From: Paracoccus lutimaris
Lineage (GTDB): Bacteria > Pseudomonadota > Alphaproteobacteria > Rhodobacterales > Rhodobacteraceae
Reading direction: 5' to 3'
DNA length: 64,000 nucleotides
Assembly (NCBI RefSeq): GCF_003337565.1
Contig: NZ_QPJL01000001.1
Coordinates: 1 to 64,000 of the forward strand
Made by a program: the position numbers and the translations under genes. The notes under the pieces were generated by a model. It was not told the DNA's origin. It worked only from the letters and a program-made list of their open reading frames with translations, and made no database searches. Every line of letters starts with the position of its first letter. The stretch's first letter is position 1. Below, in pieces: positions 1 to 64,000 of this stretch.

Positions 1-95
1 ACTAGCATTGACGCCATCATAACACGCAGAACATAACCACTGGGTGGGTCAGTTCTCGGTGACAATGCCGGGTCAAATCTCAGTGGCAATCAACA
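1..95. mobile_element. Terminal fragment of a probable IS21-family insertion sequence
   Basis: Two 21-bp direct repeats (46-66 and 70-90) match at 17 of 21 positions and both have the form GGGTCA...TCTC.GTG.CAAT. The second runs into CAATCAACA at 87-95, which on the minus strand reads TGTTGATTG. Tandem subterminal repeats next to a TG...CA tip are typical of IS21-family (istA/istB) ends, from memory of the family. The prohead protease frame runs rightward-to-leftward into this tip and stops 21 bases later. Only the end is in the window; no transposase is visible, so the family call is an inference. Confidence 0.55.
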
Positions 96-357
96 CGACA
101 AGCTGCCCACCTTCCATCCGGTGCCCGGTGACAGTGCCGATAACGTCGCGGGCAGAACCTTGGCGGTGCCCGTCCAGGACGGGTGCGCCCACCAGCCGCG
201 ACAGGTCTAGTCCGGCAGGGTCCAGCCGTTCGACATAGGCCCCGCGCGCATCGCGCCGGGTCACATCGGCAAAGGTCGAAATGACGGCATCAACCGTCAG
301 CCCCTCGGCATTGAAGGACTCGGGTTGGAAATCGGCGGCGCGGTGAAGCATGTTCAT
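73..357 (-). pseudogene. Truncated phage prohead protease (HK97/S78-like)
   Basis: The frame gives about 87 phage-like residues and then a short tail encoded by the IS-like end, closing at a TGA at 73-75. The preserved part contains APVLDGHR, which resembles the catalytic-His region of caudoviral prohead proteases, followed by a DVIGTVTGHR stretch typical of the early beta strands. Families of this type are usually about 150-250 residues, so the catalytic core is lost. The start at 357 is chosen because AAAGAGGA lies 6 bases upstream; the frame is also open further upstream. It follows the portal gene in the usual head-module order. Capsid maturation would not be possible from this copy. Confidence 0.6.
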
Positions 358-468
358 TTGGAATCCTCTTTCGTTTCGGTTTCCCAAGGGGCTTTCGGCA
401 GGGTCACGGGTCTGTCGCTTTCGTTCGACAGGGCGCGTGACCATCCCTTGCGCCATTGGGGGCTTTTC

Positions 469-1809
469 TCAGGCTTCATCGGTGCCCTTCCGCCCGCCCT
501 CGGCGGCAATTTCCGCGTCAAGGTCATCGAGGTTCCAGCCGCGTTCCGCGACCGCCTTGCGGCGCGAGGTCAGCCCGGCTTCCAGTTCGGCAACCGTCGC
601 TTGAATGTCTTTGAGCGGGTCGACTTGCAGCGGGCGGGGCGGCAACCAGTCGGCAGTCAGATAGGCAGCCGGGTTGCGCTCGAAATCCGGTGCATCCAAC
701 TCGCCCGACAGGACGCCATGCGCGATGACCTTGCGCCAGACGGGCGCGAGAAACTGCGGAACAAGGGTGCCATACTGAATCTGTTCAACGCGGGTGCGGA
801 AGGGCAGCAGCCCCGCGCGCAAGCTGGAATAGTTCGCCCCTGTTAGATCGCCGGAAAGCAGGTGATCGGGCAGCCCAAGGCCAGCCGCGAGTTGCCGCAG
901 ATTCAGTTTCAGGAAGGCTTCAACCTGTTGCAGTTGTCCCGGCGTATTGAATTTTACGTCCTGCCCGACGCCAAGCCGCCGCAGCGCGCCCGGTTCAAGG
1001 CTCACGTCGCCCGAGTCGTCATAGGCATCGGTCGACGTTCCGTTCATGTCGGTGATAAAGCCGGTATGCATCGCCGCGACCTTGGCCCCGACAAGCAGCG
1101 CATCGCAGAGTTGATCGAAGTCGCCAGCGGGAAGGATCACAGGGGCCAGCCAGCTAACCCCACGCACCTGCCCCGGTGCCAGTGGCTTGAAGACATGCAG
1201 CACGGAACCGGCATCAACCCGGACGCTTTGCGATTGGGCGAAAAGGTTGCCGGGCTTCTCGGGCACGATCCAATAGGCCAGCCGCTTGCCGTTCGGGTCC
1301 AGTTCCACGCCCGAATAGATCGAACGCCCTTCCGACAGTTCGCCGGTCTTGGACTCGTCCAGAAGATCGGCAGGAATGATCCGCAGGCGCGGCCCGTCTT
1401 CGGTTTCGAGGATTAGCGCGACCGCTTCGCCCGCCTTGACCATCGAGTCAGCAAGAATTGCCTGCATCCCCCAAAAGTCAGTGCGGCACTCACTGTCAGC
1501 AGCGCCAGCCCATCCCTCAAAGTATCCATTGATCGCTTTCCGCTGAGCCGGGTCCGGGTGTTTCGAGGTTGGCACGATCCCGGCCCCGACAAGAGCGCCG
1601 GTCCAGTTGGCACAAGCCTGCGAAATCCACGGATTGTTCATCGCCAGATAGGACGCCCGCGACCGCAGCGACGGTGCAGCCGCCGCAACCTCGGGATTGA
1701 TCCGCCCGAATTGCCCCATGCCAGAGGCGCGACGGCCCCCGGCTGCCCCGTCAAAGCTGCGAACGCGGGCAGGTTCGGCCTTGCGCTTGAAGAGGTCCAG
1801 CACGCCCAA
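469..1809 (-). CDS. Phage portal protein, lambda gpB-type
   Basis: 446 residues. The N-terminal third has the family pattern of a short basic start, then a stretch of invariant small residues and the segment YLAMNNPWISQACANW seen in lambda-type portals, followed by GxGIVP. Portal dodecamers form the DNA entry vertex of the head and dock terminase and prohead. The gene lies between the 189-residue protein and the prohead protease, on the same strand as the terminase, as expected for a head module. Length is close to the family norm and no internal stop is seen, so it appears intact although the protease after it is broken. Confidence 0.88.
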   Translation of the reverse strand: MGVLDLFKRKAEPARVRSFDGAAGGRRASGMGQFGRINPEVAAAAPSLRSRASYLAMNNPWISQACANWTGALVGAGIVPTSKHPDPAQRKAINGYFEGWAGAADSECRTDFWGMQAILADSMVKAGEAVALILETEDGPRLRIIPADLLDESKTGELSEGRSIYSGVELDPNGKRLAYWIVPEKPGNLFAQSQSVRVDAGSVLHVFKPLAPGQVRGVSWLAPVILPAGDFDQLCDALLVGAKVAAMHTGFITDMNGTSTDAYDDSGDVSLEPGALRRLGVGQDVKFNTPGQLQQVEAFLKLNLRQLAAGLGLPDHLLSGDLTGANYSSLRAGLLPFRTRVEQIQYGTLVPQFLAPVWRKVIAHGVLSGELDAPDFERNPAAYLTADWLPPRPLQVDPLKDIQATVAELEAGLTSRRKAVAERGWNLDDLDAEIAAEGGRKGTDEA

Positions 1810-1811
1810 GA

Positions 1812-2381
1812 TCAGGACTCCACCTTCTTGCGCCGTTCGATTTCAGCGAAGATCGGCTGGCAAATGTTGGTAAACATGATCGTCGAGACGGCTTCAAAGC
1901 TACCAGCGTAGTCATATTCAAAGCCATCAGGCGGTGGCGCGAGCCAATCCGGCGCGCTTCCGTGCCTGCCATTGATTGCCCAATGTCCACTGAAATCGAG
2001 TTCGCCGTCGACGCGAAGCTGTCCGATCTGGAAAACCCACTTGTCGGTGCCCACTGCAAGCGCAGCAATGGCATGGTGCAGGCCGCGTTCGACCTGCTTG
2101 CTGTCAGGGTAGACTTCCCGTGACTCGCTACGCATCTGAGAGTCGAACTTGGCCAATGCTTCGGCTGCGAAGCCGTTGTCGAGGGCGGCAAGCAGCATCC
2201 TGGCGCGATAGATTTCATCTTGCGGGAACAGCAGTGCACCTTTCTTGCCGTAGATGTCAGGAACGGCGGTAAGAATGTTGCGTCCCGCAAGGCCCTTGAG
2301 TTGGTTGAAAACCTTCTCTTCGGCGCGCTTCTCTGACGTAGCGATGATGTTCGCCATGTCCCGCAGGGTGATCGTGTTCAT
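1812..2381 (-). CDS. Phage-borne protein of unknown function, possible moron
   Basis: 189 residues, no domain recognised, no signal peptide or membrane segment. A strong ribosome site (AAAGGAGA) lies 8 bases before the ATG. It starts with a short helical segment (TLRDMANIIATSEKRAEEK) and has a Trp/Tyr-rich C-terminal half. It occupies the place between terminase and portal where lambda-like phages carry a small head-tail joining gene, but it is much larger and not recognisable as gpW. The gene and its AT-rich upstream region (about 2400-2490) are visibly less GC-rich than the flanking phage genes, so it may be an accessory moron with its own promoter. It ends 2 bases before the portal start. 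Confidence 0.55.
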   Translation of the reverse strand: MNTITLRDMANIIATSEKRAEEKVFNQLKGLAGRNILTAVPDIYGKKGALLFPQDEIYRARMLLAALDNGFAAEALAKFDSQMRSESREVYPDSKQVERGLHHAIAALAVGTDKWVFQIGQLRVDGELDFSGHWAINGRHGSAPDWLAPPPDGFEYDYAGSFEAVSTIMFTNICQPIFAEIERRKKVES

Positions 2382-2591
2382 GGTCTAGGTCTCCTTTATC
2401 TTGCCTACCTTCTACATCGGAATTGACGATTCTGCAAGATCAAAGATTCCACTAGAATTATTAATTCCTCTATGGCATACAGGTGCCACAGATGTTGATG
2501 AGCCATCGAATCGGGGCGGGTGCGCTCGGCCCGATTCAACAGACAGGATTCGCGCGTTCCGGGTTTCTCCACCCAAGAGTTGCGCGCGGAT

Positions 2592-2660
2592 AGCCGGGGT
2601 TTGTTCCTTTACCCGGCTTGAAGGGCGGCAGGTCGTCGGGTTCCTGCCGCCCCTTTTATT
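2592..2660 (+). terminator. Two successive hairpins ending in a T-rich tail
   Basis: Hairpin 1 pairs AGCCGGG (2592-2598) with CCCGGCT (2612-2618). Hairpin 2 pairs GGGCGGCAGG (2623-2632) with CCTGCCGCCC (2643-2652) over a 10-base loop, then CTTTTATT. The second is a good intrinsic terminator on the plus strand. No gene was recognised immediately upstream on that strand, so it could close an unrecognised transcript or small RNA starting in 2400-2590, or end read-through. Confidence 0.6.
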
Positions 2661-2675
2661 GAAAGGAGTCAGATC

Positions 2676-2846
2676 ATGCGAAAATTGACCACTGCCGAAC
2701 TGCGCAGCGTCCGAACGCTGGCCACGATCTTGACCGAAAGCGAGCTGTCCTATGAGGGGACCGCGTTCATTGTCGGGATGCGCCTCAAGTTCCTTGGGGC
2801 GTTCTCGATTGCCAACCTTGAGCGGGTCTTCCAGGTGAAGGCGTAA
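2676..2846 (+). CDS. Small phage protein, 56 residues, unknown
   Basis: An open frame of 56 codons from ATG to TAA, with GAAAGGAG placed 7 bases before the start. Composition is ordinary for a folded mini-protein (MRKLTTAELRSVRTLATIL as the first helix, then a short hydrophobic second half). It starts 16 bases after the double hairpin and runs opposite to the head genes, like the next two small genes. No family is recognised. The ribosome site is the main support; codon use is compatible with expression. Confidence 0.45.
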   Translation: MRKLTTAELRSVRTLATILTESELSYEGTAFIVGMRLKFLGAFSIANLERVFQVKA

Positions 2847-2887
2847 AAGCACTCCTGGCGTGAATTGCACGCCAGAAGTGACAATTT

Positions 2888-2905
2888 ATATTGTAAAAAC
2901 AATAT
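2888..2905. promoter_or_regulatory. Perfect 7-bp inverted repeat, candidate operator
   Basis: ATATTGT (2888-2894) and ACAATAT (2899-2905) are separated by AAAA. The palindrome ends 1 base before the -35 box of the promoter that follows, a common position for a repressor or activator site. No regulator gene was identified nearby. Confidence 0.45.
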
Positions 2906-2906
2906 A

Positions 2907-2934
2907 TTGACTCGTTTTCTGGTCGGCGTATGGT
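2907..2934 (+). promoter_or_regulatory. Sigma-70-type promoter for the small phage operon
   Basis: TTGACT (2907-2912) and TATGGT (2929-2934) are 16 bases apart, with an AT-rich upstream stretch. It points to the 58- and 73-residue genes that begin at 2964. Confidence 0.55.
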
Positions 2935-2963
2935 CGACTCAGGTTCAACCAAAGGAGTCGACC
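2932..2963 (+). promoter_or_regulatory. Inverted repeat enclosing the ribosome site of the 58-residue gene
   Basis: GGTCGACTC (2932-2940) is perfectly complementary to GAGTCGACC (2955-2963), which contains part of the Shine-Dalgarno AAAGGAG and ends at the ATG. In RNA this would hide the ribosome site in a 9-bp hairpin; in DNA it could be an operator overlapping the start point. Confidence 0.4.
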
Positions 2964-3140
2964 ATGACCTATGACCAACAATGCCAATACGGCCGCGAAA
3001 TCGCCGCAAGCGCCGTGGCGGAATGCCTTGAAACCGGCAACCAGCCCAAGTTGGTGCGCAAGATTCGTGACATGGCCGGACAGAATACCGGCGTTTCCAT
3101 CGGCTTCCTGCACTCGATTGCGGAACGGGTGGCGAAGTGA
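2964..3140 (+). CDS. Small phage protein, 58 residues, unknown
   Basis: MTYDQQCQYGREIAASAV begins a mostly helical 58-residue protein ending ...IAERVAK. The start is set by AAAGGAG 6 bases upstream. It has its own promoter and overlaps the next gene by four bases (ATGA), so the two are co-translated. The cassette runs against the terminase gene and ends inside its last codons. This layout fits a small accessory or regulatory phage cassette, but no family was recognised and no helix-turn-helix is evident. Confidence 0.55.
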   Translation: MTYDQQCQYGREIAASAVAECLETGNQPKLVRKIRDMAGQNTGVSIGFLHSIAERVAK

Positions 3141-3358
3141 ACGATCCGCTGGAAGAATCGAAACAGCAGGGGCGCGAAGGTGCCGCGCGGATCATTGCTG
3201 ACTTTGTTGAAGCCAGCAAAACCGACTATGAGGAAGCGGTTCAAATCGCCGTAGAGGCAATAAGAACCGCCGCGCTGAACAACATCAAATCTAACTATCA
3301 CTTGATTGAAGCCGTCATGGCAATGGCCGCGCTTGGGTGGGAAAAGCCTACCGATTGA
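3137..3358 (+). CDS. Small phage protein, 73 residues, unknown
   Basis: An acidic helical protein (MNDPLEESKQQGREGAAR at the start) with no recognised domain, second gene of the small plus-strand operon by ATGA overlap. Its 3' end overlaps the 3' end of the terminase large-subunit gene by 11 bases in convergent orientation. GC content is lower than in the terminase gene, as for its partner. Confidence 0.5.
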   Translation: MNDPLEESKQQGREGAARIIADFVEASKTDYEEAVQIAVEAIRTAALNNIKSNYHLIEAVMAMAALGWEKPTD

Positions 3359-5129
3359 GCCAAGACGATTTGACCACGGCAGATTTCTTGATCGGCGCGG
3401 CGGGGGATGACAGTTCGTCTTCGCGCCGATCCAAGTTCAGCGCCAGCGCGTAACCGGCTGCCAGCCCATAGACCAGACAGTCAAGCGCCTCTGCCCGGCG
3501 TCCGGGGATGCGCTCGAACCGCCGCACGGGTGCCCCGCGCACATACCGGATGACCTGCCGTTCCGCTGCCACCTGTTCATAATAGGCGGTGGGCAGATCG
3601 CGGCTGAATCGGATCGTGTTGCCGCGCGTCAGCCGTTGCAGGATTTGGCTCTTGAGACCATCAACCCCGATGATGAACAGCGGAACGCCCTTCGCGCTCG
3701 ATCGCGTCAGCGGCGGGCGGTTGCCACTGGCCCCTTTCCCTGCCAGCACCTTGCGACCGAACCGGGGCTTGCAGAAGTCATAGACGCGCTGAGTCCATGT
3801 GCCATCGCCACTGTCGATCACGCAGGCGTCCAGTTTCAGGGTGCCGCCCTTGGGATGCGCCCACGTGCTTTTCAACAGGTCATCGAGTTCGGACCATGTG
3901 GAGTCGTCACCGGGGCTGCCCCAGATGATCGAGTGCCCCAGCACAAGCGCGGCGTCCCGCGTATGCCCAATGAAGCTGATTTCCAAGCGGTCATGCTGCA
4001 CGTCGCAGCCCGCCGTGACAAACAGCACCTCGGGCGGGATATTGGTCAGCCCGAAATCTTCGGCACGGGATTCCAGTTCGCCGGAGTCGGCTTCCTCTGC
4101 CGCTTCCCGCCAGCCTTGGGCAAGGATCGTGTTCACGAATACCTGCAACGTGTCGGGTTGCCCCTTGGCTGCAAGCCACTCGGCCGCAAGTTTCGCCCAT
4201 GAGGCATTCGCTAAGCCCGAGACAAGCGCATTGAGCCGGAATCCGGCGTGGCCCTTGATCTCGGGACGGGTGATGCGCCAGACTCCTTGCGCCACCATCG
4301 CGGGTTTGTGCCGTTCGCTGACAAGGGACTCGCAATGCGGGCAGCGGAAGGCAGCCGTTTCCGGCTTGTCCGGTTCCCATTCGATATGCCCCCACTGAAT
4401 TTCGGTGAAGGCCCCGCATTCGGGGCAGGGCACTTCAAAGATGCGTTGATCGCTCAGCCGGTAAGAGCGCAGCACGTTCGAGGTTTCTTCAATCGTCGGG
4501 GTGCTGCCCAGGATGATCTTGCGATTAGCGAAGCTGAGGGTGCGCTTTTCCGCGAGGATCAGCGGCGAACCTTCCGCCGTGGTTTCCATCCCGTCGACTT
4601 CATCCATCAGCAGGACTCGGACGTTGTGCCTTCTAAGGTTGCGGGGTGCCTTCGCCGCCACGATCTTGAGCGAACCGCCCGCGAAGCGGCGCGACAGCAG
4701 CGTATTGCGCCCGGCATCATCAGCCTCAGCCGAAAGCAGCCCGGACAAGGCCGGGGTCGCCTCAAAGATCGGTTCAACGTCGCTGACCATGTAATCCCGG
4801 CAATCGGCCTCGGTGGGCAGCAAGAGCAAGATCGGGGAAGGTTCATTGGCGACATAGGACGCAAGCGCGCCGGTCAGCAGAGTCGAGAAGCCCACGCGCA
4901 CCGGCTTAACAATGGTCACACGCTCGATTTTCGGGTCGCTGATAGCGTCAGCTATGCCGCGTTGATACGGCCACAGGCGAACGCGCCCAGGCGTTGCAGA
5001 AACACCCTCGGGCAGCCGCATTTGGGCTTCCATCCACTCGCCCAAGGATAGGCGCGGCGGTGGCGTCAGCGCGGCCAAGGCGTTGCGGCGGGTCCGTTGC
5101 AGGGCAGCTTGGGTATCAGGATGCAGCAT
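3348..5129 (-). CDS. Terminase large subunit, lambda gpA family
   Basis: 593 residues from the chosen start. The N-terminal ATPase has the deviant Walker A of lambda gpA, KPVRVGFSTLL with the Lys at residue 75 (compare KSARVGYSK in lambda), and Walker B VLLMDEVDG at about 172-180. Two CxxC pairs (CPEC and CPHC, about residues 245-275) could bind zinc. The C-terminal half carries VTAGCDVQHDRLEI, typical of the nuclease domain start. With the small subunit it cuts and packages phage DNA into the prohead. The ATG at 5129 is preferred because it overlaps the end of the small-subunit gene by only 14 bases; the frame is open further upstream. Appears intact. Confidence 0.9.
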   Translation of the reverse strand: MLHPDTQAALQRTRRNALAALTPPPRLSLGEWMEAQMRLPEGVSATPGRVRLWPYQRGIADAISDPKIERVTIVKPVRVGFSTLLTGALASYVANEPSPILLLLPTEADCRDYMVSDVEPIFEATPALSGLLSAEADDAGRNTLLSRRFAGGSLKIVAAKAPRNLRRHNVRVLLMDEVDGMETTAEGSPLILAEKRTLSFANRKIILGSTPTIEETSNVLRSYRLSDQRIFEVPCPECGAFTEIQWGHIEWEPDKPETAAFRCPHCESLVSERHKPAMVAQGVWRITRPEIKGHAGFRLNALVSGLANASWAKLAAEWLAAKGQPDTLQVFVNTILAQGWREAAEEADSGELESRAEDFGLTNIPPEVLFVTAGCDVQHDRLEISFIGHTRDAALVLGHSIIWGSPGDDSTWSELDDLLKSTWAHPKGGTLKLDACVIDSGDGTWTQRVYDFCKPRFGRKVLAGKGASGNRPPLTRSSAKGVPLFIIGVDGLKSQILQRLTRGNTIRFSRDLPTAYYEQVAAERQVIRYVRGAPVRRFERIPGRRAEALDCLVYGLAAGYALALNLDRREDELSSPAAPIKKSAVVKSSWLNR

Positions 5130-5637
5130 CTTCGCCCCCTGCCAGTTCGGCCAGCACAGCCCGGATTTCGAGGTCCATTTCGCTGAGGTCATGCGCGCTC
5201 AGGTGGCCAAGGCGCGCGGAAACCCGGCTTGGCACGGCCAGCAACCCGGCCCGAACGGTTCGCAGGATTCCAGCCCATTCGGATGCAACCGCAGAGGCAG
5301 GCATCAACTCGCCTCGGGCAGCGGCGTTCTGAATTTCGATCTTCTGCGCCGCCGCTTCCGTCTGCCTTAACTTCGCAGCCTTCATTTCATCCGTGACCGG
5401 CCCGGCCTTAACTGCGCCGTCCCTCAGCCGAGAAAGGTAGGCAGCAAGGGACGCCCGCACATCGAACCGGCCCCGGCTGACCTTCACAAGATGACCGTCG
5501 CGCGCAAGGGTGCGCACTCGGCTTGTGCCGATCCCAAGGAAGGTTGCAATTTCTGCCTCGGTCATGGTGCCGGGGATAGGGACGCCGGTTTCGAGGTCCA
5601 AGAGGTCATCGAGATTGGTTTCAGATTGGGTCAGCAT
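5116..5637 (-). CDS. Terminase small subunit, Nu1-like
   Basis: 173 residues. A helix-turn-helix near residues 25-47 (MTEAEIATFLGIGTSRVRTL) resembles the Nu1-type winged helix that recognises the packaging site. A charged coiled region rich in Glu/Lys/Arg follows, then a C-terminal helical part expected to contact the large subunit. It lies immediately upstream of, and overlaps, the large-subunit gene, the standard packaging gene pair. The start ATG at 5637 has AAAGGTAAACC upstream, an adequate ribosome site. Confidence 0.82.
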   Translation of the reverse strand: MLTQSETNLDDLLDLETGVPIPGTMTEAEIATFLGIGTSRVRTLARDGHLVKVSRGRFDVRASLAAYLSRLRDGAVKAGPVTDEMKAAKLRQTEAAAQKIEIQNAAARGELMPASAVASEWAGILRTVRAGLLAVPSRVSARLGHLSAHDLSEMDLEIRAVLAELAGGEDAAS

Positions 5638-6116
5638 GGTTTACCTTTCGGCCTCACGAATCAATTTTTCTTGTCAAGAGCGTTTTTTCGGGGGTCGGTG
5701 CCCCCGCGGGTGCCACCCCTAGGGAAGAACCTATGATCGGTTGCAGCCCATCTTGCCGCGTCCAACCTGTCCAACCGGCGTCCAACCGGCGTCCAACCGG
5801 CGTCCAACCTCAGCGTCTCGCAACCCATTGGAATCGTTGACACGTCCAACCTGTCCAACCTGTCCAACCAGTTTTGACTCGGTGGCGTCCCATGCTGCGC
5901 ACGGTGCTACCCGCTGCCCTTCCGCTCTGTCACGCCTCACCTTCCCGAACGAATGCAGAAATAGGTTGGACAGGTTGGACAGGTTGGACGGGGCATTGAT
6001 TTCATTGGGCTTTTCGCGTCCAACCTGCCACTCAGCGGCAAGGCTAGGTTGGACAGGTTGGACCGCGTTCAAGGCAAATGAGCTGCAATCAATCTGAGAA
6101 GATGGAACAGAAACGA
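5638..6116. repeat. Iteron-rich gap, probable phage replication origin (repeats 5761-6062)
   Basis: This 479-bp gap holds 14 copies of TCCAACC or its complement GGTTGGA. Forward copies start at 5761, 5770, 5781, 5792, 5803, 5845, 5854, 5863 and 6019; inverted copies start at 5964, 5973, 5982, 6047 and 6056. Spacing is 9 or 11 bases within groups. Such clustered, phased short repeats beside a phage primase-helicase gene are what iteron origins of P4-like elements look like. The left part (5638-5750) shows no gene. Frames open through the repeats encode only low-complexity residues and are not called. Confidence 0.6.
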
Positions 6117-8405
6117 TCATTGATCCCACTCCATTTCCCCACCGATATGAGCGGCGAAGGTGGCGCGGCACTCTGCCAAAGGCGGCAGGATGTATTGCCG
6201 CACTCGCTGACCTGAGACACTGCCCCGCTTATCTTCCAATCCGCTGCAAATGGCCCTGAGCGTCTTGCCGAAAACGTCGACCGACACGGCATTCCCATGC
6301 CAGCGGCGCGCGGCAAGCCATTCCTCATAGTCGCGCCGCAGATAGTCGCGGGAAACGGTGATCGCTTCACGTTCCCAAGCCGGTTCGTCATCATCGAAGC
6401 CGTCACCAGCCCCGTGCCGCAGGTCGCCTTCGGAAAGCCGGTCAAACCACCAGGCTTCCACATTGCGCAGCCCCTCAACTTTCTGTCGCGTCAGCGCAGC
6501 CGTCTCGGGCGGGTTGCGCACATCGAAGCCGCTCAGATCGAACGATTGCAGGAAGTGCAGCAGCGCGCCCGCGCCGCCGTTCGCCTGTTCCTTCCAGATC
6601 GCCCCGAAATAGGCAGTGTCCTTCGCATGGGCAGGCGACACGTCCAGCACGAAAAACCGCCGTTCGCCCGGTGTCGCTGGCACAACCCAATCGGCATTGG
6701 ATGTAATCAGCAACCGCCCGAAATGGTCGATCTTGTAAGGGTCAATGCCCTTGCGCTCGATTTCGAGGGACTGGCAGGTGATGAGGTTTTTCAGGACGCC
6801 TTCCGCCGCATGGTTCCCGGCCCAATAGCCTTCCTCAAGGTGAATCAGGATTGCCGTTTCCATGTGCGCATTGAAGCGCCCGGTGAGGTGTTCCGGCTGC
6901 GAAAGGGTGACATGGTGGCGCGGGAACAGCGCCCCGAGATAATGGCCCACGGTATCCTCGCCCGCGCCTTTCGCGCCGCGCAGCACAACCGCCGTGCCGG
7001 GCTTTTGCTCGGGATGCTGCACAAGATGCGCCATCCATCCCAAGAGCCATTGGAATTCCCGTTCGCTGCCATCGCAGATTACGTCCCGCACATGGGCAAG
7101 GAACAGGTCGCAGGAAGCGTCCGGGTTCGGCTGCACGGCCCATCCGCGCCAGACGTTATAAGCCCCGGCTGGCGTTTCTTTGGGATTGAACACCAAGCCG
7201 CCCCGATACTCTCGCCGCTGAGGATGACGCATCCAAGCCGCCGTGATCGGTTCGGTTCGATTTGTGCCCGAGACCTTTACCCGCCTATTGGCATTCATTT
7301 TGTGCAGTTCGGTGTCGTTAAAAACCTCATACTCGCCGCCGTTCTCAATGATGATCCGAAACTTGCCCCCGATCATCACGGCGGCATGATCCCGGTTCAA
7401 CGCGGTGACAGGGTTGCGTTTGCTCGCCTCAGGCAGATCGTCCATGTCATCGAAATCGTCCATCACGGTCGACAGGTCTTCGCCCGCGTTTCGATCCCAA
7501 GCCCGCTGCACCTGCCGCGCATCCTTGGCCCATTTGGCAAGGTCAGGGTCTTTCGCCAGTTCCGCCTTGAAGGCGTCCAGGTCCAGCCCCGCGCGGCGGC
7601 ACTCGCCCGCGATGCGGAAGGCGCGGCCCGATCTCGATTCATCCTTGGGCGCGGTTGCCGGTTCCTCGCCCTTGAAGCGCGGCCCTGCATCGGTGATGAG
7701 CCATTCCAGCGCCGCCCGGTCGACCGTCTCGATAGTCGCGGGCGCGGAGTCGAGGCGCTGCCCGGTCACGGTGAAATAGCGGTTGCCCAGATGCAGGGCG
7801 ATTTCATGGTGACTGCCGCGCGAAAACGACTTGCCCCATTTCGTGCCCATGATCGCCCGCAAGGGTTCCAGATCGGCGGCACGGTAGGCAAAGAAGACCT
7901 TGGCCCCGGTGCCGCTCGGGCTGACTTCGGCATAGGACGGGAAGCGCGCCAGCACTTCGGCTGCCCACGGTTCCAGATCGCCAAGCAGCCCAAGGCAGGA
8001 GTCGAGGTCAATCCCGCCGAACCGCAGATCGCCCGCGCCGCCAAGGAACAGCCCTACGCCCTTGAGGCGTTCCGCTGGCAGATCGGCGGCAACCGCGTCA
8101 GCGCGCGTCCGGGCCAGCCAGGTGGCAGGATCGTTCGCCCGCGCCATGCGCTGAGGCGTTGAATAGGGAACCTTGGTCCATCTTTCGCCCCGGCGTTCTT
8201 CCCGCCATGCGCACCACTGAGGCGCGGCGTCCAGCGCAGCCCATGCTTGATTTTCGGGGCTGGATTCAGTATCCTTCTCACAGGCGATTTTGTGAGCCGC
8301 CGATGATTCAACGCCGCTGCGGGGACCAGCCGCAGCGGCGTTTTCCTTATCTGGTGGCGTCCATTCGAACAGGTCGCTGAGGTCGGTGGAAGTGAGGTCT
8401 TTCAC
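6117..8405 (-). CDS. Phage primase-polymerase/helicase (DUF5906-like), Walker A Lys replaced by Glu
   Basis: 762 residues. The N-terminal part has archaeo-eukaryotic primase signatures: GIDLDSC with acidic pair D133/D135, and SPSGTGAK at about 162-169. The C-terminal half is an SF3-like helicase: Walker A region VLRGAKGAGEDTVG (about 474-487) and an acidic Walker B-like segment ILIHLEEG near 520. In this family the loop normally reads GxxGxGK; here the codon is GAG, giving Glu483 in place of Lys. That change should impair ATP binding. The protein is otherwise full length without stops. It would initiate replication at the repeat cluster just downstream of its 3' end. Function from family features is an inference. 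Confidence 0.8.
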   Translation of the reverse strand: MKDLTSTDLSDLFEWTPPDKENAAAAGPRSGVESSAAHKIACEKDTESSPENQAWAALDAAPQWCAWREERRGERWTKVPYSTPQRMARANDPATWLARTRADAVAADLPAERLKGVGLFLGGAGDLRFGGIDLDSCLGLLGDLEPWAAEVLARFPSYAEVSPSGTGAKVFFAYRAADLEPLRAIMGTKWGKSFSRGSHHEIALHLGNRYFTVTGQRLDSAPATIETVDRAALEWLITDAGPRFKGEEPATAPKDESRSGRAFRIAGECRRAGLDLDAFKAELAKDPDLAKWAKDARQVQRAWDRNAGEDLSTVMDDFDDMDDLPEASKRNPVTALNRDHAAVMIGGKFRIIIENGGEYEVFNDTELHKMNANRRVKVSGTNRTEPITAAWMRHPQRREYRGGLVFNPKETPAGAYNVWRGWAVQPNPDASCDLFLAHVRDVICDGSEREFQWLLGWMAHLVQHPEQKPGTAVVLRGAKGAGEDTVGHYLGALFPRHHVTLSQPEHLTGRFNAHMETAILIHLEEGYWAGNHAAEGVLKNLITCQSLEIERKGIDPYKIDHFGRLLITSNADWVVPATPGERRFFVLDVSPAHAKDTAYFGAIWKEQANGGAGALLHFLQSFDLSGFDVRNPPETAALTRQKVEGLRNVEAWWFDRLSEGDLRHGAGDGFDDDEPAWEREAITVSRDYLRRDYEEWLAARRWHGNAVSVDVFGKTLRAICSGLEDKRGSVSGQRVRQYILPPLAECRATFAAHIGGEMEWDQ

Positions 8406-8497
8406 AATGCAGTTCCTTCATCGAAGGCCCCGCAAGGGTTGACAGATCGGAAGAATATTCAGGAATTTCAACGGAACGATTCCGGCGGGGTTTACAG

Positions 8498-8521
8498 AAC
8501 AAGCGATTGATTTTGCTTGTT
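8498..8521. promoter_or_regulatory. Inverted repeat upstream of the primase gene, candidate operator
   Basis: AACAAGC (8498-8504) and GCTTGTT (8515-8521) form a perfect 7-bp inverted repeat with a 10-base spacer, about 95 bases upstream of the primase start. Position and size fit a phage repressor operator. The 8406-8677 gap otherwise shows no gene and must contain the prophage right boundary, which I could not place. Confidence 0.35.
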
Positions 8522-8633
8522 TGCGTCACTCCAGGGTCGCCCACCATCCCCCAAAATCCGGACGAACCCTGGTGCTGATCGATGGTGCGATGCCCGTCGA
8601 TATGATGCGCCCTATCCGGTGGCGGATATGGAA

Positions 8634-8655
8634 ATGGCGGGCCGTCGCCCGCCAT
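8634..8655 (-). terminator. Hairpin after the fatty-acid transporter gene
   Basis: ATGGCGGGC (8634-8642) pairs with GCCCGCCAT (8647-8655) around a 4-base loop, 23 bases past the stop codon. On the minus strand it is followed by only a short T run (TTTCC), so it is a weak or Rho-assisted terminator. Confidence 0.5.
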
Positions 8656-8677
8656 CTCTCTGCTCAGCCTTGTCCGG

Positions 8678-9988
8678 TCACAGCAGCAGAAGGCCTGCGC
8701 CGATCACCATGCCGGTCACCAGCAGCATGACCACGCAATAGCCCATGATGTCGCGCGCCTTCAGCCCGGCAATGCCCAGCATCGGCAGTGCCCAGAAGGG
8801 TTGCAGCAGGTTGGTCCAGGCATCGCCCCAGGCCACCCCCATGGCGACGCGGGGCATGTCGGCGCCAATCGCCTCGGCCGCAGGCAGCATCACCGGGGCC
8901 TGTACCGCCCATTGCCCTCCGCCCGAGGGCACGAAGATATTGACGATGCCGCCGGCGATGAAGCTCCAGAAAGGCAGGGTCGCGGCGGTCGAGATCGAGG
9001 CGAAGAACTCGGACAGGCTGGTCGCCAGGCCCGATCCGGTCATGATCGCCATGATCCCGGCATAGAACGGGAACTGGATCACGATACCCGCACCGCCCCG
9101 GACCGCCTGATCCAGCGAGGCCAGCAGGCTGCGCGCGGTGCCATGCAGCACGATACCCAGAAACAGGAAGATCGTGTTGACGACATTCAGGTTCAGCGCG
9201 CCGCCGCCACTGAAATGCAGGACCAGCCAGATCAGGCCCGGAATGCCCACGGCCCACATCAGGATACGGCTGTTCTCCAGCCGCTGCGCCGGGGTCGGAT
9301 GCTCGGGCATCGGCTCGTCCGGGGCATCGCGCAGCTTGGCTGGGTCGACGATGACCATCTCGTGGTCCTCGGGCAGCATCATGCGGTTGGCGATGGGAAT
9401 GGCGATGAACAGGCCCGCACAGATCGCGAGATTCCAATAGGAAAAGATCGTCGCCGAGGTCGGGATGATGCCGATCTGGCTTTCGGTGAAATGACCGGGG
9501 GTCGAGATGGTCAGCGGGATCGAGCCGGAAATCCCGCCATGCCAGATCACGAAACCGGAATAGGCGGCGGCAACCAGCAACCGGTAGTCAACGCGGATAT
9601 GGCGTGCCAGTTCGCGGGCAAAGATCGCGCCGACGACCAGGCCAAAGCCCCAGTTCAGCCAGCTGGCGACCAGCGACACGACCGAGACCAGCAGGATTGC
9701 CGAGCCGGGTGACGTGGCCAGCCCCGCCATCCGCGCCAGAGCCGCCTTGACCGGGGGCGAGCTGGCCAGAATGTAGCCGGTGACCAGAACCAGCAGCATC
9801 TGCATCGAGAACTCCAGCAGCTTCCAGAACCCGTCGCCCCACATGCGGATGACGGCGATCGGGCTGTTGGCCTCGAATATCATGGCGCAAAGGGCGGCAA
9901 TGATCGTCAAGACCAGCACGAAGATGAAGGCATCGGGCAACCAGCGTTCCATGAGCCGAGTGGCCGGGCGGGATAAGGCGCGCAACAT
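8678..9988 (-). CDS. atoE: Short-chain fatty acid transporter, AtoE family
   Basis: 436 residues, a multi-spanning inner membrane protein with about ten hydrophobic helices. Family-typical segments are visible: LPDAFIFVLVLTIIAA in the first helix region, LNWGFGLVVGAIFARE, and YSGFVIWHGGISGSIPLTI. AtoE-type carriers take up short-chain fatty acids such as butyrate or acetoacetate. The start at 9988 follows GAGGAGA at good distance; a longer in-frame extension upstream lacks a hydrophobic or conserved character. It is a single gene between the prophage remnant and pckA. The substrate is inferred from the family only. Confidence 0.85.
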   Translation of the reverse strand: MLRALSRPATRLMERWLPDAFIFVLVLTIIAALCAMIFEANSPIAVIRMWGDGFWKLLEFSMQMLLVLVTGYILASSPPVKAALARMAGLATSPGSAILLVSVVSLVASWLNWGFGLVVGAIFARELARHIRVDYRLLVAAAYSGFVIWHGGISGSIPLTISTPGHFTESQIGIIPTSATIFSYWNLAICAGLFIAIPIANRMMLPEDHEMVIVDPAKLRDAPDEPMPEHPTPAQRLENSRILMWAVGIPGLIWLVLHFSGGGALNLNVVNTIFLFLGIVLHGTARSLLASLDQAVRGGAGIVIQFPFYAGIMAIMTGSGLATSLSEFFASISTAATLPFWSFIAGGIVNIFVPSGGGQWAVQAPVMLPAAEAIGADMPRVAMGVAWGDAWTNLLQPFWALPMLGIAGLKARDIMGYCVVMLLVTGMVIGAGLLLL

Positions 9989-10063
9989 GTTGTGGTTTCT
10001 CCTCGGGGTTATACGGCCCGAGGATTGTTGCCGTCGGGGCAATAAATGTCTACCGCGCAACGG

Positions 10064-10092
10064 AAAAAGGGACGGCCAAGGCCGCCCCTTTC
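10064..10092 (-). terminator. Intrinsic terminator of pckA
   Basis: On the minus strand AAAGGGGCGGCC pairs with GGCCGTCCCTTT around TT, with one mismatch, and is followed by TTCCG to give a five-T run. It lies 29 bases past the pckA stop. Confidence 0.7.
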
Positions 10093-10120
10093 CCACCCTC
10101 CCAGTGGATTTTGCTTGCGC

Positions 10121-11719
10121 TCAGCCGATGGCGGCTGCGCGCACATCCTCGTCGATCTTGTCGGCATATTGGGCGAAATTGTCGCTGAACATGCCCACGA
10201 GCTTCTTGGCCTGCGCGTCATAGGCGCCGGCGTCTGTCCAGGTCTGGCGCGGATCCAGCAGCTTGTCCTCGACCCCGGGAACCGAGACCGGGACCTCGAA
10301 GCCGAAATTCGGATCCTTGCGGAAGGTGGCGTTGTTCAGCGAACCGTCCAGCGCCGCCGTCAGCAGCGCGCGGGTGGCGCGGATCGGCATGCGCTTTCCG
10401 GTGCCAAAGGCGCCGCCGGTCCAGCCGGTATTGACCAGCCAGCACGTCGCGCCGGTCTGGGCGATCTTGTCCTGCAAAAGCTTGCCATAGACCTCGGGGC
10501 GGCGCGGCATGAAGGGGGCGCCAAAGCAGGTCGAGAAGGTCGGCGTTGGCTCGGTCACGCCAACTTCGGTGCCCGGCGTCTTCGAGGTGAAACCCGACAG
10601 GAAGTGATACATGGCCTGCGCCGGGGTCAGCCGCGCGATGGGCGGCAGCACGCCGTAAGCGTCGCAGGTCAGCATGATGACGTTTTTCGGCTGGCCGCCC
10701 AGCGAACTGTCTGAGGCGTTCGAGATGAAGTCCAGCGGATAGGCGCAACGCATGTTGTCGGTGATCGAGTTGTCCTCGAAATCCAGGACCAGCGTGTCGG
10801 GATCATAGACCATGTTCTCGATCACGGTGCCGAATTTCGAGCAGGTCGCATAGATTTCCGGCTCGGCCTCGGCCGAGAGGTTGATGGTCTTGGCGTAGCA
10901 GCCGCCTTCAAAGTTGAAGATGCCGTTATTCGACCAGCCATGCTCGTCATCGCCGATCAGCGTGCGCGAGGGATCGGCCGACAGCGTGGTCTTGCCGGTG
11001 CCCGACAGGCCAAAGAAGATCGCCGAATCCGCCGGGTTGCCGATGGCATGGTTGGCCGAGCAATGCATCGGCATCACGCCTTTTTCCGGCAACAGGTAGT
11101 TCAGCAGCGTGAAGACCGACTTCTTGTTCTCGCCGGCATAGGCGGTGTTGCCGATCAGGATCAGCTTCTTGTCGAAGTTCAGCGCGATCACCGTCTCGCT
11201 GCGGCAGCCATGACGCGCGGGATCGGCCTTGAAGCTGGGGCAGTTGATGATGGTGAATTCGGGGACAAAGCTGGCCAGTTCGGCGGCTTCGGGGCGGCGC
11301 AGCAGGTGGCGGATGAACAGGCCATGCCAGGCCAGTTCGGTGACCACGCGCACGTCCAGACGCAGCGCCGGATCGGCGCCGCCGAACAGGTCCTGCACGA
11401 AGTAATCCTTGCCCTTCATATGCGCGAGCATATCGGCATGCAGGCGGTCAAAGGCTTCGGGGGTCATCTCGCGGTTGTTTTCCCACCAGATGGTCTTTTC
11501 GACCGAGGGGGTGCGGACGACATGCTTGTCCTTGGGCGAGCGGCCGGTATGGGCGCCGGTCGAAACCAGGAAGGCACCGCCAAGACCCAGACGACCTTCG
11601 CCGCGCTGGATCGCCGCCTCGATCAGGGCCGGTTCAAGCAGGTTATAATAGGCATTGCCGAAACCCGTGATCCCTTGGTCTTCAAGACGACAATTCGGAT
11701 TGACGCGCGGTTCGGTCAT
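10121..11719 (-). CDS. pckA: Phosphoenolpyruvate carboxykinase (ATP)
   Basis: 532 residues, the normal length. Converts oxaloacetate plus ATP to PEP and CO2, the first committed step of gluconeogenesis, in the cytosol. The kinase-1a loop [16 protein letters not shown] spans residues 235-250 and is followed by the metal-binding LIGDDEHGW motif; the PEPCK-specific substrate region HCSANHAIG is also present at about 219-227. AGGAGATC lies upstream of the ATG. It stands alone, divergent from hprK. In related bacteria the two-component genes chvI and chvG lie between pckA and hprK; they are absent here. Direct repeats in the shared intergenic region may be its regulator site. Confidence 0.97.
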
Positions 11720-11814
11720 AATACCTGATCTCCTGCTGATTATTCCGGGCCAGAAATGGTCCGTGCGGTCCTAATAGCACGGCTTTTCCTCAGCGAAAGC
11801 GCACATTTGGGTAG

Positions 11815-11844
11815 GGTTAGCGCAACCAGACTTGGTTAGCGCAA
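11815..11844. promoter_or_regulatory. Tandem GGTTAGCGCAA repeats between pckA and hprK
   Basis: Two identical 11-base copies at 11815-11825 and 11834-11844, 19 bases apart. Each resembles an imperfect LacI/GntR-like operator of the GTTAGCGCTAAC type with one base missing. They lie about 100 bases upstream of pckA, where a gluconeogenesis regulator such as PckR could act. Regulator identity is an inference. Confidence 0.4.
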
Positions 11845-11959
11845 TCATTTGCAGAACCGCGGTCTTGCGGTCATGATTTCGCCACAAAGGCGAGCAGATG
11901 CCCCGACCCGATGGGCATGATTCGCGCGCCCGTCCCGGAACGGAAGCAGGAGAGAAGAC

Positions 11960-12391
11960 ATGATCATGCACGCATCCTGCGTGGCGCATCGCGGGCGCGG
12001 GCTGCTGATCCTGGGTCCCTCCGGTGCAGGCAAGTCGACATTGGCCCTTGAAATGATGGCCTTTGGCGCGGTGTTGGTGGCCGATGACCGCACGCAGCTG
12101 TGCGGGGCGGGCGGGCAGATCATCGCTGATTCGCCAGAAGCCATTCGCGGCCGGATCGAGGCGCGGGGGGTGGGGATCCTGAACGCCCGCGCGCATGGTC
12201 CGGTGCCGCTGGCCCTGGCGGTCGATCTGGGACAGGCCGAGCCGGACCGGCTGCCACCGGCGCGCGAGCTGTCCATTTCTCTAGGTAACCTCCCTCTTGT
12301 CCTGGGGGCGGGGCGTGTTCATCTTGCATCAACTTTGTTGCAATATCTTGAAGGCGGACGCGCCGACACGAACTTGCATCACGATGGATGA
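11960..12391 (+). CDS. hprK: HPr kinase/phosphorylase, short alphaproteobacterial form
   Basis: 143 residues, only the C-terminal catalytic domain; Gram-positive enzymes are about 310 residues, but this short form is usual in Alphaproteobacteria. The P-loop GPSGAGKST lies at residues 19-27, and VADDRTQL is the following acidic metal-binding motif. It phosphorylates and dephosphorylates a serine of HPr, encoded three genes downstream. It overlaps rapZ by 8 bases, so translation is coupled. The ATG-start region [14 protein letters not shown] is typical. It begins 240 bases from the divergent pckA. Confidence 0.93.
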
Positions 12392-13382
12392 CGCGATGAC
12401 CCAGACGACGCATGATCCCGACCGGATCGCGGATGAGATCCAAAGACTGGTTCTGGTGACCGGTCCTTCGGGGGCGGGCCGTTCGACGGCGATCAACGTG
12501 CTTGAGGATCTGGGCTACGAGGCCATCGACAACCTGCCGCTGTCGCTGGTGCCGCGGCTGCTGGATGGGCCGGCGCGGCCGGTGCCGCTGGCGCTGGGGC
12601 TGGATGTGCGCAATCGCGACTTCTCGGCCGCGAACCTGATCGAGCTGATCGACCGGTTGGTGCGCCAGCCCGGATACGCCCCCGAGATGCTGTTTCTGGA
12701 CTGCACGACCGAACAGCTTTTGCGACGGTTCAATGAAACCCGCCGCCGTCATCCGTTGCGCGCCGACGGGCCGCCGCTCGACGCGATTCTGGCCGAGCGC
12801 GCGATGCTGGCACCGGTGCGCGCCCGCGCCGATGTGCTGGTCGATACCTCGGAGCTGTCGCCGCATGATCTCAAGGCCGAGCTGGCGCGCTGGTTCGACA
12901 CCGCGCAGGGCCGCAGGCTGACGGTCTCGGTGCAGTCGTTTTCCTATAAACGCGGGATTCCGCAGGGCGTGGACATGATGTTCGACTGCCGGTTCCTGTC
13001 CAATCCGCATTGGGCGCCGTCGCTGCGCGCTCTGGACGGGCGCGATGCCGCGGTGCAGAATTATGTTGCATCCGATCCCCGATTCGCCGAGTTCTTTCAG
13101 CGGGTCAGGGATCTTGCACTTTTTACCCTTCCTGCCCATCTGGAGGAGGGCAAGGCCCATCTGGCAATCGGCTTCGGTTGTACGGGGGGGCAACACCGTT
13201 CCGTCACAATGGCGGAAAAAATGGCAGATGCGCTTGCGAAAGCAGGTTGGCAGGTGTCAATTAGGCATCGGGAACTTGAACGCCGTGAAAAGGCGCCGGC
13301 ACCTGGGGATGACGGGCTTGTGACAGCCCCCCGTACAGAAAGGGCGCAAGGACAGACGGCTGTGCGTGGTGGGGCGAATTGA
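12384..13382 (+). CDS. rapZ: RNase adapter protein RapZ
   Basis: 332 residues. The N-terminal P-loop reads GPSGAGRST, with Arg in the usual Lys position. The C-terminal RNA-binding half has [29 protein letters not shown] and the [10 protein letters not shown] motif that identifies the family. In enterobacteria RapZ guides RNase E to GlmZ sRNA; in Alphaproteobacteria the role is less defined, and its place in the hprK-EIIA-HPr operon points to PTS-linked signalling. The ATG at 12384 is taken because it overlaps the hprK stop. The C-terminal 35 residues are Pro/Gly/Arg-rich and not conserved in appearance. Confidence 0.93.
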
Positions 13383-13804
13383 TCGGAATTGTCATCGTGG
13401 CACATGGGGGCCTCGCGCGGGAATATCTCTCGGCGGTCGAGCATGTCGTGGGGCCGCAGACCGGCATCAAGGCCGTGGCAATCGAGGAAAACCATGATCG
13501 GGGCGAAAAGCAGGCCGAAATCTGCGCCGCCGCCGATGCGGTGGATTCGGGCGACGGGGTGGTGGTGGTCACGGATCTGTTCGGAGGCTCGCCCTCGAAC
13601 CTGTCGCTGATGGCCTGCGCGGCACGAAACAGGTCCATCCTTTACGGCGCCAACCTGCCGATGCTGGTCAAGCTGGCCAAGTCGCGCAAGATGTCGGTGG
13701 CCGATGCGGTATCGCTGGCCAAGGACGCTGGACGCAAATATATCAACAGCTACGACGTTCTACCTGCCGATATCCTTCCCATTCCCAACCGTGCTGCTTC
13801 ATGA
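13379..13804 (+). CDS. PTS EIIA component, mannose type
   Basis: 141 residues with the EIIA-Man pattern [12 protein letters not shown], the phosphorylatable His being residue 9. [15 protein letters not shown] and NLPML are further family motifs. No EIIB/EIIC permease accompanies it, so this is a regulatory relay and not a sugar uptake system: HPr passes phosphate to His9. The start is an unusual TTG overlapping the rapZ stop (TTGA), with only a weak GGGG upstream, which suggests translation by coupling to rapZ. It overlaps ptsH by ATGA at its end. Confidence 0.9.
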
Positions 13805-14091
13805 GTGATCTGTTGAACGGGGCTGTGACCCGTGACCTTTCCATCATCAACGAAAAGGGCCTGCATGCGCGGGCCAGTGCCAAATTCGTCGAAACCGTCG
13901 AACGCTTCGATGCCCGCGCCACCGTCGAAAAGGACGGCATGAGCGTGTCGGGCGATTCGATCATGGGCCTTTTGATGCTGACCGCCCCGCGCGGCAGCAC
14001 CATCCGCATCACCACCACCGGCGCGCAAGCGGCCGAGCTGGCTGACGCGCTGAGCGCCCTTGTCGGAGATTACTTCGGCGAAGGCATGTAA
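13801..14091 (+). CDS. ptsH: HPr phosphocarrier protein
   Basis: 96 residues. GLHARAS gives the active His at residue 22, phosphorylated by EI-Ntr (not in the window). DSIMGLL places Ser53 in the position targeted by HPr kinase, so both regulatory phosphorylations should be possible. The PRGS and alpha-helical C-terminal end are normal. Last gene of hprK-rapZ-EIIA-HPr by ATGA overlap. In Alphaproteobacteria this relay balances carbon, nitrogen and envelope signalling; no sugar permease is linked to it. Confidence 0.93.
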   Translation: MSDLLNGAVTRDLSIINEKGLHARASAKFVETVERFDARATVEKDGMSVSGDSIMGLLMLTAPRGSTIRITTTGAQAAELADALSALVGDYFGEGM

Positions 14092-14100
14092 GGCGGGATC

Positions 14101-14712
14101 GTGGCCCGCTCATCCTATCATCACGGCAATCTGCGTCAGGCCCTGGTCGAGGCGACCGTCCGGCTGATCGAGGAAAATGGTCCGCAGGGCTTTACCCTGG
14201 CCGAGGCCGCGCGGCTGGCCGGCGTCAGCGCCGCCGCGCCTTATCGCCATTTCACCGGCCGCGACGAATTGCTGGAAGACGTCGCGCGGCAGGGGTTCGA
14301 GGAATTCGCCGACCGGCTTGAGGCCGCCTATGACGACGGCCGTCCGCGCGCGCTGACCGCATTCCTGCGCATGGGTCAGGAATACCTGAACTTTGCCGCC
14401 GACCGGCGCGGCTATTACATCGCCATGTTCGAATCCGGCATCTCGATTGCAGGCAATGCCGGGTTGTCTTTGGCGTCCGAACGGGCGCGGGGGGTGCTGG
14501 TGCGCGCGGCCGGCGGCCTTTTCGACAAGCTGCCCGAGGGGCGTCGCCCGCCCCCCGGCATGGTCGCCGACCACATCTGGGCGCTGAGCCATGGCGTGGT
14601 CGAGCTGTTCAGCCGCGGCAAGCCCGGCAGCCGCTCGCCCATCTCTCCCGCGGACATGCTGGAAAGCGGGGCGCTGATCTATCTGCGCGGGCTGGGCGTC
14701 ATCACCGATTGA
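14101..14712 (+). CDS. TetR/AcrR family transcriptional regulator
   Basis: 203 residues with a clear TetR helix-turn-helix: GFTLAEAARLAGVSAAAPYRHF at about residues 30-52, preceded by YHHGNLRQALVEAT. The C-terminal ligand domain resembles the TetR_C WHG type (HIWALSHGVVELF). It starts with GTG 9 bases after ptsH, a close distance that may mean co-transcription, although its target is unknown. The neighbouring genes are not obvious targets. DNA binding is secure; ligand and regulon are not known. Confidence 0.88.
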   Translation: MARSSYHHGNLRQALVEATVRLIEENGPQGFTLAEAARLAGVSAAAPYRHFTGRDELLEDVARQGFEEFADRLEAAYDDGRPRALTAFLRMGQEYLNFAADRRGYYIAMFESGISIAGNAGLSLASERARGVLVRAAGGLFDKLPEGRRPPPGMVADHIWALSHGVVELFSRGKPGSRSPISPADMLESGALIYLRGLGVITD

Positions 14713-14810
14713 TCTGTGGGCCGGGGCCTTTGTTCGCCGGTTTCCGGCAGTGGACGCCCGCCACGCTTCGTTGCTAAGATTTTCCTCAGGTGATGGTGAA
14801 GGAGGCGGGC

Positions 14811-15200
14811 ATGGAGCGATTCACTGGTGGTTGCCTGTGCGGAAATCTGCGGATCGAGGCATGGGGGATGCCCTATCGGGTCGGGCTTTGTCACTGCATG
14901 GACTGCCGCAAGCATCATGGCGCGCTGTTTCATGCTTCGGCGGTGTTTCCCGAAAACGCGGTGACCGTCGCGGGGCAGGCGGGCGAATATGACGGGCGCT
15001 TTTTCTGCCCGCGCTGCGGCTCGCCGGTCTTTTCCCGCAGCGAGGACGAGATCGAGGTGCATCTGGGTTCGCTCGACACGCCGAATCAGATGGTTCCGAC
15101 CTATGAGCTGTGGACCATCCGCCGCGAAGGCTGGCTGCCGCCATTCCCGCTGTTGCATCATCACGCGCGTGACCGCGACCCCTGCGCGCACGAGGAATAG
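14811..15200 (+). CDS. GFA-family zinc protein
   Basis: 129 residues with the GFA fold signature: CLCGNLRI at the start, CHCMDCRKHHGALF in the middle and FCPRCGSPVF near residue 70. These cysteines bind two zinc ions. The family is named for a glutathione-dependent formaldehyde-activating enzyme, but most members have no proven activity, so the enzymatic name is not adopted. The start at 14811 follows AAGGAGG closely. Stand-alone gene. Confidence 0.85.
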   Translation: MERFTGGCLCGNLRIEAWGMPYRVGLCHCMDCRKHHGALFHASAVFPENAVTVAGQAGEYDGRFFCPRCGSPVFSRSEDEIEVHLGSLDTPNQMVPTYELWTIRREGWLPPFPLLHHHARDRDPCAHEE

Positions 15201-15331
15201 CGGCGCCCGAAGGCGCAGGGCGGCGCTGTCCGGGCATCCTTTCAAAAAATTCTTCAACTTTCTCTTGACTGCCGGCGCGCATCCCCCATTTATGTAAATG
15301 TGAATAACATTAACATGGAAAGGCACCGTCA

Positions 15332-15748
15332 ATGAGTCACACAGAAATCGCCGCCCGCCCTTCCGTCATGGACCGGATCGGTTCGGCTTTGGCCGGGATC
15401 CGCGATTGGCTGGACGAGCGCGGAAAGGGCGCCTGGATCGCCGCAATGATCCTGGCTTTCGTCGCCTGCTGGCCGGTGGGGCTGGCCCTTCTTGCCTATC
15501 TGATCTGGAGCAAACGCATGTTTTCCCGCTGTCACCGCAATGACAATCACGGCTTCCGCCGCCACGGCTTTGCCGCGCCGACCGGCAATTCGGCCTTTGA
15601 CGCCTATCGCGAAGAAACGCTGAAACGGCTTGAGGATGAGCACCGCGAATTCCTCGACTTCCTGAAAAAGCTGCGCGAGGCCAAGGACAAGGCCGAGTTC
15701 GACCAGTTCATCGAAGGCCGGGGCGAACCGCGCCAACCGCAGAACTGA
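15332..15748 (+). CDS. DUF2852 family membrane protein
   Basis: 138 residues. One long hydrophobic segment at about 35-59 (WIAAMILAFVACWPVGLALLA) is followed by YLIWSKRMF, a family-typical sequence, then a basic region and a Glu/Lys-rich amphipathic C-terminal helix (EETLKRLEDEHREFLDFLKKL) likely to form a coiled coil. Common in Rhodobacterales and of unknown function. A TTGACT box at 15265 may belong to its promoter, and the ATG follows AAAGGCACCGTCA. Confidence 0.8.
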   Translation: MSHTEIAARPSVMDRIGSALAGIRDWLDERGKGAWIAAMILAFVACWPVGLALLAYLIWSKRMFSRCHRNDNHGFRRHGFAAPTGNSAFDAYREETLKRLEDEHREFLDFLKKLREAKDKAEFDQFIEGRGEPRQPQN

Positions 15749-15772
15749 CCGCATCACCCTGATATGGAAAAA

Positions 15773-15798
15773 GGGCCGGGGGAAACCCCGGCCCTTCT
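15773..15798. terminator. Bidirectional terminator between DUF2852 gene and gshA
   Basis: GGGCCGGGG pairs with CCCCGGCCC across a GAAA-type loop. The plus strand continues TTCTGTT; the minus strand ends in TTTTT, so it serves the DUF2852 gene and, more strongly, gshA arriving from the other side. Confidence 0.8.
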
Positions 15799-15818
15799 GT
15801 TCGTCGAAACGCAGGTTC

Positions 15819-17198
15819 TCAGTAGGAATATTCGGCATAGACGTGCGACAGATCGCCCGCCCATTCGCCGTGATATTTCTCCAGCATCTCATCGGCGGGC
15901 ACCTTGCCCGTCTCGACGCTTTCCTTGAGCGCGTTCAGGAAATGGGTCTCGTCCGGGACCAGCCCACCGGCGCCGGTGCGGGCGCGGGCCTTCAGTCCAG
16001 CCTCGGAAATCGCCAGAACCTCCCGCGCCAGATCGCGCATCCTGATGTCGCCGACCTGCGCCTCCAGCGCATGGATTCCGGCGGCGCGGCGCAGGCCTTC
16101 GCGGGTCTCATGATCCCAGCCCTTGACCAGATCCCAGGCCGCATCCAGCGCCGACTGGTCATAGATCAGCCCGACCCAGAACGCGGGCAGGGCGCAAAGC
16201 CGGCGCCACGGGCCGCCATCGGCGCCGCGCATCTCGATGAATTTCTTGACCCGCGCCTCGGGGAAGACGGTGGTCAGGTGATCCGCCCAATCCGACAGCG
16301 TCGGCACCTCGCCCGGCAGGGCGGGCAGGCGGCCCTTCAGGAAATCGCGGAAGCTCTGCCCCAGGGCGTCGATATATTTGCCGTCGCGATAGACGAAATA
16401 CATCGGCACATCGAGGACGTAATCCACCCAGGCCTCATAGCCCATGCCGTCCTGAAACGCGAAGGGCAGCATGCCAGTGCGCGCATCGTCAAGGTTTTGC
16501 CAGATATGCGCGCGCCAGCTTTTCCAGCCATTCGGCTTGCCGTCAAGAAAAGGCGAGTTGGCGAAAAGCGCGTTCGCCACCGGCTGCAAGGCCAGCGCCA
16601 CGCGCAGTTTCTGGACCATGTCCGCCTCGGACGCGAAGTCCAGATTCACCTGCACCGTGCAGGTGCGATACATCATCTGCGTGCCCAGCGTGCCGACCCG
16701 GCCCATGTAATCGGTCATCAGCCGGTAGCGGCCCTTGGGCATCATCGGCATCTGGTCCTGATGCCAGATCGGCGCCGCGCCCAGCCCGATGAAACCCGCG
16801 CCCATCTTGTCGGCGATGGTCTTCACCTCGGCCAGATGCTGGTTCACCTCGTCACAGGTCTGGTGAATGGTCTCCAGCGGTGCGCCGGACAGTTCCAGTT
16901 GCCCGCCCGGCTCAAGGCTGACATTGGCGCCATTGCGCTCCAGCCCGATGATATGGCCGGCCTCAAGCACCGGGGTCCAGCCAAAAGCGTCGCGCAGCCC
17001 CTCAAGCATGGCCTTGACCGAGGGCTGGCCCGCCGGCGCCTCATAGGGCAGGGGCATCAGGTCGGATTGGCGATAGCCGAATTTCTCGTGCTCGGTGCCG
17101 ATGCGCCAGGCATCGCGCGGCTTTTCGCCCGAGGCGATATATTCGGCCAGTTGTTCGGGACGCTCGATCGGGCCGCCGCCCTGCTGGGGAATGGACAT
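15819..17198 (-). CDS. gshA: Glutamate-cysteine ligase, plant/proteobacterial class
   Basis: 459 residues. Catalyses ATP-dependent joining of glutamate and cysteine, the first step of glutathione synthesis. Class features are visible: WRIGTEHEKFGY near residue 32, LEPGGQLELSGAP at about 102-114, and MTDYMGRVGTLGTQMMYRTCTVQVNLDF in the central region. The chosen ATG gives the normal start MSIPQQGGGPIE; the longer frame upstream is low-quality sequence. No linked gshB. Monocistronic with a terminator downstream. Confidence 0.93.
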   Translation of the reverse strand: MSIPQQGGGPIERPEQLAEYIASGEKPRDAWRIGTEHEKFGYRQSDLMPLPYEAPAGQPSVKAMLEGLRDAFGWTPVLEAGHIIGLERNGANVSLEPGGQLELSGAPLETIHQTCDEVNQHLAEVKTIADKMGAGFIGLGAAPIWHQDQMPMMPKGRYRLMTDYMGRVGTLGTQMMYRTCTVQVNLDFASEADMVQKLRVALALQPVANALFANSPFLDGKPNGWKSWRAHIWQNLDDARTGMLPFAFQDGMGYEAWVDYVLDVPMYFVYRDGKYIDALGQSFRDFLKGRLPALPGEVPTLSDWADHLTTVFPEARVKKFIEMRGADGGPWRRLCALPAFWVGLIYDQSALDAAWDLVKGWDHETREGLRRAAGIHALEAQVGDIRMRDLAREVLAISEAGLKARARTGAGGLVPDETHFLNALKESVETGKVPADEMLEKYHGEWAGDLSHVYAEYSY

Positions 17199-17259
17199 CG
17201 GAGGCCTTTCATTTTCATGCACGCCACAGGTGGCAATGCTTGGGGGGCAAGTCAAGCCG

Positions 17260-17766
17260 CTACGCGCGGGGGGCGCGGCTCCAGACGGTCTGTATCGTGG
17301 GGGCGTCAGGGGCCAGCGCCGCCGAGACGCGGCCCATATCGACGCCGGGCAGGGTGGCAAAGGCCCCGGCCAGATATTCGGCCCCGGCCGCATCGACGGG
17401 GATCAGCAGTGCCTGACCGTCCGTGCTTTTTAGCCGCCAGTGGCGACGGCCGTTCAGGCGCATCAGCCGGATCTCGCCCAGCTCGCGCAGCGAGACCTCG
17501 CCGCCCAGCAGACGGTTCGGGGACAGATAGCGGATCGCGCCCTCGTCCAGCTCGACCATGCCCGGTCCCAGCGCCTCATGGCGAAAGCGCATGCGCCGAC
17601 GCGCGTCCAGCGCCCAAAGCGCCGCCGCCCCGGCGATGACCGCGCCCAGAGGCCACAGGATCCAGCCGCCCAGCGAAAACACCCATAGGCCAAAGGCCGT
17701 CGCCGCCAGCGCGACGCCGGTTTCCGCCCAGGGGCGCAGGCGCGCGGCCAGTTCCGGGCGGATCAC
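17260..17766 (-). CDS. Conserved two-helix membrane protein, unknown
   Basis: 168 residues. Two adjacent hydrophobic segments at about 17-50 (VALAATAFGLWVFSLGGWI and LWPLGAVIAGAAALWAL) are followed by a soluble C-terminal domain that contains MVELDEGAIRYLSP and GEVSLRELGEIRLM, reminiscent of a PH-like sheet but not assigned. It follows the GNAT gene at a 1-base gap and so is the third gene of the dapE operon. Such proteins recur after dapE in Rhodobacteraceae as far as I recall. Function unknown. Confidence 0.7.
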   Translation of the reverse strand: MIRPELAARLRPWAETGVALAATAFGLWVFSLGGWILWPLGAVIAGAAALWALDARRRMRFRHEALGPGMVELDEGAIRYLSPNRLLGGEVSLRELGEIRLMRLNGRRHWRLKSTDGQALLIPVDAAGAEYLAGAFATLPGVDMGRVSAALAPDAPTIQTVWSRAPRA

Positions 17767-17767
17767 C

Positions 17768-18187
17768 CTAAAGATCCCGGGTCATGTCGCGATGTGGAAT
17801 GCCCGCATCGTCATATTCGGGACCATGGGCGACAAAGCCGAAGCGTTCGTAAAAGGGGATGACATGGGTCTGGGCGCTCAGCTTCAGCCGGGTGACGCCG
17901 GGCACCTTGCCCAGTTCCGTGATCGAGGCCTCGATCAGCCGCGCGCCCAAGCCGGTGCCGCGCGCGCCCTTGCGCACGGCGACGCGGCCGATCTTGCCGG
18001 TCGCGCCCTGGATCAGCAGCCGCGCCGTGCCCCATGGCTGGCCCTCGGCGTCGCGGGCCAGCAGATGGATGGCGCCTGCGTCCAGATCGTCGATTTCCTC
18101 GGCCTCGGGGACGTTCTGTTCATCGATGAACACCTCGCGCCGGATAAACAGGCAGGCGTCGATATCGTCGGTTCTTGCGATCATCAT
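17768..18187 (-). CDS. GNAT family N-acetyltransferase
   Basis: 139 residues, a compact GNAT of the ElaA/YjcF-like type: [22 protein letters not shown] at 15-36, [21 protein letters not shown] as the acetyl-CoA loop (RxxGxG/A pattern), and [24 protein letters not shown] at the end. It overlaps dapE by ATGA and precedes the membrane protein gene. The acceptor is unknown; in this family candidates are small amines or protein N-termini. Confidence 0.85.
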
Positions 18188-19335
18188 GCGAAGTAACGCT
18201 CCAGGATGCGGCGATAGATGCGGGCAAGCTGGCGGACCTGATCGGCCGGCACGCGCTCATCCACCTGATGCATGAAATGGCCGACAAGGCCGAATTCAAG
18301 GACCGGGCAGTGATCCTTGACGAAACGCGCATCCGACGTCCCGCCCGAGGTGGACAGGACCGGATCCAGCCCGGTTTCCTCGCGCACCACGCCCGCCACC
18401 AGATCGACGAAGGGGCCGGGTTCGGTCAGGAAGCTTTCGCCCGCGATGTCGCTGGTCATGGTGAAATCCACGCCGGTCTCGGCCGAGATGGTGTCCGCGC
18501 GGTCGCGGATCATCGTCTCAAGGCTGGCGCCGCTATGGAGGTCGTTGAAGCGGATGTTCAGCGTGGCGCGGGCCTTTTCGGGCACCACATTCGAGGCCGG
18601 GTTGCCGCAATCGATGGTCGTCACCTGCAGGCCCGAAGGGTCGAAATGCGCCGTGCCATGATCCAGCGGCGTGGTGACCAGATCATGCAGCAGCCGGGTC
18701 AGCGCATGCAGCGGGTTGCGCACCCGATGCGGATAGGCGGCATGGCCCTGCAGGCCGCGCGCCTCGATATGGATGGTGATCGAGCCGCGCCGGCCGATCT
18801 TGATCATCTCGCCCATGCGGTCGGGGTTCGAGGGCTCGCCCACCAGGCAGACGCTCATCTGTTCGCCCTCGGCGCGCATCCAGTCCAGCAGCGCCAGCGT
18901 GCCGTCCTTACCGGCGCCCTCTTCGTCGCCGGTGATGGTCAGGATCAGCGCGCCATCCTTTGGCGGGGTCTCGCGCACAAAGGCGATGGCGGCGGCGACG
19001 AAGGCCGCGACGCCGGATTTCATGTCGGTGGCGCCGCGGCCCCAGATCCAGCCGTCGGTCTCGTGCCCGGAAAAGGGCGGGTGGGTCCAGCTGGACGGAT
19101 CGCCGGGCGGGACCACGTCGGTATGGCCGTTGAAGCCAAAGCTGCGCGCCGCCCCCTTGGCGCCCCAGCGCGCGAACAGGTTCGGGGTGCCGTTCTGGTC
19201 GACGCGCTGGCAGATAAAGCCCGCCGCCACCAGCTCATCGGCAAGCAGCGTCAGCGCGCCGCCCTCGTCGGGCGTGACCGAGGGGCAGCGGATCAGGCGG
19301 GCGGTCAGGTCGGCGGCGTCGGGGTTTTGGGGCAT
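18184..19335 (-). CDS. dapE: Succinyl-diaminopimelate desuccinylase
   Basis: 383 residues, normal for DapE. It hydrolyses N-succinyl-LL-diaminopimelate in lysine and peptidoglycan precursor synthesis. Metal ligands are evident: [10 protein letters not shown] (His71, Asp73), GATDMKSG (Asp104) and [12 protein letters not shown] (the catalytic and bridging Glu pair near 138). A dinuclear zinc site is expected. The ATG at 19335 follows GAAAGG; an upstream in-frame alternative would add nine residues. First gene of a three-gene operon. Confidence 0.95.
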
Positions 19336-19392
19336 GGCGGGCCTTTCGGATGCGATATGCACAAGGGGAATTCGGTGATGGCGGCAGGGATG

Positions 19393-20166
19393 TTACGGCT
19401 CTGATCCGGCGATTTCCAGCGCGCGGCGGATCAGATTGGCGCCGGTCAGGACCAACAGCACCAGCGTCCAGCGCCGGAACTGCGCCACGTCCAGCCGGTC
19501 ATGGGCCAGAAAGCCCAGCCAAAGCCCGATCAGCGCCGGGATGACGACCACCGCCGACAGGGGCAGGGTCTGGGCGTTCAGCAGGCCCGAGTTCAGATGT
19601 GCGAAGGTCAGCGCCACCGCGCCCAACAGAAAGACCACGCCCTGCACGCGGACCTGTTCGGTCTTGGGGGTGCCGACGGACAGCAGATAGACGATCAGCG
19701 GCGGCCCCCAGATCCCCGAGATGCCGCCGTAAAGCCCGCCGATGATGCCGGTGACGATCTCGACCCGGCGGCGGTGATGGATGGGAATGGCCAGACTGCG
19801 CCCGGCCAGCTGCCACAGCGCGAAACCGGTGATCGGCACGCCCAGCAGCGCATACATGATCCATTGCGGCACCACCGGCGCCAGCATCGCGCTGAGCGGA
19901 ATGAACAGCATGACCATGCCGATATGCCAGCGATAGGTGACGATCGATTCCCATGCCGGCCGCCAGCCCTGCCGGAAGGCCTGGCCGATATTGGTGAACA
20001 GCGTCGGCAGGATCAGCACCGCCAGGGCCTGCTGCGCGGGCAGGAACGACCCCAGCGCCGACATCATGATCATCGGCATGGCAAAGCCGACCGCGCCTTT
20101 GACAAAGCCCGAAAACAGCGTGACCACGATCACGATCCAGAAGGAAAAGGGGTCCAGTCCGAACAT
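19393..20166 (-). CDS. Sulfite exporter TauE/SafE family permease
   Basis: About 257 residues with eight predicted membrane helices. The first reads FWIVIVVTLFSGFVKGAVGFAMP, a TauE/SafE-typical segment with the conserved G-x-x-K/S-G pattern, and a mirror segment GGLYGGISGIWGPPLIVYLL starts the second half. The family exports sulfite, sulfoacetate or other organic anions, but the substrate cannot be read here. The start is uncertain: a further 14 residues upstream are in frame, and neither site has a good ribosome site. Confidence 0.82.
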   Translation of the reverse strand: MFGLDPFSFWIVIVVTLFSGFVKGAVGFAMPMIMMSALGSFLPAQQALAVLILPTLFTNIGQAFRQGWRPAWESIVTYRWHIGMVMLFIPLSAMLAPVVPQWIMYALLGVPITGFALWQLAGRSLAIPIHHRRRVEIVTGIIGGLYGGISGIWGPPLIVYLLSVGTPKTEQVRVQGVVFLLGAVALTFAHLNSGLLNAQTLPLSAVVVIPALIGLWLGFLAHDRLDVAQFRRWTLVLLVLTGANLIRRALEIAGSEP

Positions 20167-20327
20167 GGCGGCAAATTGCGGTGCAGCGCCGATGGCCGCA
20201 AGGCCCATTCGCGCCGCTTGGCGCTATTGCAAGCGGGTGACTGCGCGGGCCGGAAATCCGGCGCCCTTCTGGACAGCGGGGGGCGATCAGGCATTATGAC
20301 GCCAGACAATGAAAACCGGAGCTGCCA

Positions 20328-20750
20328 ATGACCCGCATCCCCCTGATTTCGGCGGCCATCGCCGCCACGCTCGGCCTTGCTGCCTGCGAGCCGACGACTT
20401 CCTCGACCCCCGGCGCCAATATCCCGACCGGCCCCTATGTGCTGGTCGGCATCGGATCGGACACCGTGCCGCAGCGCAATGTCGGCATGACCATCGAGGC
20501 GGATGGCTCGATCTCGGGGCAGGCGCCCTGCAACCATTATTCGGCCCCGCAGACCGCCGAGCCGCCGGGCTTTGCGCTGGGACCGATCGTCACGACCAAG
20601 ATGGGTTGCGGCGGCGGCGCCGGCCGGCTTGAGCGCCGCTACCTTGAGGCGCTGCAAGGCGCCAATGGCATCACCTTTGAAGGCGGTGTCCTTACCGTTC
20701 AGGGGCCGACCTACCTGACCTATGAGCCGGGCTACCGCAAGGAAAAGTAA
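20328..20750 (+). CDS. META-domain lipoprotein
   Basis: 140 residues. A lipoprotein signal peptide ends in the lipobox LAAC (Cys20). The mature part resembles the META/HslJ domain: GPYVLVGIGSD, then GMTIEADGSISGQAPCNHYSAP with the conserved cysteine, and a later MGCGGGAGRLERRYLEAL. HslJ-type proteins are linked to envelope stress and novobiocin resistance in E. coli; the role here is not known. Monocistronic, with a strong terminator 20 bases downstream. Confidence 0.82.
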   Translation: MTRIPLISAAIAATLGLAACEPTTSSTPGANIPTGPYVLVGIGSDTVPQRNVGMTIEADGSISGQAPCNHYSAPQTAEPPGFALGPIVTTKMGCGGGAGRLERRYLEALQGANGITFEGGVLTVQGPTYLTYEPGYRKEK

Positions 20751-20770
20751 GCCCTCCGCAGCCGGACCAG

Positions 20771-20803
20771 AAACGGCGCCGCATCACGCGGCGCCGTTTT
20801 TCA
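20771..20803. terminator. Bidirectional terminator between META lipoprotein gene and recO
   Basis: AAACGGCGCCGC (20771-20782) pairs perfectly with GCGGCGCCGTTT (20788-20799) and is followed by TT on the plus strand, giving a five-T run. It can also end recO, whose stop is 16 bases away on the minus strand. Confidence 0.85.
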
Positions 20804-20818
20804 TTCCGGGCCGTGATG

Positions 20819-21544
20819 TCAGAACGCGCCCGCCTCGCGCGCGGCAAGACGCGCCACCAGCCGGGCGCGGGCGGCGGGCAGGGGGCGTCCGGCGTGGTCC
20901 TCGGCCAGCCGCGAGGCCAGGAAATGCCCGGTCAGCGCGAATGCGTCCGCCAGCCCGCCATTGCCGCGCCCGCCAAAGATGGCCGGCAGCGGCAAAAGCC
21001 GCGATGCCCATTCCCCGGCCGCCGCCGCGCTGACCGCGCGGCCAGTGCGCGGGCTGACATAGGCCAGCCCCTCGCGCGTGCCGGTGACGGCGCAACTGCC
21101 CAGATCAAGGCCAAAGCCCAACTCGTCCAGCAGGCGCATTTCCCATTGCAGATAGGCCTCGGCCCAGTCCTCGCCCTGATCGATGGCGTCCAGCAGCGCC
21201 TCGGTCGCGTCCGACAGGCGCGGATGCGGGTCGCGCTCGGGCAGGGCAAAGCCGATCAGCGCGGTCACCGCGTTCACCCCCGCCAAGGCATCCGCGCTGC
21301 CGATCAGGCCGGGCCGGGCGCGGGCGGGTTCCACCGAGAACGTGCCCAACTGATCCTCAAGCCGCGCCCGCCAGCGCAGGGCGACGCGGTTTCCCGGTTG
21401 CAGGATGGCGGCGCGTTTCGTGCTGGCGCCGCCCGGCACCAAGCCCGAGATCAGTCCGGTATCGCGCGCGAAAACGGTCAGGATCACGGCATTCTCGCCA
21501 TGCCTTCGTTGCGTCATGACGCTGGCTTCGCCGCTCCATTCCAT
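20819..21544 (-). CDS. recO: DNA repair protein RecO
   Basis: 241 residues. The N-terminal OB fold shows GEASVMTQRRHGENAVILTVF and GLISGLVPGG, standard for RecO. The helical C-terminal domain lacks the four-Cys zinc site found in some species. RecO loads RecA on SSB-coated gaps with RecR, in the same RecF pathway as recF located 2.5 kb away. The ATG follows GAAAGGTG. It is divergent from the adenine deaminase gene with only 64 bases between starts, so their promoters are close. Confidence 0.92.
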   Translation of the reverse strand: MEWSGEASVMTQRRHGENAVILTVFARDTGLISGLVPGGASTKRAAILQPGNRVALRWRARLEDQLGTFSVEPARARPGLIGSADALAGVNAVTALIGFALPERDPHPRLSDATEALLDAIDQGEDWAEAYLQWEMRLLDELGFGLDLGSCAVTGTREGLAYVSPRTGRAVSAAAAGEWASRLLPLPAIFGGRGNGGLADAFALTGHFLASRLAEDHAGRPLPAARARLVARLAAREAGAF

Positions 21545-21608
21545 TCTTGCACCTTTCTTTCGCGGCCACCCTGCCGCAAACAGGGGCAAGCGAACAAGAG
21601 AGGCTGAC

Positions 21609-23384
21609 ATGCTGAAACCATGGACACTTGCGCAGGCCCGGCTGGTCGAGATCGCGGCGGGACGCGCCCCGGCGGATCTGGTGATCCGGGGCGGGATCTG
21701 GGTCAATGTCCATACGCGCGAGCTGATCGAGGGCATGGATATCGCCATCGCGGATGGCCGCGTGGCCTATGTCGGGCCGGATGCCGGGCCCTCGATCGGC
21801 CCCGATACGCAGGTGATCGAGGCCGCCGGCCGCTATATGCTGCCCGGGTTGATCGACGCCCATATGCATGTCGAATCGGGCATGCTGACCCCGGCCGGTT
21901 TTGCCGCCGCGGTGATTCCGCATGGCACGACCACGATGTTTCACGACCCCCATGAGATCGCGAATGTCCTTGGCCTTCAGGGGGTGCGGCTGATGCGGGA
22001 CGAATCGCTGATCCAGCCGGTCAGCATGTTCACCCAGATGCCCAGCTGTGCGCCCTCGGCCCCCGGGCTGGAAACCACCGGCAGCCCGATCAGCGAGGGC
22101 GAGGTCGCCCAGGCCATGGGCTGGGAGGGGATCATCGGTCTGGGCGAGATGATGAATTTCCCCGGCGTGGTGGCGGGCGATGGCCAGATGCTGGCCGAGA
22201 TCGCCGCGACCCGTGCCGCCGGCAAGACCGTGGGCGGCCATTATGCCAGCCCCGATCTGGGGCGCGGTTTTCACGCCTATGTCGCGGGCGGGGCGAATGA
22301 TGACCATGAAACCACCAGCGAGGCGCAGGGCATCGCCCGCGTCCGGCAGGGCATGGGCTGCATGATGCGGCTGGGCAGCGCATGGTATGACGTCGAAAGC
22401 CAGATCACCGCGATCACCGAAAAGGGGCTGGACCCGCGCTTTTTCATCCTGTGCACGGATGACTGCCATTCCGGCACGCTGGTCCATGACGGACATATGG
22501 ACCGGGTGGTGCGCCATGCCGTGGATTGCGGTTGCGACCCGCTGGTCGCGATCCAGATGGCGACAATCAATGCCGCCAGCCATTTCGGACTGGAGCGTGA
22601 GCTGGGCTCGATCACGCCGGGGCGGCGGGCGGATGTGATCCTGAGCTCGGACCTGCGGACCCTGCCCATCGAGGCGGTGATCGCGCAGGGACAGCTTGTG
22701 GCGGAAAACGGCCGGCTGCTGGTTGACTGCCCACGCATCGACTGGCCCGAGTCCGCGCGCAACTCGGTGCATCTGGGTAAGGAACTGGCCGGTGACGATT
22801 TCGCCGTGATCGCCACGGGCGAATCGGCCCGTGTCCGCGTCATCGGCGTCGTCGAAAATCAGGCACCGACCCGCGCGCTTGAGGCCGATCTGCCCATTCG
22901 CGACGGCGTGATCGAGGGCCGGGACGATATCTGCCAGATCGCGCTGGTCGAGCGGCACCGGGCCACTGGCGGCGTGGTCAACGGCTTTGTCGCGGGCTTT
23001 GGCTATCAGGGCCGGGTGGCGGTGGCCTCGACCGTGGCCCATGACAGCCATCACATGATCGTCGTCGGCACTGACCGCGAGACCATGGCGGCGGCGGCCA
23101 ATCATCTGGGCCGGATCGGCGGTGGCGTCACCGTTTTCCGTGACGGGCAGGAACTGGCGACCGTGCCGCTGCCCATCGCCGGGCTGATGTCGGACCGCCC
23201 CGCCACAGAGGTGGCCGAGGCCGCGCAGGGCATCGTCCGTGCCATGCAGGATTGCGGCTGCCAGCTCAACAACGCCTATATGCAGCATTCGCTGCTGGCG
23301 CTGGTGGTGATCCCGGAATTGCGCATCTCGGATCTGGGGATCGTCGATGTGACGCGGTTCGAGCTGGTCGATCTGCTGGTCTAG
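21609..23384 (+). CDS. ade: Adenine deaminase
   Basis: 591 residues, a metal-dependent amidohydrolase converting adenine to hypoxanthine and ammonia. LPGLIDAHMHVESG (about 78-91) holds the metal-binding histidines and the adenine deaminase-specific ES. The C-terminal domain includes GFVAGFGYQGRVAVASTVAHDSHHM, typical of bacterial Ade (YfbC/Ade type). AGAGAGGC precedes the ATG. The stop overlaps the recF stop by 4 bases in convergent orientation. It belongs to purine salvage and is not functionally related to the replication genes next to it. Confidence 0.93.
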   Translation: MLKPWTLAQARLVEIAAGRAPADLVIRGGIWVNVHTRELIEGMDIAIADGRVAYVGPDAGPSIGPDTQVIEAAGRYMLPGLIDAHMHVESGMLTPAGFAAAVIPHGTTTMFHDPHEIANVLGLQGVRLMRDESLIQPVSMFTQMPSCAPSAPGLETTGSPISEGEVAQAMGWEGIIGLGEMMNFPGVVAGDGQMLAEIAATRAAGKTVGGHYASPDLGRGFHAYVAGGANDDHETTSEAQGIARVRQGMGCMMRLGSAWYDVESQITAITEKGLDPRFFILCTDDCHSGTLVHDGHMDRVVRHAVDCGCDPLVAIQMATINAASHFGLERELGSITPGRRADVILSSDLRTLPIEAVIAQGQLVAENGRLLVDCPRIDWPESARNSVHLGKELAGDDFAVIATGESARVRVIGVVENQAPTRALEADLPIRDGVIEGRDDICQIALVERHRATGGVVNGFVAGFGYQGRVAVASTVAHDSHHMIVVGTDRETMAAAANHLGRIGGGVTVFRDGQELATVPLPIAGLMSDRPATEVAEAAQGIVRAMQDCGCQLNNAYMQHSLLALVVIPELRISDLGIVDVTRFELVDLLV

Positions 23385-24466
23385 GCCAGATGCGAGGTCG
23401 CGCCCTCGCGCAGGACCGACAGGAACTGCGCGCGGCCTTGCAGGGTCTCGAAGAGCTCGGGGCCGGTGCCGGTCAGGAAGGCCTGCGCCTTGAGCGCGGT
23501 GATCTCGTCATAAAGCGCGGCGCGGCGGTCGGCATCCAGATGCGCCGCCACCTCGTCCAAGAGCAGGACCGGGTTTTCCCCCGACAGCGCCCGGGCATTG
23601 GCAAGGATCAGCGACAGCAGCAGCGCCTTTTGCTCACCGGTCGAGGACAGCGCGGCGGGCATGTCCTGCGGCCCCCAATGCGCACCCAGATCGGCGCGAT
23701 GCGGCCCGGTCAGGGTCCGCCCCGCCGCCATGTCGCGGGAGCGGGTCTCGGCCAGACGGCTGGCGATGCTTTCGGGGTCGGGATCGTCGGCAAAGCCCTC
23801 GCCGGGCAAAAGCGTCAGCCGGGCGGCGGGAAATGAGTCGCCCGCACCATCTTGCGCCACACCGTCCTGCGCCGCTGTGATCCGGGCAATGGCGTCCTGA
23901 CGGTTGCGGGTGATGGCGGCGCCGGTCTCGGCCATCTGCGCCTCAAGCGCGCGATACCAGCCAATGTCGCGCACCTCGTCGCGCAGCAGGCGGTTCCTTT
24001 CACGCATAGCCTTTTCATAGGCCAGCGCATCCTCGGCATGGCCGGGGGTGAAGCTCAGCGTCACCCGGTCCAGAAAGCGGCGGCGCTGTTCGGGCGTATC
24101 GGTCCAAAGCCGGTCCATGGCCGGGGTCAGCCAGATCACCCGCATCAGCCGCCCCAGCGCGATCTGGGTCGAGGGCTTGTCATCGACCAGCACCTCGCGC
24201 GGCTGGCCGGGCAGGGCGCGGGTCAGGACCTGATATTCGCCGATCCCGGCGCGGATCTGCCAGCCGACATCCGGCCCCTTGCGGGCCTGATCGCCGGGCA
24301 GGGCGCCACGCATGCCGCGACCGGGTGCCAGCATCGAGACGGCTTCAAGGATATTGGTCTTGCCCGCGCCATTCGGCCCATGGATCGCCACGGGCCGGTC
24401 ATCGGCGTCAAGTTCAAGCCTGTTCCAGCTGCGAAACTGGGTCAGGTGCAGGCGCGTCAGCGTCAC
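23381..24466 (-). CDS. recF: DNA replication and repair protein RecF
   Basis: 361 residues. SMC-like ATPase with Walker A GPNGAGKTN (30-38), signature STGEQKALLL and Walker B region LLLDEVAAHLD in the C-terminal third. It binds gapped DNA and, with RecO and RecR, helps RecA loading. The gene follows dnaN with a 4-base overlap, giving the classic dnaA-dnaN-recF order; gyrB, often next, is not here and the gene ends convergently on ade. Confidence 0.95.
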   Translation of the reverse strand: MTLTRLHLTQFRSWNRLELDADDRPVAIHGPNGAGKTNILEAVSMLAPGRGMRGALPGDQARKGPDVGWQIRAGIGEYQVLTRALPGQPREVLVDDKPSTQIALGRLMRVIWLTPAMDRLWTDTPEQRRRFLDRVTLSFTPGHAEDALAYEKAMRERNRLLRDEVRDIGWYRALEAQMAETGAAITRNRQDAIARITAAQDGVAQDGAGDSFPAARLTLLPGEGFADDPDPESIASRLAETRSRDMAAGRTLTGPHRADLGAHWGPQDMPAALSSTGEQKALLLSLILANARALSGENPVLLLDEVAAHLDADRRAALYDEITALKAQAFLTGTGPELFETLQGRAQFLSVLREGATSHLA

Positions 24467-25581
24467 ACGCGCATCGGCATGACGACATAGACGGCCGAGC
24501 TGTCGCCGCCCTCGCGGATCAGCGCCGCATCGCCCGAGCCGTTGAACAGGAAGACCGCGTTCTCGCGTTCGATCTGGCTGGCGATCTCGTGTAGGTACTT
24601 GGCGTTGAAGCCGATTTCCAACGGCTCGTCGGCATAGGCGACGGGCAGCTCCTCTTCGGCGGCGCCGGCATCGGGGGCATTGACCGAAAGGACCAGCCGA
24701 TCCTCGTCCAGCGCCAGCTTGACGGCGCGCGAGCGTTCGCTGCTGACGGTGGCCACGCGGTCCACGGCCTTGGCGAAATCGCCTGCGTCCACCTCAAGCT
24801 TGCGGGTATTGCCCGAGGGAATCACCCGGCTGTAATCGGGGAAGGTGCCGTCGATCACTTTCGAGGTCAGGGTGATCGTGGGCGTGGCAAAGCGGACCTT
24901 GGTTTCGCTGACCGAAACGGCGATCTGCGCCTCGTCATCATCCAGAAGCTTGCGCAGCTCGGCCACGGTCTTGCGCGGCACGATCACGCCGGGCATGCCA
25001 TCGGCGCCCGCGGGCAGCGGTGCGTCGATGCGCGCCAGCCGGTGGCCATCGGTCGCCACGCAGCGCAGGCAGGGGCCGTCCTCGGACTGGGCGACATGCA
25101 TATAGACGCCGTTCAGGTAATAGCGCGTCTCTTCGTTCGAGATGGCGAATTTCGACTTGTCGAACAGCCGGCGCAGTACCGCGGCAGGGGCCGAGAAATT
25201 CGCGCCATATTCCGACGAGGACATCAGCGGGAAATCCTCGCGCGGCAGGGTCGCCAGATTGAAGTTCGAGCGCCCGGCCTGCACCGACAGCCGCTGCGAG
25301 GCGCTGTCCAGACTAAGCTGCACCAGCGCCCCATCGGGCAGCTTGCGCGAGATGTCGTTGAGCATGCTGGCCGAGACCGTGGTCGCGCCGGGGCGTTCGA
25401 CCTGCGCGATGGTGCGGTCGACGATTTCAGTATCCAGGTCGGTCGCGCGGAAGCTGACACCCTCGGGCGTGGCCTCGATCAGCACGTTGGCCAGGATCGG
25501 AATGGTGTTGCGGCGTTCAACGACGGACTGGGCCTGAGAGACGGCCTTTACCAGAGCGGCACGTTCGATCGAGAATTTCAT
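24463..25581 (-). CDS. dnaN: DNA polymerase III beta sliding clamp
   Basis: 372 residues. Begins MKFSIERAALVKAVSQAQSVVERRNTIPILANVL, the usual clamp N-terminus, with three repeats of the clamp fold and the C-terminal end VMPMRV characteristic of the protein-binding pocket. It forms the dimeric ring that tethers polymerase III and others. The ATG at 25581 is preferred over an in-frame TTG two codons upstream. Lies 91 bases after the dnaA stop and overlaps recF. Confidence 0.97.
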   Translation of the reverse strand: MKFSIERAALVKAVSQAQSVVERRNTIPILANVLIEATPEGVSFRATDLDTEIVDRTIAQVERPGATTVSASMLNDISRKLPDGALVQLSLDSASQRLSVQAGRSNFNLATLPREDFPLMSSSEYGANFSAPAAVLRRLFDKSKFAISNEETRYYLNGVYMHVAQSEDGPCLRCVATDGHRLARIDAPLPAGADGMPGVIVPRKTVAELRKLLDDDEAQIAVSVSETKVRFATPTITLTSKVIDGTFPDYSRVIPSGNTRKLEVDAGDFAKAVDRVATVSSERSRAVKLALDEDRLVLSVNAPDAGAAEEELPVAYADEPLEIGFNAKYLHEIASQIERENAVFLFNGSGDAALIREGGDSSAVYVVMPMRV

Positions 25582-25672
25582 GGTCAACCCTTATGACGTT
25601 CCGGCCTTTTATCTGTCCCGACCTGCGGGGCGCCAATTTGGCACAAACCAGCGCAGGGTCAAGCTTTCAGAC

Positions 25673-27019
25673 TCAGGCCTCCAGCAGGCGGCGCAGCAGG
25701 TCGATATCTTCTGCCAGGCTATGGTCGGCGCTGCGCAGCTCTTCGATCTTTTTGACGCCATGCATGATGGTGGTGTGGTCGCGCCCGCCAAACCGGCGCC
25801 CGATTTCCGGCAGCGAACGCGAGGTCATCTGCTTGGACAGATACATCGCGATCTGGCGCGGCCGGGCGACGGTGCGCACCCGCTTGGGCCCGATCATGTC
25901 GGCAAGGCGGATGTTGTAATGCTCGGCCACCTTGCGCTGGATTTCCTCGATCGAGACCTTGCGGTCATTGGCGCGCAGGATGTCGGCCAGACATTCCTGA
26001 GTCATGTCCAGATTGATCTCGCGGCCCATCAGGCTGGCGAATGCGAACAGCCGCTGCAGCGCGCCCTCCAGAACCCGCACGTTCGAGGTGATGCGATGGG
26101 CCAGAAACTCCAGCACGCCTGGCGCGATCTTGAGGCCCGGATATTGCTGGCGGAAATTGTCGGTCTTGGATTGCAGGATGCCCAGACGCAGCTCGTAATC
26201 GGTCGGGTGCAGGTCGACGACAAGGCCGCATTGCAGGCGCGACTTGATGCGCTCCTCCAGATCCTTGATCTCGCCCGGCGAACGGTCGGCCGAGATGACG
26301 ATCTGCTTGCCCTGATCGACCAGCGTGTTGAACGTGTGGAAGAATTCCTCCTGCGTGGAATCCTTGCCGGCGATGAACTGCACGTCATCGACCATCAGCA
26401 CCGAGACGGCCCGGAACATTTCCTTGAAATCCATCATCGTGCGTTCGCGCAGCGCCTGCACAAAGCGGTACATGAACTGCTCGGCCGACAGATACAGCAC
26501 CCGCGCCTCGGGCTGGCGGGTCTGGATCTCGCGGGCGATGGCATGCATCAGGTGCGTCTTGCCCAAACCCACGCCGCCGTAAAGAAACAGCGGGTTGAAG
26601 GTCACCGGCCCGCCCTCGGCCACCCGGCGGGCGGCGGCATGGGCCAGCTCGTTGGGCTTGCCGACGACGAAATTCTCAAAGGTGAAGCGCTGGTCCAGCG
26701 GCGCGGCCAGATCGTCATTGGCGGCGACAGGGCGCGGCGCGGCGACGCGCTTGGCGGGGGCGGCGGCCTGACGCGCGGTCTGGGCGCGGGTCTCGAAGTT
26801 CAGGCGCTGCACCGGCCCCTCGATCCGGTCGAGGACCTGCAGGATGTCGTTGCTGTAATGGCGGGCGACCCAGTCGGACAGGAACCGCGTCGGGCAGGCG
26901 ATGGTGGCGGTGCCCTCGGAGACGCCGGTCAGGCGCAGCGGCTCGATCCAGGTGGCGAAACTATCGGCTCCGACGATTTTCTGAAGTTCTTCACGCGCTT
27001 GCCCCCAAAGCTTGTCCAT
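25673..27019 (-). CDS. dnaA: Chromosomal replication initiator DnaA
   Basis: 448 residues with all four domains: N-terminal interaction domain (1-85), Ala/Pro-rich linker (85-110), AAA+ core with Walker A YGGVGLGKTHL (147-157) and Walker B LMVDDVQFI, and a C-terminal domain ending in the DnaA signature GGRDHTTIMHGVKKIEEL that reads DnaA boxes. It starts replication at oriC. The long leader upstream (517 bp to rpsT) contains six GANTC sites and could make transcription sensitive to CcrM methylation, as known for Caulobacter. Confidence 0.97.
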   Translation of the reverse strand: MDKLWGQAREELQKIVGADSFATWIEPLRLTGVSEGTATIACPTRFLSDWVARHYSNDILQVLDRIEGPVQRLNFETRAQTARQAAAPAKRVAAPRPVAANDDLAAPLDQRFTFENFVVGKPNELAHAAARRVAEGGPVTFNPLFLYGGVGLGKTHLMHAIAREIQTRQPEARVLYLSAEQFMYRFVQALRERTMMDFKEMFRAVSVLMVDDVQFIAGKDSTQEEFFHTFNTLVDQGKQIVISADRSPGEIKDLEERIKSRLQCGLVVDLHPTDYELRLGILQSKTDNFRQQYPGLKIAPGVLEFLAHRITSNVRVLEGALQRLFAFASLMGREINLDMTQECLADILRANDRKVSIEEIQRKVAEHYNIRLADMIGPKRVRTVARPRQIAMYLSKQMTSRSLPEIGRRFGGRDHTTIMHGVKKIEELRSADHSLAEDIDLLRRLLEA

Positions 27020-27536
27020 CTGACCCGGTTCCGTTTCTTATCCCCTGACTCCGCCGGATTTTCCCGACGTGAGACGATTCGCATCCAGCCCAGAGGACGT
27101 GCGTATCGGCAACAGAACATCCCGGCGCCGCCAAGGAGGCACGCGGGGCCGTTCTGCGGCCAAAGATACAGACACGAAACGCGAGCCGGTGGCAGTCGGC
27201 TTGCGCATCATCAACCGCAGATCGCAAGGATCGTGCAGCCGCCCTGAATCCTCGGCGGCAGCGCCGATTCTTCAGAACATGTCCCCCAGGTGCGACGTGA
27301 ATCGCAGCATGAAGCTACCAAGAAGCAGGCCCCGCCAGCAACTGTTCTTCGCGCTTGACAGTCACTTTGCCGTAGCGAATCTGACGATGCTGCAACACCA
27401 GCGTGACAGGTCATAACTAATTGAAATATATAGCATTACGCAACGTCAACTGTGGGTATCCGCAACAAAAAGGCGCGCTAAAGCTGAGCGCGCCCCTCAT
27501 TTATTCTACTTTTAGTTGCGTAAATGCCGCAGCCGA
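27020..27536. promoter_or_regulatory. dnaA-rpsT gap: dnaA promoter/leader with GANTC cluster
   Basis: No gene is seen in this 517-bp gap. It has six GANTC sites (27047, 27076, 27246, 27266, 27299, 27377) where about two would be expected by chance at this GC. Only two weak DnaA-box-like 9-mers (7 of 9 matches) appear, TTATCCCCT near 27038 and TGTGGGTAT near 27451, so it is not called as oriC. The dnaA promoter must lie here; no clear -35/-10 pair was fixed. Confidence 0.55.
27467..27494 (-). terminator. Terminator of rpsT
   Basis: On the minus strand GGCGCGCT pairs with AGCGCGCC around a 7-base loop and is followed by TTTTTG. It lies about 43 bases past the rpsT stop and separates rpsT from dnaA. 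Confidence 0.8.
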
Positions 27537-27806
27537 TCAGGCGGTGGCCAGAGCCTTCACGCCGGCCGACAGACGCGAGATCTTGCGCGCGGCGGTGTTC
27601 TTGTGGACGACGCCTTTGGTCACGCCGCGCATCAGTTCGGGCTGGGCGCTTTGCAGCGCATCACGGGCGGCAGCCGCATCGCCGCTGGCGATGGCTTCTT
27701 CGACCTTGCGCAGGAAGGTGCGGATGCGCGAGCGGCGAGCCTTGTTGACGGCGGTCTGACGCTCGATCTGGCGGGCGCGTTTCTTGGACTGGGGCGTATT
27801 GGCCAT
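27537..27806 (-). CDS. rpsT: 30S ribosomal protein S20
   Basis: 89 residues, [17 protein letters not shown] at the N-terminus and [17 protein letters not shown] near the end, both diagnostic for S20. It binds 16S rRNA early in 30S assembly. The start at 27806 gives the canonical N-terminus. Its location just upstream of dnaA is conserved in Alphaproteobacteria. A strong terminator follows, so dnaA is probably expressed separately. Confidence 0.97.
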
Positions 27807-27919
27807 GGGGGCGTTCCTGTCTTTAGTCTTTACGAAATCGATCACGCAAAAGCCCCATGGCACCGTCCATCAGGGGACGGTCATGATTCTTGCCTTAAGC
27901 GGGCCCACGCGCATGTAAG

Positions 27920-27942
27920 CCCGGCCCTATACAGGGGCCGGG
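27920..27942 (-). terminator. Hairpin downstream of the enoyl-CoA hydratase gene
   Basis: CCCGGCCC (27920-27927) pairs with GGGCCGGG (27935-27942) about 20 bases past the stop. The T run after it is poor, so termination is probable but not certain. Confidence 0.45.
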
Positions 27943-27961
27943 GTCGAAAGCCAAGCGCAAA

Positions 27962-28738
27962 TCACTTATCGCGGAATTGCGGCTCGCGCTTTTCAAGGAA
28001 TGCGGCCATGCCTTCCTTCTGGTCCTCGGTCGCGAACAGCGCCTGAAAATTGCGCCGCTCGAACAGCAGCCCCTCGCTCAGCGTGGTCTCATAGGCGCGG
28101 TTCACCGCCTCCTTGGCGGCGACGACGGCGATCTGGGATTTTTCCGCGATCTTGCGCGCGACGGCCATGACCTCGGGAAGCAGCTTGCTGGCCGGCACGA
28201 TCCGGCTGACCAGACCTGCGCGCTCGGCTTCGACCGCATCCATAAAACGGCCGGTCAGATGCATCTCCATCGATTTCGACTTGCCGACAAAGCGGGTCAG
28301 GCGCTGGGTGCCGCCGATGCCGGCCATGACGCCCAGATTGATCTCGGGCTGGCCGAATTTCGCATTGTCGGCGCAGATGATGAAATCACAGGCCATGGCC
28401 AGTTCGCAGCCGCCCCCCAGCGTATAGCCCGAGACGGCGGCGATGATCGGCTTGCGGGTCGCGGTGATGCGCTCGATCTCGTCGCCAAACAGGTTCTCGG
28501 TATAGACGTCGACGAAATTCTTCGTCGACATCTCCTTGATGTCGGCTCCGGCGGCAAAGGCCTTTTCGCTGCCGGTCAGCACGATGCAGCGCACCTTTTC
28601 ATTGCGGTCGGCCTCGGTCAGCGCCTCGCCCAATTCGCGCATCAGCTGCGAATTCAACGCGTTCAGCGCCTCGGGCCGGTTCAGTCGGATCAATGCGACA
28701 TAGTCTTCGATCTCGACGATAATGGTCTGGTAAGCCAT
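27962..28738 (-). CDS. Enoyl-CoA hydratase (crotonase family)
   Basis: 258 residues. [15 protein letters not shown] and [11 protein letters not shown] (oxyanion-hole region), [17 protein letters not shown], and [18 protein letters not shown] with the catalytic Glu pair region are all present, which matches short-chain enoyl-CoA hydratase (EchA/FadB1 type). It hydrates trans-2-enoyl-CoA in fatty acid beta-oxidation. The ATG gives [17 protein letters not shown]; the frame is open further upstream. The mutM-enoyl-CoA hydratase-rpsT-dnaA order is common to the group. Confidence 0.92.
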
Positions 28739-28867
28739 TGTCTCTTCGCCTTTCGGAAGTAAGCTGACCGCGACTCCTAGCAAAAGCAGCGGCTCAAGAC
28801 CAGCACCGCCGCATCCGCTTCTTTCATGCCCAAATATCCCCGCCGGAGGCAGCGGCCATGGGCCGCT

Positions 28868-29713
28868 TCACTTCTGGCAAAGCCCGCAGAAATAGCTTGA
28901 CCGCCCCGATTGCACGATGCGCTGGACCCTGCCCGCACATTCCGGATTGGGGCAGGGCGCGCCCTCGCGGTCATAGACCCGAAATGAATGCTGGAAATAG
29001 CCCAGCTCGCCGCTGGCCTGCCGGTGGTCGCGCAAGGACGATCCGCCCGCCGCAATGGCCTCGACCAGCACGTCGCGGATATGGCCGACCAGCGCGGCCA
29101 GCCGTGCAGGCCCGATCCGGCCCGCGGCCCGGCGCGGATCGATCCCGGCCCGGTGCAGCGCCTCCGAGACATAGATATTGCCCAGCCCCGCGACGATTCG
29201 CTGGTCCAGCAGCGCCGCCTTGACCGGGGCGCGACGCCCGTCAAAGGCCCGCGCCAGCACCTCGGGGGTAAATTCCTCGGACAAGGGTTCCGGCCCCAGA
29301 TGCGCCAGCAGCGGATGCTCGGCCCCCGGCGCGACCAGATCGACCATGCCGAATCGGCGCGCGTCGTTGAAGGTGATGCGCGTGCCTTGATCGTTCCAGA
29401 TCACCACATGATCGTGACGGGGCAGGATCGCCGGATCGCGGTGAAACGCGCCTTGCGCCTCGTCCTCGATCAGCATCCGGCCCGACATGCCCAGATGCAG
29501 CAGCAGACTGCCGCGATCCTCCAGATCGGCCAGGATGTATTTCGAGCGTCGCCGCAGGCCGGTGACCCGCGCCCCGGTCAGCACCTGCACCAGATCGGGT
29601 GGCAGCGGCCAGCGCAGATCGGGGCGGCGGGCCTCGGCCCGGGCAATGCGGTGCCCTTCAAGATGCGGCTGAAGGCCGCGTCGGACGGTTTCGACCTCTG
29701 GCAGTTCTGGCAT
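28868..29713 (-). CDS. mutM: Formamidopyrimidine-DNA glycosylase
   Basis: 281 residues beginning [14 protein letters not shown], where the Pro after Met is the catalytic nucleophile and Glu the acid. The C-terminal zinc finger is intact: CPNPEC and YFCGLCQ pairs at about 250-280. It removes 8-oxoguanine and other oxidised purines. The start at 29713 is required so that Pro is residue 2; an upstream in-frame ATG would put five residues before it. Divergent from ubiE with 95 bases between starts. Confidence 0.95.
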
Positions 29714-29808
29714 TTTCGTCCCATTCATCGCATGGTGCGCCCGCGCCCGGCTGGCGCGCGCCGCGTTTTCGGACTATCTGGGCGCGAAACGACGAATGGA
29801 CAAGCGAC

Positions 29809-30561
29809 ATGACCCGTGACGAGCCCAAGGAAACCCATTTCGGCTTTCGTACCGTGGCCGAGAAGGACAAGGCCGGCCTCGTCCATGGCGTCTTTTCCCG
29901 CGTCGCCTCGCGCTATGACGTGATGAACGACCTGATGAGCGTGGGCGTCCACCGGGTCTGGAAAACCGCGATGATGGATTGGCTGGTGCCGCGCGACGGC
30001 CAGCACCTGCTGGATGTGGCCGGCGGCACCGGCGACATCGCCTTTCGTTTCCTGGAACGCGCCCCCGGCGCCCGGGTCACCGTCTGCGACATGACCGAAT
30101 CCATGCTGGTCGAGGGCCGCAAGCGCGCCGAGGCCGGCAAGCTGGCCGAGCGTCTTGGCTGGGTCACGGGCGACGCGATGGCGCTGCCCTTTGCCGATAA
30201 CAGCTTTGACCGCTATACGATCAGCTTCGGCATCCGCAACGTCACCCGCATTCCCGACGCGCTGGCCGAGGCACGCCGCGTCCTGAAACCCGGCGGCCGG
30301 CTGATGGTGCTGGAATTCAGCCAGATCCCGGTGCCGATGCTGCAATGGCTTTACGACCGCTATTCCTTCAACGTCATTCCGGTCATGGGGCAGGTCGTCG
30401 CCAATGATCGCGACAGCTATCAGTATCTGGTCGAATCGATCCGCAAATTCCCCGATCAGGAGGCCTTCGCCCAGATGATCCGCGAGGCGGGTTTCGGCCG
30501 CGTGCAATGGCGCAACCTGTCCATGGGCATCGCCGCGCTGCATTCGGGCTGGAAACTCTGA
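29809..30561 (+). CDS. ubiE: Ubiquinone/menaquinone methyltransferase UbiE
   Basis: 250 residues. [36 protein letters not shown] and [15 protein letters not shown] (SAM-binding motif I) are diagnostic; [25 protein letters not shown] is the second UbiE signature. It carries out C-methylation in ubiquinone synthesis. It is followed three bases later by ubiB, an operon for the same pathway. The start codon is followed by THFGFRTV within the first 12 residues, as in homologues. Confidence 0.96.
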
Positions 30562-30564
30562 GCG

Positions 30565-32100
30565 ATGCGCGGACCCCATAACATCTGGCGCCTGATCCGC
30601 ACCGGCGCCACGTTCGAGCGCACCGGCGCGATGAAGGCCGCATTGGACGCGCTGAACGCACCCGGCCGCGTGCGCGTCGCCGCCCGCATCCTCGGCTGGC
30701 CCTTTGCCTGGCTGGGCTACAAGGGCGACCCGTCGCTGCCCCCCGTCACCCGCGCCATCACCGCGCTGGGGCCGGCCTATGTGAAATTCGGCCAGATTCT
30801 GTCCACGCGCCCCGATGTGGTCGGGGTCGAGCTGGCCAACCAGCTCTCCATGCTGCAGGACCGGCTGCCGCCTTTTCCGACCGAACGCGCGCGCCAGACC
30901 ATCGAATCCGCGCTGGGTGAGCCGGTCGGCGCGCTGTTCAGCGAATTCTCCGACCCCGTCGCCGCCGCCTCGATCGCGCAGGTTCACCGCGCGCGCCGGA
31001 TCGACAACGGGCGCGAGGTCGCGGTCAAGGTGCTGCGCCCGGGGATCGAGGGTGCCTTCCGCCGCGATATCGACGCCTTCCATTTCGCCGCTGGCATGAT
31101 CGAGCGCCTGTCCCCCGCCACAAGGCGCCTGCGTCCGCGCGACGTGATCAGCCATTTCGAATCGGTGGTGAATGGCGAGCTGGATCTGCGGCTCGAAGCC
31201 GCCTCGGCCTCGGAATTCGCGGAAAACACCACGGGCGATGCCGGCATGGCCGTGCCAAGGCCGCATTGGCACCTGAGCGCCCGGCGCGTCCTGACCACCG
31301 ACTGGGCCGAGGGCATCGCCATGAGCGATGTCGCCGCCCTGCGTGCCGCAGGCCACGATCTGCAACTGATCGGCACCCATGTGCTGCAGCTTTTCCTGCG
31401 CCATGCGCTGCGCGACGGCTATTTCCACGCCGACATGCATCAGGGCAACCTGAAGGTCGCGGCCAATGGCGATATCGTCATCTATGATTTCGGCATCATG
31501 GGCGAGATCGACGAATATACCCGTCGCGTCTATGCCGAGATCCTGATGGGCTTCATCCGCCGCGATTACGAACGCGTCGCGCGGGTCCATTTCGAGGCGG
31601 GCTATGTGCCCCGCGACCGCGACATTAAGGAATTCGCCCGTGCGCTGCGCGCCGTGGGCGAGCCGATCTTTGGCGCCGATGCCAGCCGCATCTCGATGGC
31701 GAACCTTCTGGCCTATCTCTTCGAGGTGACCGAGCGCTTCGGCATGGCCACCCGCACGGAACTGATCCTGCTGCAACGCACCATGGTGGTGGTCGAGGGC
31801 GTCGCGCGCTCGCTCGATCCGCAGATCAACATGTGGGAAGTCGCCCGCCCGGTGGTCGAAAACTATATCCGCGACAATCTGGGGCCAAAGGCTGCGGCGC
31901 GCGATCTGCTGCGCTCGGCGCAGGTTCTGGGCCGTTTCGCGCCGCTGCTGCCAGAGTTTCTGGAACGCCGCATGCCCGAATTGCTGCGCGAACCGCCGCC
32001 CCCCGCGCGTGAGCCGCGCCGCGCCGGCATCATCACCGGCATGATCGCCGGCGGCGCCATCGCCATCGCCGCGATGCTGGCCGGGTTGTGGCTGGGTTGA
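30565..32100 (+). CDS. ubiB: Ubiquinone biosynthesis kinase-like protein UbiB
   Basis: 511 residues, an atypical protein-kinase-like ATPase of the UbiB/COQ8 family. YVKFGQILSTRPD is the KxGQ motif, followed by SIAQVHRA in the modified glycine-rich loop, the Lys of VAVKVLRPG, HADMHQGNL as catalytic loop, and VIYDFGIMG as DFG-like metal motif. The C-terminal end has a hydrophobic segment (IITGMIAGGAIAIAAMLAGL) that anchors it to the membrane. It supports the ubiquinone-synthesis complex. It begins 3 bases after ubiE. Confidence 0.95.
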   Translation: MRGPHNIWRLIRTGATFERTGAMKAALDALNAPGRVRVAARILGWPFAWLGYKGDPSLPPVTRAITALGPAYVKFGQILSTRPDVVGVELANQLSMLQDRLPPFPTERARQTIESALGEPVGALFSEFSDPVAAASIAQVHRARRIDNGREVAVKVLRPGIEGAFRRDIDAFHFAAGMIERLSPATRRLRPRDVISHFESVVNGELDLRLEAASASEFAENTTGDAGMAVPRPHWHLSARRVLTTDWAEGIAMSDVAALRAAGHDLQLIGTHVLQLFLRHALRDGYFHADMHQGNLKVAANGDIVIYDFGIMGEIDEYTRRVYAEILMGFIRRDYERVARVHFEAGYVPRDRDIKEFARALRAVGEPIFGADASRISMANLLAYLFEVTERFGMATRTELILLQRTMVVVEGVARSLDPQINMWEVARPVVENYIRDNLGPKAAARDLLRSAQVLGRFAPLLPEFLERRMPELLREPPPPAREPRRAGIITGMIAGGAIAIAAMLAGLWLG

Positions 32101-32158
32101 GCCCATGGCAGGGCCGGGGGGTTGAGCGCGCCCCGGCTTTGCCCTAACCCTGTGCCCC

Positions 32159-32977
32159 ATGCGAATACTCTATCTTGGCGATGTGATGGGCCGTGCCGGA
32201 CGGCGGGCGATCAATGAGGGGCTTGGCGCCCTCAAGGAGCGGCTGCGCGTCGATTTCACCGTGGTGAACGGCGAGAATGCCAGCGGCGGCATGGGGCTGA
32301 CCGGCAGCCATGCCAAGCTGATCCTCGAATCGGGGGCCGATTGCATCACTCTGGGCGACCATGCCTTCGATCAGAAGGACATGCTGTCCTATATCGAGAC
32401 GGAACCCCGGATTATCCGGCCGCTGAACTATTCCAAGGCCGCGCCCGGCAAGGGCGCGCGCGTCTATGAGGCGACGCGCGGGCGCAAGGTTCTGGTGGCG
32501 CAGGTGCTGGGGCAGGTCTTCATGAAGCGGCCCTTTGACGATCCGTTTTCGGCCATTGATGCGGTCTTGCGCGCGCATCCGCTGGGCGGGCTCGTGCAGG
32601 CCAGCGTCGTCGATATCCATGCCGAGGCAACCAGCGAAAAGATGGCCATGGGCCATTGGTGCGACGGTCGCAGCAGTCTGGTCATCGGCACGCATACGCA
32701 TGTGCCGACCTCGGACACGATGATCCTGAACCGTGGCACCGCCTATCAGTCCGATGCCGGCATGTGCGGCGATTATGACAGCGTGATCGGCATGGAAAAG
32801 ACCGAGCCCTTGCGCCGCTTCCTGACCGGCATGGCCGCAGAGCGTTTTTCACCCGCCGAGGGCGAGGCGACTCTCTCGGGCGTCATCGTCACCACCGACG
32901 ACCGCACCGGACTTGCCACCGCGATCGAGCCGGTGCGGCAGGGCGGGCGGTTGTCGCCTTCGCCGGTTTCTGCCTGA
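32159..32977 (+). CDS. YmdB-family metallophosphoesterase
   Basis: 272 residues of the TIGR00282 type. MRILYLGDVMGRAGRRA has the metal-binding Asp, VVNGENASGGMGL and LGDHAFDQKD (TIGR00282 normally reads GNH, here GDH) follow, and GTHTHVPTSDTMIL plus AYQSDAGMCGDYDSVIGM close the active site. Bacillus YmdB hydrolyses 2',3'-cyclic nucleotides and influences multicellular behaviour; the role in Alphaproteobacteria is not known. Stands 58 bases after ubiB, so it may be expressed with it. Confidence 0.9.
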   Translation: MRILYLGDVMGRAGRRAINEGLGALKERLRVDFTVVNGENASGGMGLTGSHAKLILESGADCITLGDHAFDQKDMLSYIETEPRIIRPLNYSKAAPGKGARVYEATRGRKVLVAQVLGQVFMKRPFDDPFSAIDAVLRAHPLGGLVQASVVDIHAEATSEKMAMGHWCDGRSSLVIGTHTHVPTSDTMILNRGTAYQSDAGMCGDYDSVIGMEKTEPLRRFLTGMAAERFSPAEGEATLSGVIVTTDDRTGLATAIEPVRQGGRLSPSPVSA

Positions 32978-33067
32978 GACGCGGGCTTGCGCTTGCGGGG
33001 CCGGGGCGAAACCGCATATCACCCAACGGGCGGGCCGGATCTTGCGGCGCAAATTTGCAGGTTGTGA

Positions 33068-34846
33068 ATGTTCGGATTTGAGCTGACCGGAACGAACGCG
33101 GCGCTGGCCATGCTGGTCATCGTCACCATGACCTTCATCCAGTTCATCCGCGAGAAACACCCGCCCGAGGTCGTCGCCATCGGCTCGGCCGCGATCATGA
33201 TGCTTTTGGGGCTTTTGCCGGTCAAAGAGGCGGCGGGCGTTCTGTCGAATGCCGCGCCCTGGACCATCGCCTTCATGTTCCTGATCATGGGCGGTCTGCT
33301 CAGGACCGGCGCGCTCGAGATGATGTCGCGCGCGGTTTCCAGCCGCATCTCGACCCAGCCGGTGCTGACGGTGATCATGCTGTTCGGCTTTGTCATTCTG
33401 GCCTCGGCGATCATGAACAACACGCCGGTGGTCGCGGTGATGATCCCGATCTTTATCCAGGTGGCTATAAGGCTTGGAGTTTCCCCCTCCAAGTTCCTGA
33501 TGCCGCTGAGCTATTTCACCATTCTGGGCGGGATGATGACGCTTTTGGGCACCTCGACCAACCTTCTGGTCGATGGCGTCGCGCGCGAGGCGGGGATGAA
33601 GCCCTTTACCATCTTCGAGATCGCCCCGGTCGGGATTGCGGTGACGCTGGCGGGCATTGCCTATTTCGCGCTGATCGGCCGCAAGCTCTTGCCCGATCGC
33701 AGTTCGCTTGCCACCTTTCTGGGCTCGCGCCGCGAGATGAAATATTTCACCGAGGTCGCCATCCCCGAGGATTCCGGCCTTGTCGGCCAGCCGGTGCTGG
33801 AGATTCCGCTGTTCAAGCGCCAGGCGGTGCGGGTGGTGGACGTCTTGCGCGGCGATGCCTCGCTGCGCCGCAATCTGGCCGAGGTGGTGCTCGAGCCGGG
33901 CGACCGCGTGGTTCTGCGCACCGAGATCGCCGACCTGCTGGAGATGCAGGGCAACAAGAACCTGCAGATGGTCGACAAGCTGAGTTCGGTCGCGACCGAG
34001 ACGGTCGAGGTGCTGATCTCGCCCGGCGCGCGGCTGATCGGGCGGCGTCTGGGCGACATGCGCCTGCGCCGCCGCTATGGCGTCTATGTGCTGGCCGCGC
34101 ATCGCCGCAGCCAGAATATCGGCCGCCAGCTGGACGATCTGGTGGTGCGGGTGGGCGACACGCTGCTGCTCGAAGGTGCGCCCGAGGATATCGGCCGTCT
34201 GGCGGTCGATATGGAACTGGTCGATGTCTCGCGCCCTTCGGCCCGGGCCTATCGCCGCGAAAAGGCGCCCATCGCGATTCTGGCGCTGCTTTCGGTCGTG
34301 GTGCTGGCGGCGATGGATGTGGCGCCGATCATGGCGCTGGCCTTCATCGCCTCGGCGGTGGTTCTGGTCACGCGCTGCGTCGATGCCGAAGAGGCGTTTT
34401 CCTTTGTCGATGGCCGCTTGTTGGCGATGATCTTTGCCATGCTGGCGGTGGGCGAGGCGCTGGAACATACCGGCACCGTCGCGCTGATCGTGGATTTCGT
34501 CGCGCCCTATCTGGCCGGCATGCCGCCCTTTGTCACGCTGGTCTGCGTCTATTTCCTTGGGTTGGCGATGACCGAGGTCCTGTCCAACAACGCCGTCGCG
34601 GTGCTGTTGACACCCATCGCCATCGCGCTCGCGACCTCGCTGGGGCATGATCCGCGCGCCTATGTGGTTGCGGTGATGTTCTCGGCCACGGTCGCCTTCG
34701 CGACGCCCATCGGCTACCAGACCCATATGATGGTCTATGGCCCCGGCGGCTACAAGTTCAGCGATTTCATCCGCGTCGGCGTGCCCCTGGACATCATCAC
34801 CGGCATCGTCGCCTGCCTGACCATTCCGCTGTTCTGGCCGCTGTAA
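33068..34846 (+). CDS. SLC13-family (DASS) permease with two RCK/TrkA-C domains
   Basis: 592 residues. Two membrane halves: [12 protein letters not shown] and [12 protein letters not shown] in the first and [17 protein letters not shown] plus [18 protein letters not shown] in the second are the re-entrant SNT-like motifs of divalent anion:sodium symporters. Between them, at about 210-390, lie two TrkA-C-like domains ([20 protein letters not shown] and [17 protein letters not shown]). Substrates in this subgroup include sulfate and dicarboxylates; the true one is unknown. Single gene. Confidence 0.88.
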
Positions 34847-34868
34847 GGCCGGCGCAGTCGCTGCCGGG

Positions 34869-35699
34869 CTAGTCCCTGTCGAAGCCGCTGCGGATCGCGG
34901 TCTCGGCGGCGGCGGAAAGCGTCTTGCGCGTCTCGCCCGCGACCGGGATCGGATCATGCAGGCGCACGGTCACCCGACCCTGCGGATATTGCGCCAGCAC
35001 CGCCAGCAGATGCGGCCCCAGATCCATGTCGCCCCACCAGCCGTAAAAGCGCGGATCGCGGCCCCTGGGGGCGTGGTAATGCGCGCTCATCGGCTGGATG
35101 GTGAGGGTTTCGGGCAGGCCCGGGTCCAGAAAGCCCTGAAACAGCGTCGGCTTGAAGGGCAGCACGCGCTGACCGTCGGTGCTGGTGCCCTCGGGAAAGA
35201 ACAGCAGACGGTGGCCGGCGCGGGTGCGGGCGGCGAATTCCTCGGCCTGTTCGCGGGCCAGTTTCGGGTCGCGGGTGACGAAATGGGTGTCGGTGACGCG
35301 GGTCAGGATATTGATGCCCGGCCAGCCCGCGACCTCGGCCTTTGAGACGAAAAACACCGGCATGGCCGCGTTCAGGACGAAGATGTCAAGCCAGCTGGAA
35401 TGGTTCGCGACCACCGCGCCGGACCCGCGCATCGGCACCCCCTGGCGCTGCCATTTCAGCCCCATGATCCACAGGCAGATTCGGCAGACACCCTGCACCC
35501 ATGGCCCGGTCACCGGGCGGCGCGGGCCGGTCAGCAGGCGTTCGGCGAAGCGGATCGGCAGGATCAGCAGCACGCCAAGCGCCAGCACCAGAACGATGCC
35601 GCCGCCGCGCAGCGCGATCAGCACCCAGCCCAGCGGGCCGGGTCGCGGGATGGGCGGCGGCTCTTCGCCACGCCAGGTGGCGCTTGCGCCCTCGCTCAT
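34869..35699 (-). CDS. olsA: Lyso-ornithine lipid O-acyltransferase OlsA
   Basis: 276 residues of the PlsC type. NHSSWLDIF is the HX4D catalytic motif, and [10 protein letters not shown] the acyl-acceptor motif. N-terminal hydrophobic helix at about 24-48 places it in the inner membrane. It overlaps by ATGA with the OlsB-like gene, so it most likely acylates lyso-ornithine lipid; a general 1-acylglycerol-3-phosphate acyltransferase is the alternative. The pair makes phosphate-free ornithine membrane lipids. Confidence 0.85.
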
Positions 35700-36475
35700 T
35701 GCTCCTGCCGGGTCTCGTAGAACTTGCGATGCTTTTGCGACATGGCCTTGGTGTCCAGCAGCAGGAACACGTCGGTCGTGTTGAATTCGTGGTCGATCCA
35801 TGCGCCTTCGCCAATCTGGCCACCCAGCCGCAGATAGGCCTTGATCAGCGGCGGCATGCCCACCATCGCCGCGCGCCGGTCCAGCTGGGGCGCGGCGATC
35901 AGGTCCATGGGCTGATAGGCGTCGGGCAGGGCGCGCGGACGCATCTCGGACGGGGCCAGGTGGTTGTGGTGCAGCCAGCTGAGCGGCTGGGCCAGACGCC
36001 CGGCATCGGTGCCATGGAACGAGGCGACCCCGAACAGGATGTCGATATCGCGCGACAGCACATATTCGGCCAGCGCGCTCCACAGCAACATCAGGCCGGC
36101 GCCGCCGCGAAAGGCCGGATCGACGCAGGAACGCCCCATTTCCAGCAGCGAGCGACCGGAACTGCGCAGGCTGCTCAGGTCATATTCGCTGTCGCAGTAA
36201 AACCGCCCGAAGCGTTCGGCCCGGTCCCCCGGCAGCAGGCGATAGACACCGACGACATGGTCAAGGTCATCGCGCGAGCGGCGGTTGTCCACCAGGATCA
36301 TCTGATCGACGACGGTGTCGAACTCATCGCGTTCCAGCCGGCGCTCATGATCGACCAGCGGGCCGTCGCCGCCCAGCTCCTCGACAAAGACGCGATAGCG
36401 CAGCCGCTGCGCCGCCAGAAGGTCGGTTTCATCGGTGGCCAGCCGGGTTTCGAAAAAGGAGGTCTCGACAGTCAT
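35696..36475 (-). CDS. olsB: L-ornithine N-acyltransferase OlsB
   Basis: 259 residues of the OlsB/hemolysin-like GNAT family. LAAQRLRYRVFVEELGGDG at about 20-38, VGVYRLLPGD, and LEMGRSCVDPAFRGGAGLMLLW are the family motifs. It transfers a 3-hydroxyacyl chain from ACP to the amino group of ornithine to give lyso-ornithine lipid, the substrate of OlsA encoded next. In many relatives the pair is induced by phosphate limitation; no Pho box was identified upstream. Confidence 0.87.
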   Translation of the reverse strand: MTVETSFFETRLATDETDLLAAQRLRYRVFVEELGGDGPLVDHERRLERDEFDTVVDQMILVDNRRSRDDLDHVVGVYRLLPGDRAERFGRFYCDSEYDLSSLRSSGRSLLEMGRSCVDPAFRGGAGLMLLWSALAEYVLSRDIDILFGVASFHGTDAGRLAQPLSWLHHNHLAPSEMRPRALPDAYQPMDLIAAPQLDRRAAMVGMPPLIKAYLRLGGQIGEGAWIDHEFNTTDVFLLLDTKAMSQKHRKFYETRQEQ

Positions 36476-36627
36476 CTTCCAGCCTGAAATCCCGCCTGAT
36501 CGCAGTCATATCCGTGTGGCCTGTGTCTAGGCGGCGGGGGGCGACATTGCAACAGCGTCGCGGTGCCGCATGTTCCCAGGCTACAGCTTTGATAATTGAC
36601 ACACGTAATAGTTGAACTAACCTCGCG

Positions 36628-36816
36628 TTATTCTCTGGAGGACGCATCCGTGACCAGTTCGAGATTGATATGGCGGCCATCGACCACCTGCTTGCCGGCA
36701 TGTGCGAAATTGACCGTGATACGATCCCCGATACGCGACTGGACCTGTCCGGTGCCCCATTCGGGCGCGCCGGGATGGCGGACGATCATACCGGGTTCAA
36801 GAATTTCATTCATCAC
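36628..36816 (-). CDS. DUF3553 family small protein
   Basis: 62 residues, essentially one small beta-barrel domain: LEPGMIVRHPGAPEWGTGQVQSRIGDRITVNF followed by AGKQVVD, like a CarD/UvrD-tail-type Tudor fold. Such small proteins are common in Alphaproteobacteria; a nucleic-acid or RNA-polymerase contact has been suggested for related folds but is not shown. It is divergent from chpT with 37 bases between starts. Confidence 0.82.
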   Translation of the reverse strand: MMNEILEPGMIVRHPGAPEWGTGQVQSRIGDRITVNFAHAGKQVVDGRHINLELVTDASSRE

Positions 36817-36853
36817 ACGCCCTCATATCTGGCAGCAGGCAGGCTAAACATCC

Positions 36854-37510
36854 ATGGACGATCTGACAATCTACCGTACGTCGCGAAACCCGGTCGCTGC
36901 CGGGCCCGAGCATCTTGCCGTATTGCTGGGATCGCGGCTTTGCCACGATCTCGTCTCGCCGCTGGGCGCGATCGGAAACGGTCTGGAGCTGCTGGAACTC
37001 TCGGGCGAGTTTCCCGGAATCACGAACAGCGGTGAGATGGCGTTGATCCTTGAAAGCCTGAATGCGGCGCGGGCGCGGATCCGCTGTTTCCGGGTGGCTT
37101 TCGGTCATGCCGCGACCGACCAGCGGTTGAGCATCGCCGAGATCGCGGCACTTCTGGCCGATGTCGAAAAGGCCGGACGGCTGCGGCTGCGGATCGAGGC
37201 CGAGGGCGACCTGCCGCGCGGCGAGGCACGGATGATCCTGCTGGCGCTGATGTGTCTGGAAACGGCGATGCCCTGGGGCGGCAGCGTTCTGGTCTGTCGC
37301 GGCGCGCAGGGCTGGCGGCTAGTGGCCGAGGCCAGCCGGACCAAGCACGATCCGGCGCTGTGGTCCTGGCTCGATCCCGACCAGCTGCGCGAGCGTCCCG
37401 AACCGACCCCCTCGGAAGTGCAGTTTCTGCTGCTGGGCGGTCTTGCCCGCGACGATGGCCGCCGTCTCAGTTGGGAACTGGACGAGACCGGTGCCGAGAT
37501 TTCCTTCTAG
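36854..37510 (+). CDS. chpT: Histidine phosphotransferase ChpT
   Basis: 218 residues. The phospho-acceptor helix contains LCHDLVSPLGAIGNGLELLE with the phosphorylatable His near residue 32, typical of ChpT; the C-terminal half is a degenerate HATPase-like domain (LGGLARDDGRRLSWEL). It relays phosphate from CckA to CtrA and CpdR, controlling cell cycle or motility in Alphaproteobacteria. The ATG sits just after a divergent DUF3553 gene, as in relatives. Confidence 0.88.
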   Translation: MDDLTIYRTSRNPVAAGPEHLAVLLGSRLCHDLVSPLGAIGNGLELLELSGEFPGITNSGEMALILESLNAARARIRCFRVAFGHAATDQRLSIAEIAALLADVEKAGRLRLRIEAEGDLPRGEARMILLALMCLETAMPWGGSVLVCRGAQGWRLVAEASRTKHDPALWSWLDPDQLRERPEPTPSEVQFLLLGGLARDDGRRLSWELDETGAEISF

Positions 37511-37627
37511 AGGCGCTATCGGTTCCGGCTGACACATATCCAGCCTTGTCATCTGTTCGGTCGCGCCCATCGCCGCATGTGCAGGCCTGAATGCTTTTGC
37601 GGGCAGGCTTGCGCCCGATCCGGTCCA

Positions 37628-38134
37628 TCATCGATTTGGGGCCGAACAGCCAATCCCGGTCATGCGCGCCATGAAATCGGCAGGATCCTCGGGCGGGTTC
37701 ACACCTGTCCAGACGAGCGGCGGCACAAGTCCTGCGCCATCCCCCGGCCCCGATATTGCGGGGATGCTGCCCAGCGACGCGACCAGCCCCGCCGCATCGA
37801 GCCCGCCTTGTGCCGCGTCACGCAGGGCAGGCAGGGCCAGCCCGGCCCAGATGTCGATTTCCGCTCGTCCGGCATCATTCGCGGGGGTCAGCGCGGCCAG
37901 CGGAAACTCCCGCCCCGCCGCATCCTGACTTGGCACGACAAGCAGAGCGAGCGGATGGCCGGCATGGGCGATCAGCCCGCGCAGACCGTCTTCCGGCCAG
38001 CGCTCGGCAGCATCGCCGCAGGCCACCAGCAGCCGGGTCAGCCAGCGATCCAGCACCGGCTGCACCCCGGCGGGCAGGCCGCGCGCGACAAAGTCGCCAT
38101 TCGTGGGCAGCTTGCCAAAAAAGCCGGTGCCCAT
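37628..38134 (-). CDS. tagF: Type VI secretion-associated protein TagF
   Basis: 168 residues, opening with GTGFFGKLPTNGDFVARGLP, the TagF signature, and continuing with WLTRLL and GREFPLAALTPA. TagF is a post-translational repressor of T6SS firing in Pseudomonas, acting with the Fha protein and the PpkA/PppA kinase-phosphatase pair. Those two are not seen in this cluster, so TagF would act with TagH alone. Last gene of the T6SS operon, 3 bases after tssM. Confidence 0.88.
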   Translation of the reverse strand: MGTGFFGKLPTNGDFVARGLPAGVQPVLDRWLTRLLVACGDAAERWPEDGLRGLIAHAGHPLALLVVPSQDAAGREFPLAALTPANDAGRAEIDIWAGLALPALRDAAQGGLDAAGLVASLGSIPAISGPGDGAGLVPPLVWTGVNPPEDPADFMARMTGIGCSAPNR

Positions 38135-38137
38135 GGC

Positions 38138-41100
38138 TCAGAACCCGCGCGGGCAACTGAAGCCCGAGAACATGGTCAGATCAAACGGGTTTTCGACCGA
38201 GTTGGCGCGCAGGTCGAAGCTGGCCGAAAATCCCCGCGCCGACAGGCGCAGGCTGAACACGTCGGGCTGCGCCGACTTGGAGAGCTGACCGCCGCGCAGC
38301 AGCCGCAGGAAGGCCCAGCTGCCGGTCTGCGAGGTGATGACCTCGGCCGAGCCGTCGACGGGCGCGAAGCTCAGCGTGACCATGTTTGTGCCGTCGCGGC
38401 CCGGCCATGTCATCGGCTCGGGGCGGGCGGCGGCATTGAAATAGGTCAGCACCTGACCGTCCACATTCAGCGTCACCCGGCTTGCATTGGCCGACAGGTC
38501 CTTGGGCTCAAGGCTGAAGGCCATGACCGGCCCCGATCCGCCCGGAAACAGCGCGTCGCGCATCGAGCGCGCCCGCTCGAACGGCGCCAGCAGCGCATTG
38601 TCCAGCCCGAAATCGGCCCGCCAGGCCCAAGGCCGCACGGTGGTGTCGATATAGGCCTGAAGGTTGTCGTTGGTGAAGCCGTCGATCAGCCCGCCCGGTC
38701 CGAACAGGCGCTGGAAGTCCTGGGTGTTGACGTCGATGGCCGAGGATTGATCGAAGGGATAGCGCCCCGCCGTCGCCGACTGGCAGAAGGGCTGCACATC
38801 GGCCCGCCAGCGGGCATTCAGCTGGGCGATCACCGCCTCGCGCGTGACGCTGATCGTGTCGCCGGCGATGCCCGCCACCCATTTGTCGATCGGATCGGGC
38901 AGGCGCGCGGCCTCATTGGCGATGCTGCCGGTCAGCTGCGGCAACCCCCCTCGCGCCAGCAGCGCCGATTGCGGGTCGGGGCTGGCGGCGACGGTCTGCA
39001 ACTCGTTGGACAGGGCCGCCAGCGCGGTCACCGCATCCCCCAGCAGCGGCGGCTTGCCGTCCACCTCCTGCACGGTGGCGCGGATCGCGGCGAAATGGTC
39101 GGAAACCGGCTGCCCCGGCGGGGGCGGTGGCGCCTCGGCCTCGGCACCGGGTTTCCCGACGATCTTGCTGCCGGCCTTGACCAGCTTGCCAAGCTTGCCC
39201 AGTTTGGCGGCGGCCTTCATCCCGGCCTGCTGCGCGGCGGCGGTGTCGATGGCCTCAGCTTCGGGCGCGACCGGGCGGGCCAGATCGGTTTCCGCCACCA
39301 CCGCCTCGAGCAGGCGTTTCAGCGCGCTGTCAGCCGAGGACAGGTCCTTGAGATTGCGCTGCGCCTCGGCCAGATCGTTGATCGGCGTCAGCCGGACATC
39401 GCGCAGGAAGCCGTCCCATTGCGCGATGGAATCGTCGTAATAGAGCTTGAGAATATCGGTCTCGAGCGTGTCCGCCGAGGCTTCGGCGCTTTCATTGCAG
39501 CCGCCGGCGAAGACGGCGCGGTCAAGCGTCGCCTGTGCCGCAACCTCGGGCACCAGCGGCAGCACCACCTCGTGAAAGCCCGCATAGGTGAAGGCGCCCG
39601 GCAGCCCCGTGCGCAGCGATTTTTCCGACACCCGCGTCAGGACGCTTGCGCCATTCGGCCCGGCCTTTTCGGCCGGCACCCATTCCGCCAGCCCGGCCAC
39701 CGCCGGGTCCGAGCGCAGGCTGCGATAGGCGCGCACCGCAAGCGGGATGGTGCAGATGCTTTCCAGCGCGACCGCGACCAGTTGCGGATCGGGCTTGATC
39801 TTGCTCTCCTCGGACCGCATCCGGTCGATGGCCGCCAGCTGGTGGTTCAGACTTTCATCGGTCGGGAACGCGTCGATAGGGGCGTATTGCGGCAGCTTCT
39901 CCTGCCAGAAGGCGGCAAGGAAATCGGCGTCATAGGGCGCCTGTCCGGTCAGCATCTGATAGGCTTTCAGCGCATCCAGCAGGAATTCCGGGTCGCGGCT
40001 GTGGCGCCACATCGTCGCCTCGAGCAGGGCGACCATGCGCGGCTCAAGGATATTGCGCAGCGTCCGGTCATAGGCGATCGTGTCGACCTGCTGCAATTCC
40101 GGTCCCGCGCCGGGGCCAAGCGCGGTCAGCGCGCCGACGGGGGCGGGTGTCGCGGCATTCCTGACCTCGGTTGCGGCGTCCAGCGCCAGGTTCAGGTCCA
40201 GCGGATCGGTCGGCGCCTGCCGGGCCGCGATATTGGCGAGCCTCGCGGTCAGATCCGCAAGCTGGCGTTCCTGATCGCGCAGCGCCCCGTTCCAGCGCAG
40301 ATACGAGAACAGAAACAGCGTGCCCAGCAACACGACGACGGCGACCGAGGCGGCCAGCGTGCCGCGCCAGATCCAGCGCCGGCGCTCTTCGGCGCGGGGG
40401 TCGAAGCGGCCCAGCCCGGCCTCGGGGAAAATGACCTCGATCAGCAGATTGCGCAGAAAGAAGCTGCGCTTCTCGCCATGTCGGCGCGCCTCGGGCGCTG
40501 GCGGCGACAGTCCCAGCGATCCGGCGATCCCGGCCACCATGCGGTCGATGGGCGAGCCTTCCTGCGTGGCCGAGGTGAAGTAGATGCCGCGCAGCCACGG
40601 GCTTTCCTCATAGCGGCTTTCGCCGAAGATAGCCTCGACCAGCACTTTCAGGGGGCCGGTCAGCAGGTCAAGCTGCGACGGAAAGCGGAACACCTCTGCC
40701 CGCTGCGACAGCGGCAGATCATCCGCGATGCGCTCGGTCATGCGTTTTTCCAACGCCTCCTGCAGCACCTTCATCTCGCGCTCGACGGTCATTTCATCGA
40801 CCCGATCGGCGGTTCCCAAGGTCGCGCCCCAGACCTGTTCGCGCTGGCGCGAATTCAGATCGCCGAAGAACTCCTCGAATCCGGGAACCAGATCGGCCTT
40901 GGTGATCATCAGATAGACCGGCAGTTTCAGCCCCGTCTCCTGACGCAGCTCGGCCAGGCGCTTGCGGATCTCGCGCCCATGCTCGCGGATCGAGACATTG
41001 TCGCCCGCCAGTTCCTGCACTGACAGGGTCAGGATGACCCCGTTCAGCGCCCGCCGGCCGCGATGGCGGACCAGCATCTGCATGAAGCCTTTCCACTCGG

Positions 41101-41686
41101 CGGCATCGGCGTCGGGGTCGGATTGCTGCTGGACATAGCGCCCCGCAGTGTCGATCAGCACCGCATCCTCGGTAAAGAACCAGTCGCAGTTGCGGGTGCC
41201 GCCGATGCCCTTCAGATCGTCGGAAAGGTCGATCGGGAAATGCAGCCCCGACTGGCGCAGCGCCTTGGTCTTGCCGGTGCCGGGCGGTCCGATGATGACA
41301 TACCAGGGCATGTCGCGCAGGAATTTCCGCCCGCCCAGCTTCGAGCGCTTCATCTGCTCAAGGATGCCCTGGAACTTGCCATGGACCTCGGCCAGGTTTT
41401 CTTCGCCGGGGCCGGCGGTCCGGGGCGGGGCGGCGGCCAGTTCGGTGACAAAGACGCGGTTGGCCGAAGCCGCGCGCATCTGGCGGATCAGCATCGAGAC
41501 CAGCCACAAGATGATGATGACGGCGATCACGACAAGGCGGGTCAGATCCGCCGCCAAAGGCTGCATGTCGCCGACCGAGATCAGCGGCCCGTAAAACCAG
41601 ATCAGGGTACAAAGCACCGCAATCCCGATCAGCGTCCACAGGAAGCGCGAGAACAGGAAGCCGAAGATCTTTTTCAGCACGCGCAT
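38138..41686 (-). CDS. tssM: T6SS membrane protein TssM (IcmF)
   Basis: 1182 residues. N-terminal helices at about 11-31 and 49-66, then a cytosolic domain with Walker A IIGPPGTGKTKAL (131-143) and Walker B VLIDTAG (176-182), a third membrane segment near 430-452, and a large periplasmic part ending with the conserved TssM C-terminal beta domain. TssM forms the trans-envelope complex with TssJ and TssL. Walker A lysine is present. A long open frame runs antisense to this gene but has no codon or domain support. Overlap-free, 3 bases after tssL. Confidence 0.96.
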   Translation of the reverse strand: MRVLKKIFGFLFSRFLWTLIGIAVLCTLIWFYGPLISVGDMQPLAADLTRLVVIAVIIILWLVSMLIRQMRAASANRVFVTELAAAPPRTAGPGEENLAEVHGKFQGILEQMKRSKLGGRKFLRDMPWYVIIGPPGTGKTKALRQSGLHFPIDLSDDLKGIGGTRNCDWFFTEDAVLIDTAGRYVQQQSDPDADAAEWKGFMQMLVRHRGRRALNGVILTLSVQELAGDNVSIREHGREIRKRLAELRQETGLKLPVYLMITKADLVPGFEEFFGDLNSRQREQVWGATLGTADRVDEMTVEREMKVLQEALEKRMTERIADDLPLSQRAEVFRFPSQLDLLTGPLKVLVEAIFGESRYEESPWLRGIYFTSATQEGSPIDRMVAGIAGSLGLSPPAPEARRHGEKRSFFLRNLLIEVIFPEAGLGRFDPRAEERRRWIWRGTLAASVAVVVLLGTLFLFSYLRWNGALRDQERQLADLTARLANIAARQAPTDPLDLNLALDAATEVRNAATPAPVGALTALGPGAGPELQQVDTIAYDRTLRNILEPRMVALLEATMWRHSRDPEFLLDALKAYQMLTGQAPYDADFLAAFWQEKLPQYAPIDAFPTDESLNHQLAAIDRMRSEESKIKPDPQLVAVALESICTIPLAVRAYRSLRSDPAVAGLAEWVPAEKAGPNGASVLTRVSEKSLRTGLPGAFTYAGFHEVVLPLVPEVAAQATLDRAVFAGGCNESAEASADTLETDILKLYYDDSIAQWDGFLRDVRLTPINDLAEAQRNLKDLSSADSALKRLLEAVVAETDLARPVAPEAEAIDTAAAQQAGMKAAAKLGKLGKLVKAGSKIVGKPGAEAEAPPPPPGQPVSDHFAAIRATVQEVDGKPPLLGDAVTALAALSNELQTVAASPDPQSALLARGGLPQLTGSIANEAARLPDPIDKWVAGIAGDTISVTREAVIAQLNARWRADVQPFCQSATAGRYPFDQSSAIDVNTQDFQRLFGPGGLIDGFTNDNLQAYIDTTVRPWAWRADFGLDNALLAPFERARSMRDALFPGGSGPVMAFSLEPKDLSANASRVTLNVDGQVLTYFNAAARPEPMTWPGRDGTNMVTLSFAPVDGSAEVITSQTGSWAFLRLLRGGQLSKSAQPDVFSLRLSARGFSASFDLRANSVENPFDLTMFSGFSCPRGF

Positions 41687-41689
41687 CGC

Positions 41690-43033
41690 TCAGACCTTCT
41701 TCTGCAGTATGATCTCGACCCGGCGGTTGCGGGCCCGGCCGTCCTTGGTGCCGTTATCGGCGATGGATTCGGTCGCGGCCTTGCCTTCCGAGGTCACCAG
41801 CCCCGCCGGCACCCCGGCCTTGACCAGCAGGTCGGCGATGGTCTTGGCCCGCGCCTCGCTGAGACCCTGGTTCGACCGGAACGGGTTCGAGGTCTGGACC
41901 GGAATGCTGTCGGTATGCCCGACCACCCGCACCGAACCGATCAGCTCGGCATTGTCCTTGATGACCGTGGCCACGGACTGGATCAGCGGCACATACCCCT
42001 CGTTCAGATCCGCCCTGGCCGAGCGGAAAACCTCGGGATTGCTGGCCTGGATCACCACCACCGCGACCGAGACATCCTCGCGCCCGGTCAGCGCCGTGGC
42101 GGTATCTTTGGGCGCGGCCCCGGCGAACAGCGGCAGCAGCTCGAAGACCAGCGGCTCGACCGTCAGCGCCGGTGCCGTGACCGTGTCGATCACCGGGCGA
42201 AAGATCTCGGCGCGTTCGGGGGGCGGCAACACGCCGGCCAGCGTGAAAAGCTGCTCGCCGCGACCCGAGAGGCGGATGCCAAGCCCGACATAGATCGCCG
42301 TCACCAGCGCCGCCGCGATCAGCAGGATCGACCAGATCGGAACCACGAATTTCCGGTCCTCGTCCTCGGCGATCACGCCTTGCCAATGCGGGGCCAGCGG
42401 CGGGTCGGCGGTGTCGCGGTCGTGCATGAGCCGCGCCATCTGCGCGCGCAACCGGGCGATCTCGGCCTCGCCGGCGGCGCCGTTGATGCGGTATTTGCCG
42501 CGAAAGCCCAGCGACAGGCACAAAAAGACCAGCTCCAGCAATTGCGGGTCGCGTTCGGGATAGCGCAGCAGGTCCTCGGCCAGTTCAAAGAAGCGGTTGC
42601 CGGCATCGACATTGCCATACATCGAGGCGACCAGCGGTTGGCGCGGCCAGCCGCTTGAGCCGCCCCAGGGGGTGTTGATCGCGACATCGTCCAGAAGCGC
42701 GCCGACGAACCATGCGCCCTGATCGGCCCGACTCAGCGGCACGCCCATCGAGACCGCGCCGTCGCGCGCATAGGTCAGGTTTTCTTGCAGCCGCGTGCGC
42801 AGCAGGTCGGGGTTTTCGGGCGCCATGGCACGCTCAAGCTCGGGGGCGATGCCCAGCAGGGCGGCAAAGGCGCGCACCAGCGGATTGTCACTGGCGCGGC
42901 TTTCGCGCAGCGGCGCATTGCTGGCGGCGGCAGCGGTGGCGGCTGCCGCCGGGCGCGCGCCATTCGACCCTCGCGGACGGATCCGGGTCCGTCCGGCATC
43001 GTCACCCAGTCCAAATGGATCCTCGCTGGTCAT
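41690..43033 (-). CDS. tssL: T6SS membrane protein TssL fused to an OmpA-type domain
   Basis: 447 residues in three parts: a Gly/Ala-rich N-terminus (1-45), a DotU cytoplasmic bundle (about 50-205), one membrane helix (232-253: WSILLIAAALVTAIYVGLGI), and a C-terminal OmpA/MotB-like peptidoglycan-binding domain with VVGHTDSIPVQ, NQGLSEARAK and GRARNRRVEI. This is the evolved TssL that anchors the complex in the cell wall. Partner of TssM and TssJ. It lies between tssK and tssM. Confidence 0.94.
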   Translation of the reverse strand: MTSEDPFGLGDDAGRTRIRPRGSNGARPAAAATAAAASNAPLRESRASDNPLVRAFAALLGIAPELERAMAPENPDLLRTRLQENLTYARDGAVSMGVPLSRADQGAWFVGALLDDVAINTPWGGSSGWPRQPLVASMYGNVDAGNRFFELAEDLLRYPERDPQLLELVFLCLSLGFRGKYRINGAAGEAEIARLRAQMARLMHDRDTADPPLAPHWQGVIAEDEDRKFVVPIWSILLIAAALVTAIYVGLGIRLSGRGEQLFTLAGVLPPPERAEIFRPVIDTVTAPALTVEPLVFELLPLFAGAAPKDTATALTGREDVSVAVVVIQASNPEVFRSARADLNEGYVPLIQSVATVIKDNAELIGSVRVVGHTDSIPVQTSNPFRSNQGLSEARAKTIADLLVKAGVPAGLVTSEGKAATESIADNGTKDGRARNRRVEIILQKKV

Positions 43034-43040
43034 GTCGGTC

Positions 43041-44375
43041 CTATCGGTTCACCGCATAGCAATCGATTTCAGGTTCGCGATCCAGCTTGCCGGCCACGCC
43101 CAGAACAAAGCCCGGCGCCTCGGCCAGCGCCGCGTAATGTTCCGAGCTTCGGTCAAGTTCCAGGCACAGCCGGTCGCCGTCATAGGGAATTTCGCGCGGC
43201 TGCGAGTTCAGCGGCTTCAGCGGAATGCCGGGCAGCTTGGATTTCCACAGCTTGTCGAAATCATCCGCCGCGCCCACCGTCGCCTGATCGACGAAGATCT
43301 TGCGCAGCATCGCCTCGGACATGTCGCCGCCGATGCGCAGCACGATGCGGCTCGACTTGATGATCTCGGGATTGTCGATGCGCACCGTCCAGATGTTTTC
43401 GGAATGGCGCGACACCCGCAGCGCACGCGACTTCGGCTCGACATGGCGCAGGGACAGCACCAGCGACCGCAGCGCATCGGCCAGCGCCGTATAGGCCAGT
43501 TGCGGATCGGCATGGTCATAGACCGGCAGCTCCGCCATGCGCCGCGCCGAGGCGCCATAGGTCGCCATCCGCCCGCCCAGCCCGGCCAGCTCGCCAAACA
43601 GATCCGAAGGGTGGCAATCGTTTTGCGCCAGCAGATGCGCGAGCCGGGGCCGGGCGCTGTTGGCCAACTCAAGGATCAGCAGGTTCTCCATCGAGGCGCC
43701 GGTGCCGCCCAGCACCATCGAGCCATGCGCCTCGGCGATCCGGTCGATCCCGGTCACCAGTTCCTTGAGCAATTGCCCGTACCAGGCCACCGCGCCGATA
43801 TTCAGCGCAGGTGCCAGAAAGCCGCGATCCAGCGCCACCGCGCCATCCGCCGTCAGCCCGGTGATCCGGGCGATGGGCAGCGTGGCATAGCCGCGGGTTT
43901 CCTCGCCCGGCAGCAAGAGTTTGGGCGCAAGCCGCGCCACCTCGATCTCGGTCGGATCGGCCCCGCCACGGATGGCGTCGCGCACGGTGATGTAATCGCC
44001 GCGATAGCGCATCCCCGAGGGCTTGTCATGGGCGGCGTCGATCTCGGCCGCGCCGGCGGTCTCGGCCGGGATCGCCAGATGAACCAGGCCGGCCCCGGTC
44101 TTGGCGCCCGGTGCCACCGGCTCGACCGGGAAGCTGCCTTCGGGGATCGCGAAGACGGTGCCGTCCGGCATGACGCCAGCCGCCGCCGTCAGCGCCATCT
44201 GCCCGGCCTCGCGGGCCTCTTCGTCCAGCTGCAACCCGACAAAGCCGAAGCTTTGCAGCGGCATGGCGCGCAGGGCCTGCCGCAGCAACCAGTCGAAATG
44301 CCGGTCCTGCTGTTGCAGATGCTGTGTCCTGAGGTACTGCCCCTCGGACCAGACGACCTTGTTTCTGTCCGTCAT
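43041..44375 (-). CDS. tssK: T6SS baseplate protein TssK
   Basis: 444 residues. N-terminal VVWSEGQYLRTQHLQQQDRHFDWLL is the family start (normal: xVxWxEGmfLxPqHFQQ). It forms trimers that join the baseplate wedge (TssEFG) to the membrane complex (TssJLM). Length is normal. It is followed 7 bases later by tssL and preceded by the TssJ lipoprotein gene, the usual arrangement. Confidence 0.94.
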   Translation of the reverse strand: MTDRNKVVWSEGQYLRTQHLQQQDRHFDWLLRQALRAMPLQSFGFVGLQLDEEAREAGQMALTAAAGVMPDGTVFAIPEGSFPVEPVAPGAKTGAGLVHLAIPAETAGAAEIDAAHDKPSGMRYRGDYITVRDAIRGGADPTEIEVARLAPKLLLPGEETRGYATLPIARITGLTADGAVALDRGFLAPALNIGAVAWYGQLLKELVTGIDRIAEAHGSMVLGGTGASMENLLILELANSARPRLAHLLAQNDCHPSDLFGELAGLGGRMATYGASARRMAELPVYDHADPQLAYTALADALRSLVLSLRHVEPKSRALRVSRHSENIWTVRIDNPEIIKSSRIVLRIGGDMSEAMLRKIFVDQATVGAADDFDKLWKSKLPGIPLKPLNSQPREIPYDGDRLCLELDRSSEHYAALAEAPGFVLGVAGKLDREPEIDCYAVNR

Positions 44376-44396
44376 GCCGATCCCGCCATTCTGGCT

Positions 44397-44858
44397 TTAG
44401 CCCGTGGTGACCGAAATGCCCTTCGGCCCGACCGAGATTGTCATCGTGGTCGAGGCCGGCGGCACCGTGATCAGCTGGCGCGTGCTGCGCCCGGTCGGGC
44501 TGCGCATGCCGGCGGTCACACCGATGGCGGTCACCCCCGCCTGCACGGTGATCGGCATGGTTACCGGCGTGCCGGGCGACAGCACGATCTGATCCGAGCG
44601 CACCAGCTCGGCGCCCAATGCCGCCGCGGGATCTTGCAGGGCGAAATAGTCGGCGGCGTTGAAGGCGCTCGAGCCCGACATCTGCAGGATGCTCAGCGTG
44701 ACCGGCCGGTCGGCGCCATCGGGCCCCGGATTCATCCCGGCCGCGCCCTGCGCCGTGACCGACAGCACCGTGGGCGGCGGCTCGCCGCCACAGGCCGCCA
44801 GGGTCAGCACCGCCATGCCGGTGGCAAGAAAGCCTCTTCTATGAATTTGACTGGTCAT
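44397..44858 (-). CDS. tssJ: T6SS outer-membrane lipoprotein TssJ
   Basis: 153 residues. A signal peptide with a twin-Arg-like start (MTSQIHRRGFLATGMAVL) ends in lipobox LAAC. The mature domain has the transthyretin-like strand pattern of TssJ, with PVTLSILQMSGSSAFNAADYFAL and LGAELVRSDQIVLSPG. It binds the periplasmic end of TssM. GGAGGAGAAGG directly precedes the ATG at 44858, which settles the start. The gene overlaps the tagH end by 20 bases. Confidence 0.9.
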   Translation of the reverse strand: MTSQIHRRGFLATGMAVLTLAACGGEPPPTVLSVTAQGAAGMNPGPDGADRPVTLSILQMSGSSAFNAADYFALQDPAAALGAELVRSDQIVLSPGTPVTMPITVQAGVTAIGVTAGMRSPTGRSTRQLITVPPASTTMTISVGPKGISVTTG

Positions 44859-46374
44859 CCCTTCTCCTCCGTTCGTTTTCATATGCGTCACGGAAATCCG
44901 CGCCGACCTCACCCAGAAAGCGGTCTTCGGCGGCACGGGCAATTTCGCGGTAGCGTTCCTGATAGAGGCGCCACAGCTTGGCGCTGCGTCCTCCCGCGAT
45001 CAGGCTTTCCAGCAGGCCGACATTCTCCATCGCCTTCTCGATCTCGTCCGGGTCAAAGCGGTCGATCATCCGCCGCAACGCTGCCTGAAGCGCGGTCCAG
45101 GTCCGCAGATGATGGTCGGCCAGATCCCGGAATGCCTCGTTCACCGCGTCGTCGGCAGCCAAATAGCCGCGCCGTTGCGGTTCCATGAAGCTTGCCAGCA
45201 CATCCTCGGGCGAGGCAAGGAATTTCAACGGGTTCACATTCGCGCTGGCGATGATCGTCTGCGCGACCCGGGCCTTTTGCTTGGCCTCGGCACGGCTGCG
45301 CAGCAACAGCATGACGCCCTCGACCAGAAGGCGCGTCGACCGCCCGATCCGTTCGGCCTGCTGAACCGGATCGCCGTCGAATTGTGACGGCTCGAGACCC
45401 ATGCCGCGCAGCAATGCCGCGTAAAGATCGCTGTCGGCGGCGGCCGGTTCTGCGCCGGGGGCAGGCGGTGCCGGATCGGGCACGAGCGGCGGCCTTTGCG
45501 GTTCGGCTTTCACCACCGCTGCCAATGGCGGTTCGGTTCGCGGGGCAGGGGCAGGCTCTGGCGTGGCTTCGGGCTGTGGCTCAGGCTCAGGCTCTGGCGC
45601 GGTCTCGGGGGGCTGCGTCGCGAGGGGTTGGGACCAGCCGGCGAAAAGGTCGGGCTTGGCACCGGGCATCGCGGCAGGGGCGCGATCCCGTGCGGGATCG
45701 TCGCCGGGGGGCAGGGGTGCGGCGGAATCGCCGAAATAGTTGCTGCGCCCGCCGGCGCCGGATCTGGCGGCAGGCTCCGCAGCCGGCGGCGTATCGCCGG
45801 GGCCTGCGAATGCCTTGCGCAGATCCAGCCCGAAGGGATCGTCCTGATCCAGTGGCCGGGGTTGGTGGGCTGGCTCGCGGCGGCGTTCGCGGCTGCGGTC
45901 GCTGCTGGCAAGACCGAAAGGATCGGGCAGGTCCTTCGGGCGCTCGACAGGTTCGGGCGGCGGCGGCTCGTCCGCATCGCGGCCGAATTCAAAGCTCATC
46001 CGGCCCGGCGCCGGGCCGGGGGCCGGGCGTGGCGCGGGACCGGGTCCCGCCGCCGGACCCGAGACCGCCTCGACCCGCAGCACGAAATCGCCCATGCGCA
46101 GCCGCATGCCCGGCTCGATCGGCACCGCATTGCTGGCGCCGACCGGATGGGCGGCATTGTCGATGAACAGCCCGCCGCTTGAGGCATCCATGGCCAGCAC
46201 CCGCCCGTCCTTTTCGGTCAGGATGCAGTGCTGGCGCGAAATGAACATGTCGGGATCGTTCAACGTCCAGTCGGCTTCGTCGCTGCGCCCGATGACCAGC
46301 CGCCCGCCATCGAAGACACGCTCGGTCACGGCCTGCGTATGGGGTGCGGATTCGATGACCAGTCGCAGGCTCAT
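44839..46374 (-). CDS. tagH: T6SS-associated FHA-domain protein TagH
   Basis: 511 residues. N-terminal FHA domain (about 1-95) with LVIGRSDEADWTLNDPDMFISRQHCIL, the phosphothreonine-reading core. A long Pro/Glu-rich disordered linker (about 110-305) follows, then a helical C-terminal TagH domain starting LYAALLRGMGLEP. Fha proteins link T6SS assembly to threonine phosphorylation; no PpkA kinase is encoded here, so a separate kinase or phosphorylation-independent use is possible. Overlaps tssG by 4 bases. Confidence 0.9.
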   Translation of the reverse strand: MSLRLVIESAPHTQAVTERVFDGGRLVIGRSDEADWTLNDPDMFISRQHCILTEKDGRVLAMDASSGGLFIDNAAHPVGASNAVPIEPGMRLRMGDFVLRVEAVSGPAAGPGPAPRPAPGPAPGRMSFEFGRDADEPPPPEPVERPKDLPDPFGLASSDRSRERRREPAHQPRPLDQDDPFGLDLRKAFAGPGDTPPAAEPAARSGAGGRSNYFGDSAAPLPPGDDPARDRAPAAMPGAKPDLFAGWSQPLATQPPETAPEPEPEPQPEATPEPAPAPRTEPPLAAVVKAEPQRPPLVPDPAPPAPGAEPAAADSDLYAALLRGMGLEPSQFDGDPVQQAERIGRSTRLLVEGVMLLLRSRAEAKQKARVAQTIIASANVNPLKFLASPEDVLASFMEPQRRGYLAADDAVNEAFRDLADHHLRTWTALQAALRRMIDRFDPDEIEKAMENVGLLESLIAGGRSAKLWRLYQERYREIARAAEDRFLGEVGADFRDAYENERRRRDDQSNS

Positions 46375-47402
46375 GCAGCGTCCCTCCCGGTGCCGGCATC
46401 GGCGGTGCCGCGGATGATCCCGTGAAAGCACAGCTCGTCCCCGTCGCGGCCGGGCCGGGGATCGATCCAGGTCGTGCGACCGATGCGGCAGCTGCCTAGC
46501 CGCGCCCTTGGCACCTCGCCCGCCGCAAGGATCAGCCGCAGATCGAATTCGACATCATGGCCCTGGGCAAAGACCAGCGCGTGACACAGCCGGGCCCGGG
46601 CCTGCGGATCGTCGGCGAAGTAATCGAACTCGGCCCGGGTCAGCGGCCCCAGCCGGATTTCCGCCCGGGACTGGCGGTCGAATTGGCGCGCGCCGATCAC
46701 GGCGCCGGTTCCCAGCCGGGTATAGCGGGTGCCGACGCGGGTCTGCAGATGGTCGGGAATATCGATCCAGACTCCGACGAATTCGGACAGTGACACCGGC
46801 ACGCCCAGCACGCTTTGCAGGAATGCCGTCAACCGCTCGGGACTGCGGGTCTCTTGCGCCAGCGAGGTCGCATGCCGCAGCTTGGCGCTGTCAAGGCGGC
46901 TGTCCCTGCCACGGGTACCCGGCAGGCCGATGCCCGTCATCGCCCGCATCATCGCCACCACGCGGCCGCCTTCGCCATGCGCGATCTGGATATCCGCCCG
47001 TGCATCGGCCCAGGCGCGCCAGTAAAGCGCCAGCATCCGGTGCTGGAGCATGTTGAGAAAGTCCAGAAACGAGGTATCGGCCGTCGCCTCGCTGCCGGTG
47101 CCACCGAACCAGCGGCTGGATTGGCGTGCGAGGATCCAGCGCGTCAGATGCAGCGGCATCGGCCCTTCGGGTCCGATCAGGCCCAGCACATTGACCGAGA
47201 TCTGCGGCTTTTGACCGTCCTGGCCGGCGATAACCTCGGCCACGTCGCTGACCGCGAAGGACTGCCGCGCCATCTGGCCCAGCCGGGCCGGCTCGGCGTC
47301 CGCGCCGCCCGCCCGGCCAAAGCGCATCGTCGCCGTCTCGAACTGCCGCAGCAGGTCGAAGAAATCGGTATTGGCGATATCGGGCGGCGGCGCTTGTGTC
47401 AT
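46371..47402 (-). CDS. tssG: T6SS baseplate protein TssG
   Basis: 343 residues of the TssG/ImpH family: FFDLLRQFETATMRFGRAG at 14-32, ISVNVLGLIGPEGPMPLHLT near the middle and FLDFLNMLQHRMLALYWRAW after it are the family signatures. It forms the TssF2-TssG baseplate wedge. ATGA overlap at both ends fixes the start at 47402. Confidence 0.94.
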   Translation of the reverse strand: MTQAPPPDIANTDFFDLLRQFETATMRFGRAGGADAEPARLGQMARQSFAVSDVAEVIAGQDGQKPQISVNVLGLIGPEGPMPLHLTRWILARQSSRWFGGTGSEATADTSFLDFLNMLQHRMLALYWRAWADARADIQIAHGEGGRVVAMMRAMTGIGLPGTRGRDSRLDSAKLRHATSLAQETRSPERLTAFLQSVLGVPVSLSEFVGVWIDIPDHLQTRVGTRYTRLGTGAVIGARQFDRQSRAEIRLGPLTRAEFDYFADDPQARARLCHALVFAQGHDVEFDLRLILAAGEVPRARLGSCRIGRTTWIDPRPGRDGDELCFHGIIRGTADAGTGRDAA

Positions 47403-49285
47403 ATCAGCGCCCGCGTGCCGGTCCTGATCGGCCATGAAACCTCGGTTTGCGACTGCGTCAGCCGGGTCCGGGTGCGGACAAAGGAATTCACTGCGGCATG
47501 GCGGGCGAAAAGCCGCGCCAGCAGCGCCGAGAGCAGCAGCGCGCTGCCGCCGGAAAGCAGCGTTTCATTGACGTCCAGCGTGATCTCGGTGCCATGGGCA
47601 AAGCAGCGAGGGCCGGGGATCTCAAGCCGCTCGATCAGTGGGCGCGACTGCACCCGCACCAGTGACTCGCCGTGGCGGATCAATGTCGGGTCGCCGCGAT
47701 CGGCATAAAGCCTGACCAGCGCGCGCAGCGGCTCGGCGTCACGTTCGTCTGCGGCAAGCGAGATGTGATCAAGACTGAGCTGCGCGATCCAGCGCCAGGT
47801 CAGATCGTCCATCTGCGTCTCGCCGGCGGCACCCGACGGCAAGGTGGCGCGCAGCGAGGGGCGGGGGCGGCGCATCGGCGCAAGCAACCTGACCTGCTGG
47901 ACCGGATCACCGGTTTCCAGCGTCAGCGTCGGCCGGTCATCCAGGATCGGCAGGTCGCGATTGGTGCACAGCGCCCGGATGTCCAGCCGGGTGACCGGCG
48001 GCGCGCTGCGATTGCTGGCGGGACGGGCGACCGAGATATAGAAATCATCGCCGGAATAGCTGGAGCGGGTCTGGCCGCGCCGCACCTCCTCGGTATCAGG
48101 GCGGCGCGGCCGGCGCTCGGTGGTATAGACATGACCGTTTTCGCCCCGTGCCTCGACCGAGATCAGCGGTGTCAGCCGCGCCTGCGGACCCTCGATCGCG
48201 GCATCGTCGACGCGCAGAAGGCGATAGATCTCGAAATCCTTGGGCCGCGTCCTGTCGGCATGGACAAGATGGGCCGAGCGCCCGGCGCGCAACTCGACGA
48301 TATTGCATTCATGCTCGAACAGGTTGACGGCGGGGGTCGCGAAAAGCCGGAAGTCCTCGGCCGTGGCACTGGCAAGCTCAGCGTTGGGGCGCGACAGCAG
48401 GATCACGATCTCAAGTTCGGTCTGCGGCTCGCGACAGGCACGCACGGCACGCGCGAGGCCGCCCAGGCGCGCGAAGTGAAACCGCTCGGGCATCAGGAAA
48501 TATTCGCGCAGCAGCCGGTAGCCCTCGAAGGATTCGCGCACCCGTGGCAGCAGCATCTCATCGTCCGAGATGCCGACCATGGCCGGCGACTCGATCGGTA
48601 TGAAGACCGATTTGCCGTCCGCAGGCCGGGCCAGAGCCCCGACGCCAAAGCCGAAGATCGAATCGAAGATCGCGCCGCCGCGCTGGCCGGCACCGAAAAA
48701 CACCGGCAGCGATTCCAGCGACAGTTCGGACAGCGTGCCGGTGCCGCGGCGGCGCAGCCGCAGCCGCAACGCGGCCTCGGCGTCGCGGGTGACGCGCTCG
48801 GACAGCCCGATCTGCGCCAATGCGCCCTTGTCCTGCAGATAGTCGACCGTAGCCAGTAACAGCGGCCACATCTGCACCGCCTGCGTCGTCGTATAGGTGC
48901 AGCGGGTCCGGCTGCCCTCGCGCAGCGACGAGATCAGCCGCGTGCCGCGGCGCACGATATGCCCGTCCAGCATCTGATCGACCTGCGGGCCGGGCACCAG
49001 GTCGACCAGGGTCATGGCCGGTGCCGGACCGGCCAGATCGGGATAGAGCGTGTCGATCAGATCGCGCACATAGCGGCTGGATTCGACATCGATCTTGAGC
49101 CGGGTGCGCGCGGCCAGATAGGCCACGCCCTCGAGCAGGCGCTCGACATAGGGGTCGGGGCAGGGCACGGAATCCAGCGACAGGTTGCGCGCGACATTGG
49201 GATGCAGCGCCGCGAACCCCGTCGCAAGCGAGCGGATGTGCTGAAGCTCTTCCTCATAATAGTCAAGGAAGACCCGATCCATCAT
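47399..49285 (-). CDS. tssF: T6SS baseplate protein TssF
   Basis: 628 residues, TssF/ImpG family. Begins FLDYYEEELQHIRSLATGFAALHP and continues RNLSLDSVPCPDPYVERLLEGVAYLAARTRLKID, the standard N-terminal pattern with a small substitution. It pairs with TssG and TssE to build baseplate wedges. Overlaps tssE and tssG by ATGA; full length. Confidence 0.95.
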   Translation of the reverse strand: MMDRVFLDYYEEELQHIRSLATGFAALHPNVARNLSLDSVPCPDPYVERLLEGVAYLAARTRLKIDVESSRYVRDLIDTLYPDLAGPAPAMTLVDLVPGPQVDQMLDGHIVRRGTRLISSLREGSRTRCTYTTTQAVQMWPLLLATVDYLQDKGALAQIGLSERVTRDAEAALRLRLRRRGTGTLSELSLESLPVFFGAGQRGGAIFDSIFGFGVGALARPADGKSVFIPIESPAMVGISDDEMLLPRVRESFEGYRLLREYFLMPERFHFARLGGLARAVRACREPQTELEIVILLSRPNAELASATAEDFRLFATPAVNLFEHECNIVELRAGRSAHLVHADRTRPKDFEIYRLLRVDDAAIEGPQARLTPLISVEARGENGHVYTTERRPRRPDTEEVRRGQTRSSYSGDDFYISVARPASNRSAPPVTRLDIRALCTNRDLPILDDRPTLTLETGDPVQQVRLLAPMRRPRPSLRATLPSGAAGETQMDDLTWRWIAQLSLDHISLAADERDAEPLRALVRLYADRGDPTLIRHGESLVRVQSRPLIERLEIPGPRCFAHGTEITLDVNETLLSGGSALLLSALLARLFARHAAVNSFVRTRTRLTQSQTEVSWPIRTGTRALI

Positions 49286-50001
49286 CTATCCTCCATCCGT
49301 GTCGTGGCGCGGCCGTTGTCCAGATCGATCAGCGTCGACAGCCGCAACCGTTCCGGCACCGGCGTCAGCATCAGCAGGGCGTCGATCTCGACCCGCAGGC
49401 CGGTCGCTTCCCCGGTATTCACGGTGACCCGGATCGAGTCCCGCCGCAGCCGCGGCTCGAAGATCGCCAGCACCTCTTTCAACTCGCGGGCCAGCGCCTC
49501 GGTGTCGAAATCCGATCCGCGACGCCCGGAAAAGGGCGGCACCCCGTAATTCAGCACCGAACGCCGGATCTCGGGGTAGTCCCGCAGCAGGTCGTCGGGG
49601 CTTTGGGTGGAAAGCATCTCGTGTTCGGACAGCAAATAGGCCACCTCCAGCCGCTCGGTGTTGAACAGCATCTCGATGTCGCGCCGGACCGCCTCGCGCA
49701 GCACCTCGGATGTCACCACCACCCCGCCTTCCTTTAGCCGCGACTGGCGCTGAAGGATCCTGCCCAGCCGATGTGCCCGCAGCCGCGCGTCATCGTCCAG
49801 CCGGGACTCGGCGGCGATCGCCTGTGCGCCGCCAGCCAGCAGGGTCTCGACGGCCTGCTCGTTGTCCAGCAGCTTGCCCAACTCACGTCTGAGCGCCGCA
49901 GCCTCGGCGCCCAGGTCGTGCAGTTCATCCACGAGCCGGTCCCACAGCGAGGGCTGGAGCGCCTCGCGGATGGCCTGCGGCGTATCGGTGCGATCGATCA
50001 C
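49282..50001 (-). CDS. tssE: T6SS baseplate protein TssE with long N-terminal extension
   Basis: 239 residues; TssE is usually about 130-170. The gp25-like domain occupies about 95-225 (VLREAVRRDIEMLFNTERL, DDLLRDYPEIRRSVLNYGVPPFSG, then IRVTVNTGEATGLRVEIDALL). The additional N-terminus of about 90 residues has a helical, charged character (LWDRLVDELHDLGAEAAALRRE). TssE initiates sheath assembly at the baseplate. It lies 35 bases after hcp and overlaps tssF. Confidence 0.9.
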   Translation of the reverse strand: MIDRTDTPQAIREALQPSLWDRLVDELHDLGAEAAALRRELGKLLDNEQAVETLLAGGAQAIAAESRLDDDARLRAHRLGRILQRQSRLKEGGVVVTSEVLREAVRRDIEMLFNTERLEVAYLLSEHEMLSTQSPDDLLRDYPEIRRSVLNYGVPPFSGRRGSDFDTEALARELKEVLAIFEPRLRRDSIRVTVNTGEATGLRVEIDALLMLTPVPERLRLSTLIDLDNGRATTRMEDR

Positions 50002-50036
50002 CTGTCAGCCCCGTGCGCGCAACAGAGCACCTTGGG

Positions 50037-50513
50037 TCACGTTGCCGCGAGGATATCGTACTCGATCGGGTGCTCGCCGCCTTTCGTCAGGTCGTTCGCA
50101 TCCTGGATATACATGATCTTGATCTTGTCAAAGCTGAGCGTGAAGCTGTCGACCGGGTTGCCGCCGCTACCGCCCGAAACCTGATAATTCTCGACAAGGG
50201 TGTTTTGCATCGTGATCTGCAGGTAGTCGGAATGCTCTTCCCCCTGGTCCTTCCGCAGCGTCATCACCACTTCCTTCAGGTTGACGGCCTTGATGCAGGC
50301 CTTCGCCAGGTAGGGTGACGAGGCATCGTAGTCCTTGCTGATCGAGAGCGATTGTATCTCGGGCAGGCCGCTTTCGCGCTGGCCGCCGGAATTGCGGAAG
50401 GCGGATCGACTGACCCCCCAGGAAAAGGACGCGATCACGATCTCGTTCTCGTGACCCTTCCGCACGCTTTCGCCCTTGATGTCGGCGATCTTCAAGTAGC
50501 CGCTGAATGCCAT
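50037..50513 (-). CDS. hcp: T6SS tube protein Hcp
   Basis: 158 residues, the normal size. MAFSGYLKIADIKGESVRKG and EIVIASFSWGVS are the start of the beta-barrel; SISKDYDASSPYLAKACIKA follows. Hexameric rings stack into the inner tube carrying effectors. Only one copy is in the window. It is separated from tssC by 105 bases with a strong hairpin, so its expression can be set separately. Confidence 0.95.
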   Translation of the reverse strand: MAFSGYLKIADIKGESVRKGHENEIVIASFSWGVSRSAFRNSGGQRESGLPEIQSLSISKDYDASSPYLAKACIKAVNLKEVVMTLRKDQGEEHSDYLQITMQNTLVENYQVSGGSGGNPVDSFTLSFDKIKIMYIQDANDLTKGGEHPIEYDILAAT

Positions 50514-50558
50514 GACAATATCCTTTCATGTCTCTGTTTCGGGCCTTGTTGGCGAAAG

Positions 50559-50586
50559 GTGCGGGCCTGAACGTGCAGGCCCGCAC
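50559..50586 (-). promoter_or_regulatory. Strong hairpin between tssC and hcp
   Basis: GTGCGGGCCTG (50559-50569) pairs perfectly with CAGGCCCGCAC (50576-50586) around 6 bases. On the minus strand it is followed by CTTTCG, too weak for a clear terminator. It lies between two co-oriented genes and probably acts as a processing or stability element that raises hcp mRNA, or as a partial terminator. Confidence 0.55.
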
Positions 50587-50618
50587 CGGGTTCGTATGGT
50601 GGCAGCAGCCATACGTGG

Positions 50619-52130
50619 TCAGGTGCTCTTGACCGACGGCAGTTCGGACACGAGGCGCAGGCTCGCATTGATGCCTTCCAGCTGGTAATGCGGGCGCAGG
50701 TAGAAGCGTGCGTTGTAATACCCCGGGCGCCCTTCGACGCTGTCCACCTGGACCTCTGCCGCAGCCAGCGGACGCTTGGCCTTGTCGCGGTCGTCCGCCA
50801 TGGCCGGGTTCGTCAGCACATAGCGGTTGATCCATTCGGACAGCCATTTCTGCATGTCGCCGCGCTCCTTGAAGGTGCCGACCTTGTCGCGGGCGATGGC
50901 CTTCAGGTAATGGGCGAAGCGCGCCACCGGGAACAGATAGGGCAGGTTCGCCGATAGCCGCTCATTCGCCTGGGCGTCGGGATCGACCAGCCGCCCGGCC
51001 CGGGCCTCGTCATCTTGCAGGCTATGCGCGCCGATGAAGGCGGCGACATCGGTGTTCTTGCGGTGCAGGATCGGCATCATGCCCAGCTTGGCCAGCTCGG
51101 CCTCGCGCCGGTCGTCGATGGCGATCTCGGTCGGGCATTTCATCGCCACGCTGCCATCGTCGGTCGGGAAGGTATGGACCGGCAGGTTCAGGACCGAACC
51201 GCCCGATTCCACGCCCCGGATCTGCGTGCCCCAGCCATAAAGCTTGTGGCTGCGGTTGATGTTCACGCCCATCGCGAAAGCCGCGTTCATCCAGACATAG
51301 TGGTCGTGCTTGCCGTCGATCTGTTCCTCGAAGGCGAAGCCCTTCACCGGCACAGTGTCGGCGCCATAAGGCAGCCGCCCCAGCACCCGCGGCATGGTCA
51401 GGCCGATATAGCGCGCATCCTCGCTTTCGCGCAGCGATTGCCAGCTGGCGAATTCCGGGCCCGAGACGATCTGCTGGAGGTCCTGCGGATTGGGCAGTTC
51501 CTGCCAGCTTTCCATCCGGAACAGCTGCGGCGCGGCGGCGGCGATGAAGGGCGCATGGGCCGAGGCGCAAACCCCCGAGAGGTTGCGCAACAGCCCGACA
51601 TCCTTCGGCTTGTGGCCGAATTCATAAGCCCCGATGAGCGCGCCGAGCGGCTCGCCCCCGAACATCGAATACTCGTCGGTATAGATCTTCTTGAAGACCG
51701 GCGACTGGTCCCACATCTGGCCTTCGTAATCTTCGAGCACGTCGGCCAGCTCGTCCTTCTTGATGTTGAGGACCCGGATCTTCAGCTTGGAGTCGGTCTC
51801 GGTGTTGTTGACCAGATAATGCAGGCCGCGCCACGTGCCCTCGATCTGGCGCACCTTCTCGTCATGCAGGATCTCGTTCATCTGATTAGACAGGACCTGG
51901 TCGATTCCGGCGATCAGCGACTTGATCGACCTGATCGCATTGCCCGAAATCGTGGCCGTGCCCGAGCGCTCTTTCGCGGCAACGGCAAGGTTTGCGACCA
52001 GCGATTGCAGTTTCTCGCCGTCGCGGTCCTTGACCCGGAAATCCTTTTCCAGAAGTTCGCTGAACTCGGCCAGGTCGATGGCCTCGGCTTCGGCCGCTCC
52101 GGCGGCGACCTGCTGCTTTTCCTCTGCCAT
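50619..52130 (-). CDS. tssC: T6SS sheath large subunit TssC (VipB)
   Basis: 503 residues. VRQIEGTWRGLHYLVNNTETDSKLKIRVLNI is the family core, then DEYSMFGGEPLGALIGAYEF, and FAWASQ-type variants follow as in EvpB/VipB. It forms the contractile sheath with TssB. It begins 2 bases after the tssB stop. AGGCTGAGC lies upstream of the ATG. Confidence 0.97.
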   Translation of the reverse strand: MAEEKQQVAAGAAEAEAIDLAEFSELLEKDFRVKDRDGEKLQSLVANLAVAAKERSGTATISGNAIRSIKSLIAGIDQVLSNQMNEILHDEKVRQIEGTWRGLHYLVNNTETDSKLKIRVLNIKKDELADVLEDYEGQMWDQSPVFKKIYTDEYSMFGGEPLGALIGAYEFGHKPKDVGLLRNLSGVCASAHAPFIAAAAPQLFRMESWQELPNPQDLQQIVSGPEFASWQSLRESEDARYIGLTMPRVLGRLPYGADTVPVKGFAFEEQIDGKHDHYVWMNAAFAMGVNINRSHKLYGWGTQIRGVESGGSVLNLPVHTFPTDDGSVAMKCPTEIAIDDRREAELAKLGMMPILHRKNTDVAAFIGAHSLQDDEARAGRLVDPDAQANERLSANLPYLFPVARFAHYLKAIARDKVGTFKERGDMQKWLSEWINRYVLTNPAMADDRDKAKRPLAAAEVQVDSVEGRPGYYNARFYLRPHYQLEGINASLRLVSELPSVKST

Positions 52131-52132
52131 GC

Positions 52133-52663
52133 TCAGCCCGCCTGTTCAGAATTGGTTGCAGCGACTGCCTGTTCGGCGACCTGCTGGAGCAGCGGCTCAT
52201 TGTTCAGCAGTTGCGCGATCCGCTTCTCGGCATCGACCTTGCCGTCCATGTAGCTCAGCAGCTCTTCAAGCTGGCGGCGCATCTTCAGCAATTCGCTGAG
52301 CGCCGGCACCTGCTCGGCGATCTTGTCGGGGGCGAAGTCGCTCATGCTCTTGAAGCTCAGATCGACGAAGAGTTCCTCCTCTCCCTCCGAGCCGGGCAGG
52401 GTGTTTGGCACCCGCGTCTTTACCCGCGGCGACAGCGCCTCCATGAACTTGCCGAAGCGGCCGGCATCGGTCTCCACGAAGCTGCGCTCGCCGACCGGCT
52501 TCGTGGCCTCTCGGGTTTCGGATTCGCCGGCCAGATCGGCCATCACGCCCATCACGAAAGGCAATTCGATGGTGGTCGGACTGCCATAATGTTCGACGTC
52601 ATAGGCGATCTGGACGCGCGGCGCCCGGTTTCGCTCGATGACCTTCTGCTTGCTCTCGCTCAT
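52133..52663 (-). CDS. tssB: T6SS sheath small subunit TssB (VipA)
   Basis: 176 residues. NRAPRVQIAYDVEHYGSPTTIELPFVMGVMADLAG near the start and VDLSFKSMSDFAPDKIAEQVP in the second half are the TssB signatures. C-terminal residues mediate the contact with TssC. Length normal. Lies 49 bases after tssA. Confidence 0.96.
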   Translation of the reverse strand: MSESKQKVIERNRAPRVQIAYDVEHYGSPTTIELPFVMGVMADLAGESETREATKPVGERSFVETDAGRFGKFMEALSPRVKTRVPNTLPGSEGEEELFVDLSFKSMSDFAPDKIAEQVPALSELLKMRRQLEELLSYMDGKVDAEKRIAQLLNNEPLLQQVAEQAVAATNSEQAG

Positions 52664-52712
52664 CCTCGACCCTTTCCGTTATTGCTGCTTTTCCATCCGT
52701 ATTCTCTGGTTT

Positions 52713-53846
52713 TCAGTTTTCTTTATTATTGATGCCGGCGATGTCGCGGAATTCGCGCAACCCCGACGGTGCCACCTCCTGCATCAATTGCAGAAAATCC
52801 ATCGACACCATCCGGCGCAGGCGACGGGCGACATGCGGGATTGGGCTGGACGGTTCCGAGCGTTCGTAAAAGGCAATGATCCGGTCCAATGCCGATTCGA
52901 CATCATCGCGCGAATTAATTGCGCCATTCTGCGCCTTCGCCACCGGGGCAGCGCCATCGGCCGGAGCCGACGCGTCGCTGGTCGATCCGGCATGTTCCGC
53001 CGCGCCTGGATCGGCGGCGTCGGAACTGGCCTCGGCCAGCGCCTTTTCCAGCGCCTTGCGGCAGCTGGTCAGAAGTCCGGTCAATCCGGTCAGGGCCAGC
53101 CCGCCATCGCCGCCGAAGCCGGTTTTCTCGCCGAAACTTGCCGCGAGCCTTTCAAGACCGGACAATGCCGCGCCAATGCCCGCTGCCATCGCCGCGACAT
53201 CCTCGGCCTGTTCGGCGGCCATCACACGGCAGGCGAGTGCGGCGCGTCTGGCGCGCTCGCCGTGACGGGCAAGGATATCGTCCTGTTCGGCCTTGCTCAG
53301 ACCCGAGGCCGCCCGGTTCAGCACGTCGAAATCCGACAGGAGCACCGAGGCGACATCACTGTAGGACACCGGCCCGATTCCGCGCGGGCTGAAGACGACG
53401 CCGAAACGCAGATCGCCCAGCAAGCCGTTGTCGTCGTTTTCCAGTTGCCGCAATGCGTTGGCCCGCGGCATCGTGGCCATTTTCGGATCGTCGCGTGCGC
53501 GCAGGACGGGGTGAATGCTGTCCCAGTATTCATCGAGATTGCGGCTCAGCATGCCCAATCCCTGCGACAGCCCTTCGAACCCCTCGGTCGCGAAAAGCAC
53601 CCGCACCATGATCACCAGCAGCCGCAGGTCGCGGCCATCGGCTGCAAGCGTCTCGCCCAGCGAGGCGATTTCCGCCCAATCCACCGGCGGCGCGGACTCG
53701 TTGACCGATCCGTCGGCCTTGACCCGATTGGCGCGCGCGGCTGGTTCCAGCAGGCGTTCGACCGAGTTGAAGCGCGCATCGTTCCTCAACTCCACCCCCG
53801 AAGGTTGGTCACCGGGAAGCGGAGCAAGGAGGCTCTCCAGATTCAT
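52713..53846 (-). CDS. tssA: T6SS protein TssA
   Basis: 377 residues. N-terminal ImpA_N domain: LLAPLPGDQPSGVELRND and DLRLLVIMVRVLFATEGFEGLSQGL. The middle is Ala-rich and the C-terminal end SMDFLQLMQEVAPSGLREF is typical. TssA organises sheath polymerisation from the baseplate. It is the first gene of the T6SS operon, so its expression sets the whole operon. A hairpin covers its ribosome site (53854-53870). Confidence 0.92.
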   Translation of the reverse strand: MNLESLLAPLPGDQPSGVELRNDARFNSVERLLEPAARANRVKADGSVNESAPPVDWAEIASLGETLAADGRDLRLLVIMVRVLFATEGFEGLSQGLGMLSRNLDEYWDSIHPVLRARDDPKMATMPRANALRQLENDDNGLLGDLRFGVVFSPRGIGPVSYSDVASVLLSDFDVLNRAASGLSKAEQDDILARHGERARRAALACRVMAAEQAEDVAAMAAGIGAALSGLERLAASFGEKTGFGGDGGLALTGLTGLLTSCRKALEKALAEASSDAADPGAAEHAGSTSDASAPADGAAPVAKAQNGAINSRDDVESALDRIIAFYERSEPSSPIPHVARRLRRMVSMDFLQLMQEVAPSGLREFRDIAGINNKEN

Positions 53847-53853
53847 GCCACGA

Positions 53854-53870
53854 TACCTTCTAAAAAGGTA
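53854..53870 (-). promoter_or_regulatory. Short hairpin overlapping the tssA ribosome site
   Basis: On the minus strand TACCTT (53870-53865) pairs with AAGGTA (53859-53854), whose AAGG is the only Shine-Dalgarno candidate, 9 bases before the tssA ATG. The rest of the 259-bp divergent region (53847-54105) shows no further gene; it should hold the promoters of both the T6SS operon and the effector cassette. Confidence 0.4.
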
Positions 53871-54105
53871 ACAAATAATCTGAGGATATTCACTTGAACT
53901 CACAGTCTTACAGATAAGCCCGATTCTGGCAACGCCTCCAAGGATAAGTGCCGGCCACGGTTTCGCCCGATGGTTAATTGGCTTTTCGCCGGCGCAGGCC
54001 GTCCGTCTGGCGCAATTCGCAGGCTTGATGATTACAAGCCTTGGTGAATCGCAGCCGCCGTGAAATACTGTGCTTATTCTTATTCCGTCGAATGCGAGAC
54101 GGCTC

Positions 54106-54534
54106 ATGGATATCAAGGACCGTTTGGATGGCGTTGTCATCGGACTCCTGCTGGGGTTCCGCGATGGCATTCCCTTGGTCGTGTTCGCCTCGAACCCGCA
54201 GGACCACGCGATACCCGCCCGCAGCCTGACCCCTCTGACCGCAGAGGATCCGGGATCCGAGGTCGCGCTGCTGTTCGAGGATGGCGATCTTGGACGGCCG
54301 CTGATCATCGGCCGCATCATCGAGCCGGTGCGCGGCGACGGATCCGGGCCGCCGATGGTGGTCAGCGACGGTGAAACGGTCAGGATCAGCGCCCGGCAGC
54401 GGATCGAACTGCGCGTCGGCCGGTCGGCCATCATCATGGAAAAGGACGGCCGCATCACCATCCGCGGCCAGGATGTGGTCAGCCATGCCGCGCGCTCGAA
54501 CCGCATTCGCGGCGGCTCGATCGACTTGAACTGA
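54106..54534 (+). CDS. DUF6484-type T6SS accessory protein
   Basis: 142 residues. GVVIGLLLGFRDGIPLVVF in the N-terminal half and LGRPLIIGRII followed by VSDGETVRISARQRIELRVGRSAIIMEKDGRITIRG. The second half has the repeated short strands of a beta-helix, like the tip-end of VgrG or PAAR-adjacent proteins. The family occurs next to DUF2169 and DUF4150 genes in T6SS effector cassettes, from memory. Start taken at 54106 with GAGACGG just upstream; 12 more residues are in frame. Confidence 0.72.
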   Translation: MDIKDRLDGVVIGLLLGFRDGIPLVVFASNPQDHAIPARSLTPLTAEDPGSEVALLFEDGDLGRPLIIGRIIEPVRGDGSGPPMVVSDGETVRISARQRIELRVGRSAIIMEKDGRITIRGQDVVSHAARSNRIRGGSIDLN

Positions 54535-54591
54535 GATCATGGCGGCGCGGGCGAAACAGTTTTGGGCGCGCAGGGGGACCGGCGCGCCGGC

Positions 54592-55674
54592 ATGTGGTCC
54601 TTCAGCCGGGTGGTCTGCTCCGTGTGGTTGCTGAACAATGAAACCCCCTTCGCGGCCGAGCGGACCTGGACCCGCGATGAACGGGGGGCGGAATTCTGGC
54701 TGGTCGCGGTGCGGGCGGCCTTTGTCATCGACGCGGAGGGGCAGCAGATGCCCGCCGAAAAGCAGACCGAGGTGCAGCGCGCGCCGGTCTTTGCCGGCGA
54801 TCCGCAAAGCAGCGGGCTGCTGGTCGATAGCGATTTCGTGCTGCACAAGGACGGAACCGATGTGCTGGTGCAGGGCCGCGCCCATGCCCCGAATGGCCAG
54901 CCTGCGCTGCGCACGCAGGTGCGGATCATGCTCGCGGGGATCGACAAGACGCTGACCGTGCATGGCGAAAGGCGGCTCTACAAGGGCGGCACCGGGCTTG
55001 GCATCACCGGCGCCGCGCCGTTCCTGACCATGCCGCTGATGTGGGAGCGCACCTATGGCGGCTGGGACCAGCAGGCCCGGAACCAGGAATGGGTGGCCGA
55101 AAACCCGGCCGGTCTGGGGTTCGCCACCTCGGTCGAGCGGCTCTACGAGACGCTGGCGCCGAATGTGGAATATGTCGACGCCGCCTATCGCGGGCCGGGA
55201 TCGGGCCGCCCGGCCGCGCTGGGTCCCGTCGCGCATCACTGGAAGCCGCGCGTCGGCTATGCCGGCACCTATGACGCGCATTGGCAAAAGACGCGTGACC
55301 CGCTGCTGCCCGAGGATTTCGACCGCCGCTATTTCCGCTCGGCCCCCGCCGACCAGCAGACCCGGCAGCCTCTTGTCGGCTATGAGCAGGTCCGGCTGGG
55401 CGGGCTGACGCCGGACGGGTTTCTGGGCTTCATCCTGCCGCGCCTCGTCCTTGACGTGATCACCAGCTTCAAGGGCGGGCGCGATATCCGCCAGCGGCCG
55501 GCGATCCACACGCTTTGGCTGATGCCCGATTACCGCCGCTTTGAGCTGGTGTTTCTGTCCGCGCTCGAGGTGCCGCCGGGGCGCGAGGAAAAGCTTGTCG
55601 GCACGACGGTCCGGCTGCGGCGGCGGATCGGCACGCCGGATTCGGTCCGCGCCACCGGGGTCTGGCTGCAATGA
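54592..55674 (+). CDS. DUF2169-type T6SS effector adaptor
   Basis: About 360 residues with the DUF2169 features WLLNNETPFAAERTWTRDERGAEFWLVAVRAAF at the N-terminus, and GGTGLGITGAAPFLTMPLMWERTYGG in the middle. Proteins of this family act as chaperone-adaptors loading PAAR-effectors onto VgrG in Agrobacterium and others. No VgrG in the window, so its cognate is elsewhere. The start could also lie slightly upstream; ATG at 54592 has GGGGG 14 bases before. Overlaps the next gene by ATGA. Confidence 0.8.
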   Translation: MWSFSRVVCSVWLLNNETPFAAERTWTRDERGAEFWLVAVRAAFVIDAEGQQMPAEKQTEVQRAPVFAGDPQSSGLLVDSDFVLHKDGTDVLVQGRAHAPNGQPALRTQVRIMLAGIDKTLTVHGERRLYKGGTGLGITGAAPFLTMPLMWERTYGGWDQQARNQEWVAENPAGLGFATSVERLYETLAPNVEYVDAAYRGPGSGRPAALGPVAHHWKPRVGYAGTYDAHWQKTRDPLLPEDFDRRYFRSAPADQQTRQPLVGYEQVRLGGLTPDGFLGFILPRLVLDVITSFKGGRDIRQRPAIHTLWLMPDYRRFELVFLSALEVPPGREEKLVGTTVRLRRRIGTPDSVRATGVWLQ

Positions 55675-56723
55675 CGATGGCCGCGATCATAGGGATCGGG
55701 GCGCGCACGCCTCTGGGCTTCAACCGCGCCGCCAGCGCCGCGGCCGTGCGCTGCGGGATTTCGGCAATTGGCGAGCACCCTTCGATGATCGACCGTTTCG
55801 GGACCCCTATGAAGGTGACGCGCGACGCGGCGCTGGATATCGAACTGGCTGGCGACGAGCGGCTGGCGGCGCTGGCCCTTCCCGCCATGGCCGAGGCGCT
55901 GGCGCCGCTTGCGGGCATCGCCTCGGTCCCGCGGATCGCCCTGACCCTCAGCCTTGGCGAGGCGCGTCCGGGACAGGAGCCGGAAACCGGCGCCGCCGTG
56001 GCCGAGATGCTCAGCGCCTGGCTTGACGCGCGCTTCGCACCGGGCCGGGTGCTGCCCTGGATGGGCGGCCATGCCGGCGGCATCCTCGCGATGGAGGCGG
56101 GCGCGCGCATCATCGCCGAGGGCCGGGCCGATCTGGTGCTGGCCGGGGGTGTCGACAGCTATCTGGCGCCCGAGACCCTGGACTGGCTTGATGAGACCGA
56201 GCAACTTCATTCCGACGACAATATTTATGGCTTCTGTCCCGGCGAGGCGGCCGGCTTCGTGCTGATGGCCGCCCCCGACGCGGCCCGCCGGCTGGGGCTG
56301 CGGCCGCTTCTTGACCTTGCCGGCGTCGGCGCGGCGATCGAGGATAACCTGATCCGGACCGAGGATATCGTGCTGGGTCATGGGCTGGCCGCGGCGTTTC
56401 ACGAAGCCGGCAGCGGGGCCGGTCTGGCCGGCGACCGGCAGGTCGACCGGATCCTGTGCGACATGAACGGCGAGCGTTACCGGGGCAATGAATACGGCTT
56501 TGCGGTGCTGAAAAGCACCGCGCTGTTTCGCAATGCCGGCGATTTCGAGGCCCCGGCGGATTGCTGGGGCGATGTCGGCGCGGCCTCGGGGCCGCTTTAT
56601 GCCGCACTTGTCGCCGAAGCCGAGGCGCGGGGCTATTCGAAAGGCCCGCTCAGCATGATCTGGGCCAGTTCGCCAGCAGGCCAACGCGGCGCCGCCATCC
56701 TGCGCCGCGCGGGAGGCCGCTGA
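55671..56723 (+). CDS. Ketoacyl-synthase-like protein of the T6SS effector cassette, probably inactive
   Basis: 350 residues with a thiolase-like fold: IIGIGARTPLGFN at the start, MGGHAGGILAMEAGARIIAEGRADLVLAGGVDSY (nucleophile elbow region) and FCPGEAAGFVLM. The nucleophile elbow normally reads CAxG; here His134 replaces Cys, and the downstream HGTGT and NGH motifs are not recognisable. It is therefore expected to be catalytically dead and to serve as a folding or loading factor. Similar genes accompany DUF2169/DUF4150 genes elsewhere. ATGA overlap with DUF2169 and the PAAR gene shares its last base. Confidence 0.72.
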   Translation: MTMAAIIGIGARTPLGFNRAASAAAVRCGISAIGEHPSMIDRFGTPMKVTRDAALDIELAGDERLAALALPAMAEALAPLAGIASVPRIALTLSLGEARPGQEPETGAAVAEMLSAWLDARFAPGRVLPWMGGHAGGILAMEAGARIIAEGRADLVLAGGVDSYLAPETLDWLDETEQLHSDDNIYGFCPGEAAGFVLMAAPDAARRLGLRPLLDLAGVGAAIEDNLIRTEDIVLGHGLAAAFHEAGSGAGLAGDRQVDRILCDMNGERYRGNEYGFAVLKSTALFRNAGDFEAPADCWGDVGAASGPLYAALVAEAEARGYSKGPLSMIWASSPAGQRGAAILRRAGGR

Positions 56724-57643
56724 TGCCCACCCATATCGTCGTCAACGGTCTGGGCCTGACCTACAAAGGCACCATCGGCATGTCGACGGCGACGATCCCC
56801 GATGTCTGCAAGACGCCGTCGCCCGGCGGCCCGGTGCCGATCCCCTATCCCAATATCGCCAGCCAGTCGACGCTGCAGAATGGCACCACCACGGTCAAGG
56901 CCAAGGGCCAGATGATCGCGGTCAAGGGCTCGCAATTCAGTTCCTCGAACGGCGACGAGGCCGGCACGGCGGGCGGGGTGAAATCCGGCGTCAACATGAA
57001 GGCGACGGACTGGATCACCTATTCCTTTGATGTGAAATTCGACGGCAAGAACGCCTGCCGCCATACCGACAAGCTGTTTCACAACAACCAGAACGCCGCC
57101 AATCTGTCGGGTGTGATCGACCCCAAGACTGGCAAGAAATACGTTCATAAATGCGGCGAAGTGGGCAGCTATGGCACGCTCAAGAATCAGAAGCGGACCG
57201 CTGGCAGGTTCGAGCGGGATCACGTTCCCGCAAAGGCACAGCTTTTCGCTGCCGCAAAGAAGAACAAAAAGTATCAAGGCCTAAGCCCAAAAGGAAGGGC
57301 TTGCGTGCTTGCGGCACTTGAATACCGTGGATTGGCCATCGTCATTCCGAAATCTCCGCATCGCGGCTACAGCCCCACATGTGGGGCACGCAACACGACC
57401 TCCCGGATCACAAGCGACAGCAGCTCGCCCGAGGCCATGAAGAAAGCGATCAACCGCGATCTCGCGGCCATGCAGAAACACCTAGATGCAAAGGCCAAGA
57501 ACGGGAACGAAACGAACAAGGCCTGCGCCGCCGCCTATAGGAAGGCTGCGCGAAAAGCGCGCAAGCAGGATCCGCAACGGATGATCAAGAAGGCCGTTGC
57601 CGAATGCGAGAAAAAATATGGAAAGAAAAGGAAAAGGAAATAG
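56723..57643 (+). CDS. DUF4150/PAAR-like protein with C-terminal toxin domain
   Basis: 306 residues. Residues 1-125 are a DUF4150 PAAR-like tip (MPTHIVVNGLGLTYKGT, PNIASQSTLQNGTTTVKAKGQMIAVKGS, SSNGDEAGTAGGVKSG). From about 130 onward the protein is a different, Lys-rich domain with FERDHVPAKAQL (Asp166-His167) and PHRGYSPTCG (His213), a nuclease-like arrangement; the tail is very basic. Two putative immunity genes follow at once. The toxin part is less GC-rich than the tip. Toxin activity and catalytic residues are inferences. Confidence 0.78.
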   Translation: MPTHIVVNGLGLTYKGTIGMSTATIPDVCKTPSPGGPVPIPYPNIASQSTLQNGTTTVKAKGQMIAVKGSQFSSSNGDEAGTAGGVKSGVNMKATDWITYSFDVKFDGKNACRHTDKLFHNNQNAANLSGVIDPKTGKKYVHKCGEVGSYGTLKNQKRTAGRFERDHVPAKAQLFAAAKKNKKYQGLSPKGRACVLAALEYRGLAIVIPKSPHRGYSPTCGARNTTSRITSDSSSPEAMKKAINRDLAAMQKHLDAKAKNGNETNKACAAAYRKAARKARKQDPQRMIKKAVAECEKKYGKKRKRK

Positions 57644-57661
57644 CCAGCAAGGAGTACACCC

Positions 57662-58135
57662 ATGACGATCCCACGAAATGCCAGCTATGCGGATTGGGCG
57701 CGCCATTTCGGCCAATCGACGCTGGACCCCGCACTTGTCGCCGAGTTCCACGCGGCCGGCATCACGAAGATTCCGGTCATCGCGCGCGATCATGTCGAGG
57801 CAAGCGAGGATGTGGGCGCGCTGACCGTGACGGTGACCGACCCGATCTATTTCGGGAATGAAGGCAAGTACGGGGATGGCGTCGGAATATTCTCGGGCAT
57901 CTCCATCCATCTGGAGGACTATGGAGATGAGGGCTATACCGGGCAGATGCCGTTCGCAATCACGCGCGACGACACCCGCAAGACCCTGCGCAAGAAGCTT
58001 GGCAAACCCAGCGACTCGGACGAGGAGGACGCCTGGGACGAATGGATCATCGACGGTCTTGTGGTGACGGCCTTGTATTCCGAGGATTTCAAGGAATTCA
58101 TGACGCTGACCGTCTATCTTCCCGAAGAGGTTTGA
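57662..58135 (+). CDS. Putative immunity protein 1 (one copy of a repeated domain)
   Basis: 157 acidic residues, no known family assigned. The C-terminal half reads GQMPFAITRDDTRKTLRKKL, then WDEWIIDGLVVTALY and ends MTLTVYLP. The same framework occurs twice in the next protein. It begins 18 bases after the toxin stop with AAGGAGT before the ATG, and is adjacent to a second gene after 1 base. Acidic charge against a very basic toxin tail fits an immunity role. Function inferred from position. Confidence 0.65.
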   Translation: MTIPRNASYADWARHFGQSTLDPALVAEFHAAGITKIPVIARDHVEASEDVGALTVTVTDPIYFGNEGKYGDGVGIFSGISIHLEDYGDEGYTGQMPFAITRDDTRKTLRKKLGKPSDSDEEDAWDEWIIDGLVVTALYSEDFKEFMTLTVYLPEEV

Positions 58136-58136
58136 G

Positions 58137-59105
58137 ATGCGCGCGCGCGAACCGATGCTGGGCTATCTCGGCCTGCCGCAGGATGATCGGGCCGTGGTCG
58201 CATTGCTGCGGCAGTTCCTGATTACCCGCATGCCCAGCGTCGAGCGCGACAGTTTCGACGAACCGGACGATTCCGAGATCACAAACCCGCAGGACTGGCT
58301 GGCGAACCTCACCCGCGGGATCGAGTTCGGCTTCGAGGACGAAGCTTCCTTCAACGGCGAGCCGCCGGATCTCTGGGGTCTTGGCCCGATGCTGCTGACG
58401 CAGATCTATCTGTATTCGAGTCATCCCGAGGCAGCCAGCTATCTCGGCGCCCTGCCATTTGGGATCGATCACGGCGACGATCGCGAGACGATCCGCGCAA
58501 AGCTGGACCCGCTGGCAAAGGAGCGCCGGTCCCGCGAGCTTGATACCTGGGCCTTTGACGGCTTCATGGTCACTTGCGGCTATCTTGACGGGGGTATCCT
58601 GTCATTCGTCGTGCTGCTGTGCCAGCCTCCTGCCGGCGAGGGTCCCGATCAGGCCGAAAACTACCCGTCATTGCGCCAGCTCGGCGCGCTTCTCGGCGTG
58701 CCGGTCGACGATCCGAAGACGCGGCAGGGGCTGCATTCCCTGGGCTATCCGCACAGGCTGCAATGGATCGACGAGTCATCCTCGATCATGGATCTGCGCG
58801 AGGATCTTGGCGCCTATCTCGAATTCGAGCGCGTGGACGACGAGATGGTTCTGGCCTTGGTGCAGTTGACGGGGGACCGCCGCTACGGCTCGGCGGTCTG
58901 GCCCGGTGATCTGCCCGGTGGCCTGCGGTTCGGATGCGGCTGGTCCGAGGTTCTTGCCTGCGCCGGCAGCCCGCCGGATTCTGAAAGCGAGGACGACTTC
59001 ACCCTGTTTGCGGATTGGCCAGGCGAGCGCTTTGTGACCCGGATCGAGTATTCGACCATGACGAATGGGGTGCTTGCGGTGGAGATCTATCTTCCGGCCG
59101 ATTAG
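58137..59105 (+). CDS. Putative immunity protein 2 (two copies of the same domain)
   Basis: 322 acidic residues. Copy A (about 12-165) has GALPFGIDHGDDRETIRAKL, WAFDGFMVTCGYL and LSFVVLLCQP. Copy B (about 173-321) has PGDLPGGLRFGCGWSEVL, and VTRIEYSTMTNGVLAVEIYLP. Both align by eye with immunity protein 1: LPF-x, charged DD-R, W..DG..V..Y, strand, LP. Probably a fused duplicate of the first gene. It may neutralise a related toxin variant or be an orphan immunity gene. Confidence 0.62.
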   Translation: MRAREPMLGYLGLPQDDRAVVALLRQFLITRMPSVERDSFDEPDDSEITNPQDWLANLTRGIEFGFEDEASFNGEPPDLWGLGPMLLTQIYLYSSHPEAASYLGALPFGIDHGDDRETIRAKLDPLAKERRSRELDTWAFDGFMVTCGYLDGGILSFVVLLCQPPAGEGPDQAENYPSLRQLGALLGVPVDDPKTRQGLHSLGYPHRLQWIDESSSIMDLREDLGAYLEFERVDDEMVLALVQLTGDRRYGSAVWPGDLPGGLRFGCGWSEVLACAGSPPDSESEDDFTLFADWPGERFVTRIEYSTMTNGVLAVEIYLPAD

Positions 59106-59365
59106 GTCGTGCCGGTATTTCCCGATGCGTCTCCGGATCCGGCGATTGTCGGCCTTTTCGTGATCTGAACCGGTCGGATGCGGCTTTTCTCGCCCCGCTT
59201 CGGTTTCGCCAATGTCATGGAGCGCGGACAGCCCATCGTCCCAATCATCAGGGTGGCCGGGGTTCTCGTGCGTCTCGCTATACGGGTCGCGGCAGTGGCC
59301 CCCAGCAAGGGCTTCCGTCCGCCTTTGGGTGAGTCGCACAGGCCCGGTTGCGGCTTCCTGCTGGA

Positions 59366-59599
59366 TCAGCGCCAATGTTCCTGAAGCGCTGCTGTGGCGT
59401 CCCTGAAGCGTTCCTTGGCGGTGGTGGCGTCCTTGGTCCGCAGTGACAGTTTGACAGCGTTCCCCACCGTCACGGAATGGCCCTGACCAGCAACGGTGGG
59501 GGTCAGTTTCCTGCCCGTGTCTCTGTCCAGAACAGCAGCCGGAACAGGCTCATTGACGTAGAACACGCCCGTGTCTGGATGCTTCCAAGGAGCAGACAT
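59366..59599 (-). pseudogene. N-terminal fragment of a phage-type tyrosine integrase
   Basis: 77 residues from the ATG at 59599, APWKHPDTGVFYVNEPVPA followed by KLSLRTKDATTAKERFRDAT, a typical DUF6538-like N-terminal arm of site-specific recombinases. It stops at 59366; the core-binding and catalytic domains are absent. It begins 90 bases downstream of the tRNA-Thr 3' end on the same strand, where integrases of tRNA-targeted elements sit. A frame open upstream through the tRNA is not protein-coding. Confidence 0.6.
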
Positions 59600-59688
59600 T
59601 CTCAAGCCCGTGTATACCAGCCCTGTATACAAGTGAGGCAGGCCACGGCCCTGATAATGCGGGAGTTTCTTCGATATCAACGGGAAGA

Positions 59689-59763
<75 letters not shown>

Positions 59764-59917
59764 ACTGTGCGGGGGCTTTAGACCGAGTGTGAACGGGGCG
59801 CAAGAGGGTAGCGGCGAAAAATCTGTCTTCGGTCACGTTTCGTTATTCCCTGCCGATCCAGCGCATGGTTCTGGCGCCGCCGCTGGACGGAAGGCCGCAA
59901 GACCGTTAACAGGGGGC

Positions 59918-60106
59918 ATGACGAAAACACCCCACGATCCCAAGGCCAGTGACAAACGCGAGGCGCGGCTCAAGGCGGCGCTCAGGGCCAATCTGGCCCG
60001 GCGCAAGGCGCAGGGGCGCGCCCGTGCGGGCGAGGGGATCGCGATGGACGAGCAGAACGGGCCAGAGACGCCGCCAAACGGACGCGCGCCCGAGAACGAG
60101 GAATAG
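59918..60106 (+). CDS. Small conserved protein upstream of murA, unknown
   Basis: 62 residues, charged and probably helical (SDKREARLKAALRANLARRKAQGRARAG). AGGGGG stands 5 bases before the ATG, and the stop is immediately followed by the murA ATG. Small basic-to-acidic proteins at this place are common in Rhodobacteraceae as far as I recall; function unknown. Confidence 0.7.
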   Translation: MTKTPHDPKASDKREARLKAALRANLARRKAQGRARAGEGIAMDEQNGPETPPNGRAPENEE

Positions 60107-61390
60107 ATGGACCAGATCATCGTAAGGGGCAACGGGCCGCTGAATGGCGAGATTCCGATTGCCGGGGCCAAGAATGCCTGCCTGACGCTCATGCCGGCGA
60201 CGCTGCTGACCGACCAGCCGCTGACGCTGACCAACGCGCCGCGCCTTTCGGATATCCGCACCATGACCGAGCTTTTACGCTCGCTCGGGGCCGAGGTGGC
60301 AAGTTTGCAGGACGGGCAGGTGCTGGCGCTTTCCAGCCATGATCTGGACAATCACACGGCCGATTATGACATCGTGCGCAAGATGCGGGCCTCGATCCTG
60401 GTGCTGGGGCCGATGCTGGCGCGCGACGGCCATGCCATCGTGTCGCTGCCCGGCGGCTGCGCCATCGGTGCGCGACCGGTGGACCTGCATCTCAAGGCGC
60501 TTGAGGCGATGGGGGCAGAACTGGACCTGCGCGACGGCTATGTCCATGCGAAGGCCCCGGCAGGGGGCCTCAAGGGTGCGGTCATCGACTTTCCCATCGT
60601 CTCGGTCGGGGCGACGGAAAACGCGCTGATGGCGGCGACGCTGGCGCGCGGCACCACGGTCATCAAGAACGCCGCGCGCGAGCCCGAGATCGTCGATCTT
60701 GCCCAATGCCTGCGTCGCATGGGCGCGCAGATCGAGGGCGAGGGAACCTCGATCATCACCGTCGAGGGCGTGCGTTCGCTGGGCGGCGCCACCCATCCCG
60801 TCGTCACCGACCGGATCGAGTTGGGCACCTATATGTTGGCCCCGGCGATCTGCGGCGGCGAGGTCGAGTGCCTTGGTGGCCGCATCGACCTGCTGGCGGC
60901 ATTTTGCGAAAAACTCGACGCGGCCGGCGTCTCCATCACCGAGACCGATCGCGGCTTGAAAGTGTCGCGCAAGAACGGCCGGGTGCGGGCGGTCGACGTG
61001 ATCACCGAGCCTTTCCCAGGCTTTCCGACCGACTTGCAGGCGCAAATGATGGCGCTGCTTTGCACGGCCGAGGGCACCTCGGTGCTTGAGGAAAAGATCT
61101 TCGAGAACCGTTTCATGCACGCGCCTGAACTGACCCGCATGGGCGCCCGGATCGAGGTCCATGGCGGCCACGCCACCGTCCATGGCGTGCAAAAGCTGCG
61201 CGGCGCTCCGGTCATGGCGACTGACCTGCGCGCCTCGGTCAGCCTGATCCTGGCCGGTCTGGCGGCCGAGGGTGAAACCATCGTCAGCCGCGTCTATCAC
61301 CTCGACCGCGGCTATGAAAAAGTCGTGCGCAAGCTGCGCGGCGTCGGCGCGCAGATCGAACGTATCAAGGAGACGCCTGCCCATGACTGA
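60107..61390 (+). CDS. murA: UDP-N-acetylglucosamine 1-carboxyvinyltransferase
   Basis: 427 residues. Transfers enolpyruvate from PEP to UDP-GlcNAc, the committed step of peptidoglycan synthesis. The catalytic loop [17 protein letters not shown] contains Cys118, so the enzyme should be fosfomycin-sensitive; NPEP-binding GAKNA occurs at 20-24. Starts directly after the small gene and overlaps the DUF2948 gene by 8 bases. Confidence 0.96.
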
Positions 61391-61862
61391 CGCGCGTTTT
61401 GCGGATGCCGACCCCGCGCCTCTGGCGCTGCTGGCCGGCGATGCCGAAGACCTGACGGTGATCTCGGCCCTTGTGCAGGATGCGGTGCTGCAGGTCAGCG
61501 ACGTGTCATATGACAGCCGCCACCGCCAGCTGGCGCTGCTGCTGAACCGCTTCCGTTGGGAGGATGCCGAACAGGCTCGGCGCGAGGATCGCCCCTATGA
61601 ACGGGTGCGCGCGGTGCTGCTGATCTCGGATGTGCAAAAGGTGCAAAGCGACGGCATCGACCGGCGCGCCACCGATCTGGTGCTGGAACTGCTGGCGCTG
61701 CAATGGCAGCCGAGCGACGACGGGGCTGGCCGCCTGCTGCTGGATTTCGCCGGGGATGGCACGCTGGCCGTTCACGCGGAATGCCTGAATGTCGAGCTAC
61801 GCGACGTGACCCGGCCCTATATCGCGCCTTCGCGCAAGCAACCCCAGCACCCCGAGACCTGA
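61383..61862 (+). CDS. DUF2948 family protein
   Basis: 159 residues, starting [35 protein letters not shown] with [16 protein letters not shown] as a central motif, both typical of DUF2948. A conserved alphaproteobacterial protein between murA and hisD with unknown function. It overlaps the murA end. Confidence 0.85.
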
Positions 61863-61907
61863 CAGCGCATCATGTCACGGACAGGAATGCGGCGCGACCT
61901 GCGGTTT

Positions 61908-61970
61908 GGATATTTGAATGAAGAAGAAACAGGGCCGTCCGTCCTGCCTTTCTTCTTCACTTAAATATCC
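61908..61970. repeat. Long imperfect inverted repeat between DUF2948 gene and hisD
   Basis: GGATATTT (61908-61915) and AAATATCC (61963-61970) bound arms that continue with GAAGAAGAA and its complement TTCTTCTTC and CAGG/CCTG. It can form a long hairpin and may end the murA operon or belong to a dispersed repeat family. The rest of the 217-bp gap shows no gene. Confidence 0.5.
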
Positions 61971-62079
61971 ATATCTGGCCGCGCCATTGGCGGATCGGAC
62001 GAATGCCTCGAATTGTCATCGCCGCTTGAGCGCTCCTCGCGCAGCCGCTAACAAGGTGCAGTCACTCCGAGCAGGCCCC

Positions 62080-63390
62080 ATGCCGATCCACCTTTCGACC
62101 GCCCAGCCCGACTTTGAGACCCGCTTTGCCGGGATGCTTTCGATGAAGCGCGAGGATGCGGCGGACGTGAACGATGCCGTGGCTGCGATCATCGCCGAGG
62201 TCCGGGGCAGGGGTAATGCGGCGCTGGTCGATCTGACTGCGCGTTTCGACCGGCTGTCGCTGACACCGGCAAGCCTCGCCTTCTCCAAGGCGGAAATCAC
62301 CGAACATACCGCAAAGGTCGCCCCCGAGGACCGCGCTGCGCTGGCCATGGCCGCCAGCCGCATCCGTGCCTATCATGCCCGCCAGATGCCTGAGGACATG
62401 CGCTGGACCGACCCCGAAGGCGCGACGCTGGGCTGGCGCTGGACGCCGGTATCCGCTGCGGGGCTTTATGTTCCGGGCGGGCAGGCAAGCTATCCGTCCT
62501 CGGTCCTGATGAATGCGATTCCGGCGCGGGTGGCGGGGGTCGAGCGGCTGGTGATCTGCGTGCCGACGCCCGATGGCGTGGTCAATCCGCTGGTTCTGCT
62601 GGCGGCCGAACTGGCCGGTGTCGATGAAATCTATCGCATTGGCGGTGCGCAGGCGATTGCCGCCATGGCTTACGGCACCGAAACCATCCGCGCGGTCGAC
62701 AAGATCACCGGCCCCGGCAATGCCTATGTCGCGGCCGCCAAGCGCCATGTTTTTGGCCGCGTCGGCATCGACATGATCGCCGGCCCCTCCGAGGTGCTGA
62801 TCATCGCTGAGGGCGCGCAGAACCCTGAATGGCTGGCGCTGGATCTGCTGGCCCAGGCCGAGCATGACGCCGATGCGCAATCGATCCTGATCACCCCCGA
62901 TGCGGATCTGGCCCGCGCTGTCGAGGCCGAGGTTGAGCGTCTGCTGCCCGGCCTGCCGCGCGCTGCGGTCGCCGGGGCAAGCTGGCGCGACTACGGCACG
63001 ATTATCCTCACCCGTGATCTGGAGGAGGCGGCTGCGCTGTCAGATCGCATCGCGCCCGAGCATCTGGAGCTTTGCGTCGACGATCCCGAGGCGCTTGCCC
63101 AAAAGACTCGCCATGCCGGGGCGATCTTTCTGGGCGGCTGGACGCCCGAGGCGGTCGGCGATTATGTCAGCGGCCCGAATCATGTCCTGCCAACGGCGCG
63201 TTCGGCGCGGTTTTCCTCGGGTCTGTCGGTGATGGATTTTCTGAAACGTACGACCCTGGCGCGGCTGACGCCGGCGGCGCTGGCGGCGATCGGGCCGGCT
63301 GCGGTGCGGCTTGCCGCCTCGGAAGGGTTGTCGGCGCATGGCCTGTCCGTCTCGGCGCGGCTGGCGGTTTTGAACGAGGACCAGGGATGA
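62080..63390 (+). CDS. hisD: Histidinol dehydrogenase
   Basis: 436 residues. Last two steps of histidine synthesis, NAD-dependent, zinc-containing. GLYVPGG, GGAQAIAAMAYGTETI, and GIDMIAGPSEVLIIAE with the catalytic region QAEHDADAQ and His EHLEL are present. The ATG at 62080 gives the normal N-terminus. Overlaps the next gene by ATGA; together hisD-UPF0262-phosphatase is a conserved block. Confidence 0.96.
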   Translation: MPIHLSTAQPDFETRFAGMLSMKREDAADVNDAVAAIIAEVRGRGNAALVDLTARFDRLSLTPASLAFSKAEITEHTAKVAPEDRAALAMAASRIRAYHARQMPEDMRWTDPEGATLGWRWTPVSAAGLYVPGGQASYPSSVLMNAIPARVAGVERLVICVPTPDGVVNPLVLLAAELAGVDEIYRIGGAQAIAAMAYGTETIRAVDKITGPGNAYVAAAKRHVFGRVGIDMIAGPSEVLIIAEGAQNPEWLALDLLAQAEHDADAQSILITPDADLARAVEAEVERLLPGLPRAAVAGASWRDYGTIILTRDLEEAAALSDRIAPEHLELCVDDPEALAQKTRHAGAIFLGGWTPEAVGDYVSGPNHVLPTARSARFSSGLSVMDFLKRTTLARLTPAALAAIGPAAVRLAASEGLSAHGLSVSARLAVLNEDQG

Positions 63391-63878
63391 AGGGTAACGC
63401 CAAGAATCGCATCGGGCGCATCGACATCGACGACAGCGCGCTGCCGCCGCCCACCCCCGAGATGGAGCAGGACCGCCGCGTCGCGGTATTCGACCTGCTT
63501 GAGGACAACAGCTTCACCCTGCCCGGACGCGAGGGGCAGCCCGCGCCCGCTGGCCCCTATGCGCTGGTTCTGGCGGTGCGCGACAAGCGGCTGGTCTTCG
63601 ACATCGCCACCGAGGGCGGCGAAAAGGTTGCCGAATTCCACCTCTCGCTGGGGCCCTTTCGCCAGACGGTCAAGGATTACTTCCAGATCTGCGCCAGCTA
63701 TTTCGATGCGGTCAAACGCCTTCCGCCCGCGCAGATCGAGGCCATCGACATGGCCCGGCGCGGCATCCACAACGAGGGTGCCCGCACCTTGCAAGAGCGT
63801 CTCGAAGGCAAAGCCGAGATTGATATCGATACTGCCCGACGCCTTTTCACCCTGATCTGCGCCTTGATCCAGGAGTGA
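63387..63878 (+). CDS. UPF0262 family protein
   Basis: 163 residues. RIGRIDIDDSALPPPTPEMEQDRRVAVFDLLEDN at the start and RRGIHNEGARTLQERL near the end define UPF0262, a conserved alphaproteobacterial family without known function. It overlaps hisD and precedes the LMW phosphatase gene by 3 bases, as in related genomes. Confidence 0.9.
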   Translation: MKGNAKNRIGRIDIDDSALPPPTPEMEQDRRVAVFDLLEDNSFTLPGREGQPAPAGPYALVLAVRDKRLVFDIATEGGEKVAEFHLSLGPFRQTVKDYFQICASYFDAVKRLPPAQIEAIDMARRGIHNEGARTLQERLEGKAEIDIDTARRLFTLICALIQE

Positions 63879-63881
63879 TTC

Positions 63882-64000
63882 GTGGCCGGACCGATCCCCA
63901 ATTCGGTACTTTTCTGCTGCGATCACAACGCCATCCGCTCTCCCATGGCCGAGGGGATGATGAAGAAATTCTACGGCCGCAGCGCCTATGTGCAATCGGC
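63882..64000 (+). CDS. Low-molecular-weight phosphatase family protein, partial
   Basis: The first 39 codons, starting with GTG; the gene runs off the window. SVLFCCDHNAIRSPMAEG contains the CX5R phosphatase loop (Cys13 and Arg19). Low-molecular-weight protein tyrosine phosphatase is likely; an arsenate-reductase role cannot be excluded. Translational order after UPF0262 is as in relatives. Confidence 0.8.
   Translation, partial: MAGPIPNSVLFCCDHNAIRSPMAEGMMKKFYGRSAYVQS

Follow-up and report, generated by a model that had tools for sequence, protein, structure and literature searches.

The stretch of DNA analysed here (the window) comprises 64,000 nucleotides of the Paracoccus lutimaris genome, counted from the first base of a contig. 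Phage genes occupy its beginning, all on the minus strand: portal (469–1809), large terminase (3348–5192), the small terminase subunit gene terS (5116–5637) and a primase-helicase of 762 amino acids (6117–8405), proposed below to be a replication initiator. Given this order of primase, terminase and portal and the start of the window at contig base 1, the genes are taken to be a prophage cut by the contig end. At 8405–8678, a chromosomal-looking short-chain fatty acid transporter gene adjoins the primase with no integrase between them, so the prophage border seems to lie there. The primase-helicase matches Pfam family PF19263 (DUF5906) with 74.1 bits against a curated cut-off of 27.6. PHROG DNA primase families cover both halves of the protein and DUF5906 lies in its helicase part, which identifies it as a fused primase and SF3 helicase. 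The first-pass annotation of this DNA had placed an array of short repeats beside the primase gene. The array does adjoin that gene, and its position can be given more exactly as the 3′ side, between primase and terS.

An exact count finds the heptamer TCCAACC at 15 places in the 64 kb of the window, with 14 of these copies within 5761–6062. Nine are on the plus strand (5761, 5770, 5781, 5792, 5803, 5845, 5854, 5863 and 6019) and five on the minus strand (5964, 5973, 5982, 6047 and 6056). These are the 14 copies, nine forward and five inverted, that had been reported earlier; their coordinates proved exact on recount, as did the steps of 9 and 11 bp and the strand switch in mid-array. Dinucleotide shuffles of the whole window (n = 100) contain 6.25 copies on average and 13 at most, so about 0.03 copies would be expected in 302 bp. 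The full repeat unit is longer than the heptamer and reads GTCCAACC, mostly GTCCAACCT. Its first copy stands 54 bp past the primase stop, which places the iterons directly downstream of the putative initiator helicase gene. Read in the primase sense, with strands as signs and start-to-start distances as numbers, the layout is + 9 + 30 − 35 + 9 + 9 + 103 − 9 − 9 − 42 − 11 − 11 − 11 − 9 −.

The whole array of 14 GTCCAACC units on both strands, the proposed replication origin, spans 5760–6063 and divides into two halves. The primase-near half consists of an outer pair of minus-strand units at a 9-bp step (6046–6063), a lone inverted unit on the plus strand (6018–6025) and an inner triplet on the minus strand with 9-bp steps, directed at the centre (5963–5989). 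Between the lone unit and the triplet lies an AT-rich element (5993–6015; 0.61 AT vs 0.39 in 1–8405). A central spacer that is not AT-rich (5870–5963; 0.40 AT) leads to the far half, which has a facing inner triplet on the plus strand, again with 9-bp steps (5844–5870), an AT-richer stretch in the matching slot (5821–5842; 0.55 AT), alike in close relatives, and an outer group of five plus-strand units with steps of 11, 11, 11 and 9 bp (5760–5809). The array is thus six plus eight, with a primase-near half that is canonical by the recurring layout described below; the far outer group departs from that layout (> then <<) and has 11-bp steps instead. The array can also be read as two 51-nt arms, 84% complementary and 84 nt apart. 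No DnaA box was found at 5600–6200, and GC skew over 1–16 kb has no clear switch at the array, with its low point at 8.5–9 kb.

Arrays of the same kind accompany related primases. The P. lutimaris genome itself carries a second primase homologue, 81% identical (L044; contig C8, 76000–95000), and a two-stranded array of GTCCAAGCG-type units lies directly 3′ of it. An integrase-like fragment precedes this primase, and a DNA invertase gene, the nearest recognised downstream gene, and a DNA methyltransferase gene follow; no terminase was found among the nine ORFs scanned in the 19-kb stretch. In a viral contig with a primase 85% identical to that of the window (L043), GTCCAAGTG units follow the primase and terS follows the units. 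Array and primase keep together across these three loci; the neighbouring gene differs and the word changes in its final three bases. The tandem words of the P. lutimaris assembly are each present only at their own locus. Two related initiators with differing words occur in one cell. For the window's word, the lack of a second place holds for a prophage that is cut by the contig end and could have lost one. A search for the exact word GTCCAACCNGTCCAACC was unproductive in relatives: among 295 family genomes it is found in one, the window's own, and is absent from the other 294. Only a word-free search revealed the arrays.

Several further loci were observed near these relatives. A conserved stretch of about 35 nt, beginning with an ATGA overlap, directly follows the primase stop in the window (6084–6120) and likewise in L043, L044 and L234. 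The closest titled homologues, among the best 80 of 117 genome-contig loci, are from Paracoccus and a Rhodobacterales MAG. In a Paracoccus relative with an 87% identical partial primase (L233), the units 3′ of position 1327 are worn, the best word remaining in just four exact copies, and this may be a decaying or changing origin. A third, distant primase-like place with an internal stop lies in the P. lutimaris genome itself (L045; G000:C21:4522–4890).

The generality of the association was examined in a homologue sample chosen regardless of arrays (the best 80 of 117 genome-contig loci and the best 80 of 324 viral-contig loci) and in a protein-first sample of VapE-like helicases (the best 80 of 592 loci). 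Because the best 80 were taken, the samples lean to closer relatives, and all of them contain near relatives. Of the 160 homologue loci, 14 were left out because they lacked a stop, had a short flank or were duplicates, and one further region was untestable; 7 of the 80 VapE-like loci were also left out. The primase alignment (A2) holds eleven homologues and replaced a first alignment that included L019 and L026, because these two aligned poorly. An array was called when the commonest 7-mer on either strand was two-stranded, had at least five copies and was matched by none of 100 shuffles, which preserved base composition alone in both flank tests and in an earlier look at 46 matches.

By this test, a two-stranded array follows the primase stop within 600 bp on the 3′ side in 72 of 145 best-scoring homologues. 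Controls gave far fewer: 4 of 138 in the 5′ flank, 3 of 146 in the last 600 nt of the gene and 3 of 132 at 1.5 kb beyond. The earlier look at 46 matches, many of them from genomes of the family, gave the same pattern with quite different words such as CCTCCAA, GACCCCA and ATCGACA. Absence of the repeat near homologous primases had been named earlier as an argument against an origin. The exact word is indeed missing from 294 of 295 genomes and no array was called in 73 of 145 homologues, many of them among L345–L390 (including L384), but close relatives have, at that position, an array built on another word. In the best match in the phage collection, a Rhizobium phage, a gene and no array directly follows the primase. 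Most arrays come from alphaproteobacteria; one case each has a title naming Nitrosomonas, Crenothrix, Desulfonema or a planctomycete MAG. VapE-like helicases have such arrays in 39 of 73 cases (controls 1/73 and 5/69), or in 34 of 73 without five near-palindromic GCGCGCC arrays that may be low complexity.

Array-first searching led to the same genes. The tandem GTCCAACCT pair is present in 72 viral stretches. Of the two-stranded arrays with at least five sites, 35 of 44 adjoin the 3′ end of a primase-like ORF, compared with 4 of 8 stretches with fewer sites and 1 of 20 one-stranded stretches; this count leans towards the link because the ORF profile was built partly from array loci. When 40 array-linked ORFs and the window protein were scanned, the VapE-like model matched 34 of the 41 and DUF5906 matched 30, with many proteins matching both. 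Two loci differ in placement. In L034, a GGACAGA array (8 copies, both strands) lies around the 5′ side of the primase homologue and not 3′ of it. In L048 (1971–2241), the stop-to-stop frame of a primase-like ORF takes in an 11-unit array, and the gene itself may either continue across the array or end ahead of it.

A layout recurs as a shared tendency across different words. In start-to-start distances it reads [>> <] 35 [> 9 > 9 >] 64–133 [< 9 < 9 <] 35 [> <<]. Facing inner runs are present in 41 of 60 arrays with a registered word and absent in the other 19. Exact-word runs occur in 34 of 74 arrays, and inner runs are directed at the centre in 25 of 26 orientable cases. When sites were counted at no more than one mismatch, exactly six were found in 45 of 82 half-arrays (41 arrays); the remaining halves have five (16), four (9), three (5), two (1), seven (5) or eight (1). 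A six plus six layout characterizes 16 of the 41 arrays. The stretch between the lone inverted site and the triplet tends to be AT-rich (50 halves in 35 arrays; 0.57 AT vs 0.40 in the central spacer), and AT content is higher in this gap than in the central spacer in 42 of 50 halves (p = 5.8e-8). Taken singly, the arrays show weak mirror symmetry, with a mean score of 0.70 vs 0.52 after strand shuffling and significance in 4 of 44.

The part of the protein that tracks the word was sought by co-variation, in which word similarity was compared with windowed protein identity while identity in the rest of the protein was held constant. The hand-registered set contains 60 of 74 arrays; the 14 left out, in which the register was unclear or the base too mixed, were restored in a registration-free run. 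Residues 680–745 (codons at 6171–6368, minus strand) track the word with a partial correlation of 0.25 for 60 arrays and 0.22 for all 74 without registration, values reached in 0 of 300 permutations each; the loci are related by descent, and permutations control for kinship only in part. Protein windows within 340–600 range from −0.14 to 0.05 in both runs. Between these regions, the hand-registered run gave 0.11 for residues 600–640 (27/300) and 0.11 for 640–680 (14/300), and the registration-free run gave 0.16 for 640–680 (0/300) and −0.02 for 580–640. An unfiltered information scan placed 8 of its top 20 columns in 640–762 (111 of 428 columns), with some helicase columns also high.

Within this region, residue 710 covaries with base 7 of the unit: Thr is found in 24 of 30 arrays in which base 7 is C, and Glu or Ala in 12 of 19 in which it is G. 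Among sister pairs (helicase identity 0.67 and 0.72), residue 710 differs in 19 of 20 pairs that differ at base 7, compared with 8 of 25 pairs that share it, the best of 2526 column-by-position tests. Twelve column-by-position tests fall below 0.01, and nine of these are at residues at or beyond 680, which make up 19% of tests. Residues 725 and 736 have a strong raw link to base 5 that is not clear in sister pairs (10/16 vs 9/26 and 9/16 vs 9/26, respectively). In the window protein residue 710 is Asp, a minority choice given its word. The first-pass annotation had suggested examining the N-terminal part of the primase-helicase for DNA binding. Binding by that part is unlikely because co-variation maps to the C-terminus. 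ORFs without the N-terminal primase part, which begin inside the sampled DNA (e.g., L053, L092, L269 and L292), still have arrays, which may also speak against the N-terminus as reader.

Structural models have a mean pLDDT of 88 for helicase and C-terminus together and 85 for the C-terminus alone. In the C-terminal model, a strand is followed by two helices, a beta wing and a final helix, as in a winged helix; modelled residue 710 opens the second helix, and residues 725 and 736 are in wing strands. Its structural matches include RFX-DBD on DNA (Z 7.5), RFX5 (7.0) and, in fourth place, the phage P4 origin-binding domain (1ka8), whose Z of 5.7 is tied with several other winged helices with many close behind, and such values alone prove no kinship. 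The C-terminal sequence profile finds RFX5 at E 0.001 and 1ka8 at E 1.1. For the helicase part, Foldseek ranks the hexameric NrS-1 C-terminal region first, followed by African swine fever virus PrimPol, SaPI5 PriRep1 and poxvirus E5.

Known replication systems share several of these features. Satellite phage P4 is among the closest. Its alpha protein is a fused primase-SF3 helicase initiator that also matches DUF5906 (2.5e-9), and the predicted winged helix of the window protein has a resemblance to the alpha origin-binding domain that several other winged helices equal. P4 also has short units on both strands; the six type-1 repeats of ori1 run ++−+++ in the alpha sense, which is the order of the window's primase-near half, and crr lies directly 3′ of alpha. 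The systems differ in other respects. P4 sites are split, with ori1 and crr about 4.5 kb apart, whereas the window array is one place in its own assembly, where the prophage is cut by the contig end. The P4 word is TGTTCACC. In P4 the AT-rich gap (35 bp, 83% AT) separates >> from <; in the window it separates < from >>>. Alpha has Toprim and zinc-ribbon parts, and Pfam finds neither in the window protein.

Initiators of staphylococcal elements (SaPI Rep and SCCmec Cch2) offer a second parallel. They are described as having C-terminal recognition, an origin downstream and apparently two hexamers (PMC7581432). SaPI5 PriRep1 is among the structural matches of the modelled window helicase, and the window iterons are also directly downstream of the helicase gene; helicase sequences and hosts are different, and SaPI was compared by description rather than by alignment. 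According to PMC4234260, the pRN1 origin is likewise downstream of a primase-SF3 helicase-winged-helix gene (ORF904), but is a 100-nt stem-loop without iterons, whereas the window has units at fixed steps. The NrS-1 phage polymerase is the best structural match of the modelled helicase part, and its tail aligns weakly with the modelled C-terminus (Z 4.5). PMC7102993 reports that this polymerase forms hexameric rings and describes the NrS-1 origin as uncertain.

Together, the excess of 3′ arrays over controls, the co-variation of word and C-terminus and the P4-like predicted domain favour the earlier suggestion that the repeats are initiator sites marking an origin, insofar as sequence comparison and models can indicate. 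The prophage most likely replicates from the array, which would be bound by the C-terminal winged-helix domain of the primase-helicase whose gene lies directly upstream. Co-variation and fold suggest that primase-helicase monomers would bind the words through the winged helix. Site counts suggest that each half-array, ideally with six sites, could recruit one SF3-type helicase hexamer, and the facing halves would then load two rings head to head, which would leave both ways. This double-hexamer loading step is slightly favoured over its absence. Judging by composition, the strands would open within or next to the AT-rich element in each half, after which the fused primase part may begin synthesis. 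The words would drift along with the reading domain, and related elements in one cell then need not cross-react.

Other functions for the array can be considered. The strongest competitor, although unlikely, is that the array is a control region of operators or copy-number (incompatibility) sites that limit the primase or the following genes, with the origin elsewhere. Plasmid iterons also act in copy control, and in the window terS comes immediately after the array. The P4 arrangement, with crr 3′ of alpha and ori1 4.5 kb away, means that a 3′ array could be crr-like rather than a start point. However, the array is behind the primase gene and not before it, its downstream neighbour varies, and the tandem word is found nowhere else in the assembly, which holds a prophage truncated by the contig end.

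It is less probable still that the array is a packaging site at which terminase starts packaging at repeats next to terS. Some phages have terminase-bound repeats beside terS, and terS is the next gene in both the window and L043. In L044, by contrast, the array is behind the primase, the nearest recognised gene downstream is the DNA invertase and the nine ORFs scanned include no terminase. Among 72 ORFs beyond arrays, picked mechanically as the first ORF of at least 90 amino acids with a start codon so that some may not be genes, the terS families phrog_57 and phrog_141 match six and two, respectively, and five other terS families match one each. terS is thus not a constant neighbour of such arrays, and the word tracks the primase C-terminus. 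A pRN1-like stem-loop origin, in which the facing halves form a cruciform and structure rather than word is recognised, has very little probability. The complementary arms of the window array fit such a structure, and PMC4234260 proposes a stem-loop 3′ of such replication genes, but three-unit runs at 9-bp steps and word-protein co-variation point to sequence reading. That the repeats lie inside a small gene, a 129-aa ORF that begins in the ATGA overlapping the primase stop codon, can practically be dismissed: the frame crosses the array without a stop in the window (129 aa), in L043 (143 aa) and in L044 (263 aa) and has similar first codons there, but it stops after 56 aa in L233, has no Pfam match and lacks a third-position excess in window-L043 differences (34, 41 and 31 at codon positions 1, 2 and 3 over 352 aligned bases), so the ORF is taken as non-coding, and coding in a conserved frame, which would have told against an origin, is not supported.

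The reading of the array as an origin bound by the primase-helicase could extend well beyond this prophage. There is perhaps an even chance that many temperate phages and integrated elements share one origin design, with two facing six-site half-arrays, one SF3-type ring (DUF5906/VapE-like) for each and an AT-rich entry site per half. Word and winged helix would change together by a base-residue code, which would let several such elements replicate per cell, and the VapE-like “virulence-associated” helicases would then be origin-specific initiators. A literature search, with subscription journals mostly outside its coverage, found no account of DUF5906 or VapE-like phage origins. The principle is already known, since PMC7581432 describes such initiators in staphylococcal elements; the breadth over DUF5906/VapE-like elements, the six plus six layout and the co-variation look new.

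If this is correct, an origin could be found from sequence in many elements whose initiator is annotated just as DUF5906, VapE-like, primase or, in some phage records, integrase. The recurring six plus six layout with varying words would make the counting of initiator rings onto DNA directly testable. Co-variation would supply naturally matched proteins and DNA words from which a winged-helix code could be read. It would also help to explain how one cell can hold two related elements, as is the case for this genome. Compact origins that come with an initiator of their own are possible tools in alphaproteobacteria.

Two minor observations concern the database records searched. A scan of viral contigs for three GTCCAAN3 units in tandem returned many one-strand repeats among the matches listed, unlike the two-strand arrays described here. 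These GTCCAA repeats with three-base spacers (e.g., L078, L104, L125 and L139; GTCCAACAG, GTCCAATAG and GTCCAAGGT) are probably repeats in coding sequence. In addition, primase-helicase homologues are labelled “integrase” in a number of phage records (e.g., H4, H5 and H41), which is probably a naming error.
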